DNA of 38,742 nt from a virus, in IMG/VR virus record IMGVR_UViG_3300035670_000592, positions 1-38,742 of that record; one strand, 5' to 3'. Below the pieces are notes generated by a model, which saw only the letters and a program-made list of their open reading frames with translations, was not told the origin of the DNA and searched no databases. The translations under genes were made by a program, and so were the position numbers. Positions 1 to 38,742 of the stretch are shown here, in pieces. Every line of letters starts with the position of its first letter. Position 1 is the first letter of the stretch.

Positions 1-1
1 G

Positions 2-826
2 TATGCGGATATTAAATATCCGACCATTCTGCCTGTCACTAGTGAAGCTGGCCCTGGCGCTCAGACCTTCACCTATCGCATCATGGACTCCACTGGTGAG
101 TTCAAGCTGATCGCTGATGCTGCTGACGATCTGCCCCGTGCCGATATCAGCCAAGTTGAGAAGAGCATCAACATCCGATCCTTCGGTGGTTCCTTCGGTT
201 ACACCGTGCAGGAACTGCGTGCCGCTCAAATGGCCAACATCGCTCTGGAACAGCGTCGTGCTGCTGCTGTGCGTCGTGCCTATGAGGAGAAGGTGGAAGA
301 AGTGGCTCTGTTCGGTGAGAGCACCGTTGGCCTGGCTGGTTTCTTCAACAACTCCACTGTGGACGTTGTTGCTGCTGATAAGTGGTTCACCGATAGCGGC
401 ACCACTGCCCAGGAAATGCTGGAGCTGCTGAACTATGGCGTGACCGCCATCATCAACGGCTCCAAGATGAAGGAGCAGCCCGACACCATCCTCATGGCTT
501 ATGAGGACTATAACAAGGTGTCGACCACTCGCAATTCCGATTCTTCGGACGTGACCGTGCTGGAATACTTCCTGCGCACCAACCCCTACATCCGTAACGT
601 TGAGCCTATCAACCAACTGGATGCTGACAACAGCGTGCTCAATACCAATCGCATGGTTGTGTACAAGCGCGATCCCGAGAAAGTGCAACTGCACATTCCT
701 CAGCCCCTTGAACTCTTCCCGCCTCAGCAGCGTGGTCTTGAGTTCATCGTGCCCGCTCATGCTCGTGTGGGTGGCGTGGCTCTGTACTATCCCAAGAGCG
801 TTATTTACGTTCAAGCTTCGGCCTGA
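2..826 (+). CDS. Major capsid protein (DUF2184-like), 5' end missing
   Basis: The reading frame is open from base 2, so the true start lies left of the window; the first Met inside is at 83. The visible 274 residues resemble DUF2184-type HK97-fold capsid proteins. Seen: the stretch 'TVQELRAAQM', then a long helix rich in Arg, Ala and Glu (the spine-helix region), then 'GLAGFFNN', a Gly/Asn-rich turn typical of the family. It would form the icosahedral head shell. Codons favour C-ending forms (ctg, aac, atc, ggc) more than most neighbours, as expected for an abundant virion protein. Head-tail connector genes follow directly. The family call is from recalled motifs, not a search. Confidence 0.85.
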   Translation, partial: YADIKYPTILPVTSEAGPGAQTFTYRIMDSTGEFKLIADAADDLPRADISQVEKSINIRSFGGSFGYTVQELRAAQMANIALEQRRAAAVRRAYEEKVEEVALFGESTVGLAGFFNNSTVDVVAADKWFTDSGTTAQEMLELLNYGVTAIINGSKMKEQPDTILMAYEDYNKVSTTRNSDSSDVTVLEYFLRTNPYIRNVEPINQLDADNSVLNTNRMVVYKRDPEKVQLHIPQPLELFPPQQRGLEFIVPAHARVGGVALYYPKSVIYVQASA

Positions 827-881
827 GGATAGTTAAGCAAGCGAGGGACGTTAAGCTATGGACAATTGTTTCTTTTGAACA

Positions 882-1268
882 ATGCTCATTGCTTATCGTC
901 CCGAACTTGAAAACCCGCCCCGTGAAGGCGGGTTTGGCATTATTACGCAAACCGGCATGATCCAGCTCACGCCTGGTCTTAATCAAGATATTCCAGAGCA
1001 TCAGTGGAAAGTGGCCCGTGAGAATAGGGCAGTAAAACGCCTGATGAACATTGGAGCCATTGAGGAAGTGCGTGAGCAGATCATGGTGGAAGATGTGCCC
1101 CAAGATGTGCAAACGCTTTCTCAAATGCCATTGGTGGAAGCCATTCGCATGATTGAGCTTATTCATGACCCCGATCAACTGGGCGCATGGAAAAAGATTG
1201 AAGGGCGGGTGAGGGTGCGTAATGCCATTAATAAGCGCATTGAGAACATTCGCATTGGGAAAGCCTGA
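882..1268 (+). CDS. Hypothetical protein in the head-connector region
   Basis: A 128-residue protein with no signal peptide or membrane segment. It starts with a short Pro-rich stretch ('RPELENPPREGG'), has a mixed centre ('GIITQTGMIQLTPGLNQDIP'), and ends with helical, basic sequence ('RVRVRNAINKRIENIRIGKA'). I do not recognise it. It lies between the capsid gene and the DUF4054-like connector, with a 2-base gap to the latter, so a role in the capsid or neck is likely from position only. No strong ribosome binding site is visible; a 6-base inverted repeat (attgtt/aacaat) sits just before the ATG. Confidence 0.7.
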   Translation: MLIAYRPELENPPREGGFGIITQTGMIQLTPGLNQDIPEHQWKVARENRAVKRLMNIGAIEEVREQIMVEDVPQDVQTLSQMPLVEAIRMIELIHDPDQLGAWKKIEGRVRVRNAINKRIENIRIGKA

Positions 1269-1270
1269 TT

Positions 1271-1582
1271 ATGGCCGTTTCTTATGCGAGCTTTCTTGAG
1301 CGGTTCCCTGAATTCACTCCTCATCCATCGGGGATTGTGAATGGTGCCATTTCTGAGGCCACTTATGATGCTTCGGAGGATGTGTTTGGGGAACAAACTG
1401 ATAGGGCGGTCAAGTTTCTTGCTGCTCATATCATTGCCATTCAACTTGCTCAAATGGGCATTCAAATTGGTGCCACTGAAGGCAAGGTATATGGTGAGGG
1501 GCTTGATGCCACTCAATATGGTCAAGAGTTCAAGCGTATGTTGAATACGCTTCCTTCTTCTTCTGTTGGTTTCGTTGTATGA
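1271..1582 (+). CDS. DUF4054-like head-tail connector protein
   Basis: A 103-residue protein beginning 'MAVSYASFLERFPEF', which matches the usual start of DUF4054 proteins ('F...FPEF'), followed by a helical section with 'KFLAAHIIAIQLAQ' and a Gly-rich tail. Members are thought to be head completion or adaptor proteins that join the portal to the tail. It sits in the expected position, after the capsid gene, and its last codons overlap the next start by four bases (ATGA), suggesting coupled translation. Confidence 0.75.
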   Translation: MAVSYASFLERFPEFTPHPSGIVNGAISEATYDASEDVFGEQTDRAVKFLAAHIIAIQLAQMGIQIGATEGKVYGEGLDATQYGQEFKRMLNTLPSSSVGFVV

Positions 1583-1968
1583 GCAACTTCCTGGAGCCAC
1601 TGGCCAATTCCACGCTGGTATGGTCGGTGGCTTCAGGCTACGCGCTTGATAGCGAAACTGGAAATTACGTGGCTGTTGCAACTGGCATTACTTACTACGC
1701 AACGTTGAGACAAAAACGTAATCCGCAGTATGACTATTTGCTTGGCGCAGATCAAACAGCAGTTTATATGGAGGGGCGTCTCACTTCTCCGTTAGCGCTT
1801 TCTGGCGTAACGCCGGGCGATTCTGCGCAGGCAACAATCAATGGGAAGGAAGGAAGATTTGAACTATTGCCAAACGAAGAAATTGCTATTCATTATTGGC
1901 AATTTTTGGGAACGCCAATTAGAGGAATTTTTAGACTAATTGGCAAAGGAAGCGTGGACAACGTTTGA
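1579..1968 (+). CDS. Putative head closure (stopper) protein
   Basis: A 129-residue protein, mostly predicted beta strand, without hydrophobic segments. It starts at the ATG of an ATGA overlap with the DUF4054-like gene. The second half reads like a small beta barrel ('YMEGRLTSPLALSGVTPGD', then 'HYWQFLGTPIRGIFRL'). Lambda-type phages encode a head closure protein at this position, between the adaptor and the tail terminator or tube; the call rests on position, size and beta-rich composition rather than on a recognised motif. Confidence 0.55.
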   Translation: MSNFLEPLANSTLVWSVASGYALDSETGNYVAVATGITYYATLRQKRNPQYDYLLGADQTAVYMEGRLTSPLALSGVTPGDSAQATINGKEGRFELLPNEEIAIHYWQFLGTPIRGIFRLIGKGSVDNV

Positions 1969-2022
1969 TCTCACCAAACAGCCGCCGCTTAATCATTCTT
2001 TCCCTCCATTGAGGATCTTCTC

Positions 2023-2601
2023 ATGCTTTACCATCCTACTGAGCTGGTGAAGAGCCAAGACGTGATTGTGCGCGTTGGCTCCATCAACGGCACCGCACGT
2101 CCTGTGATCACCCAGAGCGGCGCTACGTTCACTGTGAGCGGCGCTCCCACGCTGTACACGCTCCAAGCTGCCACGACGGCTTCTGTTGCCTTTAACGATG
2201 GCAACCAAGAATTCTATCTGCTGGGCGGCGGCGGTTTTGCTGATAGCGTGATTGTTACCAGCCAAGCCACTGCTTCTATCACTTCCTATTTTCAGAAGGA
2301 TGTTGATGGCACGGTGTTCCTGCCCAATAGCTTTGACGAAGCTTTCCAAGTGATTAGCGCCTCGCGCTATGACAAAAACCACGAAGTGTACGTGGAGATT
2401 AACAAGCAGCTTGGCGCTTCTGGTACCACTTATTACTATGATCGCGTGGCCTTCACTGCTTGCGTGATGAATTATAACGAGAGCTATCCTGCCGATAATC
2501 TCGTGGAATGCACTTTCGACTTGATTAGCCGCGGCCGCATTGGCATTCACCAGAATGCTTCTGAAACTGGCTCTATCATTCCCTCTACTCCTAATTCCTG
2601 A
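2023..2601 (+). CDS. Major tail tube protein
   Basis: A 192-residue, beta-rich protein. Tail-tube-like hallmarks are the sequence 'ITSYFQKDVDGTVF' (the 'S.F' turn of tube proteins), then alternating strands ending in 'YNESYPADNLVECTFDLI' followed by a 'RG' turn, comparable with the closing strands of phage tube folds ('pad..v..s..l...G'). Like the capsid gene, codon use is rich in C-ending codons, which fits a protein made in hundreds of copies. A strong terminator follows (2627-2654), insulating it from the less abundant tail proteins. Confidence 0.7.
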   Translation: MLYHPTELVKSQDVIVRVGSINGTARPVITQSGATFTVSGAPTLYTLQAATTASVAFNDGNQEFYLLGGGGFADSVIVTSQATASITSYFQKDVDGTVFLPNSFDEAFQVISASRYDKNHEVYVEINKQLGASGTTYYYDRVAFTACVMNYNESYPADNLVECTFDLISRGRIGIHQNASETGSIIPSTPNS

Positions 2602-2626
2602 TTCATCTTTTCATTGTTTTTTTGCT

Positions 2627-2654
2627 AGCCTCTCCTTACGGAGAGGCTTTTTAT
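2627..2654 (+). terminator. Intrinsic terminator after the tail tube gene
   Basis: A perfect 9-base-pair stem (agcctctcc / ggagaggct, loop ttac) is followed by a run of T (2648-2652). The GTG start of the next gene is at 2656, only a few bases after the T run, so that gene has no room for a Shine-Dalgarno site. Confidence 0.85.
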
Positions 2655-2655
2655 T

Positions 2656-3066
2656 GTGAACATTTCGCAGCTTCGGGAAGTAGTTACTGAGCTTCTTTCT
2701 GCATCGCCTAGTTTAATTGGCACTTATACGCTGCCAAACAATTCCACACTTCCCGCTGTGTATGTAGTGGGCAGGCAGAGCGTGCCGAATGAATGGAAAG
2801 TCAAGGGCTTGGAAGTGACCATTGAAGAATTTGCCTCAGTTTCTCCAAGGGCAATGGTAGGCAAGGTGCAAAACAACAAGCAATGGACAGTTGTGTTGGT
2901 CGATTACACCACAAATTCTGATGCTTTGCAAAAGGCTGCAGAGCGTATGGCGAGACGATTTCCTGATGCGCAATTTTCTTTCCGTCCTGAATCTGACGTG
3001 GTGTACGGTCAGTATCGCATTAGAATTCCAGACACGGAATTGCTCAACATTTACCCTGCATCGTGA
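2656..3066 (+). CDS. Putative tail terminator/completion protein
   Basis: A 136-residue protein with a GTG start. It begins with an amphipathic helix ('ISQLREVVTELLSASPSL') and ends with beta strands ('YGQYRIRIPDTELLNIY'). The size, a helix-first alpha/beta layout and the position between tube and chaperone genes are those of the tail terminator/completion protein (lambda gpU type), but no diagnostic motif is visible. The start lies directly behind a terminator hairpin without a ribosome binding site. The stop overlaps the next gene's GTG by four bases (GTGA). Confidence 0.5.
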   Translation: MNISQLREVVTELLSASPSLIGTYTLPNNSTLPAVYVVGRQSVPNEWKVKGLEVTIEEFASVSPRAMVGKVQNNKQWTVVLVDYTTNSDALQKAAERMARRFPDAQFSFRPESDVVYGQYRIRIPDTELLNIYPAS

Positions 3067-3281
3067 AAGTCTTAAAAAGTAGTTGCGAAAAAGTATGGCT
3101 GTTTGACGCAGAAGTGGACGATATTTCGATAAAAGCGGGCTTGGCATGCTTTCTTTCTCAATGCCCAGCTTTTGCGTCTTTTGCTTACAAGGACAAAGTA
3201 ATTGAGGCATGCTTGCCATTGAAGGCAATCAATAGCGGAGTGCCGCTACGAATTGCTAATGCTAGACTCTTTCTGCAATAG
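3063..3281 (+). CDS. Small hypothetical protein
   Basis: A 72-residue protein starting at a GTG that overlaps the previous stop (GTGA), so it is probably translated by coupling. It contains four Cys residues spread along the chain, no CxxC pair, and no membrane helix. I do not recognise it. Its place, just before the tail chaperone gene, suggests a tail-assembly role but nothing in the sequence proves it. Confidence 0.6.
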   Translation: MKVLKSSCEKVWLFDAEVDDISIKAGLACFLSQCPAFASFAYKDKVIEACLPLKAINSGVPLRIANARLFLQ

Positions 3282-3289
3282 AGAAGACC

Positions 3290-3811
3290 ATGAGCAAGTA
3301 TTCAAACATTTTCCTGCTTAGCGATGCAGAGTATGAGAATATTGGCGATTGTTTAAGGCTGCGTAAATTTGGCAGTTGGCTTGCGGAAGAAGCATGGAAG
3401 CGCGAAGAGCAAGGGCAAAAACGAGCGCAATTCACTTTGCGAGCTATTGCATTGGCAAAGAAAATTGCCATTGAGAAAGAAGTGGATCAAGACGAAGCAT
3501 TTGCAATGCTGCAGGGGGATCATGAGGGAGAAAGCATTTTGTCGGAATACTCTGAAGAAGCAGTGGCCCTAATGAGCAGTATGCCATCTGCTCGCGAGCA
3601 ATTTGGTGAGCTGATTACTATTTTTTTCCGCAACCGCGGGGAGATTTTGAGCGGGAAGAAATGGGCTCCCACTGATGATTGGAGCATGGAAGATACGCAG
3701 AAACTGCCACAGGCATGGCTTGAGCAAGTGGAAGCATTTATGGCTGCTGAAGATAAGGGGCAAGAAAGCGATAAAGAGCAAGAGCCAGAGGAGGAAGAAG
3801 GAAAAAACTAA
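3290..3811 (+). CDS. Tail assembly chaperone (lambda G-like)
   Basis: A 173-residue, mostly helical and acidic protein ending 'EEEEGKN'. In long-tailed phages the gene before the tape measure encodes a chaperone that coats the tape measure protein, and a fraction of ribosomes shift into an overlapping frame to make a longer form. Here the last codons read gga-aaa-aac-taa, holding a canonical slippery heptamer, with a hairpin eight bases downstream. The highly charged C terminus and the location immediately upstream of the tape measure support the role. The ATG at 3290 follows 'gaagacc', a weak ribosome binding site. Confidence 0.8.
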   Translation: MSKYSNIFLLSDAEYENIGDCLRLRKFGSWLAEEAWKREEQGQKRAQFTLRAIALAKKIAIEKEVDQDEAFAMLQGDHEGESILSEYSEEAVALMSSMPSAREQFGELITIFFRNRGEILSGKKWAPTDDWSMEDTQKLPQAWLEQVEAFMAAEDKGQESDKEQEPEEEEGKN

Positions 3812-4218
3812 CAGAGCGGCTTGCAAGGCAAGCCGACGAGGCCATTAATAATGCCACTGATTGGACGGAAATATATTGTCAATTGGCTTCTTTGCAATTG
3901 GTCGATCCATTGTTTCAGGCGAGCAACTTTGCTCGTCTTCCCGTCAAGCTGATTGCTGATGTCTTAGAAAAAAGCTATAAGACTTTGCATGCAAGAACAA
4001 ATGCGGCAAGCATTAGCACTGCAAAACTAGCAATGGTTGTGATGGGAGCGCTGGGGGCGAAGGGGGGCAAAGTTAAGCTTGATCAGTTTCTTCCGTATGA
4101 GCTTGATGATGGCATGTCTTCATTGAAGCCATCAACAAAAGAAGCGCTTGAATGGGCGTTGAAGAATGAGAAGTTGCCAGCAGCGATTGTAGGCATGATT
4201 GGCGCTGAACTTAGTTGA
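3290..4218 (+). CDS. Tail assembly chaperone GT-like fusion by -1 frameshift
   Basis: Reading the first 173 codons of the G-like gene and slipping back one base at 3808 continues into an open frame with no stop until 4218, adding about 136 residues (309 in total). The joined sequence runs from 'EEEGKN' into 'LTERLARQADEAINN'. The added part has a Trp/Tyr-rich entry ('TDWTEIYCQLASLQL') and a helical C terminus ('MVVMGALGAKGGK' region). The downstream frame has no ATG at a sensible place before 3883, so its product is best explained as the shifted extension, equivalent to lambda gpGT. Normal efficiency in such systems is a few percent; that is family knowledge, not measured here. Confidence 0.8.
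3802..3835 (+). promoter_or_regulatory. Programmed -1 frameshift signal
   Basis: The heptamer A AAA AAC occupies 3802-3808 in the correct register (zero-frame codons AAA AAC), immediately before a TAA stop. After an eight-base spacer comes an eight-base-pair hairpin, cggcttgc / gcaagccg with loop aag (3817-3835). Slippery site, spacing and stem all match standard -1 signals. Confidence 0.88.
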
Positions 4219-4254
4219 AAATGTTAGATTGGAGCTATTATGGCTTAATTAATA

Positions 4255-4767
4255 ATGGCCTATCAGCTTCGCTTTGAAAGTAATGCATTTCGAGCTGATA
4301 GCGCAATTGGCAGGCTTCTTGATGGATTGTCTGCGCTATCAAGAAATGTAAGGCGATTTACTGGCGCACAAGTAGCCGAATATGGCGGAAACGAGCTTCG
4401 TCAATTAAGGGGAATCAATGGTCGCACTTTTGAAAGGGCGATGGATTGGGCTGATGCTGATTTTGACCAGCAAATGGCGAGCGAAAAATGGGACTGGCCC
4501 AATGAAACGCGAAGAAAAAATGGGCAAATAGTGAATAGTCCTAGGGATATTATTGACACTGGAGCATTGCCGCAAAGTAAACGAAGAGAGCAGATTAGTA
4601 ATTCAGTTGTTGAATTTATTTGGGACGATGAAGTGGCGGAAGGCGTGCATGATGGCATGGTTACCAAGTCCAACAAGCGGCTCCCGTCTCGTCCATGGAC
4701 TGAACCCACCTTGGATGAGATTGACGGCATTATTGAAAGCATGCTTCGCCAAGGAGGACGCCGCTGA
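4255..4767 (+). CDS. Minor tail / HK97 gp10-like protein
   Basis: A 170-residue protein with a helical N-terminal half and a C-terminal beta segment. 'DTGALPQSKRREQ' and 'VAEGVHDG' followed by 'LPSRPWTEP' recall HK97 gp10-type neck or tail completion proteins, where a 'DTG.L..S' turn and a final 'R.P' segment are typical. It is placed between the chaperones and the tape measure, which is unusual for gp10 relatives normally found before the tube; a minor tail assembly role is possible. Its TGA overlaps the tape measure ATG by one base. Confidence 0.55.
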   Translation: MAYQLRFESNAFRADSAIGRLLDGLSALSRNVRRFTGAQVAEYGGNELRQLRGINGRTFERAMDWADADFDQQMASEKWDWPNETRRKNGQIVNSPRDIIDTGALPQSKRREQISNSVVEFIWDDEVAEGVHDGMVTKSNKRLPSRPWTEPTLDEIDGIIESMLRQGGRR

Positions 4768-7700
4768 TGGCACGCTATACGATTGACTTTACGACCAATG
4801 CGAACAAAATTGTTCGTGAAATTGAAGAAGTAAACAGAAAAGTTACGCAAGTAGCCCGCACTGGAAAAAGCGTAAAAATTACGCTTGATGCGGCCCCCTT
4901 ACAAGCAAGCTTGAATGCAACGTTTAGGCAATTAGATAAGCAAATAGCAGGCATGCAACGCAAGCTTTCTCGCTTGCAAATTGGATCAGGAGCTTTTCGT
5001 TCCGCCGCTGCTAGCTTAGGTTTCAGAGAGGGCCAAAGAGAGCGCGGTCAACTTGCTGCTGAGCCATTGCGTCTTCGCGGGCAGGCGCAATCTTTTGACG
5101 AAGCCAGCGCCGTTCGATTAAATAAACAACTGCAGGCGGCGAGAATTGAAGCCTCGCAATTGGCGCCAAATACCGCGCCATGGATTGATCTGCAAAGGCA
5201 AATTGGACAAATCAATATTCAACTTAAGGCTTCTGACCGCCTTGCTGAAAGCATTCAAATGCAAGAAAGCCTAGGAGCATTTGCGCCTGGCAGTTTAAAT
5301 GCTCTTGAAGCAAAACTTATCGTATTGCGCAATAGGGCGAGGGAGATTGCCCCCGATACTACTGAATGGAAACAACTTAACAAAGAGATTGTCAATGTAG
5401 AAAAAGGAATTGAAAAACAAACTCGCCGTCCTCTTACTGGCGGGCAACGCTTAGGCGCTGCTGGTGGCGCGTTTCTCTATGGCGGAGGTCTAGGGGGAGG
5501 AGTTGGTAGTGCTGTTGGTGGCATTGCTGGCGGCCTGATGGGAGGTGTTCCAGGAGCGTTTGCAGGTGCCGCTTTTGGTCAGTTGGCGGATAATCTTGGC
5601 ACGATGGCAGCGGGAGTGGCAAAGTCTGCTTCAACCATTCAACAATTGCAACGCGGACTGGCACTTGCTTCCGTTGATGCGAACGATTTTGCTGAGGCGC
5701 AAAAAGCAATCACAGAAAGTAGTAATACGCTGGTAGTCCCTATTGAGCAAGTGTATCGCCAGTTCACTCAATTGAGAGTGAATACCAAGCAATACAATAT
5801 GAGCGTTCAAGAGACGCAGCAAATTCTTGAAGGTGTTGTACTAGCCGTATCTTCTGTTGGTGGCTCTATGGAAGATGTGGATGGCGCCATGCGAGCAGTG
5901 GTGCAAATCTTTAGCAAAGGTAGCGTGCAGGCGGAGGAGCTTCGCGGACAATTGGGCGAGCGGTTCCCTGGTGCCGTAGTTAAGTTTGCGCAAGCAAACA
6001 AGATGAGCTTTGACGAGCTGCAAAGTGCATTAGAGCAAGGAAAAGTAACAGTTGGTGATTTTGTTAATTTTGCTAAAAAGAACTACGAAGATTATGCAAA
6101 GTTTTCAGAGCGTTTAGCGACTGGCCCAGAGTTTGCTGGGCGTCGTCTTGAAAAAGCGATGAACGATATGCAGATTGCTATTGGCTCTGCATTGGGGCCA
6201 GCGGGAGCTGTGTTTCAAGATTTCTTCACTGAAACCATTACTGGCTTTACAAAATGGGTAAGTGACAACAAAGAATTTATCGGGCAGTATTTGCGTGACT
6301 GGGCAGTGCTCGTTACTGATTTTGGGCGCATTGTTGGAGGTATTGTAAAAATTGCAATACAAGTAAGCACTGCAATTGTCAAGGCGTTTAGTGCTGCGAT
6401 TAGAGAAGTAAGGCGCTTGCTCGGCATGGTTGGAGTGGCTGAAATCAAGGCTGAGCTAGATAAAGTGAATGCTCAAATTGCGGCTGGGCAGACTGGAGGC
6501 AGGCGAAGGGGCGCGGCACAGGGTCCATTAGAAATGCGGCGCCAACAGCTTCAGGCTCAATTCGCTGCGGCTGGGGGTCAAGCCGCTCTTGATGCTGCGA
6601 TTGCCCCCGCCGGCGGCGATTTTGCCTATGGCGGACCAGGCGCTGGCATGAGCCTCGACGCTGCTGGGGGCGGCAAGGGAGAAAAAGAAAAAAAAGGCAG
6701 AGAGCTTAAAGATTTCGCGGAAGACGAGGCAAGAGTGCTCAGAGAGCGTCTTGCTCTTCAAAAGACGCTTATAGATGTGCAGTCAGATCTCACGTCTTCC
6801 CAAAAAGAACTTGCGAAAGCTGAGCTTGACTATGAATATGGTCTTGACATTGTTGAGGCGCAATACCAAGCGGCAATTAAGACATTAGCGGAATACAAGG
6901 AGGGTCAGCGCAGCGCAGCTAAAGCATCAATGCAAAATGCTGCTGTATTGGAAAGAGAAAATGTTACAGCGGAATATCGCAAGGCGCTGTTGGGAGATTT
7001 AATTGGGCGTTCTGATAATTTTGAAACCAAAACCAGTGAACTAAAAGACAGCATTGCGGCATTGACGGCTGGACAAGAAAATCTTTCTGAAACGGAAAAA
7101 CTTGAGGCAGCAATTAAACGAGAAACAACGGGACTCACTCAAGCGCAATTAGCCATAATTGGCCCTTACATTACAAAACTTAGAGAGCAAGCGCAGTCTG
7201 TACAGGCACTGTCTGAGCAGGAAAAGCAATTAAAAGAAAATTTAGAAAAAACAAAAAATCTCCGAGAAGCGCAAGCTGGGCTTGGCGTGATTGGAGGCGG
7301 ATTGCGTGCTGGCTTCACTGGTGAGGCCGCCAACGTTTTTGAACAAGCAATGGCACAGTATGGTGACAGAGACTACGCTACTCAGCTTGCAAACGTTGAA
7401 ACGGCGGCTATGCAGCTTCGTAGCGTTTTTGAAGGACTGCAAGGCGCTATTCAAGGTGTTAGCTCTGCGTTTGCCAATGTCCTCACAGAAGGCGTGGCTG
7501 GCATGATTTCTGGCACTGCCACCGCCAAAGAAGTGTTTGCAAGCTTCTTGCAAAGCGTTGGTCAAGCGCTTTCTCAAGCGGCTTCGCAAATGATTGCCAC
7601 TTACATCGCCATTGGCATTGCAAAAATGTTTGCTGGTCTTGGAGGGGGTGGAGGTGGAGCTGACTATAGCGGGGGCAAGGTAGCCACTGGGGCATTCAAT

Positions 7701-8138
7701 ACGGACTCCTTGGGCATGGGGCCAAGCTTGAGTAATTGGAACTGGGATGGAGCGGGTATGCCATTTGCGCCACCTGCATTTGCTAATGGCGGCATTGTCT
7801 CGGGCCCCACACTTGGCCTCATTGGCGAAGGTCGTTACAACGAAGCCATTGTTCCTCTTCCCGATGGCAAGAGCATTCCCGTGCAGCTTGGTGGCAAGTC
7901 TGCTCGCGATCTTATGGGCGGCAATGCTCCTGGCATGCCTGCTCAAATGGCCCTCAATATGAAATTTGAAACAACCAAGATCAATGGCGTAGAGTATGTA
8001 AGCCGCGAACAATTAGAACAAGCCATGGCCGAAACGCGTCGTGCTTCTATTGCAGGTGGCGCCCAACGAGGCATGAGTATGACGCTTGATAAGATACAAC
8101 AAAGCCCCTCTACTCGCTCTCGCATTGGTATGCGCTAA
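4767..8138 (+). CDS. Tail tape measure protein
   Basis: An 1123-residue protein. Seen: a basic, coiled-coil N-terminal part (residues 1-210); a Gly/Ala-rich segment at about 230-285; a region at about 310-440 containing 'GSVQAEELRGQLGERFPGA' and 'SALEQGKVTVGDF', which matches the conserved tape-measure N-terminal domain (TIGR02675 type); long charged helices at about 640-830; a hydrophobic stretch near 945-965; and 'FANGGIVSGPTLGLIGEG' near residue 1004, the C-terminal motif common in tape measure proteins. It sets tail length and passes through the membrane at DNA ejection. It directly follows the chaperone genes, as expected. Confidence 0.92.
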   Translation: MARYTIDFTTNANKIVREIEEVNRKVTQVARTGKSVKITLDAAPLQASLNATFRQLDKQIAGMQRKLSRLQIGSGAFRSAAASLGFREGQRERGQLAAEPLRLRGQAQSFDEASAVRLNKQLQAARIEASQLAPNTAPWIDLQRQIGQINIQLKASDRLAESIQMQESLGAFAPGSLNALEAKLIVLRNRAREIAPDTTEWKQLNKEIVNVEKGIEKQTRRPLTGGQRLGAAGGAFLYGGGLGGGVGSAVGGIAGGLMGGVPGAFAGAAFGQLADNLGTMAAGVAKSASTIQQLQRGLALASVDANDFAEAQKAITESSNTLVVPIEQVYRQFTQLRVNTKQYNMSVQETQQILEGVVLAVSSVGGSMEDVDGAMRAVVQIFSKGSVQAEELRGQLGERFPGAVVKFAQANKMSFDELQSALEQGKVTVGDFVNFAKKNYEDYAKFSERLATGPEFAGRRLEKAMNDMQIAIGSALGPAGAVFQDFFTETITGFTKWVSDNKEFIGQYLRDWAVLVTDFGRIVGGIVKIAIQVSTAIVKAFSAAIREVRRLLGMVGVAEIKAELDKVNAQIAAGQTGGRRRGAAQGPLEMRRQQLQAQFAAAGGQAALDAAIAPAGGDFAYGGPGAGMSLDAAGGGKGEKEKKGRELKDFAEDEARVLRERLALQKTLIDVQSDLTSSQKELAKAELDYEYGLDIVEAQYQAAIKTLAEYKEGQRSAAKASMQNAAVLERENVTAEYRKALLGDLIGRSDNFETKTSELKDSIAALTAGQENLSETEKLEAAIKRETTGLTQAQLAIIGPYITKLREQAQSVQALSEQEKQLKENLEKTKNLREAQAGLGVIGGGLRAGFTGEAANVFEQAMAQYGDRDYATQLANVETAAMQLRSVFEGLQGAIQGVSSAFANVLTEGVAGMISGTATAKEVFASFLQSVGQALSQAASQMIATYIAIGIAKMFAGLGGGGGGADYSGGKVATGAFNTDSLGMGPSLSNWNWDGAGMPFAPPAFANGGIVSGPTLGLIGEGRYNEAIVPLPDGKSIPVQLGGKSARDLMGGNAPGMPAQMALNMKFETTKINGVEYVSREQLEQAMAETRRASIAGGAQRGMSMTLDKIQQSPSTRSRIGMR

Positions 8139-8533
8139 TGGCAAATTTTCCTTCTATTAGGCCAACTGGGCGATCCTATTCGCCAGGGCAATTTCCAACG
8201 AAAGTTTATCGTGGGCTTTCTGGCGCCACTGTAAAGCGCATCTTTGGTAATCGTTCATTCGGCCATTCCATTGAACTAGAATTTGCCAACATTACAGATG
8301 CTAATGTAAAGCTCATTCTTGATCATTACTATGCGCAAGGAGGAAACTATACGCGCTTTGCATTGCCTAATGAAATCTTCTCTGGCATGAGCGATAGCCT
8401 TCGTGGCGTGGTGCAGGCGCCTGCAAACATTCAATGGGAATACGCGCAGCCTCCACAAGTGGAAAGTGTGTTCAATGGACGCAGCACTGTTACAGTGAGC
8501 TTGATTGGTGAGCTTGATTATTCTGGTGTTTGA
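8138..8533 (+). CDS. Minor tail protein (M-like position)
   Basis: A 131-residue beta-rich protein that starts inside the last base of the tape measure stop. Features: 'RPTGRSYSPGQFPTKVYRG' at the N terminus, 'ILDHYYAQGGNYTRFALP' in the middle (a recurring pattern in tail-tip proteins that attach to the distal tail), and 'STVTVSLIGELDYSG' at the end. In lambda order this slot holds gpM, a tail-tip component. Function is inferred from order and size. Confidence 0.6.
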   Translation: MANFPSIRPTGRSYSPGQFPTKVYRGLSGATVKRIFGNRSFGHSIELEFANITDANVKLILDHYYAQGGNYTRFALPNEIFSGMSDSLRGVVQAPANIQWEYAQPPQVESVFNGRSTVTVSLIGELDYSGV

Positions 8534-8535
8534 TT

Positions 8536-9045
8536 ATGCAAACTTCTGTTCACATTGCACACTTCCTCTTCATCGAAACTGCCAATAATCAAAGCCACTA
8601 CTATCAAAACTATTTCTTTGGCAAGGATTTCACGGCAGTGGCTATTCCTGGAAGTAGCTCTCCCGTGTATCGCCATGCTCCATTCAGGGTGGAGGGGGCA
8701 TTGTCTTCATTGAACGGAGAAAATAGTCTCTTGCGCGTCTTGTTTCCACATAGCGCTTTTACCATTGCCCTCGTTGAAAATGGAGAAGGCAATCGACTGA
8801 GCAAGCTTTCGCTTAAAACAGTGTGGATGGCCACTTCTGGCGGCATTGCCGATTACAGCTCTTATACAAAAACTGCTGAATACGAAGAATTTTACGTGGG
8901 GGTGGGTGCTTCTTTTGATGACACCACTGTTGAGCTTCGTTTTAGGAGTGCAATGGATAGCGTGGGGGCTTCTTTCCCCAGGCAAACATTTTCTTCTAAG
9001 AATGTCGGCTTCTTGCCATTGAACGCAGAAATTTCCTTGCGCTGA
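8536..9045 (+). CDS. Minor tail protein (L-like position; DUF1833-type)
   Basis: A 169-residue protein. I start it at ATG 8536; a TTG at 8530 in the same frame overlaps the previous stop and would add two residues. Beta-rich, with 'HIAHFLFIET' near the start and a repeated alternation of aromatic and polar residues. It is followed by the K-like gene with a one-base overlap (TGATG), so the M-L-K-J order of lambda tail tips is preserved. No catalytic motif or metal-binding Cys cluster of lambda gpL type is visible, so the tip role is positional. Confidence 0.55.
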   Translation: MQTSVHIAHFLFIETANNQSHYYQNYFFGKDFTAVAIPGSSSPVYRHAPFRVEGALSSLNGENSLLRVLFPHSAFTIALVENGEGNRLSKLSLKTVWMATSGGIADYSSYTKTAEYEEFYVGVGASFDDTTVELRFRSAMDSVGASFPRQTFSSKNVGFLPLNAEISLR

Positions 9046-9422
9046 TGAACGATCTTATTGGTCTTGAATATCAATGGGGAGCCAATCCAGATGAGACGCT
9101 TGGATATTGCGATTGCTTTCAATTATTTTGCGCTGTAAGGCGCAGACTTGGCATGAAGGATTATGCCGAGCAATTCGCGTGGGTGTATGAGCAATATGAG
9201 GAAGCCTCATTTTCATGGCGCATCATGAAAACTTGGCTCAAGGAAAATTGTTCCTCCACCGTTGAAACGAGCGATGGAGATGTGGGAATGTTTATCAAAA
9301 GGCCAGCATTAGCAACAGTGGCGAATGGACGCATCTATTGTATTGCTCCCAGAGGTAGAAGCGTTAGCATGATGAGCAGTAAAGACACATTGTCTTCAAT
9401 CAATTGGTTTAGACCGCAATAG
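9045..9422 (+). CDS. NlpC/P60-like tail protein (K-like), probably catalytically altered
   Basis: A 125-residue protein in the position of lambda gpK. The start 'LIGLEYQWGANP' followed by 'GYCDCFQLFCAVRRRLG' matches the NlpC/P60 nucleophile helix ('DCxxL'), with Asp23-Cys24 as the likely nucleophile pair. The second half carries 'SDGDVGMFIKR', the strand before which the family's catalytic His normally appears ('HVGI'-type), but the whole protein contains no His at all. It may therefore have kept only a structural role in the tail tip, or use another base. Confidence 0.65.
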   Translation: MNDLIGLEYQWGANPDETLGYCDCFQLFCAVRRRLGMKDYAEQFAWVYEQYEEASFSWRIMKTWLKENCSSTVETSDGDVGMFIKRPALATVANGRIYCIAPRGRSVSMMSSKDTLSSINWFRPQ

Positions 9423-9428
9423 TTAATC

Positions 9429-12400
9429 ATGCGCAAGCTTCTTCCTTACGAGCAGCATCTGATTGAAACTCTTGGTATTACAGAAGAAGAATATTGGCAG
9501 TTTTACCTTGCAAGGTTGAACTATAAAGACGAAAAGATTGGCACCACGCTAGACATTCGCAATGAAGCAGGGACCATTGCCCTTGTTCTTACAATTGTCG
9601 GTACATTAGCGCAAGTAGGCGCAGCATTGCTTGCTCCTAAACCGCAGGCTCCTTCCCAGAAAATGGGAAGGCAATCGCGAAATCTTTTCTTTGCCCCGCG
9701 TTACGGTTTCAATTCTTTCCAAGAAGTGGCCCGTTACGGCGATCCAGTGAATCTTGTTTATACCAATAGAAGCGAGAATCCGGCTGGCGGCTTAAGGGTG
9801 AATACGTCTCTTGTTTGGTCTGCTGTGCATAGCCTTGGCACGAGTCAATTTATGCAAATGCTTGCAGTTGTAGGCGCTGGTCCCATTGAACAATTTGCCT
9901 ATGATCGCACCGCATTTGGTCAAACGCCATTGCGAGATATCCCAGCGCAACGTTTTTGGCTCTATGCAAAACCAGAAGGAGGGCGTCTCACATTCGCTGA
10001 CAATCAATTTCCAACGCCACTGAATAGTGATGACCCATCGCGTGAAGGCATTGCGCCTAGTGAATTAGTTTACAAGACGAACTACGCTGGCATTAACCGT
10101 CCAGAAGGCTTCAGTCAAGCATTTTCCCCGACCACTGCCACTTCCCTTGGAGTGTATGACGTGGTGCCGATTAAGGTGCAAGTAGAGGATCGGGACGATG
10201 AGGGCAATGAAGAGCGCGATCAACTTGGAATCACAATTCCCAATGGAAGAGGGGAATACTGGCCTGATCTTTGGCCGACGACTGGCGTACGTCCTCAATT
10301 CCCTAAAGATAGAACAATTACAATCCGTTTCAAGGAAGAGGACAACAAGCCAACTGAGCAAGTAGAAAGAGCGGCAGTAGATCTAAGAAGCGCATACATT
10401 ACAGTCTTTGATTCTTCCAGTATTTATAAACTTGGCGCAGCTAAGTTTAAAATGATCTCCAGTGACATCACTGATAGTAATGATATTGAAGGAACGTTTG
10501 ATTTCAGATGCATTACGCCTGGTGTGCTGTGCGAGGAAGATTACAGCACGATGAATTATCAGCAAAATGAAGATGATTTGCGCCGGCAAAAAGCAGAACT
10601 TACCGCTCGCATTGCACAGTTAAACATTCAATATGGCGAGGCTTTTGCGAATAAAATTAAAGGCGCCACTCGCGAGCAAATCACTCAATATGCCACGCGA
10701 TTAGAAGAAATAGACAATTTTATCCTGAGGGGGTCAGCTATTAGGAAGGGGGATATACGCTCCAAGGATTTCAGGGATCTCTTGGACGAAACCGGGGCAT
10801 TTAGGGGTGTCAATGATCAAATTAACGCATACGAAAATCAAATTAGAGAGCGCAACAGGATTATTGACGCCAGAAGGGAAGAGATCGAAGATATCAACGA
10901 TGCGATAGCGGACCTATTGGGAGAACGTCCATTTAATGATAATCAACGCGACAAGATTAGAAAATTAAAGGACAGAAAAGCGGATAAAAAAAGAGAAATT
11001 CGCGATCAGACTACCGCGAAGAAGGAGGACAAAAAGGCTATTAATGATCTCGTTCGGCGCTTAATGCCAGAAGTTATTACGCAAGGCTTGTACGATGACG
11101 ATCCAAAAACAAATTTGCGAGACGAATTGCGTGCATTGCGCAAAGAGCGTCGCGATATTCGCACTGCCTTAGATGAGCTGATGCGGGATCAGCGAGATGT
11201 TCAAGCGGAAACTGCCGCCCAGCAAGCATGGCAAAGTCAATATAGCGAAGCGACGACAAGGCTAAATGAAGTAGAAAAGCAGCTTAAGAATAAAGATAAT
11301 TGGAATGATTATTTCAACACCAAATGCATTGCAAAAATCAATGAAATCAACTACGAAGCAACGACTAAATGTGACATCGTAAACTTTTGCTTCAAAAGCA
11401 AAATCTTCCAACGCATCCAAGGAAGGCAGAGCAAATATGCGAAAGAAGACATGCAGGGCCATAAGGATAGTGACAATGGGGTGCGTAATCGCACTTCACT
11501 GTTTTGGATGTGGTACAGAAATCCAAGCGAGCAGAAATTCAACGAAGACGGTTCTCCGCAGTATCAACTTGCTAAATATGTTTTGGCCATTCGCAATGGA
11601 AAGGAGGTGGATATTTATTCTCATCTTCGCTTCATTGCTGCATCGAAAGAGAAATGGCAGTTTAAATTTGAGCCGATTGTTGACTTACCCGCAGAACTAC
11701 GCACTCATAACGATGGTGCCAATATAGACATTTTGTATTTGCGCACTTTTGGTTATGGCCTTAATGACAAGCAAAAACGCCTTCCGCTTGATGGCGGCCA
11801 TCAACTGGTGTTTAGAGGAAGGCGCATCAAAACAGAAGGGCTCAGGCCCGCACTGAATCGCACCCCCGCCTTTGTAGATGAATGGGGACTATTCTCGCTG
11901 CGCTCTGACACGCAAATTTCCTTCTCGTTTGATAGCGGACCAGAGAATAGCCTCGTTGCAGTGACGGAACAGCAGCAAGAAGCATTTGGCGCCAGCTTGT
12001 ACAATGGGCTATCAATGCTTGGCCTTAATATCTACGCGGGACAAGGCGTTCAAGACCTGCGTTCCCTTAGCGCATGGGTGAACAGAGGCAAGAAAGTGAG
12101 GAAGTTAAGCGATAGTGGTGCATACGAGGCAAGTGTTTCTTCTTCAACTAGCTTTGCTCCGGAAATTTTTCTTGACACCATCCTCGACGTGGATAACGGC
12201 ATTGGCGCATATGCCAATCCCAATGGCATTGACACGGTAAGACTTGGCGATGCAATGAAATTTTGCAAGGCCAATGGTTACTACATGGATTGCGTCATTG
12301 CACAGCCAGAATCTTGGCGTGAATTTTGGAGCACAGTTGCTCCGTTTTCATTGCTTGAATTTGCACGCATTGGAGGGAAAGAAACCTTAGTGCCTGCAGT

Positions 12401-13172
12401 GCCGTATGACGTTTTTGGGCGAGTGAGCCGTAGCATTTCTATTGCTGCATTGTTTAATCAGGGCAATATTCTTGAAGAGAGTTACAAGGAAGAGTTTATT
12501 GACTATGGCGATAACACGCAAGATCTTATTGCAACCATCGTCTATCGCAACACTGAAAACGATAATGTTTTTCCTGGTAATACAAGCGTTACCGTTTCGC
12601 TTGTAGATGCTGTTGAAAGTGCAAGCATTCGACAAAGCTTTGATCTGTCTGATTTCGTTTCCACTCGCAAACAGGCGTTGCATTATGGAATGCTGCTATG
12701 CCAGCAGCGTCGATGGTCAAAGCGAGCAGTTGAATTCAAGACATTCCCCACTGAAAGCCCAATTGAACCAGGCAGTTATATTTATGTGCAAACAGACCAG
12801 AATCAATGGGATGATTTTTATAGTGGAATCATTGAGGAAGGCGGCAGCTTAAATACGCCCTTGGCGGAAAGTCCTATTAATGGAACATACACTGCACTTT
12901 TGTATAGCGGAAATCCAGATGAAGGAACAGTAAGGCTTTCTTCTGTTTCCATCGTCAATAATCAATCAAACGCTTTGTTCGCTTACGAGGGCTGGCTTTT
13001 TGTGCTTGGCACTGCAATTACGACTAAGCGCGTATTTCGCGTAACTGAAGTGACAATGGAGGAAGAGGGTGAAATTACAGTAAGAGCTATTGAGCATCCA
13101 TGCGAAGAAAGCGGGGGTCAAACATTGTCTAAAATTGTTCGTTTTGACGAGGGACTGTTCAAGATTGATTAA
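9429..13172 (+). CDS. Tail tip / host-specificity (J-like central hub) protein
   Basis: A 1247-residue protein, the largest in the tail module. Residues about 46-69 form one hydrophobic helix ('TIALVLTIVGTLAQVGAALL'), and the next 300 residues are beta-rich ('FNSFQEVARYGDPVNLVYTN' begins the domain-I-like part). At about 375-620 there is a long, highly charged coiled-coil-like insertion rich in Lys, Arg, Asp and Glu, followed by a short Cys-bearing stretch. The C-terminal half returns to fibronectin-like beta sequence, ending near 'EITVRAIEHPCEES'. J proteins form the trimeric hub that contacts the receptor. Position after the K-like gene and size agree. The coiled-coil insertion is unusual. 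Confidence 0.75.
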   Translation: MRKLLPYEQHLIETLGITEEEYWQFYLARLNYKDEKIGTTLDIRNEAGTIALVLTIVGTLAQVGAALLAPKPQAPSQKMGRQSRNLFFAPRYGFNSFQEVARYGDPVNLVYTNRSENPAGGLRVNTSLVWSAVHSLGTSQFMQMLAVVGAGPIEQFAYDRTAFGQTPLRDIPAQRFWLYAKPEGGRLTFADNQFPTPLNSDDPSREGIAPSELVYKTNYAGINRPEGFSQAFSPTTATSLGVYDVVPIKVQVEDRDDEGNEERDQLGITIPNGRGEYWPDLWPTTGVRPQFPKDRTITIRFKEEDNKPTEQVERAAVDLRSAYITVFDSSSIYKLGAAKFKMISSDITDSNDIEGTFDFRCITPGVLCEEDYSTMNYQQNEDDLRRQKAELTARIAQLNIQYGEAFANKIKGATREQITQYATRLEEIDNFILRGSAIRKGDIRSKDFRDLLDETGAFRGVNDQINAYENQIRERNRIIDARREEIEDINDAIADLLGERPFNDNQRDKIRKLKDRKADKKREIRDQTTAKKEDKKAINDLVRRLMPEVITQGLYDDDPKTNLRDELRALRKERRDIRTALDELMRDQRDVQAETAAQQAWQSQYSEATTRLNEVEKQLKNKDNWNDYFNTKCIAKINEINYEATTKCDIVNFCFKSKIFQRIQGRQSKYAKEDMQGHKDSDNGVRNRTSLFWMWYRNPSEQKFNEDGSPQYQLAKYVLAIRNGKEVDIYSHLRFIAASKEKWQFKFEPIVDLPAELRTHNDGANIDILYLRTFGYGLNDKQKRLPLDGGHQLVFRGRRIKTEGLRPALNRTPAFVDEWGLFSLRSDTQISFSFDSGPENSLVAVTEQQQEAFGASLYNGLSMLGLNIYAGQGVQDLRSLSAWVNRGKKVRKLSDSGAYEASVSSSTSFAPEIFLDTILDVDNGIGAYANPNGIDTVRLGDAMKFCKANGYYMDCVIAQPESWREFWSTVAPFSLLEFARIGGKETLVPAVPYDVFGRVSRSISIAALFNQGNILEESYKEEFIDYGDNTQDLIATIVYRNTENDNVFPGNTSVTVSLVDAVESASIRQSFDLSDFVSTRKQALHYGMLLCQQRRWSKRAVEFKTFPTESPIEPGSYIYVQTDQNQWDDFYSGIIEEGGSLNTPLAESPINGTYTALLYSGNPDEGTVRLSSVSIVNNQSNALFAYEGWLFVLGTAITTKRVFRVTEVTMEEEGEITVRAIEHPCEESGGQTLSKIVRFDEGLFKID

Positions 13173-13202
13173 TGCTAGTATTAAAACAAAAGCCTTAAGA
13201 CA

Positions 13203-13622
13203 ATGCCTTTTTACACTGGCCGCACAGGCAAGCTAAAGCTGGCAGGCAGCGAAGTTGCGAAAGTGCGCAATTGGACGCTTGATACGTCCGTCAATATGCT
13301 TGACACCACAGCGCTTGGTGACACTGCCAATACTTACACGCCCGGCCTGTTTAGCGCCACTGGTAGTGCCACGTTGTCTTATTACAACGGCGAAACTACT
13401 GACGTTACAAATCTTCTTGAGAAGATTGCCAAAACTGGCGCCATCACTGATAGCGACGAAATTGCCCTCACGTTTGAAGTGGGGACCAGTCAGTCGTTTA
13501 CTGCTGATGCTTTCATCAATAGCGCAAGCATCACTTCTTCCACCGATGAGCTGACCACTGTCTCGTTCAATTTTACCATCAATGGTCCGCTAACTACCGT
13601 CACGCTGACTGGCACCACCTGA
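13203..13622 (+). CDS. Tail tube-domain protein, short form
   Basis: A 139-residue, wholly beta protein: 'GRTGKLKLAG' then 'VRNWTLDTSVNMLDTTALGD', a pattern seen in tube proteins of the lambda gpV/TP901 sort (a strand ending in 'W.l', then 'd.Tt.gD'), and a Thr-rich closing strand. It lies downstream of the hub rather than beside the tube gene. The next gene shares its N-terminal 'G.TG.IKL' and its 'TTSL.D' segment, so the two look like paralogues. It may be a tail decoration or fibre attachment protein; this is inferred. Confidence 0.6.
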   Translation: MPFYTGRTGKLKLAGSEVAKVRNWTLDTSVNMLDTTALGDTANTYTPGLFSATGSATLSYYNGETTDVTNLLEKIAKTGAITDSDEIALTFEVGTSQSFTADAFINSASITSSTDELTTVSFNFTINGPLTTVTLTGTT

Positions 13623-13664
13623 TTTTGGGCATAGATACAATGGAATAATTAAGGCTGTAGCGAG

Positions 13665-14675
13665 ATGACATTTTTTGTTGGCCATACAGGCGCAATTAAG
13701 CTACAGCGTGGTGGTGAAAATACATTCACTGCCATTGTTTCGCCTGACGATGTCAATACTGCACTAAATAGATTTAGTTTTGAAGGGAGCGAGGATAATT
13801 TAATCACTGGAGATCTTCTTGAAATTACCACTGAAGATCCTCGTGGCCTCTTGTTTCTTCCTGCATCGTTTTGGAGCATCCCTGGCGAGGAAGTAGATGG
13901 CTACAGCGAAGTGGTATGGGCGTCGGGAAGCACTACTGGCTTAGTGGATTGGGAGGACGATGAAATTAGCGTGTCTTCTGATCTGCCGCCTGAAGGTTAT
14001 GACGAATTCAGGCTAGATGACTATGTATTTTCTGATAATGCAAGAGCCTATGCAAATATCAACAGAGTTGGTGGCGTGCGTCTGTTTGAGGATTTTAACG
14101 ATGCAGTAAATAACGAGCGGGCTAATGAATATGCGCTTGCTGCGTTCTATGGCGAACCCATTGAAATTACAGTGGGCGTGAGAGACACGCGATACAACAC
14201 GCTTGGCTCTGTCACGTCTTTTGAGCTTAATACGGACAGGGCTGCGATGGAAACAACAAGCCTGTCAGATAAATTTAAGCAACAATATTCCGCCGGCTTG
14301 CTAAGTGGCAATGGAAGCATTGAATGCTTGTTTAGCTACGAAACTGTCAATAACCAAGATGTGCCGTTATTCCTATTGCAAGTGATCAATCGCTTGGATG
14401 TTGGTAGCAACTTCAAGGCACTGCTTTCATTATCTTCTGTCGAGCAATCAGCTACTTTTAGAGAGGAAGTTTACTACGACATTGAAGCCGTGGTAACAAG
14501 AGCCGGTGTTACTGTCACCTCCGACGCGCTGGTGGCATGTTCTGTTGATTTTGTAACCACTGGCGAATTCAAGCTGCGAGTAGGCGTACCGCCAGAATAT
14601 ATTCTCAAAGAAGACGATGATGCCATCTATCTTGAGCAGGGTCTTGATTATCTGCTCAAGGAAATTACCGACTGA
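13665..14675 (+). CDS. Tail tube-domain protein, long paralogue
   Basis: A 336-residue acidic protein. Its first residues ('MTFFVGHTGAIKLQRGG') parallel the start of the preceding protein. After an insertion of about 170 residues, the sequence 'VTSFELNTDRAAMETTSLSD' followed by 'QYSAGLLSGNGSIECLFSYE' lines up with that protein's 'VRNWTLDTSVNMLDTTALGD' and 'YTPGLFSATGSATLSYYNGE'. So it seems to be the same fold split by a large insert. The C terminus ends in acidic 'EDDDAIYLEQGLDYLL'. A role as an adaptor between tip and fibres is plausible. Confidence 0.6.
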   Translation: MTFFVGHTGAIKLQRGGENTFTAIVSPDDVNTALNRFSFEGSEDNLITGDLLEITTEDPRGLLFLPASFWSIPGEEVDGYSEVVWASGSTTGLVDWEDDEISVSSDLPPEGYDEFRLDDYVFSDNARAYANINRVGGVRLFEDFNDAVNNERANEYALAAFYGEPIEITVGVRDTRYNTLGSVTSFELNTDRAAMETTSLSDKFKQQYSAGLLSGNGSIECLFSYETVNNQDVPLFLLQVINRLDVGSNFKALLSLSSVEQSATFREEVYYDIEAVVTRAGVTVTSDALVACSVDFVTTGEFKLRVGVPPEYILKEDDDAIYLEQGLDYLLKEITD

Positions 14676-14729
14676 TAATAGCTAATATCGTTTAAGACTA
14701 GACTGTACTGAGACCCGCACCTTCCTGCA

Positions 14730-17700
14730 ATGGCTGATCAAAGAATTACGGAGCTTGTAGAACTTCCACAGGGAGGCGTATCGTCTAGTGACGTGCTGCC
14801 TATTGCAGATGTAAGTGCTAGTCAGACAAAGAAAGTGCAAGTGAAAAGCCTGATCCAGGCGGGCTTTAATCTTGCAGATGCTTCGACGCTGGATATTTCA
14901 AAGATTAACCAGGCAAGTACGGCAAAACTTGGTGCCGCTGCCATTGGCACTAATGTACTCACTTACGACAAGATTCAGCAAGTTAGCGCCACTGATCGAC
15001 TGTTGGGGCGTAGCAGTGCAGGTGCTGGTAATGTAGAGGAAATTATTTGCACTTCCTTTGCACGTTCCCTGCTGGATGATGCAGATGCGGCCACTGCACG
15101 TTCTACACTGTCGCTAGGCACTGTTGCCACTGGCAATACTATTAATACTTCCCTTATTGAAGATCTTGCGATTACTACTGGCAAGATCAATGATAGTGCA
15201 GTTACCACTGCAAAAATTGCCGATGCAAATGTTACCAATGCGAAGATTGCAAGCGGAGCAGTTGATAGCGCTCAATTGGCAGCCAGTGGCGTTACGCAGG
15301 GGAAGCTTGCCGCCGACTCAATTATTACTGTTAACTATGTTGACAGTGGCATTACGCAGTCCAAGCTAGCTGCCGACGCGGTAGCGACAATTAACATTAT
15401 TGACTCTGGCGTTACGCAGGCAAAGCTTGCCAGTGGTGCAATTGCCGCCGTTAACATTGCCGATTCTGGCATCACGCAAATCAAGCTTGCTGCAGATGCA
15501 GTAGCAACAGTTAATCTTGTTGACAGTGGTGTTACTGCCGCCAAGATTGCTTCCGGCGCTGTCACCATTGAAAAACTTACACTTGCGTCTGGAGAGCTTA
15601 CTGGCGCGGTTATCACCGCCTCTTCTATTCCATCGGGAAGCTATGCGAGTGGTTCAATCACCACTGATGACATTGCCGACAATGCAGTTACGTTCGCCAA
15701 AATTCAGCAAGTGGCATCTGGCGTGCTACTGGGCAGGGCGAGTGCTGGGAGCGGCAATGTAGAAGAAATTACGCTCACCGAAGCAGGCCGCGCCCTCTTA
15801 GACGATGCAGATGCCAGTGCGCAACGCACCACGCTCGGTCTCGGCTCGCTGGCAGTACAAAACACAGTTGGCAGCGGAGACTACGATGCAGCCTCCATTG
15901 CCACTGCCGATATTGCTGATTCTGCAATTACCACTGCAAAGATTGCTGACAGCGGAATTACGACTGTCAAAATTGCTGATGCAAATATTACGGAAGCCAA
16001 GCTTGCAAGTGATTCAGTAAGCACTGCAAAAATCGTTAACAGTGGCGTTACCACTGCAAAGCTTGCTGACAATGCTGTTTCCTATGCAAAGATTCAGGCC
16101 ACTATAACAAGCGATGTCATCCTTGGTCGTTCATCTGCAAGTGGCGGCACTGTAGAAGAAATTCCCTGCACTTCTGCTGCTCGTTCAATTCTTGATGATG
16201 CAACAATTGCCGACATTCGCACAACGCTTGGCCTTGGTACGCTTGCCACGCAAAACGGCAGCTTCTCTGGCACTTCCACTGGCACTAACACGGGCGATCA
16301 AACCATCACGCTTTCTGGAGATGTCACTGGTACTGGCACTGGCGCATTTGCTGCAACCATTGCTAATGATGCAATTACAACTGTCAAAATTCTCGATGGC
16401 GCCGTCACTACTGCAAAGATTACTGATAGTGGCGTAACGGCTGCAAAGCTTGCCGACGATTCGGCTGCGATTGTCGCCGGCTCGACTCCCGCCGGGGATG
16501 GCGACTTTGTTGGTCAGCAATGGCTTAATACTAATACTGGCTTTGAATACACATGGACTGGCAGTGCATGGTTGCGCCAGAGCGGATTGTCTACTACTGT
16601 TATTTCCGGAGATACTGTTTATAGCTTTGCGACTTCCTATCCTGATGCATTTAGCGCTTCCATTGTTCCTTCTCTTAATACGCAAGTAGCCACTCGTTTC
16701 TTTGCTGGACCCGCGAGTGGCAGCGCAGATGCTGCTCCCACTTTCCGCGTCATCACGGCTGATGACCTACCTAAAGCCACCACCTCAGAGCTTGGCGTAG
16801 CTCAAGCCGGCACTGGCTTGGTCACTATTAGTGGCGTCATTAATCATGCGAACAGCGTAGCTTCTGGCGTTTATTGCAAAGTTACTGTTGACGAACAAGG
16901 TCACATTAGCGCCGGAGAAACCGCGTTAGTAGCCGATGATATCCCGGAATTATCTGCGGATAAAATCACTACTGGCACTTTTGGCAGTGGTCTTATTGCA
17001 GACGAAGCAATTCTTGCTTCAAAGCTTGCCAATTATTCAGTGAGTCAGTTTGGCGAAGCCCCGCCAGTTGCTGATTTTATTGGACAATTCTTCTTCAATC
17101 CATTGGAGAAAGATCTCTATCTGTGGGACGGTAACGTTTGGAACCCAGTGGGGATTAGTGTTGGCGAGATTATTTTTGGCGGCACTTACAATGCAAGCGG
17201 CAACACAATTGCAAGCACAAGCGCTGATGGCGCAGCAATTGGATTGAGCGTTGGTCAACCACTTCCTGCTGCCTCTGTCACTTACAACCGCTATTACGTA
17301 GTTGTTGAAAGTGGCGGTACTGGCACTTCTCCTGCGCCCGAGACGGCCCTACAGCCGCCTGATATTTTGCTGTGCAATGGTACGGCATGGGTGGAACTTG
17401 ACGTTAGTTCCACTTATCTTTCGCAGACTGCATCTAACGTTGCATTCACCCCTGGTGGCACAATCAGCAGCAGTAATGTGCAGGCTGCAATTGAAGAAGT
17501 GAATGGGGAGTGCAGAAATGTTAATAATGTGGCCAGTGGCATTCTCGTTACTGGTTATGGCGGCACAGGATTCAATTCCTACACGAAGGGAGATGTTCTA
17601 GTTGGCAGTGGCACCACATTGGTCAAAGTGGCTGTTGGCACTAACGGACAAGTGCTTACGGCTAATTCAGCTTTTGGTGGTGGTGTTCATTGGACCACTC

Positions 17701-18284
17701 CAACTGTTGGCACTGTCACGTCGGTAAGCGTTAATTCTCCGATTACTGTTGTCAGTGGCACCACCACACCAGTCATTTCTATTCCTGATGCATCGACGAG
17801 CGTCAGGGGAAGCGTTCAGCTCACTGATAGCACAAGCACAACCAGCTCTACGCTTGCAGCTACTGCCACTGCAGTGAAGAGCGCTTATGACCTTGCCAAT
17901 GCTGCGCTTCCAAAAGCTGGCGGCACGATTACTGGTGAAGTGGTTATCGGCAGTGCTGGTACGTTGCTGTTTGAAGGCTCCACTGATAACGGCTTTGAAA
18001 TTCAACTTGCCGCTGCTGATGCCACTGCTGATCGTACGGTCACGCTTCCAAATGTAACTGGCACCATTATTACTACTGGCGATACAGGCACTGTCACCAA
18101 TACGATGCTTGCTGGCAGTATTGCTGATACTAAGCTCAGTACAATTTCCACTGCAGGCAAAGTCAGCAATAGCGCTACTACTGCCACTAGCGCAAACACT
18201 GTTAGCGCTATTGTCGCTCGCGATGGCAGTGGTAATTTCTCTGCTGGCACTATTTCTGCCACCATTGATGAAGGCACCTTCTGA
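14730..18284 (+). CDS. Long tail fibre protein with nested repeats
   Basis: An 1184-residue protein, nearly free of Cys and rich in Ala, Thr, Ser, Gly and Ile. Two repeat levels are visible. The short one is about 10-16 residues ('ITTAKIADSG', 'VTQAKLASGA'), repeated many times. The long one is about 58 residues, occurring three times and beginning 'YDKIQQ', 'FAKIQQ' or 'YAKIQA' and ending near 'LGTLATQN'. Later come 'QQWLNTNTGFEYTWTGSAW' and 'FFFNPLEKDLYLWDGNVW' modules and a 'GGTGFNSYTKGDVLVGSG' segment, the last typical of phage fibre shafts. It is likely a trimeric, receptor-contacting fibre. Confidence 0.85.
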   Translation: MADQRITELVELPQGGVSSSDVLPIADVSASQTKKVQVKSLIQAGFNLADASTLDISKINQASTAKLGAAAIGTNVLTYDKIQQVSATDRLLGRSSAGAGNVEEIICTSFARSLLDDADAATARSTLSLGTVATGNTINTSLIEDLAITTGKINDSAVTTAKIADANVTNAKIASGAVDSAQLAASGVTQGKLAADSIITVNYVDSGITQSKLAADAVATINIIDSGVTQAKLASGAIAAVNIADSGITQIKLAADAVATVNLVDSGVTAAKIASGAVTIEKLTLASGELTGAVITASSIPSGSYASGSITTDDIADNAVTFAKIQQVASGVLLGRASAGSGNVEEITLTEAGRALLDDADASAQRTTLGLGSLAVQNTVGSGDYDAASIATADIADSAITTAKIADSGITTVKIADANITEAKLASDSVSTAKIVNSGVTTAKLADNAVSYAKIQATITSDVILGRSSASGGTVEEIPCTSAARSILDDATIADIRTTLGLGTLATQNGSFSGTSTGTNTGDQTITLSGDVTGTGTGAFAATIANDAITTVKILDGAVTTAKITDSGVTAAKLADDSAAIVAGSTPAGDGDFVGQQWLNTNTGFEYTWTGSAWLRQSGLSTTVISGDTVYSFATSYPDAFSASIVPSLNTQVATRFFAGPASGSADAAPTFRVITADDLPKATTSELGVAQAGTGLVTISGVINHANSVASGVYCKVTVDEQGHISAGETALVADDIPELSADKITTGTFGSGLIADEAILASKLANYSVSQFGEAPPVADFIGQFFFNPLEKDLYLWDGNVWNPVGISVGEIIFGGTYNASGNTIASTSADGAAIGLSVGQPLPAASVTYNRYYVVVESGGTGTSPAPETALQPPDILLCNGTAWVELDVSSTYLSQTASNVAFTPGGTISSSNVQAAIEEVNGECRNVNNVASGILVTGYGGTGFNSYTKGDVLVGSGTTLVKVAVGTNGQVLTANSAFGGGVHWTTPTVGTVTSVSVNSPITVVSGTTTPVISIPDASTSVRGSVQLTDSTSTTSSTLAATATAVKSAYDLANAALPKAGGTITGEVVIGSAGTLLFEGSTDNGFEIQLAAADATADRTVTLPNVTGTIITTGDTGTVTNTMLAGSIADTKLSTISTAGKVSNSATTATSANTVSAIVARDGSGNFSAGTISATIDEGTF
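14964..16260 (+). repeat. Three large repeats separated by short tandem repeats in the fibre gene
   Basis: Large modules begin at about 14964, 15693 and 16083, each about 58 codons, with the shared pattern 'LLGR.SAG.GNVEEI' then 'AR.LLDDADA...RTTLGLGTL'. Between them lie stretches of short AKI/AKL-type repeats (roughly 15160-15570 and 15900-16080). The three modules differ at many bases, so the repeat is old or under selection rather than fresh. Confidence 0.8.
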
Positions 18285-18295
18285 TCAATAAAAAC

Positions 18296-18355
18296 AAAAG
18301 CCTTTTAGAATTGCGAAAGACTTCTTGGTCTTTTCATTCTTGAAGGCTTTTAATT
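18296..18355 (+). terminator. Terminator-like nested hairpin after the long fibre gene
   Basis: An outer nine-base-pair stem aaaagcctt / aaggctttt (18296-18304 and 18343-18351) encloses an inner stem aaagac / gtcttt (18316-18321 and 18328-18333). It ends in a short T run just before the ATG of the second fibre gene at 18356, so that start also lacks a Shine-Dalgarno sequence. Confidence 0.6.
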
Positions 18356-20302
18356 ATGGCTGGCGTTCTTCAGCATTTACGTTCCTCGACGCTGGATAAG
18401 CGTCCAAATCCTGCTTCCATGGTTGATGGACAAGTGGCCATTAACTATGCAAGTGGCGCTCCTGGCATGTTCTTCAAGGACAGCAATGGAGACTTAGTGA
18501 AGGTTGGGCCTGTGCATGTGGGCAGTGGAGCCCCTAATGCCGTGCCTGCAAGTGGTGGCACTGCTGGTAATTCTATTGGTGAGCAATGGTTAGATACGAG
18601 TGGCGGCACCTATGTATTTAAGATTTGGGACGGCAGTGCATGGCGCAGTGAAGCTGGTGAATTTGTAAATGTCACTGGCGATACGATGACTGGCGCACTT
18701 GGTATTATTGCGGGCAGTGCTGCATCTCCATCGCTATTCATTAGTGGCGATACAAACACTGGTATTTATTCCCCCGGCGCAGATCAATTAGCCATCTCGA
18801 CTAGTGGGTCTGGAAGACTCTTCATTGATGCGAGTGGAAATGTTGGTGTTGGCGAATCTTCTCTTACTAGGAATTTGACCGTCAAGAATGGTAGCTCTAT
18901 TGTTGCTGCTTCACTTGTTTCCAATCCGGCAAACATTGCGTACCTTCTGTTTGGCGACACAGACGCAGACGCACAAGGTCGAGTTCAGTACGACAACAGC
19001 ACTGACTCCCTTCAGCTTTACACAAATGGAAGTGAGCGGCTTCGCGTCGACTCCAGTGGCCGCTTAGGTCTGGGGACTAGTAGCCCTGATCAGCTCCTTG
19101 ATGTCGCTGCATCGACTGGCGCAACAATTCAGTTGAAATCAACCAAAACTGGCGCAGCAGTTAACGATGTCCTCGGGACTCTTGCTTATTACGGATCTGA
19201 CGGATCTGGTGCGGGTGTCGGCATAAAAAGCAGCATTACCGCAACAGCGCAAGGGACGGGGGGAGCTGGATCGGACTTGCGTTTCTTCACAACTAACTCT
19301 GCTGGTAGCAACAATACTGAAAAAGCGCGCATTGACGAGCTAGGCCGCGTAGGGATTGGCACTACTGGGCCTCTATATCCCTTGCACGTAGAAAAAAACC
19401 AAGAAGATCTTCTTGCTCTTGTCAATACAGGGGTTGTTACTTATCGTTTTCAAGTTAAATCTGACGCTTCGTTTGCAATCGTTCAAAACGCAACCGAACG
19501 CGCACGCATCGACAGCTCCGGCAGGTTGTTAGTTGGCACGTCTAGTAGCTCTTCTGGATCGCTTCTCATTACGCAAGGCAGTGCAACAAACTCCGCAGCT
19601 TCTAGCTCAATAACTCTTGCGCGTGGACAAAACAACCCTAGCGATGGCTTTGCTCTCGGTATTTTAGGATTTTCAGATAGCGGTCACGTCCAATCAGCAC
19701 AGATTTCTGGAGTCCGAGATGGCGGAACCTGGACTTCTGGCAGCAGCCAGCCAACCCGCCTAGTGTTCTCCACTACGAGCGACTCGGCAAGTAGCCCAAC
19801 CGAACGCCTGCGTATTACATCCGACGCTTACGTCCGACTTGCTTCTGGCACTGGTGGCATCCAGTTCAACGGTGACACCGCAGCGGCTAATGCGCTGGAT
19901 GATTATGAGGAGGGGACTTGGACGCCTAGCATTTCTTATAGTACCTCAAATGGTGATAGAGCAGTTGTAACGCAAATTGCACGCTATACAAAGGTTGGTA
20001 GAATTGTCCATGCAAACATCAACATTAGCTGGACAGAAAGTACATCCTCGGGAAATGTTTCTATTACAGGACTGCCTTTCACGAGCGTTAATATTGCATC
20101 TAACTTTGCGATTGGCGCCGCATCATCTACTGGAGGCTTAACTGGAATCAGCGGCGGTCTTTTGGGCAGCATCGCTCCCAACGCTACAACTGTTCAATTG
20201 TTTTACGGATCCACAGGCGCGCGTGTTGCTCTAGACGACACAAATACCGTAGGTGCAGGTGGGCAATTTGTGCAGCTTTCTATTTCCTACGAAGCAGCAT
20301 AA
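18356..20302 (+). CDS. Second tail fibre protein
   Basis: A 648-residue protein. The N terminus 'SSTLDKRPNPASMVDGQVAI' followed by 'GMFFKDSNGDLVKVGPVHVG' is a form often seen at the base of cyanophage fibres. The centre contains at least four copies of a 'GRVGIGTTGP' type beta repeat ('NVGVGESS', 'GRLGLGTSSPDQLLDV', 'GRVGIGTTGPLYPLHV', 'GRLLVGTSSSS'). The C terminus has 'NALDDYEEGTWTPSISYS', a motif common in phage fibre tips. No S74 peptidase (endosialidase-type chaperone) domain is present. It probably forms a side fibre distinct from the preceding one. Confidence 0.8.
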   Translation: MAGVLQHLRSSTLDKRPNPASMVDGQVAINYASGAPGMFFKDSNGDLVKVGPVHVGSGAPNAVPASGGTAGNSIGEQWLDTSGGTYVFKIWDGSAWRSEAGEFVNVTGDTMTGALGIIAGSAASPSLFISGDTNTGIYSPGADQLAISTSGSGRLFIDASGNVGVGESSLTRNLTVKNGSSIVAASLVSNPANIAYLLFGDTDADAQGRVQYDNSTDSLQLYTNGSERLRVDSSGRLGLGTSSPDQLLDVAASTGATIQLKSTKTGAAVNDVLGTLAYYGSDGSGAGVGIKSSITATAQGTGGAGSDLRFFTTNSAGSNNTEKARIDELGRVGIGTTGPLYPLHVEKNQEDLLALVNTGVVTYRFQVKSDASFAIVQNATERARIDSSGRLLVGTSSSSSGSLLITQGSATNSAASSSITLARGQNNPSDGFALGILGFSDSGHVQSAQISGVRDGGTWTSGSSQPTRLVFSTTSDSASSPTERLRITSDAYVRLASGTGGIQFNGDTAAANALDDYEEGTWTPSISYSTSNGDRAVVTQIARYTKVGRIVHANINISWTESTSSGNVSITGLPFTSVNIASNFAIGAASSTGGLTGISGGLLGSIAPNATTVQLFYGSTGARVALDDTNTVGAGGQFVQLSISYEAA

Positions 20303-20369
20303 ACATAAGCAAGCCCGCAACGGCTCAAAACTACGAACCTAAACCTGTCGAATCCGGAGGATTCCCCTA

Positions 20370-20576
20370 ATGGCTCTCACTCTCACTAAAGAAACCGTTG
20401 TTGACAAGATCGAAGTACTGGAAAGCAACGCCATCCAAGTGCGTTCTGCTATCCGAGTACTGGAAGATGGCGAAGTGCTGTCTTCCTCCTATCACCGCCA
20501 CGTTCTGCAGCCTGGCGATGATCTGACTAATGAAGATCCGAAGGTGGTGGCGATTGCTAATGCTGCCTGGAGTTAG
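20370..20576 (+). CDS. Small conserved phage protein
   Basis: A 68-residue protein: 'MALTLTKETVVDKIEVLESN' then 'VRSAIRVLEDGEVLSSSYHR', a pattern I associate with small cyanophage proteins of unknown function that follow fibre genes. Strong ribosome binding site (ggagg, about eight bases before the ATG) and C-ending codons suggest high expression. No membrane segment. Possibly a small virion component. Confidence 0.75.
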   Translation: MALTLTKETVVDKIEVLESNAIQVRSAIRVLEDGEVLSSSYHRHVLQPGDDLTNEDPKVVAIANAAWS

Positions 20577-20753
20577 TAGTCCTACTCACATCGAGGTCTA
20601 GATCGGCATTAAATAGCCCCAGACAATTAAGCCTGGGGCAACAGCCGACACCGTAGCGCCACTGGGTGAACCACCAGTCTACTTGACATGGTGATATTGT
20701 GGTAGGGCAGCGGTGCGTCAACACCCTGCCCTGGCCACAGTTCCCTAGAAACC
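20577..20753 (+). promoter_or_regulatory. Hairpin-rich intergenic region
   Basis: No convincing gene in 177 bases. Three inverted repeats are visible: gccccag / ctggggc (20616-20639), actgg / ccagt (20661-20678), and a strong bulged stem agggcag-ggtg / cacc-ctgccct (20704-20732). A perfect TTGACA lies at about 20693-20698 but no matching -10 box is found 16-18 bases downstream. No tRNA-like T-arm is present. It could be a regulatory RNA, an mRNA leader or a processing site for the next gene. Confidence 0.45.
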
Positions 20754-21026
20754 ATGACCGAACCAGATTACGACAACGATCTCGTCTTCCGTTCGGGCGG
20801 CAAAGAGTACGCCCGTATTGACGGAAACGAAGAATGGAAGCCTCGGACTCCTGCGACGCAGTTTGAGATCCGCGCCCAAGACAACGACGAAGACGTGACC
20901 GAGCTGGTCAAACACGTCGCTGAAATGGTTAAAGGCGTCACCATCACCACCAAAGAAGGTGGCAGCATCAAGATGAGTGGCAACGCCAAAATCCAGATGT
21001 CCAGTGGATCTATTCAAATTAGTTAG
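20754..21026 (+). CDS. Small hypothetical protein with a beta-repeat tail
   Basis: A 90-residue acidic protein: 'MTEPDYDNDLVFRSGGKEYA', an acidic helix 'DNDEDVTELVKHVAEMVK', then a short repetitive end ('SIKMSGNAKIQMSSGSIQIS') that looks like a stack of beta turns, as in fibre or spike tips. Codon use is more C-rich than in the flanking fibre genes. The ATG follows the hairpin-rich leader. Function unknown; a virion role is suggested by context. Confidence 0.65.
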   Translation: MTEPDYDNDLVFRSGGKEYARIDGNEEWKPRTPATQFEIRAQDNDEDVTELVKHVAEMVKGVTITTKEGGSIKMSGNAKIQMSSGSIQIS

Positions 21027-21038
21027 TGAGGAACCCTA

Positions 21039-21217
21039 ATGACTGAACACGAAGCAACACTCGAGCAGTGGGCAGTAGTCAAAGAAAGTTCGGCGTGGAG
21101 TGGGTAAAGGAAAAATTTGGCGAGGAGAAAGTGGATGAAATTGAAGCTGCTCTCCAAGCTCAAATTGACGAACAGGCAGCTCCTACTAAAGGCACTGGCC
21201 TGCCCTGGGCTGGCTAA
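21039..21217 (+). pseudogene. Small gene split by a -1 frame change
   Basis: An ATG at 21039 opens a frame reading 'MTEHEATLEQWAVVKESS' and stops at 21107. From about 21092 the -1 frame reads 'FGVEWVKEKFGEEKVDEIEA' and runs to a TAA at 21217, ending 'GTGLPWAG'. Joined at 'KE/KFGVEW' the two give a coherent 60-residue protein, which looks like the original product. Causes could be a one-base loss, a sequencing error, or slippage at the A-rich stretch aaagaaag. An independent start for the second half (GTG at 21068) is possible. Confidence 0.5.
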
Positions 21218-21240
21218 ACTTCTGTTTTCATCGTCTTTCC

Positions 21241-21378
21241 ATGGCGGCAAAATCAAAGATTGGCATCAGCGGGCAAAAGCTATTCACACCCGGCAAGCCT
21301 AAAAAATCTTGCCAAGGTAATGGCAAAAACAGCAAGGCCAGTCACGGACGCAAACTCCGCAGGGGACAGGGCAAATAA
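21241..21378 (+). CDS. Small basic protein
   Basis: A 45-residue, very basic protein ('KSKIGISGQKLFTPGK', then Lys/Arg/Gly/Asn-rich to the end 'RRGQGK'). It resembles short basic proteins that I recall from cyanophage structural regions, with a 'KLFTPG' turn; function unknown, maybe nucleic-acid or fibre binding. It is followed at once by a strong terminator. Confidence 0.65.
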   Translation: MAAKSKIGISGQKLFTPGKPKKSCQGNGKNSKASHGRKLRRGQGK

Positions 21379-21380
21379 GC

Positions 21381-21406
21381 AAAGGGCCGAAAGGCCCTTT
21401 CTTTTT
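21381..21406 (+). terminator. Intrinsic terminator
   Basis: A perfect eight-base-pair stem aaagggcc / ggcccttt with a GAAA tetraloop, followed by ctttttg. It ends the small-gene cluster after the fibres and separates it from the 407-residue gene. Confidence 0.88.
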
Positions 21407-21437
21407 GCGCGTACAATAAAAGAAAGACATTATTCTC

Positions 21438-22661
21438 ATGGGACAAGTAATTAGAGGCGGTGAACAGTTTGAAACTCATATTGAGGCAGATTATCGAGGA
21501 AAGATTTTACAAAAAGGGCCGGACAGTGGCAGCGTAGATGCTTTTGGAAGGCAACGGACGAGTGCTCCCTATACGCTTTTTGATAGCACAATGCGCTACG
21601 ACAAGCGTCCTGATCAATGGTTCGACAGCATTGTTGGCAGTGGCACTTCTACATTCCTGACGCATCAAAGCAGCGTGGCAATGAGTACCACCACTGCATC
21701 AGGAGACACTGTTCTTCGTCGTACTAAGCAGAACTTCCCATATCAGGCGGGCAAAAGCATGATGCTTTTGCAAAGCTTTATTGGCGCCCCGCTTACGTCT
21801 GGTCTCATTCAAGAAGTGGGAATTTTCAATGACCAGAATGGCGTGATGGTGCGTGCTAGTGGCACGAGTGTACAGTTTGTTATTAGAAGCTACGCATCTG
21901 GTACGGTCAATGAAGACGTGGTGAATCAAAGCGATTGGGATATTGATACACTTTCTTCACTTAACCTTGCCAAGGCACAAATTTTTACTGCCGATTTGGA
22001 ATGGCTTGGCGTGGGACGCGTTAGATGTGGTTTTGTTATTGACGGAGAAATAGTTTATTGCCACGAGTTTGAGCATTTCAACGCATTAGACAGTGTTTAC
22101 ATGACAACGGCTATTTTGCCGCTGTCCTATCGTATTCATAATGCTTCTGTTCAAGCTTCTTCGGCAACAATGAAGCAAGTTTGTTGTAGCCTGTTAAGCG
22201 AAGGTGGCTATGAGCCAGATGGTGCCATTTATTCAGTGGGGCACGATCTTTCAACGGTATCCAATACTTCTGGCGAGCGCATCACTGCCGGCATTCGTAT
22301 GGCCAGTGGTCGTACTGGTAATGTCATTCTTCCCGTGAGGATTTCTACTACCACTGCTTCTAGTGATGTGGTGTTGTGGCGACTACGGTTGAACCCTACG
22401 CTTTCTGGCGTTACTTGGAGCGCAGCTAACAATGGCAGGGGCAATGTAGAAGTGACGACAAGTGGCACTGCCACGGGAGGTACTGTAATTGATTCGGGCT
22501 TTGTTAGCCAAGGCAGCGCTAATAACTATGCAGTGGCAGAAGCCATTCGTTTAGCGCTTGGGCAAAACGCATCTGGCCAAAGTGACACTTTGATTCTTAC
22601 TGTGGACAGCAGCTCAAGCGCCAAGGCTTTAGGCATGATTGGTTGGGTGGAAGTGGTTTAA
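21438..22661 (+). CDS. Probable virion structural protein, 407 residues
   Basis: Begins 'MGQVIRGGEQFETHIEADYR' and has 'SVDAFGRQRTSAPYTLFDS', a motif found in predicted structural proteins of many tailed phages ('DaFGRlRvS.p.tLFD'). The rest is beta-rich, with Ser/Thr/Gly strands and no catalytic motif. It is transcribed behind a terminator and may have its own promoter; the ATG is preceded by agaaag, a fair ribosome binding site. Its place at the end of the fibre cluster suggests a tail-associated or capsid-decorating protein; exact role unknown. Confidence 0.7.
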   Translation: MGQVIRGGEQFETHIEADYRGKILQKGPDSGSVDAFGRQRTSAPYTLFDSTMRYDKRPDQWFDSIVGSGTSTFLTHQSSVAMSTTTASGDTVLRRTKQNFPYQAGKSMMLLQSFIGAPLTSGLIQEVGIFNDQNGVMVRASGTSVQFVIRSYASGTVNEDVVNQSDWDIDTLSSLNLAKAQIFTADLEWLGVGRVRCGFVIDGEIVYCHEFEHFNALDSVYMTTAILPLSYRIHNASVQASSATMKQVCCSLLSEGGYEPDGAIYSVGHDLSTVSNTSGERITAGIRMASGRTGNVILPVRISTTTASSDVVLWRLRLNPTLSGVTWSAANNGRGNVEVTTSGTATGGTVIDSGFVSQGSANNYAVAEAIRLALGQNASGQSDTLILTVDSSSSAKALGMIGWVEVV

Positions 22662-22694
22662 CCAGCTAAGCTAAGGGCTCTTGTCTTTCCTTCC

Positions 22695-22898
22695 ATGGAC
22701 GGCTTTAAAGACCAGTGGTACAAGCAGCAAGTGGATCACATCTCTGAGGCTCTTCAAGAGCTGCTTACGGACGACGATCCTGCCGTTGCCATCAAGGGAC
22801 TAAGCGAAGCTATTAGCGAGTGGGAAACCTACCACGAGAAGGAACTGGCTAAATGGAAGCGCCTTAGGGCGCTTCTAAGCTGGGAAGCTGGTACGTAA
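22695..22898 (+). CDS. Small hypothetical protein at the end of the + strand block
   Basis: A 67-residue helical, charged protein ('FKDQWYKQQVDHISEALQEL', later 'EWETYHEKELAKWKRLRALL'). No membrane segment. Its 3' end overlaps the convergent gene on the other strand by 35 bases, with a hairpin inside the overlap. It is not recognised; compact Trp-containing helices suggest a small DNA- or protein-binding factor, but nothing more can be said. Confidence 0.6.
   Translation: MDGFKDQWYKQQVDHISEALQELLTDDDPAVAIKGLSEAISEWETYHEKELAKWKRLRALLSWEAGT
22856..22875. terminator. Hairpin in the convergent gene overlap
   Basis: A perfect eight-base-pair stem gaagcgcc / ggcgcttc with loop ttag. It lies where two convergent genes overlap, and the stop of the - strand gene is in the loop. 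Neither side has a long T run, so it may slow polymerase from both directions rather than act as a classic terminator. Confidence 0.45.
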
Positions 22899-23268
22899 TT
22901 CGCAACTCTCCTCCTAGTGCCTTCACAGCCTCGCTAGCGTCCGCTGGTGGGGCTGTTTCAATGAGAACAGACGGAACAATGGCATTGGGAAGGGCTGTGA
23001 TTTTGGCTTCGGGGAAAAGCTTATGAGCTTCCCATGCAAGAGCATTTGCCTTGTTTTCCTTTTCTTCTTGTTCCCATTGTGCCACGAGAGAAGCCGTTTG
23101 TTTGTCAACGGTTTCCATGACAATTTTGGTTTTCCATTCGATCCAGTCCGGACGACAATGCTCCATGAGCAGCTTGAACCATGCATTAAAAGCAAGAGAG
23201 GGCCATCGTGAGACGGCCCAGAGTCCTGCTTCGTAGCAGAGAGCATTAAACCAACTTTCGCGGCTCAC
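22864..23268 (-). CDS. Hypothetical protein behind the endolysin
   Basis: A 134-residue protein. I start it at GTG 23268, which overlaps the endolysin stop (GTGA) and has AGGAAAG a few bases upstream; a TTG at 23283 would add five residues. The N-terminal half is Trp-rich ('SWFNALCYEAGLWAVSRW'), the middle a charged helix ('VAQWEQEEKENKANALAWEA'), with no clear membrane helix. It is co-transcribed with the lysis genes. Function not recognised. Confidence 0.6.
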   Translation of the reverse strand: MSRESWFNALCYEAGLWAVSRWPSLAFNAWFKLLMEHCRPDWIEWKTKIVMETVDKQTASLVAQWEQEEKENKANALAWEAHKLFPEAKITALPNAIVPSVLIETAPPADASEAVKALGGELRITYQLPSLEAP

Positions 23269-24212
23269 CGACTTTCCTGCCAAACTGAAATATACAAATC
23301 GCCTTGTTTTGTCAATGGCAACACTTTATCGCGGAGGTCAATGTTGTAACAGCGAATACATCCATGAGTTGGGAATAATTTCTGCCTAGGAGCCCACGCG
23401 CCTGGCCAGCCATTTGCCGAACCTCCCGAATGCAGCATAATTCCCGCCCTTCCATTGTTTCTTTCTTGACCTTCCAAGTCGATCATGTCAAAGCTGTACC
23501 AGCCGTAAGACATTAGGGTGCGATCATAAGCAGGCTTGTCCCCCACGCGATCATAGTCTCGATAAATGGCGCCAACTTTGTACACCCCCACTGGTGTGTC
23601 GCTGCTTTGGATGCGCCATTCAAAATCACTATATTGTCCACGAGCGAGACAAGGAATTTCCCACAACAGCTTTCCTTCATAGGAAAATGCTTTCATGGTT
23701 TCCACTGCATCGTTCACCACGAGATGATAGTCGCCTGGCTTAAAGCCGAAATCATGCGGGCGTTTCTTGGGGCCAATCATAGTAATTTTCGTAGATTCAG
23801 GAGCATATTCTTTCATGAGTTTAGAAAGCTTTGCAGGATACTCTGGATCCGTTGCATAGCTTTGCTCTTTTAACATGCGGGCTGCAGCGTAACGATTAGG
23901 CGCATTATTGACGCCTTTGAAATGACGATAGTCTTTATACCAGCGCGTCACTAGATATTCAATGCAAGCAGCAAGACTTGGAAAGTCAAGAAAGCCTGCC
24001 TTGATTGTCACCCATTGACCATCGTAAAATTCTTGAGTTGTGGTAGTTGTGCCCTCACCTTTTGCGCCGATGTAGTTATGCTTGCCAGACGTGTGTTTTC
24101 CAAAACCGCTTTCTAGGCAGCATTGTGCAGCAACAAGTTCTGGATAGCGGGCTCCACATTTTCTTGCAATAGTCTGGCACGAGTCCCAGAAAGCCCTGTT
24201 GGAAGCCGACAT
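23265..24212 (-). CDS. Endolysin: glucosaminidase-like plus L,D-transpeptidase-like domains
   Basis: A 315-residue protein. Residues about 1-135 resemble FlgJ-type glucosaminidases (PF01832): 'CCLESGFGKHTSGKHNYIGA' gives the catalytic Glu34, followed by 'TTTQEFYDGQWVTIKAGFLDF' and a 'YAARMLKEQSYATDPEYPAK' helix. Residues about 160-315 carry an L,D-transpeptidase (YkuD) signature: His in 'GIMLHSGG' and then 'THGCIRCYN' with Cys285 as nucleophile. It would cut glycan strands and act on the peptide stem of peptidoglycan. No signal peptide is seen, so release probably needs a holin. The 47-residue membrane protein begins four bases upstream. Confidence 0.82.
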   Translation of the reverse strand: MSASNRAFWDSCQTIARKCGARYPELVAAQCCLESGFGKHTSGKHNYIGAKGEGTTTTTQEFYDGQWVTIKAGFLDFPSLAACIEYLVTRWYKDYRHFKGVNNAPNRYAAARMLKEQSYATDPEYPAKLSKLMKEYAPESTKITMIGPKKRPHDFGFKPGDYHLVVNDAVETMKAFSYEGKLLWEIPCLARGQYSDFEWRIQSSDTPVGVYKVGAIYRDYDRVGDKPAYDRTLMSYGWYSFDMIDLEGQERNNGRAGIMLHSGGSANGWPGAWAPRQKLFPTHGCIRCYNIDLRDKVLPLTKQGDLYISVWQESR

Positions 24213-24216
24213 GGCT

Positions 24217-24360
24217 TCAGTCCTTCACGCGAAACACAGCCTTAAGGCCAGTCAGAATCAGTTGCAGGATATTGTTTTCTTTGTAAGGGGTGCGCTCAAT
24301 AATTTGATCAAGAGCAGCAACGATGATGCCGCCAACAACGAACCATTCGACGCCAGTCAT
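24217..24360 (-). CDS. Putative holin, 47 residues
   Basis: A short protein with one hydrophobic helix near the N terminus ('WFVVGGIIVAALDQIIE') and a basic end ('LKAVFRVKD'). ATG 24360 has GGAG about eight bases upstream. It ends four bases before the endolysin start, so the two are probably co-translated. Single-helix size and position fit a class-III-like holin or pinholin; a charge change between helix and tail fits insertion in the inner membrane. This gene is below common length cut-offs. Confidence 0.65.
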   Translation of the reverse strand: MTGVEWFVVGGIIVAALDQIIERTPYKENNILQLILTGLKAVFRVKD

Positions 24361-24390
24361 GATGATTCTCCAAGGAAGGTTTCTTAAAGC

Positions 24391-24600
24391 CTAGCGTTTA
24401 ATTTCAAGGCTGCGCACACGCCCTTCTAGATCGCTCATTTTGTCAGTGAGAGCACTAAGTTTTTCAGTGACGCTTTCAATTTGCACTGCCACCTTGGCTT
24501 GTTGATTACCAACTGCAATTAACATGGCTCCAGTGGAAAGGAGCATGCCAGCAGTGATAGTGGCCACAAAATTGGCCATGCCCGCCTTGAACGTTTCCAT
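24391..24600 (-). CDS. Membrane-anchored coiled-coil protein of the lysis block
   Basis: A 69-residue protein from ATG 24600 (preceded by AGGGA; a TTG five codons upstream is less likely). One hydrophobic segment ('VATITAGMLLSTGAMLIAVG') is followed by a heptad-like helix ('IESVTEKLSALTDKMSDLEG'). Such an anchor-plus-coil layout suits a spanin-like or holin-regulating protein. It is the first gene of the - strand lysis operon. Confidence 0.65.
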   Translation of the reverse strand: METFKAGMANFVATITAGMLLSTGAMLIAVGNQQAKVAVQIESVTEKLSALTDKMSDLEGRVRSLEIKR

Positions 24601-24625
24601 GGAGATTCCCTGCAATTTTTATATT

Positions 24626-24646
24626 AGCGAATGCGCATTATTCGCT
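24626..24646. promoter_or_regulatory. Operator-like inverted repeat between divergent genes
   Basis: agcgaat / attcgct arms (seven bases, perfect) around gcgcatt, and a second palindrome aatgcgcatt inside. It lies between the divergent lysis operon and the HNH gene, near an AT-rich stretch that could hold a -10 box for the - strand. Possible repressor site. Confidence 0.4.
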
Positions 24647-24687
24647 TGCTGCCCGTTAGATTATTTCCAGAAAAAGTAAATAGTGCC

Positions 24688-25170
24688 ATGCCAAGAGCGA
24701 ATGGTCCCGATGAGCTGCTTTACTCTCTCATTGAACTTCGCCCTGGAGATGCAAGACGTAGATTTCGTAAGGCTATTTTTGAAGACTATCCACTTCGTGG
24801 TCCTCTTGGGCAATGCGCCTGTGCGTATTGTGGGCGATGGGACCAGAAACTAACTATTGATCACATTGTGCCGAAGAGCAAGGGAGGGCCTCATTTTGCA
24901 AAATATAATTTGGTGCCAAGTTGCCAAGCCTGTAATCTGCTAAAGGGGGCGGATCCTATTTTTGAATGGTGGCGTCCGCAGCGCTTCTGGACTGAGAAGC
25001 GGGAAGAAATTTTGCTCGCATGGGTGCATCACAATAGTTTTGTCAGCGCTCACACTTCCTTGCAAGATATTGAAGCATTTGCAGAAGAGCGCGATTATTA
25101 CATTCCACCGTCAAAAGAAGAAGCCCCCATTTCTGGGGGCTTTTGTTATACAGAATGGCAAGCAGCTTAG
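24688..25170 (+). CDS. HNH endonuclease
   Basis: A 160-residue protein from ATG 24688 (an upstream ATG at 24631 would overlap the operator-like repeat). The HNH core is complete: zinc-ligand pairs 'CAYC' (Cys45, Cys48) and 'CQAC' (Cys79, Cys82), 'TIDHIVPKSKGGPH' with Asp58-His59, Asn74 and Asn83. It resembles free-standing phage HNH nucleases of the type that follow or cut conserved genes. The sequence is on the + strand between two - strand blocks, and its last codons form an intrinsic terminator. Confidence 0.85.
   Translation: MPRANGPDELLYSLIELRPGDARRRFRKAIFEDYPLRGPLGQCACAYCGRWDQKLTIDHIVPKSKGGPHFAKYNLVPSCQACNLLKGADPIFEWWRPQRFWTEKREEILLAWVHHNSFVSAHTSLQDIEAFAEERDYYIPPSKEEAPISGGFCYTEWQAA
25122..25146 (+). 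terminator. Terminator inside the 3' coding end of the HNH gene
   Basis: An eight-base-pair stem agccccca / tgggggct (loop tttc) followed by ttttgtt. It is about 25 bases before the stop codon of the HNH gene, so RNA ended here would lack the last codons. The reverse strand also shows a fair T run (from ttcttctttt), so it may serve the convergent gene as well. Confidence 0.75.
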
Positions 25171-25508
25171 GCTTTGTCTACTGGCGCGAATAGCTCGCCT
25201 TCTTTAGGAGGCAAGTCAAAACGAATACCAGGAATGGGGCAAACGCCATCTTTACAGCTTCCTTCAATAGCGGCAAGAGCTTCTTTTTCTTCGTCCATCT
25301 CAAGAGCATGGATGAGAGTATTGAGGTACCACTTTGCCTTGCGAAGATCTTCTAGACCATTCTTCTTTTCGTAGCGCCATAAGTATTTCTGGCAATTGCC
25401 CTTAAGAAAACCACGAAAAGCTTCAGGAGACATACTGGCCTCCATTGCTTCAATACATTCAATTCCTCCACTTGTGTAGTGCGAAGGATTAACTGGATCA
25501 AAAGGCAT
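25167..25508 (-). CDS. DUF3310 family protein
   Basis: A 113-residue protein from ATG 25508 (GAGG about nine bases upstream, inside the end of thyX; the longer frame from 25604 is unlikely). The DUF3310 hallmark 'DPVNPSHYTSGGIECIEAME' is followed by 'GFLKGNCQKYLWRYEKKNG', 'DLRKAKWYLNTLI'. Members, sometimes called SaV-like or nucleotide kinase, are common in phages; their reaction is not firmly known. It overlaps thyX by eleven bases and converges on the HNH gene with a four-base overlap. Confidence 0.88.
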   Translation of the reverse strand: MPFDPVNPSHYTSGGIECIEAMEASMSPEAFRGFLKGNCQKYLWRYEKKNGLEDLRKAKWYLNTLIHALEMDEEKEALAAIEGSCKDGVCPIPGIRFDLPPKEGELFAPVDKA

Positions 25509-26217
25509 TTCCATTTTCCTCAAACGCTTGGAAAGCTTCCTTAAAGAGAGGACGGGCCAACGTGGCCATCGCCTGAGCATAGCACTGGATCTCCACCTGC
25601 GCATCGGGCTTGTCCCTTAAAGCAATGAAATGAAGCAATGCCTGGAGGCTGCAGGTCCATGTAAAAGTACTAAATGTCGACATTGGCATGATTCCACGAG
25701 CCTGCTCTTTGCTCACGCCTAGCGTCAGGAGGGCCCTGTAAGCCTGCTTTGCCTGCTCTAATGCCTTGGCATATTCGATCATCGCCACTTGGTTCATAGA
25801 GGGCTCTAGAGGGCCAGCAGACGCCTGCTTGTTGTTGTCGCTTTGACAGCGGAACTGGCGAGGCATGTAATACGTATCATCATCAGCTTCGCAATAGCGA
25901 AAGCTTTTTTCGTTCCAGCCAAGTTGATCATTGGCAAACGTGCCACCAATTACATGCTTCCACCATTGCCGACAAATAAACAACGGAGCTTTCACTTGCC
26001 ATTTTGTGACAACGCCCCTAAAGGGACTCGTGTGTTGATGCTTTACCAAATAGTTAAGAAGCCTCTGATCTTTATCAGTCCATTCAGAAGACGTTTGATC
26101 GAAAGATTGCCGCGCATCACAAACGATGTCAAGCGAAGTTCCCATCCAATCAATGAGCCGCACAAAGCTAATACCATCACAGAGGGGATCAATGGTCTGA
26201 AGGGCAGGGTGTGTCAT
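25498..26217 (-). CDS. thyX: FAD-dependent thymidylate synthase, variant motif
   Basis: A 239-residue protein. ThyX makes dTMP from dUMP using FAD and folate. Family marks: 'RLLNYLVKHQHTSPFRGVVT' (the H..H.SPF helix) and 'GWNEKSFRY' (the NE.S.RY half of the motif). The canonical RHR before it is replaced by 'RQWWKHVIGGTFANDQ', that is Lys-His and an insertion before 'GWNE'. A C-terminal 'FTWTCSLQALLHFIALR' matches the family's last helices. It lies with other nucleotide-metabolism genes and probably raises the thymidine supply for phage DNA. Confidence 0.87.
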   Translation of the reverse strand: MTHPALQTIDPLCDGISFVRLIDWMGTSLDIVCDARQSFDQTSSEWTDKDQRLLNYLVKHQHTSPFRGVVTKWQVKAPLFICRQWWKHVIGGTFANDQLGWNEKSFRYCEADDDTYYMPRQFRCQSDNNKQASAGPLEPSMNQVAMIEYAKALEQAKQAYRALLTLGVSKEQARGIMPMSTFSTFTWTCSLQALLHFIALRDKPDAQVEIQCYAQAMATLARPLFKEAFQAFEENGNAF

Positions 26218-26432
26218 TTGTCAGTTTTATTGGTGGGCCAAATCAGCATGCGAATGACAATGGCAATCAACACCCATTGCCAAAAGCCAAGCGCAAATCC
26301 TGGAACAATCCAGCTCACGCAAATGCTTAGCAGCCAAGAGCGCAGGCAAAGAAAGCCAAAGCCAACAAGGATTTCACCAATGGCCTTGCTAACGATCTTG
26401 AGCAGATCGTCGTGCATTGGAGATAAAGTCAT
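26214..26432 (-). CDS. Small integral membrane protein
   Basis: A 72-residue protein with two hydrophobic segments ('IVGFGFLCLRSWLLSICVSW' region and 'GFWQWVLIAIVIRMLIW'). Overlaps thyX by four bases and the upstream gene by 44. An internal ATG at 26417 is an alternative start. No function recognised; possible membrane or superinfection-related role, unproven. Confidence 0.6.
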   Translation of the reverse strand: MTLSPMHDDLLKIVSKAIGEILVGFGFLCLRSWLLSICVSWIVPGFALGFWQWVLIAIVIRMLIWPTNKTDK

Positions 26433-26733
26433 GAATCAGGAGAAAAGGGCGAAGCCTCTGGAAGCCAATGATAGACGCCACCTTGGTTTCTGCGTGCCAG
26501 ACAATGCGAGCTTTGCTTTGTCTTCCGTCTTTCACGATGGCAGCAATGGTGCCTAGCAAGCTCGTCGGCATCCATCCAGCAGCAGTGGGCTGCACGTACA
26601 CGACGGTTTGCCCAACTTCCCACATGTGGGACACTGGCGTCTTGGGGAGGGCCTTGAAGGAAGCCGTACCAAGCTTTTCGGCTTTCCTTCCATCGTCCAC
26701 AGGGTAAACAAACTGCTTGCCTTTTCGCTGCAT
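26389..26733 (-). CDS. Hypothetical protein with SH3-like beta pattern
   Basis: A 114-residue basic protein. The middle ('HMWEVGQTVVYVQPTAAGWM', then 'GTIAAIVKDG', 'KARIVWH') has the strand spacing of a small SH3-like barrel as in some KOW or chromo-like domains; this is by eye. It starts 30 bases from a divergent + strand gene. No catalytic motif. Confidence 0.6.
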   Translation of the reverse strand: MQRKGKQFVYPVDDGRKAEKLGTASFKALPKTPVSHMWEVGQTVVYVQPTAAGWMPTSLLGTIAAIVKDGRQSKARIVWHAETKVASIIGFQRLRPFLLIHDFISNARRSAQDR

Positions 26734-26763
26734 CGCTAGGCTAAAGCAAACGAAGGGAGTCCT

Positions 26764-27141
26764 ATGTCAAGAATGTTTTCCATTCCAGTAGCATTAAGCT
26801 ACAACGGACAAGATTACATTGCGACCATGGGGCCTTTTGAGCGGAGCATGGAAAGGGACTTTGCCCTTATTGCTAACAAAAAGGCATTGGACGAATGCAA
26901 CGACATTGAAAAGCTCAAGGAAGTGGCTTGGAATATGATGCAAGGCTGGAGCAATATGCAAGATGCCACTGCATCGCTTGTCAAAGAAAATCTTGAGCTG
27001 CGTCAAGCCATGCAAATGCAGCAAATGGACTTAGAAGCAGCAGATCAGCTTCTTGGCGAAGCTGGTGAAGCGATTAAGGCGTTCGCAGAACAGCAGCAAT
27101 CTTCTCAAGCCAGGCGATTTCTTTGGCCGTTTGGGAAGTAA
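26764..27141 (+). CDS. Hypothetical helical protein
   Basis: A 125-residue protein with a good ribosome binding site (gggag). The start is beta-like ('MSRMFSIPVALSYNGQDYIA'), the rest a long helix with heptads ('LVKENLELRQAMQMQQMDLE'), ending in 'RRFLWPFGK'. It is the only + strand gene inside a - strand block and overlaps the convergent nuclease gene by 68 bases. Unrecognised. Confidence 0.65.
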   Translation: MSRMFSIPVALSYNGQDYIATMGPFERSMERDFALIANKKALDECNDIEKLKEVAWNMMQGWSNMQDATASLVKENLELRQAMQMQQMDLEAADQLLGEAGEAIKAFAEQQQSSQARRFLWPFGK

Positions 27142-27436
27142 GCAAAAATACTTTCCAACCACAAAGCATGGCTAGGTTAAATTTTCTGGCGTCTCGTTCG
27201 TAGCCAGAGCCAGTAACATGACGGCCACGATTAAAAGTGCCGCCTTGTATTTCAATGAGAGAGCGAGAAGGAAGATGCGCAAAATCTGCTCTGTAACGCT
27301 TTGAACGCTTGCTTTTTGCATAGCGCTCTTGAAAATCAGCTTCCCAAGCCTCTACATCGCTGAATTCCCTGATTAATGGAAGGTCGGGATAGTGAGCTTG
27401 CCAAAGCCCGAGAAACTGATCTTCGAGAGCACTCAC
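27074..27436 (-). CDS. PD-(D/E)XK nuclease-like protein
   Basis: A 120-residue protein with a GTG start. The core 'YRADFAHLPSRSLIEIQGG' followed by 'TFNRGRHVTGSGYERDARK' and 'NLAMLCGWKVFLLT' has the layout of Vsr/DUF559-like phage endonucleases: Asp51, Glu62, then Gln64 where Glu or Lys is usual, and the 'CGWKVF' strand. It may resolve branched DNA or degrade host DNA. Three bases after the dcd-like stop, so probably co-transcribed. Confidence 0.7.
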   Translation of the reverse strand: MSALEDQFLGLWQAHYPDLPLIREFSDVEAWEADFQERYAKSKRSKRYRADFAHLPSRSLIEIQGGTFNRGRHVTGSGYERDARKFNLAMLCGWKVFLLTSQTAKEIAWLEKIAAVLRTP

Positions 27437-27439
27437 AAG

Positions 27440-28027
27440 CTACACGGCAGCAAAGGCCACTTTAGCCTGCTGATTCTGGTATTTGCCATCGCCATAGGCG
27501 CTGGCCACATCACCATCAAGCTTGTAGAAGGTGATTTGCACTATCCCTTCATTTGCATAGATGCGAGCCGGAAAAGCCAAGGGATTGACAATACAAATAG
27601 TGAGATAGCCAGACCAGCCAGGCTCAATTGGCGTAACGTTAATGATTGTGCCTTGGCGAGCATACGTTGACTTCCCATCTGTGATGCCCATTACATTGTT
27701 AGGCATCGAGATGCGTTCAAGGCTAACGCCTAAAGCATAGGAAAAAGGCGGAAGCACGAAGAAAGTGGAGCCATTTTCTTGACGAGGCGTTTGCTCCTCC
27801 ATCAGCTCCGTGTCAAAATTCTTCACATCAAGAGGAAAATCTTTGCTCACGCCATTGTCAATGACCATAAAGCCTTCGGGAGAAAGGCGAAGGTCATAGC
27901 CAGCATGAGACAGGCCGTAAGACAATGCTTTTGTTCCATTGTCTAGCTCGCGGCGTTTTTCTCCAATGAAGGGGAAAATAATGTCGTTTTCAGCGAGAAT
28001 GCTGATTTGCTTGTCGTTAAGCAGCAT
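27440..28027 (-). CDS. dCTP deaminase-like protein lacking the catalytic Glu
   Basis: A 195-residue protein of the Dcd/dUTPase superfamily. 'SHAGYDLRLSPEGF' (entry), 'GKSTYARQGTIINVTPIEPG' (Ser120 and Arg124 correspond to Ser111 and Arg115 of E. coli Dcd), 'WSGYLTICIVNP' and 'YANEGIVQITFYKL' are in order. The base-activating Glu of Dcd (Glu138 in E. coli, within 'LE') is replaced by Cys145. So deamination is uncertain; the protein may be a dUTPase-like or regulatory relative, or a defective copy. Start ATG 28027 is three to eight bases after a terminator-like hairpin. Confidence 0.75.
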   Translation of the reverse strand: MLLNDKQISILAENDIIFPFIGEKRRELDNGTKALSYGLSHAGYDLRLSPEGFMVIDNGVSKDFPLDVKNFDTELMEEQTPRQENGSTFFVLPPFSYALGVSLERISMPNNVMGITDGKSTYARQGTIINVTPIEPGWSGYLTICIVNPLAFPARIYANEGIVQITFYKLDGDVASAYGDGKYQNQQAKVAFAAV

Positions 28028-28029
28028 GA

Positions 28030-28052
28030 AAGAAAAGGGGCGTTGCCGCCCC
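28030..28052 (-). terminator. Terminator-like hairpin before the dCTP deaminase-like gene
   Basis: Reading the - strand: ggggcg / cgcccc with a gcaa loop, followed by ttttcttt. It lies after the upstream gene at 28090 and ends directly at the ATG (28027) of the next, so no Shine-Dalgarno site fits between. Confidence 0.75.
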
Positions 28053-28089
28053 TAAGAAACAACAATCGAGAAGGCTTCAGAAGAGAGGA

Positions 28090-28371
28090 TCAGAAAAGAT
28101 CATCGCTGGAAGACGATGCGAAGCTGCTGCCTGCAGTTTCGCCATTCTGCCAGAAGGAAGAATAAGCCTTAGGGCTATTCTCCATCTTGTTGACAGTCAC
28201 TTGCCCTTTAAAATGAGGAGCAGTGTCCTTATCGCGCTTGTCGTTGTTCCACAGTGCCACGCGGAAGGAATAATTTCCTTGTGCATTGGGACCAGCTTTT
28301 TTGGCTGCATTCAGAATGTCGGGGGTGAGATCGACAGTACCGCTGAAAACGGGAAGATTGCCAGAGGGCAT
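28090..28371 (-). CDS. Possible single-strand DNA binding accessory protein
   Basis: A 93-residue protein with a beta-type body ('NYSFRVALWNNDKRDKDTAP', 'FKGQVTVNK') and an unstructured Ser-rich end finishing in 'SSSSDDLF'. The ending resembles the acidic tip of bacterial SSB (DDxxF) used to recruit partner enzymes. The body also has the basic and aromatic mixture of a small OB-like fold. It stands among recombination genes. This is a lead, not a proven assignment; the start has GAGGAA upstream. Confidence 0.6.
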   Translation of the reverse strand: MPSGNLPVFSGTVDLTPDILNAAKKAGPNAQGNYSFRVALWNNDKRDKDTAPHFKGQVTVNKMENSPKAYSSFWQNGETAGSSFASSSSDDLF

Positions 28372-28442
28372 GTAGTGTTCCTCAGAAGGAGAGTGGTTGG
28401 CCCTGGAGGGGCTCTAGAAGCATAGCGGGAATGGACTGAGAG

Positions 28443-29207
28443 TCAAGCTCCACGGTCCATAGAAATGGTTAAGGGGCGCCCGCCGGGGTAATGTTCAAAA
28501 AAGTATTGCTGAGTCTTCTGCGTCATAATGCCTGCCTGCATGGCAAGATCAGCGCCATCAAGGCTCACGATTTGAGCTTCTTGCCCTTCGTCCGTATCAG
28601 GGTCGTAAATGGCAATGGCACAATGCGCTTCATTGATTTCGATGTCATACATCTGCTCAATGGCTTGTGCATAGGCACCAAGTTGCATGCGATAGTCGCC
28701 TAGCTGCGTATCAGGCTTTTGTTTGAAGCTCGTCTTCCAATCGAGCAAAGCAATGTTGCCATTGCCCATGGTTGCAAGCATGTCGAAGGTGCCTGAATAG
28801 CCAGTTTCAGTGGAGGGGCAATACCAAGCGATGGCACTTTCCACCAAGAGAGGACTGGCTACTGTCGTGAGAAAATTGGCAATGCTGTCGAAATAAGGAA
28901 CAAACAATGGATGGGAGTCAAGGTGGCAGTTAATGTCCTCGCCGTTCCAGAAATCCTCTAGAACGCCATGGAGCCAATTGCCACGTTCTACGGCAGAGCG
29001 CGTGCGACGATTTGCTTCTTCATCGCCTACTTTCTTGCGCCAGTTCATGAGCGCTGCAATTTTGCCAGGCGGCGAACACGCGCTCGCAATAGTCGTCACA
29101 GAGGGCAAAACAATGCCTTCTGGGGCATTTGGAAAATCGTTTAAGACGTAATTTCGCTTGCCATTCAAGGAAATCCTATTTGGAGAGTAATGCTTTAGGC
29201 GATTCAT
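28443..29207 (-). CDS. RecB/Cas4-like PD-(D/E)XK exonuclease
   Basis: A 254-residue protein from ATG 29207 (a TTG five codons upstream overlaps the HNH stop). Motifs in order: 'GNWLHGVLEDF' (His80, Glu84), 'TGYSGTFDML' (Asp142), 'LLDWKTS' (Asp156, Lys158), 'QLGAYA' (Gln175, Tyr179). This is the layout of RecB-like/Cas4-like phage exonucleases. It would resect double-strand ends for the annealing protein encoded upstream. The first 20 residues ('RLKHYSPNRISLNGKRNY') recur, diverged, at the start of the neighbouring HNH protein. Confidence 0.85.
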   Translation of the reverse strand: MNRLKHYSPNRISLNGKRNYVLNDFPNAPEGIVLPSVTTIASACSPPGKIAALMNWRKKVGDEEANRRTRSAVERGNWLHGVLEDFWNGEDINCHLDSHPLFVPYFDSIANFLTTVASPLLVESAIAWYCPSTETGYSGTFDMLATMGNGNIALLDWKTSFKQKPDTQLGDYRMQLGAYAQAIEQMYDIEINEAHCAIAIYDPDTDEGQEAQIVSLDGADLAMQAGIMTQKTQQYFFEHYPGGRPLTISMDRGA

Positions 29208-29218
29208 TTGTGGAAGAT

Positions 29219-29929
29219 TCAAGGTTTTGAATTAAAAAGCTCATCCAAAGTCCTTCCTTTCTTGATTAAGGAATGAATGGCGTAGCGCTCAACAGACAAC
29301 TCACGAGCCCACGCTGATATACATTTTGTTTCTCCGTTAAAGGTGACAAGAATGGAACTTCGCCTGTTCTCTGCTTGTTCTTCTCGCGTTGACCATTTGC
29401 AATTATCTGGAGAGTAATCCCCGTTGTAATCAATCCTGTCCAAGGATTTACCGACTGGCCTTTCTCCCATGTCAGCCAAAAACTGCTCAAATCCACCCTC
29501 AAGCCAAGACTCGCAAATCTTAATTCCACGCCCGCCATAATTCTCGTAAGCATGAGCGTTTGGGTTTAAGACGCGGGCCTTCATTGATATGTAAGACGTA
29601 TAAGTCCTGTCTGATTTATTGTTTTTACGATTACTCCTCCTTCCGTGCTTTGTGTGGTTTTCGCGGTTGTAACAACCACAAGAAATAATATTGCCAGATC
29701 TTAGCGCGGTTCCGCGTACAATCTTAATTGCACCGCATTCGCACTGGCAATTCCATGCAGCGAAATTGTTTAAGCTTTCAGATCGACTCAAGACTGTTAA
29801 GCGACCAAAAACTTGACCGCTCAAATCCCATTTAGGAGACCAGCCCACTTTTACTCCAAGCAAAACACAAGCATAGCGCTTCTTGTTGATCTGAAGCCGA
29901 TTGGGCTCGTAGCGGGCGAGAGAAGGCAT
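29219..29929 (-). CDS. HNH homing-type endonuclease fused to an exonuclease N-terminal fragment
   Basis: A 236-residue protein from ATG 29929; GTG 29965 would give 248. The nuclease part starts near 'WDLSGQVFGRLTVLSR', continues with a zinc-like 'CQCECG' and 'SCGCYN' pair, then 'YISMKARVLNPNAHAYENYG' and 'SLDRIDYNGDYSPDNCKW', typical of free-standing and intron-borne phage HNH proteins. Residues before it ('SLARYEPNRLQINKKRYACV') look like the start of the neighbouring exonuclease, with about 8 of 17 positions identical. The gene sits directly upstream of that exonuclease. Likely a mobile cassette that carried part of its original target. Confidence 0.8.
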   Translation of the reverse strand: MPSLARYEPNRLQINKKRYACVLLGVKVGWSPKWDLSGQVFGRLTVLSRSESLNNFAAWNCQCECGAIKIVRGTALRSGNIISCGCYNRENHTKHGRRSNRKNNKSDRTYTSYISMKARVLNPNAHAYENYGGRGIKICESWLEGGFEQFLADMGERPVGKSLDRIDYNGDYSPDNCKWSTREEQAENRRSSILVTFNGETKCISAWARELSVERYAIHSLIKKGRTLDELFNSKP

Positions 29930-29966
29930 CGAAAGTTTGATGAGACATAGATCGTAACAGGCCACT

Positions 29967-30005
29967 ATTTCTCGTTCATGACAATTGGCTCATTTCTCGT
30001 TCATG
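29967..30005 (-). repeat. 14-base direct repeat flanking the HNH insertion
   Basis: atttctcgttcatg occurs at 29967-29980 and 29992-30005. On the - strand both copies read the codons ATG AAC GAG AAA followed by a stop (TGA in the real gene end, TAG in the copy), that is 'MNEK-stop'. So the 3' end of the 107-residue gene is duplicated just before the HNH gene. Confidence 0.8.
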
Positions 30006-30313
30006 TCCCAAAAGTATTCGCAGCCTTCTTCCGTATAAGGCGGCGTTGCAAGATAAGATTGCCAGCGACTAGCGGGCGCCATATAGCGCCAACAATCTTC
30101 CTTGACAGGGCATTCATTGCCCTGACACATTGCATGATCGGCCATGAGAATAGTGCGTGCAGTTTGAGAAAGAAAAGTTCGATCAGCAACAGGACAGTCA
30201 GCAACAGCAAGCAGCATTGCAGCAATGCGTTTGTCACTGCTAAGCGTATCCTCAGGGAAGCTCCAGAATGCTTCATGACAGGCATCAATCAGAGAGCGAC
30301 GATTCGTCAACAT
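29990..30313 (-). CDS. Cys-rich hypothetical phage protein
   Basis: A 107-residue protein. Its C-terminal half has a regular Cys pattern ('MCQGNECPVKEDCWRYM', later 'EEGCEYFWD'), which resembles a small metal-binding phage family with 'CxxxxCp...C.ry' and a distal Cys. The N-terminal half is helical. Function unknown; the pattern could bind Zn or an Fe-S cluster. Its start overlaps the preceding gene's end by 29 bases. Confidence 0.65.
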   Translation of the reverse strand: MLTNRRSLIDACHEAFWSFPEDTLSSDKRIAAMLLAVADCPVADRTFLSQTARTILMADHAMCQGNECPVKEDCWRYMAPASRWQSYLATPPYTEEGCEYFWDMNEK

Positions 30314-30557
30314 TTTTGAAGCGCTCAGAGCCAGTGATTAGTGCTTGTTTATGTTCTTCAACGTAGCCCTCAAAAGCTTCAATAATGTTACTTTCAAAGA
30401 AGCCACATCCCAGCAAATAAGCAGCAAAATCTTCAACAATTTCATCAGCAACTGACCTGTAGCTCACCACTTCAATTTCAAACAGAGGGCCACCGTAACG
30501 GTCGAACATTGCATGCTTCCATGAGTGTTTCCATGGAGGAACAGAAGAGCTGGTCAT
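30285..30557 (-). CDS. Hypothetical protein
   Basis: A 90-residue acidic, helical protein. ATG 30557 overlaps the stop of a small membrane gene (ATGA), favouring this start, although an internal ATG at 30509 has a better ribosome binding site (ggaag). Seen: 'EIVEDFAAYLLGCGFFESNI' then 'AFEGYVEEHKQALI'. Unrecognised. Confidence 0.6.
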   Translation of the reverse strand: MTSSSVPPWKHSWKHAMFDRYGGPLFEIEVVSYRSVADEIVEDFAAYLLGCGFFESNIIEAFEGYVEEHKQALITGSERFKNVDESSLSD

Positions 30558-30691
30558 GGCAGGATTATGCTCCCGATGAAAAGAACGAGGGCTGTCATTG
30601 CAAGAACAACAAAGCTGATCAGTAAGAACAAGCCAAGAGGGTCATTAGCCAAAGAGGCTGGAAGGAAGGCTAGTAAGAGGGGCATCGTCAT
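30554..30691 (-). CDS. Small membrane protein, 45 residues
   Basis: Almost the whole chain is hydrophobic, with an N-terminal 'MPLLLAFLPASLAND' and a second helix 'GLFLLISFVVLAMTALVLFI' ending 'GSIILP'. The first part looks like a short signal or anchor helix. The stop overlaps the next ATG (ATGA), which supports a real gene. Function not known. Confidence 0.6.
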   Translation of the reverse strand: MTMPLLLAFLPASLANDPLGLFLLISFVVLAMTALVLFIGSIILP

Positions 30692-30708
30692 CAAGGCAAA
30701 TTGTTCCA

Positions 30709-30732
30709 GCAAAGGCCCGCGCGAAGCGGGCC
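30709..30732 (-). terminator. Terminator after the annealing protein gene
   Basis: On the - strand ggcccgc / gcgggcc (loop ttcgc) followed by ttt. It lies between the end of the annealing protein gene (30743) and the small membrane protein gene. The T run is short, so strength is uncertain. Confidence 0.6.
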
Positions 30733-30742
30733 GCTGCTAGAT

Positions 30743-31693
30743 CTATTGCTTTTTTGCGACAAAAGCTTTTATGGCTTCCACCATTGCTTCTGCATTGTCG
30801 CAAGCGCGAATCAAGTCGATTTCCTTGGTCATTTCCGTTTTGGTGATGACCATCTGCTCCTCCTTGGCCCATAGCGTGAGCATGGCTGCTGCCACGTTGC
30901 CAAACTGCTGCCACGTTTTTACTTCCGTGGCACGGGACAAACCAATAGTCTCCAGAGCAGCCTTGCCAAGAGCCATGCTTGCCCTTTCGTCTACATAGCC
31001 AAAGGGATTGGCCTTGCAAATGGTGGTCAGGGAAGCCTTGGCATCAAAGGCGTCTGCGTCATCGGCGGCAGGAGCTGGCGCTGCTCCAGAAGCTTCAGAA
31101 GCTGCTTTAGCTGCCGCTGGCGCCTTGCTTGTCCGCGCAGCTTGCTTCGGAGCTTCCTGTTGGAGCGGGAGTTTGGGCGTTCCTTTTTCATCTTCCTTAG
31201 GGATGTCTTCGCCTGCATAGAGACGCAAGCCAAGACCAGTGAAAGTGGCAATTGCCTTAACGGCAGCACGCTGACAGTTGTCAGAGATGGCGCGACCATC
31301 CAGCTCCTTAATGGAGGCATGCTTCCTGTCCATGATCGGGAAGATCAATGCGACAGTGCGACGGCAGCCGTCAGTGAGATAGGGGCGGAGATAGTAGGCG
31401 CCTGGTGTGCCAAACACCACTTCCCCAATGGTCTTCTCTTCAAAAGCCACAAAATACGTCGGGAAATGCTCCTTCAGATAGCGATAGGCAAAAGGCCAGG
31501 ACAAATAGGAAAGCCCTTTGTAGTCCTTCTCGATGTGAGGGCCAATGTCAGGCGTGTCGTAAGCAGCCTTAAACGCTTCAGCACTAATCTCCAGCGGAGA
31601 AAAGATGCCGTTGTAACGGTCCATTGCAGCTTGTTGAGCAGGGTCCATGGAAGAAAAATCAGAAGGGGAATAGAGCATAAAGGAATGGTTCAT
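30743..31693 (-). CDS. Single-strand annealing protein, Sak3/DUF1071-like
   Basis: A 316-residue protein. 'YKGLSYLSWPFAYRYLKEHF' near residues 58-77 and 'KAIATFTGLGLRLYAGEDIP' near 145-165 match the DUF1071 (SSAP Sak3) family ('YLsW..A...' and 'KaiA..GLGl.iYaGEDLP'). An Ala/Pro-rich linker follows (about 185-215), then a helical end. It would anneal complementary strands during phage recombination, with the RecB-like exonuclease as the resection partner downstream in the same operon. The ATG overlaps the previous stop (ATGA). Confidence 0.85.
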   Translation of the reverse strand: MNHSFMLYSPSDFSSMDPAQQAAMDRYNGIFSPLEISAEAFKAAYDTPDIGPHIEKDYKGLSYLSWPFAYRYLKEHFPTYFVAFEEKTIGEVVFGTPGAYYLRPYLTDGCRRTVALIFPIMDRKHASIKELDGRAISDNCQRAAVKAIATFTGLGLRLYAGEDIPKEDEKGTPKLPLQQEAPKQAARTSKAPAAAKAASEASGAAPAPAADDADAFDAKASLTTICKANPFGYVDERASMALGKAALETIGLSRATEVKTWQQFGNVAAAMLTLWAKEEQMVITKTEMTKEIDLIRACDNAEAMVEAIKAFVAKKQ

Positions 31694-31866
31694 TCTTCTG
31701 GGAATGCAAGTCCAAGAGTTACGGCATAGCCCTCCTCGTTGAAATCAATTACAACGGCATCAATTGCAATGCCAGTGTCCTCAAGGAACATATCCAAGCA
31801 CGCGACAAGTTCTTTATCGAGATCTTGCATGCGCGCATTGAGCTGACTGGTGGTGAGTTCAATCAT
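31690..31866 (-). CDS. Small hypothetical protein
   Basis: 58 residues from ATG 31866, which overlaps the previous stop (ATGA). One helix ('LNARMQDLDKELVACLDMFL') and a beta hairpin ('IDAVVIDFNEEGYAVTLGLA'). Overlaps the annealing protein start by four bases. Unrecognised; probably translated by coupling. Confidence 0.6.
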   Translation of the reverse strand: MIELTTSQLNARMQDLDKELVACLDMFLEDTGIAIDAVVIDFNEEGYAVTLGLAFPEE

Positions 31867-32126
31867 TGTTTTGACTGAGGAAGACAAGCATATTCGCCAT
31901 ACATGATGACGAAATCAACGCTCATTTCAGAGCCTTCGTTTTTAACGACAATGCTCTTGCCAGGCAGCGGCCAATCAGAAATTGCCCTGATGTCAGTGGG
32001 CATTTCGTAATACTTAGAATCAAAACCTTCATCAATAACGCCTTGTTCCCACAGGAGCTTTACGTCTTGATCGCCATGCTCAAGAAGAAATTCTTCGCAG
32101 GCAAGTTTAAGCTGGGAAACTTTCAT
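31863..32126 (-). CDS. Small hypothetical protein
   Basis: 87 residues from ATG 32126. A longer frame exists upstream to 32225, but this would overlap the upstream gene far more. N-terminal helix 'MKVSQLKLACEEFLLEHGDQ' followed by acidic, beta-type sequence ('KSIVVKNEGSEMSVDFVIMY'). Not recognised. It overlaps the upstream gene's end by 20 bases in another frame. Confidence 0.6.
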   Translation of the reverse strand: MKVSQLKLACEEFLLEHGDQDVKLLWEQGVIDEGFDSKYYEMPTDIRAISDWPLPGKSIVVKNEGSEMSVDFVIMYGEYACLPQSKQ

Positions 32127-32349
32127 TAAAATCAGTTTCAAGGGACGTGGAATAGTCTTCGATGAGATCGAAGGCGCCATTAGCAAGAGTGGCGCTGCCT
32201 TCCCAGATTGGCGTGGAGCGCACAAGGCGCTCTAGGGTTTCGGAAAGGCTCAGTCTTGCTTCGTGGGCGATGTTGCCAAGATGGGCGTAGGCAGTATCAG
32301 TTAAGCTGAAATGCCTGCCCTTCTTCAGCTCTTTGTTGCTATTTGTCAT
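32107..32349 (-). CDS. Possible ribbon-helix-helix DNA binding protein
   Basis: An 80-residue protein: 'KKGRHFSLTDTAYAHLGNIA' then 'LSLSETLERLVRS', which has the strand-helix-helix spacing of Arc/CopG-like regulators. The C-terminal part is acidic. As the first larger gene of the - strand operon next to the divergent replication gene, it is a candidate regulator of this junction. Assignment from pattern only. Confidence 0.6.
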   Translation of the reverse strand: MTNSNKELKKGRHFSLTDTAYAHLGNIAHEARLSLSETLERLVRSTPIWEGSATLANGAFDLIEDYSTSLETDFNESFPA

Positions 32350-32413
32350 AAAACAATGGGGCGAGCAGATAGCCGATTGAAAAGCCGATAATGGCGGCGA
32401 GCCAAAGTTCCAT
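32339..32413 (-). CDS. Mini membrane protein, 24 residues
   Basis: Starts ATG 32413 and reads 'MELWLAAIIGFSIGYLLAPL' then 'FYDK'. It is one hydrophobic helix, and its end overlaps the start of the following gene. No clear ribosome binding site. It could be a real small membrane gene heading the operon, or a chance frame. Confidence 0.4.
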   Translation of the reverse strand: MELWLAAIIGFSIGYLLAPLFYDK

Positions 32414-32581
32414 GGGCGAGAGGCATCGGGAACATGGCCAGACTAGCCATAGTTTTCAGGGCTGCCAACCACGCTGGTCATTGCTATAGCTGATTAATCA
32501 CGAGCTTTCTCATCATTTTGGCTTATAGGGCTGTTGCTTCTTGATTTCCTTGCTACAACGGACGCATTCCCTCCTCTCTCC
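32414..32581. promoter_or_regulatory. Divergent intergenic region
   Basis: 168 bases between the recombination operon (-) and the primase-helicase (+). It must hold the divergent promoters. Short palindromes are visible (gctatagc, gattaatc) and an atggc/gccat inverted repeat; no strong TTGACA/TATAAT pair is seen. AT-rich tract 'catcattttggcttatag' sits in the centre. Possible control point between recombination and replication functions. Confidence 0.4.
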
Positions 32582-34606
32582 ATGGCATTCTCCATCCTGG
32601 ACCACATTGAGAAGCTTGAACCAAGCGATCATCCAGGAAAATACATCTGCCCTGCGTGTGGCGGCAACGACCTTTCCATCAATGAAGGCAATGGTGCTTA
32701 CAACTGTTTCAATGATGATTCGGCAAAGCATCGTGCAGAAATTCGCAACATTCTTGCTCCATTAGATCGCTGGGAGCGTCCTCTTCGCGAACCGCAGTCA
32801 TATACTTTTCCCTACGAAAATAGGCAGGGCGAAACGGTTATCAATGTACATCGCGATGACAGCAGCGGCAAGAAAACTATCCGCCAAAGCTATCCTTCTG
32901 TTCCGCAAAATGCTTCTCAACGCAAAACACAAATTGACGACATAAGAAGCAACATTTTTCCTTATCGCTATAGCGAAGCATGTGAGGCACAGGAGGCAAC
33001 TGGCCTGCCCATCTTCATTGTCGAAGGCGAACTCACTTGTGACAGGCTGTGGGAAATTGGCCTACCTTCCGTTACGTTTCTTGGCGGCAGTGGGCAATAT
33101 CGCACAAATGGCGATTATTCGCAGCTTTTCCGCAAGCGCAAGGTTGTTCTTTGCCCCGATCGTGATGAGCCTGGTGTGGCCCTCATGCGAGAAGTGGCAG
33201 CAGATAATCCAGGTGCACAATGGCTCTACGCCGATCCTGATAATTTTGAATGGGAAAGCCTTCCGCAAAATGGCGGCTACGACCTAGCCGATTGGTTGGA
33301 TGATGGTGCAGAGCAAGAAACCATTCTCTCTTCCATTGTTTCCCAAGATCGCCATGAAGGCAAAGATGGTCCTTCCTACGAGGAGATCATTTCAACGCTT
33401 GAGCGCATGGTCGGCCTTTATGCCAACGATGCACGAGTGGTGTTTGAAGCTCGGCAATGGATGGATAGTCATGGCATCAAGCTAAACGCTTCAGAGGTGG
33501 AGAAGCTTCTGCAAGAAGCACGAGGACGTGTACATGGCAAAGAGGAAATGGAAATTCTCGATGCCAAAGCCATTGCAATGTCAGAAGATGCACGTCGTTG
33601 GACAATCGCTGGCATTCTTCCTGAAAGCAGCGTAATGCTATTGGCAGCAGCACCCGGAAGCGGAAAGTCAACCTTGTTGTACAACTGGGCGCTGCATGTC
33701 GCATTGGGAAAAGATTGGAGCAATCGTCGCTGCAAACAAGGCAAGGCTCTCATCATTCAATGCGACGAGCCAGTCGTGGATGCTGCAGAGAAACTGCAAA
33801 TTATTGGTTACGACGATGATGCCCTTGATAGCGGCATGATTAGTTTTATTGATCGCTGGCGTTTCAATAACATTCCTCAGCTTCTTTCTTACGTAAAAGC
33901 AAATCGCCCGCAAATTATCATGATTGATAGTCTCACGTCATGCTTGGCTGGCATGGACGTAGACCTCATTCGCTCCGATGCTGGCAATTGCATTTATGAA
34001 CTGCGCGACATTGCCAATCAATATGGCTGCAGCATTGTCATTCTCCACCACTTAAATAAAAGCGGTGGCATTCGTGACAGCTCTAGCTTTGAGGCTAACG
34101 TCAGTGAAGTGGTGAAGCTTTACCGTCAGGACAACAATCCAGATTCCACGCAGTTTATTTTTGAATGGACAAAAAGTCGCAGTGGTCTCACTGGTAAGCA
34201 TTTTCTCCAACGTGATCCTTCCACTTATGGCTGGTGGTATAAAGGCCCAGTCACAGGTAGCAATGCGAGCCTAGACAATCTTGTCAATATGATTCTTTCG
34301 CGCAGCTCTGAGCGCTTCACAAAGCGTGATGCTGCCAATGCCATTGGCAATTGGGACAATGTTGGCGTGGGGCGTCTGTTGGAAGTGGCAAGGCGTCAAG
34401 GGCTTGTGGCCAGCAGTTTTGCAGTGGGGCCCAATGGTGAGCGCACTCGTATGTACCATTCATGGGACTATGTGGAGCCTGATTTTTCTTGCGAAGAACA
34501 GCAGGGCAATGTTCCCGAGCAGGAAGAACCAATGTCAAAGCCTAGTGAAATCATGCTGGCAAAAGAAAGTCTTCCCGATGGGGAAGACGAAAACGATTGG
34601 TTCTAG
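32582..34606 (+). CDS. Primase-helicase (Toprim plus RecA-like ATPase)
   Basis: A 674-residue protein from ATG 32582. The N-terminal zinc ribbon shows 'CPACGG' (residue about 23) and 'YNCFND' (about 40). The Toprim part carries 'IFIVEGELTCDRL' (about 143) and 'VLCPDRDEPG' (about 189). The ATPase part has Walker A 'AAPGSGKST' (about 355), Walker B 'IIMIDSLTS' (about 444) and 'IVILHHLNKSG' (about 486), RepA/DnaB-like. Such proteins prime and unwind phage DNA. A DNA polymerase is absent from this window, so it may recruit a host or distant phage polymerase. The upstream TTG at 32534 is not needed. Confidence 0.88.
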   Translation: MAFSILDHIEKLEPSDHPGKYICPACGGNDLSINEGNGAYNCFNDDSAKHRAEIRNILAPLDRWERPLREPQSYTFPYENRQGETVINVHRDDSSGKKTIRQSYPSVPQNASQRKTQIDDIRSNIFPYRYSEACEAQEATGLPIFIVEGELTCDRLWEIGLPSVTFLGGSGQYRTNGDYSQLFRKRKVVLCPDRDEPGVALMREVAADNPGAQWLYADPDNFEWESLPQNGGYDLADWLDDGAEQETILSSIVSQDRHEGKDGPSYEEIISTLERMVGLYANDARVVFEARQWMDSHGIKLNASEVEKLLQEARGRVHGKEEMEILDAKAIAMSEDARRWTIAGILPESSVMLLAAAPGSGKSTLLYNWALHVALGKDWSNRRCKQGKALIIQCDEPVVDAAEKLQIIGYDDDALDSGMISFIDRWRFNNIPQLLSYVKANRPQIIMIDSLTSCLAGMDVDLIRSDAGNCIYELRDIANQYGCSIVILHHLNKSGGIRDSSSFEANVSEVVKLYRQDNNPDSTQFIFEWTKSRSGLTGKHFLQRDPSTYGWWYKGPVTGSNASLDNLVNMILSRSSERFTKRDAANAIGNWDNVGVGRLLEVARRQGLVASSFAVGPNGERTRMYHSWDYVEPDFSCEEQQGNVPEQEEPMSKPSEIMLAKESLPDGEDENDWF

Positions 34607-34622
34607 CTCTCTCGCAATAGTA

Positions 34623-34647
34623 GGGAGGCTCTATTGCACAGCCTCCC
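34623..34647 (+). other. Hairpin after the primase-helicase gene
   Basis: gggaggct / agcctccc, an eight-base-pair stem with a nine-base loop, 17 bases after the stop. There is no T run behind it, so it may stabilise the mRNA or mark a Rho-type end rather than act as an intrinsic terminator. Confidence 0.5.
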
Positions 34648-34721
34648 CGCTGCTTACCGTAGCGAGCAGCTTTCAATAGTTTAGCTTTTTAATTACGATG
34701 GAGGAAAGAATATTGTGAATC

Positions 34722-34859
34722 ATGAAAATTATCTGGGACAACAGTGAGAGCGCGGCGCCTGTAGCGCCGCTTGTGCTTGAGACGGAAGCTGAAATTGAAC
34801 GCTTCTTTGCTGAGCTGGAAGCTGAGATTGCAGCAGAAGAGGACGATGATGAAGAATGA
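34722..34859 (+). CDS. Small acidic protein, 45 residues
   Basis: 'MKIIWDNSESAAPVAPLVLE', then a helix of Glu and Ala ending 'EEDDDEE'. The net charge is strongly negative. Too short for common length cut-offs, but its end sits directly against a good terminator. A ggagg is present 16 bases upstream, far for a ribosome binding site. Unknown; DNA-mimic or inhibitor proteins are often like this, which is speculation. Confidence 0.55.
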   Translation: MKIIWDNSESAAPVAPLVLETEAEIERFFAELEAEIAAEEDDDEE

Positions 34860-34860
34860 A

Positions 34861-34888
34861 AAAGGCGGCCTTTGAGCCGCCTTTCTTT
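34861..34888. terminator. Bidirectional terminator
   Basis: A nine-base-pair stem aaaggcggc / gccgccttt with loop ctttga. A T run follows on the + side (ctttt) and the - side (tttttc). It separates the small acidic + strand gene from the convergent - strand gene. Confidence 0.85.
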
Positions 34889-34891
34889 TGC

Positions 34892-35026
34892 CTATTTGCC
34901 TTGAGCCTTTTGCTCGTCAAAGCGCTGTTGCTCCTTTTCTTTGCCATAGAGCCAAGCATTGGTGCTTTGACCAGGCTTTGGACCATTGCGAGGAAGCTTG
35001 ATCACCTTGAAGCCGCTGGTGTCCAT
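34892..35026 (-). CDS. Small polar protein, 44 residues
   Basis: Reads 'MDTSGFKVIKLPRNGPKPGQ' and ends 'DEQKAQGK', with 'NAWLYGKEKEQQRF' in the middle. Basic and polar, no membrane segment. It ends a few bases from the shared terminator, which supports expression, but no Shine-Dalgarno is visible before the ATG. Below usual length cut-offs. Function unknown. Confidence 0.5.
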   Translation of the reverse strand: MDTSGFKVIKLPRNGPKPGQSTNAWLYGKEKEQQRFDEQKAQGK

Positions 35027-35072
35027 GGGAGGGGATGAGAGGGCTCAAGCAGCATAGGACAGTCTTCTCTCG

Positions 35073-35354
35073 ATGCCAAGGAGACAGTTTAAGGATTGGT
35101 TCTCTTGTCAAAATTTGGTGGTCATGCATAGAGTGGTTACGGAAAGTCCCGAGCGCACCCAAAATCCAGTGCTCGACTCTCCAGCCTCCTCAGGCATGGC
35201 CACCAGCCAGAGCGGAGCCCCCAAAGGGCGGAGCGCTCAGTCCAGCAGGCCAAGGTTCCCTAAAAAGAACAAAAGCCTGCACAAGACCAAAAACCTCCGC
35301 AATGCCGCTCAAGCCAGAGTGGAGCCCCCAAAGGGCGAAACGTTCATCACTTAA
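35073..35354 (+). CDS. Uncertain small gene in a repeat-containing region
   Basis: A 93-residue basic frame: 'MPRRQFKDWFSCQNLVVMHR', later 'RPRFPKKNKSLHKTKNLRN', ending 'ARVEPPKGETFIT'. It encloses a 26-base direct repeat (translated 'GAPKGRS' and 'VEPPKGET'). No ribosome binding site is clear. A frame running 35035-35412 in another register is also open, so the coding frame is not certain. The region looks different from its neighbours and could hold a foreign or decaying gene. Confidence 0.4.
   Translation: MPRRQFKDWFSCQNLVVMHRVVTESPERTQNPVLDSPASSGMATSQSGAPKGRSAQSSRPRFPKKNKSLHKTKNLRNAAQARVEPPKGETFIT
35205..35337 (+). repeat. 26-base direct repeat
   Basis: agccagagcggagccccc-aaagggcg at 35205-35230 recurs at 35312-35337 with one difference (agcgg versus agtgg). 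The unit also carries a small gccc/gggc inverted arm. Spacing is 107 bases. Confidence 0.7.
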
Positions 35355-35415
35355 GGCAAAGAAGCCTTCAATGAACAAAACTCTCCCTAGCATTCTCAAG
35401 GAATTTTCCTGAACA

Positions 35416-35655
35416 ATGCTTAACGCTCCACGGGCAGTTGACCACTTGCCTCTGCTTGAACATAACGGCACTGAAATTTTGCCTATTGTTCACTATGGCT
35501 TTTCTTCTCCCAAGAAAGGGCCGCAACCAGCGGCCCGTACTCTTTACGGAGCACGGGATAATAATGGAGAGCGCCATTGGCGCTCTAGCTTGCATGAAAT
35601 TGAAAAGCTAATTGATAGTGGCTTTGCCATTGCCCAGGAGGAGAACAATGTCTGA
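35416..35655 (+). CDS. Small hypothetical protein
   Basis: A 79-residue protein ('MLNAPRAVDHLPLLEHNGTE', 'SSLHEIEKLIDSGFAIAQEE'). Aaggaa lies about 12 bases upstream of the ATG. Its end overlaps the next start by eight bases, and the ribosome binding site of that next gene lies inside. No known domain. Confidence 0.6.
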   Translation: MLNAPRAVDHLPLLEHNGTEILPIVHYGFSSPKKGPQPAARTLYGARDNNGERHWRSSLHEIEKLIDSGFAIAQEENNV

Positions 35656-35878
35656 GGCAATTAAAAACGAATATTGCGAAAACCCTAAATCTTGTATGGC
35701 AGTAGCTTATCGTCGTGAAACAGGCGAAGAACTAATTCCTGCAGGACTTGATGCTGCCTATGCAGAAATTATTGATAGCTTCCATGGTGAGATGGAAGAA
35801 TTCGTCAGGAAGTATTGTCCTAAGCGTTTAATAGAGCTAGACGCAATGATGGAACAAGCTTTCTGGCAATATCATTAA
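35648..35878 (+). CDS. Small hypothetical protein
   Basis: 76 residues from ATG 35648, which has AGGAGG about eight bases upstream; a longer frame from 35612 is not needed. 'MSEAIKNEYCENPKSCMAVA' followed by helical, acidic sequence ('EMEEFVRKYCPKRLIELDAM'). Three Cys, two of them in the first 20 residues. A terminator follows. Unrecognised. Confidence 0.65.
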   Translation: MSEAIKNEYCENPKSCMAVAYRRETGEELIPAGLDAAYAEIIDSFHGEMEEFVRKYCPKRLIELDAMMEQAFWQYH

Positions 35879-35888
35879 AAACTAGAGC

Positions 35889-35910
35889 GGGGCGCTTGGG
35901 CGCCCCTTTT
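35889..35910 (+). terminator. Intrinsic terminator
   Basis: ggggcgc / gcgcccc with a ttgg loop, followed by tttt. The next gene's ATG is at 35914, three bases after the T run, so once more there is no room for a Shine-Dalgarno site. Confidence 0.85.
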
Positions 35911-35913
35911 GCT

Positions 35914-36090
35914 ATGACGATTATTCCTGCATCGTTTGAAGAGGATCTATCAAAAGAAGAATGGGAAGAGCTATTTAGCCTGAAACGGGCCATTGATGAT
36001 GGCCCTTCAACAATGGCCACTGCAAAGATGGAACGTTTCACTGAATTATTTGTTCGTTCTCTCCATGGAAAAGGAGATACAATTCGTTAG
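35914..36090 (+). CDS. Small hypothetical protein
   Basis: 58 residues from ATG 35914 (the open frame extends back into the terminator). Helical and acidic: 'IPASFEEDLSKEEWEELFSL', 'MERFTELFVRSLHGKG'. Not recognised. It starts right behind the terminator, so it would be expressed only by read-through or by a promoter overlapping the hairpin. Confidence 0.55.
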   Translation: MTIIPASFEEDLSKEEWEELFSLKRAIDDGPSTMATAKMERFTELFVRSLHGKGDTIR

Positions 36091-36106
36091 AGAATAGAGC
36101 TGCGTA

Positions 36107-36856
36107 ATGGCTAAGCCTGAGATTGATTTTACATCGCCAGAAGAAGAGCTTGAATATGCCGCTAATGCATTGAAGAAAGCTGGCGTGAGCTTAACGCAGT
36201 TTGAAGCCGTAAGAGAAACGGAAGTGAACGGCGGCACTGGCGCTGCCGCCTATAGCAAGGAAATGCTTGGCCTCAGGCGATGGATGGTGCAGGAGCTTCT
36301 TGCTGCAAAGATGAGCAATCGACAGATTGCGAATGTTCTAAAGCTAAGCAAGCAAACGGTCAATGCTGATCGTCATTTCAATAGGCAACTATACACTGAA
36401 GAAATTTTAAAGAATCAAGACGTGCATAGAGCACGTCTTTTGAAAGAGCAAATGGACTTGAAAGACCTTGCTCTTGATAGCTTTGAGAAGAGCAAAAGGA
36501 AGCGTGTGATAACAATGATGGAAGGTGGTGACGATGGAGGGAAGGAAATGATCAAGATTGAAGAAAGTGCTGGCGATGCATCGTTTCTTAATGTGGCAAA
36601 GAACAGTCTTGTTGAGCAAGCTAAATTGCTCGGTCTTAATGAAATCAAGCAAGTGGAACAACAAGACAATTCCTATAGGAAATTCCTAAAGGATTTGTCC
36701 ACGACCATTGCAAAAGAAAAAGAAGCCAATGCTACAGAAGAGCGTAGGCAAAATTCCTTGCCTGCATCAGCGGAAGTAAGTTTTGATGCAGAGCCAGAAA
36801 AAGAAGAATGGCCCGAGGCCATTCCTTTACAAACAATTAACAAGGACGACTATTGA
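36107..36856 (+). CDS. Terminase small subunit candidate
   Basis: A 249-residue protein. Helix-turn-helix at residues 69-90 ('MSNRQIANVLKLSKQTVNAD'), long charged helices after it, then 'FLNVAKNSLVEQAKLLGLN', a pattern common near the C-terminal core of small terminases (oligomerisation helix with 'LLGL'). The last 50 residues are acidic and disordered. It would bind the packaging site. Large terminase is not seen in the window, so it would lie to the right of the edge. Confidence 0.6.
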   Translation: MAKPEIDFTSPEEELEYAANALKKAGVSLTQFEAVRETEVNGGTGAAAYSKEMLGLRRWMVQELLAAKMSNRQIANVLKLSKQTVNADRHFNRQLYTEEILKNQDVHRARLLKEQMDLKDLALDSFEKSKRKRVITMMEGGDDGGKEMIKIEESAGDASFLNVAKNSLVEQAKLLGLNEIKQVEQQDNSYRKFLKDLSTTIAKEKEANATEERRQNSLPASAEVSFDAEPEKEEWPEAIPLQTINKDDY

Positions 36857-36881
36857 CAAGCGCCGCTAGCGTAGGCACAAT
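36853..36881 (+). promoter_or_regulatory. Sigma70-type promoter overlapping the terminase-candidate stop
   Basis: A perfect TTGACA (36853-36858), a 17-base spacer and CACAAT (36876-36881, 4 of 6). The TGA of the upstream gene lies inside the -35 box. Transcription would begin near 36888, just before the TTG start at 36902. Confidence 0.7.
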
Positions 36882-36901
36882 GTCATCGTTGCCTTCCTCC
36901 A

Positions 36902-37336
36902 TTGTCCTCAGATTTTACGTTCTCCACTGCTGAAGCTTTCCTGCGAGAGGCTGCTGCCGCCAAGCAAAGCAAGCGTGATGCCATCTCCGCTTCCATAGCT
37001 CCCCATCTTGCCGACCATGGCACCGTGGGCATTCCGCCCAAGCTCCATAAGCACATCAACAGGCTCCTAGGGAACTATGGCGATGAAACCTATCGGCAAG
37101 TGGCGCTGTTTGCTCTTGGCAAATGGTTTGAAGCCCATACGGAAGCCGCTGAAGATCTGTTTGGCACTGGCCAGCTTCCTGAAGCCGTTGCTTGCATGAT
37201 GGATGCCACTCGCATTTCAGACAGTCTTCATCTTGTTTGTGAAGTGGGAAGCTTAGGCGGTGATCAAGATTGGAAAATTATGCTAGAGAAGGAACTCTCT
37301 CAAGCCATTCTTGAACACATCGAGGAAGACTTATGA
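36902..37336 (+). CDS. Hypothetical protein with a TTG start
   Basis: 144 residues, 'MSSDFTFSTAEAFLREAAAA', then a helical body ending 'KELSQAILEHIEEDL'. The only start in this frame after the upstream stop is TTG 36902; an ATG at 36880 is out of frame and inside the promoter's -10 box. Start of a run of overlapping + strand genes (ATGA junctions). Unrecognised. Confidence 0.65.
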   Translation: MSSDFTFSTAEAFLREAAAAKQSKRDAISASIAPHLADHGTVGIPPKLHKHINRLLGNYGDETYRQVALFALGKWFEAHTEAAEDLFGTGQLPEAVACMMDATRISDSLHLVCEVGSLGGDQDWKIMLEKELSQAILEHIEEDL

Positions 37337-37500
37337 CGCCATGTCGCACTTGGAAAATTACTACTTCTGAAGGGAAAACTATTGCATTAGGAGCCATTTC
37401 TGCAAAGCAAGCTGAACATTTCATCCTTGCATTGCGCCCTGATATTAAGATTGCTTTGATTGAAGAAATTGAGCCTCTTCCTGATTCTTCTCAATCATGA
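37333..37500 (+). CDS. Small hypothetical protein, 55 residues
   Basis: 'MTPCRTWKITTSEGKTIALG', ending 'EIEPLPDSSQS'. The ATG overlaps the previous stop (ATGA), and its stop overlaps the next start, so it is likely part of a coupled operon. A small alpha/beta pattern ('ITTSEGKTIALGAISAKQAE') without a known motif. Confidence 0.65.
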   Translation: MTPCRTWKITTSEGKTIALGAISAKQAEHFILALRPDIKIALIEEIEPLPDSSQS

Positions 37501-37664
37501 ATGATTTTATTGGCTTATCTTGCACTAGCGACTGGGGCAACTTCTGGCTTGGCCCATTGACCATCAGTTGGCAAAACAGCTTAGGCCCCTATGCGTTTGC
37601 TCCTCATCGCGAATGGGGCAATGTCCTTGTTATCTTCAAAGGCCACGAATTCATCTTCCATTGA
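37497..37664 (+). CDS. Small hypothetical protein, 55 residues
   Basis: Overlaps the previous gene (ATGA). Sequence is beta-rich and aromatic ('SCTSDWGNFWLGPLTISWQN', then 'REWGNVLVIFKGHEFIFH'). Five Trp in 55 residues is notable. No membrane segment and no known motif. Confidence 0.6.
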   Translation: MNDFIGLSCTSDWGNFWLGPLTISWQNSLGPYAFAPHREWGNVLVIFKGHEFIFH

Positions 37665-37670
37665 TTTGTC

Positions 37671-38111
37671 ATGGACTCGCATCAGCCTTCTTTCATCATG
37701 GAAGGCACGCCCTTGGCTCCCACAGTTCACATTGTGCTTCCTCCTGAGCTTCAGGAAGACGCCAAAGCTTTAGCAGAAGAGAATGTGCATCCTGCATGGT
37801 CTAAAGCCCAGCATCGCGGACGCCATTTTGTGATCACCACCAATCTGCTAGATGATTTGTCTGAGCTGGCAGACTATGCACGAGTGGGCATTGAAGAGCC
37901 AGAACCTGGCCTTTCAAAGCGCAAGCGGCAAGCTTTGCAGATCCTGCTGGACAGGACCAACAGGCACGTTGTGCTAGAGCCGATGGGAGCTTGCCATTGC
38001 ATTGCCACCAAATGGCGCGACAAGCCTCTGCCAAGCCACAAGGCCGCCTATCGCACCACGTTGGAGCTTCGGGAGAGGGCAGCGAGTATGAAGAAATGTT
38101 ACAAGGCTTGA
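37671..38111 (+). CDS. Hypothetical protein
   Basis: 146 residues from ATG 37671 (ATG 37698 is an alternative). N-terminal 'TPLAPTVHIVLPPELQEDAK', a helical middle ('LLDDLSELADYARVGIEEPE', 'KRKRQALQILLDRT'), and a basic end. The His/Cys in 'GACHCIATKW' could bind a metal. Not recognised. Ends where the next promoter begins. Confidence 0.6.
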   Translation: MDSHQPSFIMEGTPLAPTVHIVLPPELQEDAKALAEENVHPAWSKAQHRGRHFVITTNLLDDLSELADYARVGIEEPEPGLSKRKRQALQILLDRTNRHVVLEPMGACHCIATKWRDKPLPSHKAAYRTTLELRERAASMKKCYKA

Positions 38112-38136
38112 CTTAACCAGCAAAAGGCGGCATACT
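38108..38136 (+). promoter_or_regulatory. Sigma70-type promoter with downstream inverted repeat
   Basis: TTGACT (5 of 6), 17-base spacer, CATACT (4 of 6). It lies across the end of the upstream gene. Transcription would start near 38143, inside or beside the inverted repeat at 38140-38167. Confidence 0.65.
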
Positions 38137-38139
38137 ACT

Positions 38140-38167
38140 GGACATGCGGGCGAGAGCTTGCATGTCC
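38140..38167 (+). promoter_or_regulatory. Inverted repeat at the predicted transcript start
   Basis: ggacatgc / gcatgtcc, perfect eight-base arms around a 12-base loop, in the 5' leader of the next gene. Possible repressor operator or 5' mRNA hairpin. Confidence 0.5.
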
Positions 38168-38181
38168 TTTCTTTTAAGCAG

Positions 38182-38520
38182 ATGACCGTTGCATCTCCTT
38201 CTTTCTATCGCTGGGGCGAAAAGCTATCAGCTTTCACGGCTGATAATCGCCTGGTGATGAGCATGGGCTCTCCCATTGCAAATGTGCCTATCACCATTGC
38301 AGAGCTGCAAAGCTTTGTTTGCACGTTAGAGCAAGCCATTGATGATGAGCCCAATGCGGGCCAACGTTTTGCTCTTGCCTCTATCAAAATCATTTTTCAA
38401 GCATCCCTGAATCAAGCACAGAAGGACTATGAAGAGATGGTCGAGAAAGCTCCGACAGGCGCAGATCTGGAAGAATATATGCTTGCTTATTCTCGTGCCG
38501 TCAAAGCAGGAGCTTTCTGA
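38182..38520 (+). CDS. Hypothetical protein
   Basis: 112 residues from ATG 38182 (a TTG start eight codons upstream would lie inside the inverted repeat). N-terminal beta, then a helical body ('IAELQSFVCTLEQAIDDEPN', 'NQAQKDYEEMVEKAPTGADL'). Its own promoter is at 38108-38136. No known motif. Confidence 0.6.
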   Translation: MTVASPSFYRWGEKLSAFTADNRLVMSMGSPIANVPITIAELQSFVCTLEQAIDDEPNAGQRFALASIKIIFQASLNQAQKDYEEMVEKAPTGADLEEYMLAYSRAVKAGAF

Positions 38521-38522
38521 AC

Positions 38523-38696
38523 ATGGCCTTCTTCAGTGATGATGATTATGACAACGATCCCGAGCTGGACTGGGAGCGTCCTCAACGCCTGAACAGGCAG
38601 CTCAGTCTCCAGCAATTGGAGAGTCGTTTGGAGCTATGGAAGAAAAAGCATGATGACCTTTGTCTTAAGCTTTATCGTGCCGCCACTGGTATTTAA
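38523..38696 (+). CDS. Small acidic-basic hypothetical protein, 57 residues
   Basis: 'MAFFSDDDYDNDPELDWERP' is acidic; the second half is a basic helix ('SLQQLESRLELWKKKHDDLC'). Starts two bases after the previous stop. Below common length cut-offs but well placed in the operon. Unrecognised. Confidence 0.6.
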   Translation: MAFFSDDDYDNDPELDWERPQRLNRQLSLQQLESRLELWKKKHDDLCLKLYRAATGI

Positions 38697-38698
38697 TC

Positions 38699-38742
38699 AT
38701 GAACAAATACACTAAGCTCCAGGAAATGATTGCAGAGGCCAT
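38699..38742 (+). CDS. Start of a further gene, cut by the window edge
   Basis: ATG 38699 begins two bases after the previous stop and reads 'MNKYTKLQEMIAEA' to the edge. Helical; too little to assign. Confidence 0.45.
   Translation, partial: MNKYTKLQEMIAEA

Follow-up and report, generated by a model that had tools for sequence, protein, structure and literature searches.

An HNH gene inserted in a phage exonuclease gene together with a substitute 5' end: a putative homing cassette

The locus analyzed here raises the question of how an HNH endonuclease ORF came to begin like the exonuclease gene that stands intact directly behind it. It lies in a viral contig of 38,742 nucleotides (IMG/VR record IMGVR_UViG_3300035670_000592), the whole of which is called the window, and its nearest match in the phage collection was Synechococcus phage S-CBS4; the exonuclease gene is regarded as that of a cyanophage. 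Based on the letters of this DNA, a first-pass annotation proposed that a cassette from a relative with the HNH gene inside its exonuclease gene had been inserted here with the donor's flanks, namely the end of the upstream gene and a fragment of the exonuclease start, beside the recipient's own exonuclease.

Organization of the exonuclease/HNH locus

The features of the locus are the following:

29990..30313, minus strand: small upstream gene for a hypothetical protein, phrog_20586-like, with MNEK-TGA at its end (first MNEK copy at 29990-30004)
29965..29979, minus strand: second copy of the upstream gene end, MNEK-TAG, which shares bases with the GTG start of the exonuclease, an overlap also seen in HNH-less relatives
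29873..29965, minus strand: native-type exonuclease 5' end with GTG start, 31 codons, ending ..ARYEPNRLQINKKRY, severed from its gene by the insertion
29849..29872, minus strand: linker of 8 codons from the exonuclease remnant to the HNH gene, open in frame, unconserved
29219..29848, minus strand: HNH endonuclease, 209 aa from GTG, GGAG upstream, with a phrog_374 match and a predicted structure
29148..29207, minus strand: substitute exonuclease 5' end, MNRLKHYSPNRISLNGKRNY, its ATG 12 nt behind the HNH stop
28443..29147, minus strand: exonuclease body, PD-(D/E)XK, continuous with HNH-less relatives
29219-29965, minus strand: chimeric ORF of exonuclease start and HNH (the 'HNH protein' ORF)

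The exonuclease ORF (28443-29222) is intact and directly follows the HNH gene, as first noted, and it matched PF12705 and phrog_298 in profile searches. Its body shows 90-91% nucleotide identity to L003, L035 and L014 and is under purifying selection (dN 0.015, dS 0.52 between the window and L003); L003 and L072 are the other two IMG/VR contigs with the layout of the window. Elsewhere in the window, positions 23265-24212 (minus strand) encode a putative lysin with glucosaminidase and L,D-transpeptidase (YkuD) domains in one protein.

Profile searches with the HNH ORF matched phrog_374 (E 1e-64) and phrog_3377 (E 9e-48); the Pfam search of the protein gave no match up to E 1, and solved structures searched by sequence with the HNH profile gave no relevant match. 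With respect to a beta-beta-alpha-metal HNH fold, the structure predicted for the HNH part (pLDDT 89.5) found no match at E 0.001 with Foldseek alone. From realignment only, it aligned best with the HNH restriction enzyme PacI (3ldy) at a modest Z of 6.2 (below 8; rmsd 2.4, 75 residues), and its C-terminus aligned weakly with the DNA-binding domain of I-TevI (1i3j, modest Z of 3.5). The model suggests an N-terminal Cys-rich domain, a PacI-like HNH and a C-terminal I-TevI-like predicted DNA-binding segment, and the phrog_374 match is firmer evidence for the HNH identity than the structural Z values. Concerning the start of this gene, the linker is unconserved (dN/dS about 0.5 to >2 in three pairwise comparisons, with few sites) but the HNH protein from Met/Val-GWS on is under strong purifying selection (dN 0.035, dS 0.68, dN/dS 0.05 between the window and L003). 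Therefore, the probable start of the HNH gene is GTG 29848, where L003 and L072 have ATG, and the apparent fusion would be a relic; translation as an exonuclease-start/HNH fusion may nevertheless occur.

In the relatives L012 (1685-2386) and L020 (about 4127-4750), the upstream-gene/exonuclease junction is taken up by unrelated HNH genes of a classical kind (IDHIIPRSKGG type). Since other small genes are also found there in relatives, this junction is regarded as an insertion hot spot.

The two exonuclease starts and the three carriers

In HNH-less relatives the exonuclease begins (M/V)xCYDLCLxxLxMPxxxRYEPNRLQINKKRYYVxxDFPN, and the first 31 codons of the HNH ORF correspond to the exonuclease start of about 90 HNH-less alleles. 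This native-type 5' end adjoins a normal MNEK-TAG-GTG junction in the window and shows 87-90% nucleotide identity to L003 and L034. Alignment to the HNH-less relatives thus supports the earlier view that the HNH gene lies inside the exonuclease gene and that its ORF is chimeric. The resemblance first noticed between the N-terminus of the HNH ORF and the adjacent exonuclease start was also borne out by an alignment test, with a local score of 48 matched by one of 20,000 shuffles; when each of the two was compared with the native start of L030, none of 20,000 shuffles equalled the score. The exonuclease-like N-terminus of the HNH ORF was confined to the exonuclease locus when other locations were checked.

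The downstream exonuclease start, MNRLKHYSPNRISLNGKRNY, is the odd copy. It has no ACYDLCL leader, it begins at ATG 29207 and PNRISLN replaces PNRLQIN; where it has RISLN, 82 distinct HNH-less alleles show R(L/M/I)Q(I/L)(N/Q/D). A close match to this substitute 5' end was found only in L003 and then in L036. Hence, the first-pass claim of an exonuclease fragment in front of the HNH protein holds in that the 5' end is truly duplicated, and fails in the assignment of the copies, the upstream one being native-type. The substitute start is under purifying selection (dN/dS 0.02/0.82 between the window and L003, with one non-synonymous and six synonymous changes), which fits the expectation if that start is used. 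No good Shine-Dalgarno sequence was found ahead of ATG 29207, and therefore its use would rest on coupling to the HNH stop, with which the start overlaps in L072.

The HNH-less exonuclease of the close relative L036 (3417-3540) shows the native leader followed by the cassette-type HYKPNRISLNGKRNYV (HYKPNRISLN). Judging from its sequence, this allele could be an excision product or scar, that is a resistant allele, or a donor-like allele. As RISLN is found in this HNH-less allele and also in some distant exonucleases, the substitute end may represent a foreign allele of the ordinary kind and not one recoded for immunity.

Relatives with the HNH gene inside the exonuclease, which the first-pass annotation had proposed to look for, were found in L003 and L072; with the window they are the only three contigs carrying this HNH gene among some 93 distinct exonuclease alleles. 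Their HNH proteins are 92% (L003) and 75% (L072) identical in amino acids to that of the window. All three share the insertion point after exonuclease codon 31 (after KKRY), the 8-codon linker, the Met/Val before GWS, the HNH gene and a second start with PNRISLN. L072 and the HNH-less L070 form a clean empty site, with 97.8% nucleotide identity in the upstream gene, 97.3% in the exonuclease body and about 97% identity in the flanks, of which the left one extends to CGCTA and the right one begins at ACGATTTTCC. L072 is native up to ..CAGAAAAAACGCTA, continues with the linker, the HNH gene and the substitute start, and is native again from ACGATTTTCC. This comparison reverses the first-pass assignment of an imported piece in front of the HNH gene: the native-type start is in its normal place and the downstream exonuclease start is the imported one. 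In a tree of exonuclease bodies L072 is nested among HNH-less alleles and the window and L003 stand beside HNH-less alleles; therefore the HNH gene and the ISLN start were acquired together. This tree, set against the distribution of the HNH gene, indicates horizontal spread beyond vertical descent.

Concerning the upstream junction, ATGAACGAGAAA-TGA (29990-30004) and ATGAACGAGAAA-TAG (29965-29979) stand on the minus strand at a spacing of exactly 25 bases with different stops, as first described; the upstream gene terminates ATGAACGAGAAATGA and ATGAACGAGAAATAG follows 25 bases further on. Exact direct repeats of 13-mers within 60 nt are rare in the 38.7 kb window, which has just one besides this. 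Among all alleles examined the tandem occurs in the window only, which rules it out as a component of the mobile unit, and the HNH carriers L003 and L072 have a single junction, which contradicts the proposal that the duplicated junction travelled with a donor cassette and makes it the record of a recombination that took place separately and later, at the left edge. The repeat sits where the identity between the window and L003 falls, in a mosaic of 80% amino acid identity in the upstream gene, 92% in the HNH protein and 97% in the exonuclease. Because of this location, the second copy is read as a separate event, probably a recombination scar or a 25-bp tandem duplication private to the window genome. 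Derivation from a deleted small HNH gene of the L012 type (TGAGCAAAACAATT) was considered, and the stretch is too short to speak for or against it.

Gene-end duplication elsewhere in the HNH family

Loci with HNH relatives were taken from the contigs of viruses and of bacterial genomes and from 21 regions of named phages. The end of a neighboring gene was duplicated across the HNH gene in about 15 of 272 such loci, well above controls, a frequency that is a biased estimate, as some loci known to be positive were part of the alignment behind the second and third scan. HNH loci with no duplication are the majority in the family, and no duplication was found in most of the named phages examined (AP22, BcepMigl, D3, phage K, Moonbeam, Troll and U1G). 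In an unanchored flank test, scores of at least 58 were reached by 11/251 distinct HNH loci, against 4/1500 mixed flank pairs and, within those contigs, 7/1219 ordinary ORFs (Fisher p 3e-5 for the latter). The mixed-flank null of this test had high outliers (179, 109 and 81), probably from homologous loci; the non-HNH-gene control and end-anchored tests were added. Stop-anchored 3'-end duplications with scores of at least 30, in which a C-terminal peptide is duplicated and both copies end at a stop, occurred at 7 of the 233 HNH loci and in none of 6000 mixed pairs; 5'-end duplications, of an N-terminal peptide, occurred at 8/204 HNH loci against 0.4 expected. Between the duplicated copies, codons for the same amino acid differ in 107 of 183 cases. 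The targets are:

Duplicated gene start: exonuclease (window, L003, L072), SSB (L087), ParB-like (L105), small HNH gene (L403), unnamed genes (L570, L103)
Duplicated gene end: Mu Gam-like (L510), DUF7484 (L089), MazG-like (L586), Ig-like protein (L124), ERCC4 nuclease (L511, from the unanchored test), unnamed genes (L390, L594, L459), L459 and L594 being short

The HNH ORF of L124, L510, L586 and L594 ends in the stranded native C-terminus and is the mirror image of that of the window. Recurrence at three exonuclease loci and around unrelated genes is at odds with a one-off illegitimate insertion.

A second empty site is found in cultured phages. The MazG-like gp39 of Vibrio phage 1.133.O ends INGCYVKEADL and its HNH ORF ends INGSFVKEADL, which runs into the next gene exactly as in the HNH-less 1.226.O. 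Empty-site alleles in close relatives, a mark of free-standing homing endonucleases, are therefore present both here and in the L072/L070 pair. At a third empty site, Ruminococcus phage phiRgIBDN1 against phiRg519T2, the duplication of nine codons includes the ribosome site of the next gene; here a gene junction was duplicated, so that pure gene-end substitutes do not account for all cases. No empty-site relatives of L089 were found in the phage collection, and phi105-like Gam genes are candidates for L510.

Other arrangements were seen in the same material. Vibrio phage 1.239.O (L603, 647-1492) has an in-frame fusion of a canonical HNH domain at the N-terminus of the MazG-like protein, the one with the cassette in 1.133.O. 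In Escherichia phage U1G (L595, 190-3609) an HNH relative splits DNA polymerase I into two ORFs with no duplicated ends, to all appearance the classical split-gene outcome within the same enzyme family. L119, itself among the control ORFs, has a different putative homing gene (1541-2089) between exact ten-residue repeats KWGRLGECDD, which suggests that flank duplication is not restricted to this HNH family.

Proposed explanation, alternatives and meaning

We propose, with a probability of nearly 0.8, that a free-standing HNH homing cassette was inserted after codon 31 of a recombination exonuclease gene, in its 5' coding region, and carried a replacement 5' end. As read from the alignments, the cassette is made up of the HNH gene and of a substitute exonuclease 5' end, which is diverged and has its own start; the native start is stranded in frame before the HNH gene, and the substitute start behind that gene serves the exonuclease. 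The same comparisons establish, at the level of sequence, the insertion point, the joint acquisition of HNH gene and substitute end, the selection on both and the recurrence at other genes. We infer cleavage and homing from this pattern: in exonuclease alleles that lack the HNH gene, the HNH protein would cut near codons 24-36, a phage with the cassette would serve as template for repair of the break in a mixed infection, the cassette would thereby be copied in, and the substitute end would be immune to the HNH protein through its divergence. Since the substitute end differs at the cut site, the gene would be restored and the target would not. The same design is found elsewhere in the HNH family, at gene starts and, mirrored, at gene ends. 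It is also reasonably probable that these cases represent a widespread class of phage cassettes, in which an HNH gene with the recoded 5' or 3' end of the invaded conserved gene is harmless and self-immune with no intron or intein.

Three other explanations were weighed. A single illegitimate insertion, placing a donor upstream-gene end, exonuclease start and HNH gene beside an untouched recipient exonuclease, would account for the tandem MNEK junction and for the mosaic identity between the window and L003; yet L003 and L072 show the same HNH layout with a single junction, and the exonuclease part of that model is already contradicted, the downstream start being the unusual copy. We regard it as unlikely. 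Slightly less probable still is an origin unrelated to homing, in which a gene end was partially duplicated in tandem and an HNH gene was later captured between the copies, the duplication being irrelevant to mobility. Ordinary gene flanks are indeed occasionally duplicated (7/1219) and the HNH activity is a predicted one, but the enrichment at HNH genes, the anchoring at gene ends and copies that are diverged instead of near-identical speak against it, as do the empty sites of L072 and 1.133.O, where the HNH gene and the substitute end arrived jointly in near-identical flanks.

Very improbable is a self-splicing intron, or an intein, that lies in the exonuclease and bears the HNH gene; its excision would join codon 31 to the body and rebuild a protein of native length. 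The insertion after KKRY is precise and dropping the HNH gene with the second copy restores a native-looking reading frame. However, no Rfam match at gathering thresholds was obtained in the window, L003 or L072, so that a group I or group II intron-encoded endonuclease was rejected, and a permissive Rfam scan of the window gave only a sub-threshold snoRNA match. The 3' part is, moreover, a second coding start under purifying selection. An intein-encoded endonuclease with a Hint domain was likewise rejected, because a stop codon separates the HNH protein from the exonuclease, which has its own start.

The homing cassette proposed here most resembles the mobile ORFs (mORFs) described at atp6, atp9, cox2 and nad3 in the fungal mitochondria of Allomyces macrogynus and Glomus (PMC3630166). 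There too, a free endonuclease ORF lies near the end of a conserved gene, a diverged foreign end forms a hybrid gene and the native end is stranded; however, those enzymes are LAGLIDADG or GIY-YIG, the setting is mitochondrial and the C-terminal end is duplicated (PMC3630166). The phage cassettes have an HNH enzyme and both end types across the family: the duplicated end is N-terminal at the exonuclease of the window and C-terminal in L586, L510, L089 and L390. Phage T4 mobA at gene 39-60 is also an HNH homing endonuclease that splits a phage gene, and the downstream gene carries a change thought to protect against cleavage, but the result is a split topoisomerase gene with a 50-nt translational bypass and no duplicated, recoded gene end is described in these sources (PMC3014915, PMC5009743). 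Aeh1 mobE in nrdA is an HNH gene within an essential phage coding sequence, whereas its target becomes two assembling polypeptides and nothing is re-supplied (PMC2988022). The ShiLan insertion with a hidden HNH likewise lies inside a phage coding sequence with no intron or intein, but the host frame stays open through it and no gene end is duplicated (PMC11855218). The Skunavirus HNH endonucleases are free-standing and partly PacI-like, and genetic exclusion was tested for them; in the parts of that source consulted, flanking gene-end duplication is not mentioned (PMC12724721). Searchable reviews on phage homing genes and recent surveys of them describe no duplicated gene ends; as the subscription literature lay outside the search, priority is not certain.

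These observations connect the HNH genes of phages with a layout known from fungal mitochondria and suggest an answer to how coding sequences survive the entry of free-standing homing genes, namely that the cassette brings its own repair patch. Relatives of this HNH gene show the same arrangement at many other phage genes, and the patch would explain how useful genes are invaded without being destroyed. If this is true, the cassettes are vehicles through which phages exchange the ends of genes for replication and recombination, and they give rise to hybrid genes as well as to stranded gene ends and chimeric ORFs, which are misread by annotation pipelines. The model can be tested directly with cultured phages of Vibrio breoganii, where the presence of a single such cassette sets one phage apart from another.
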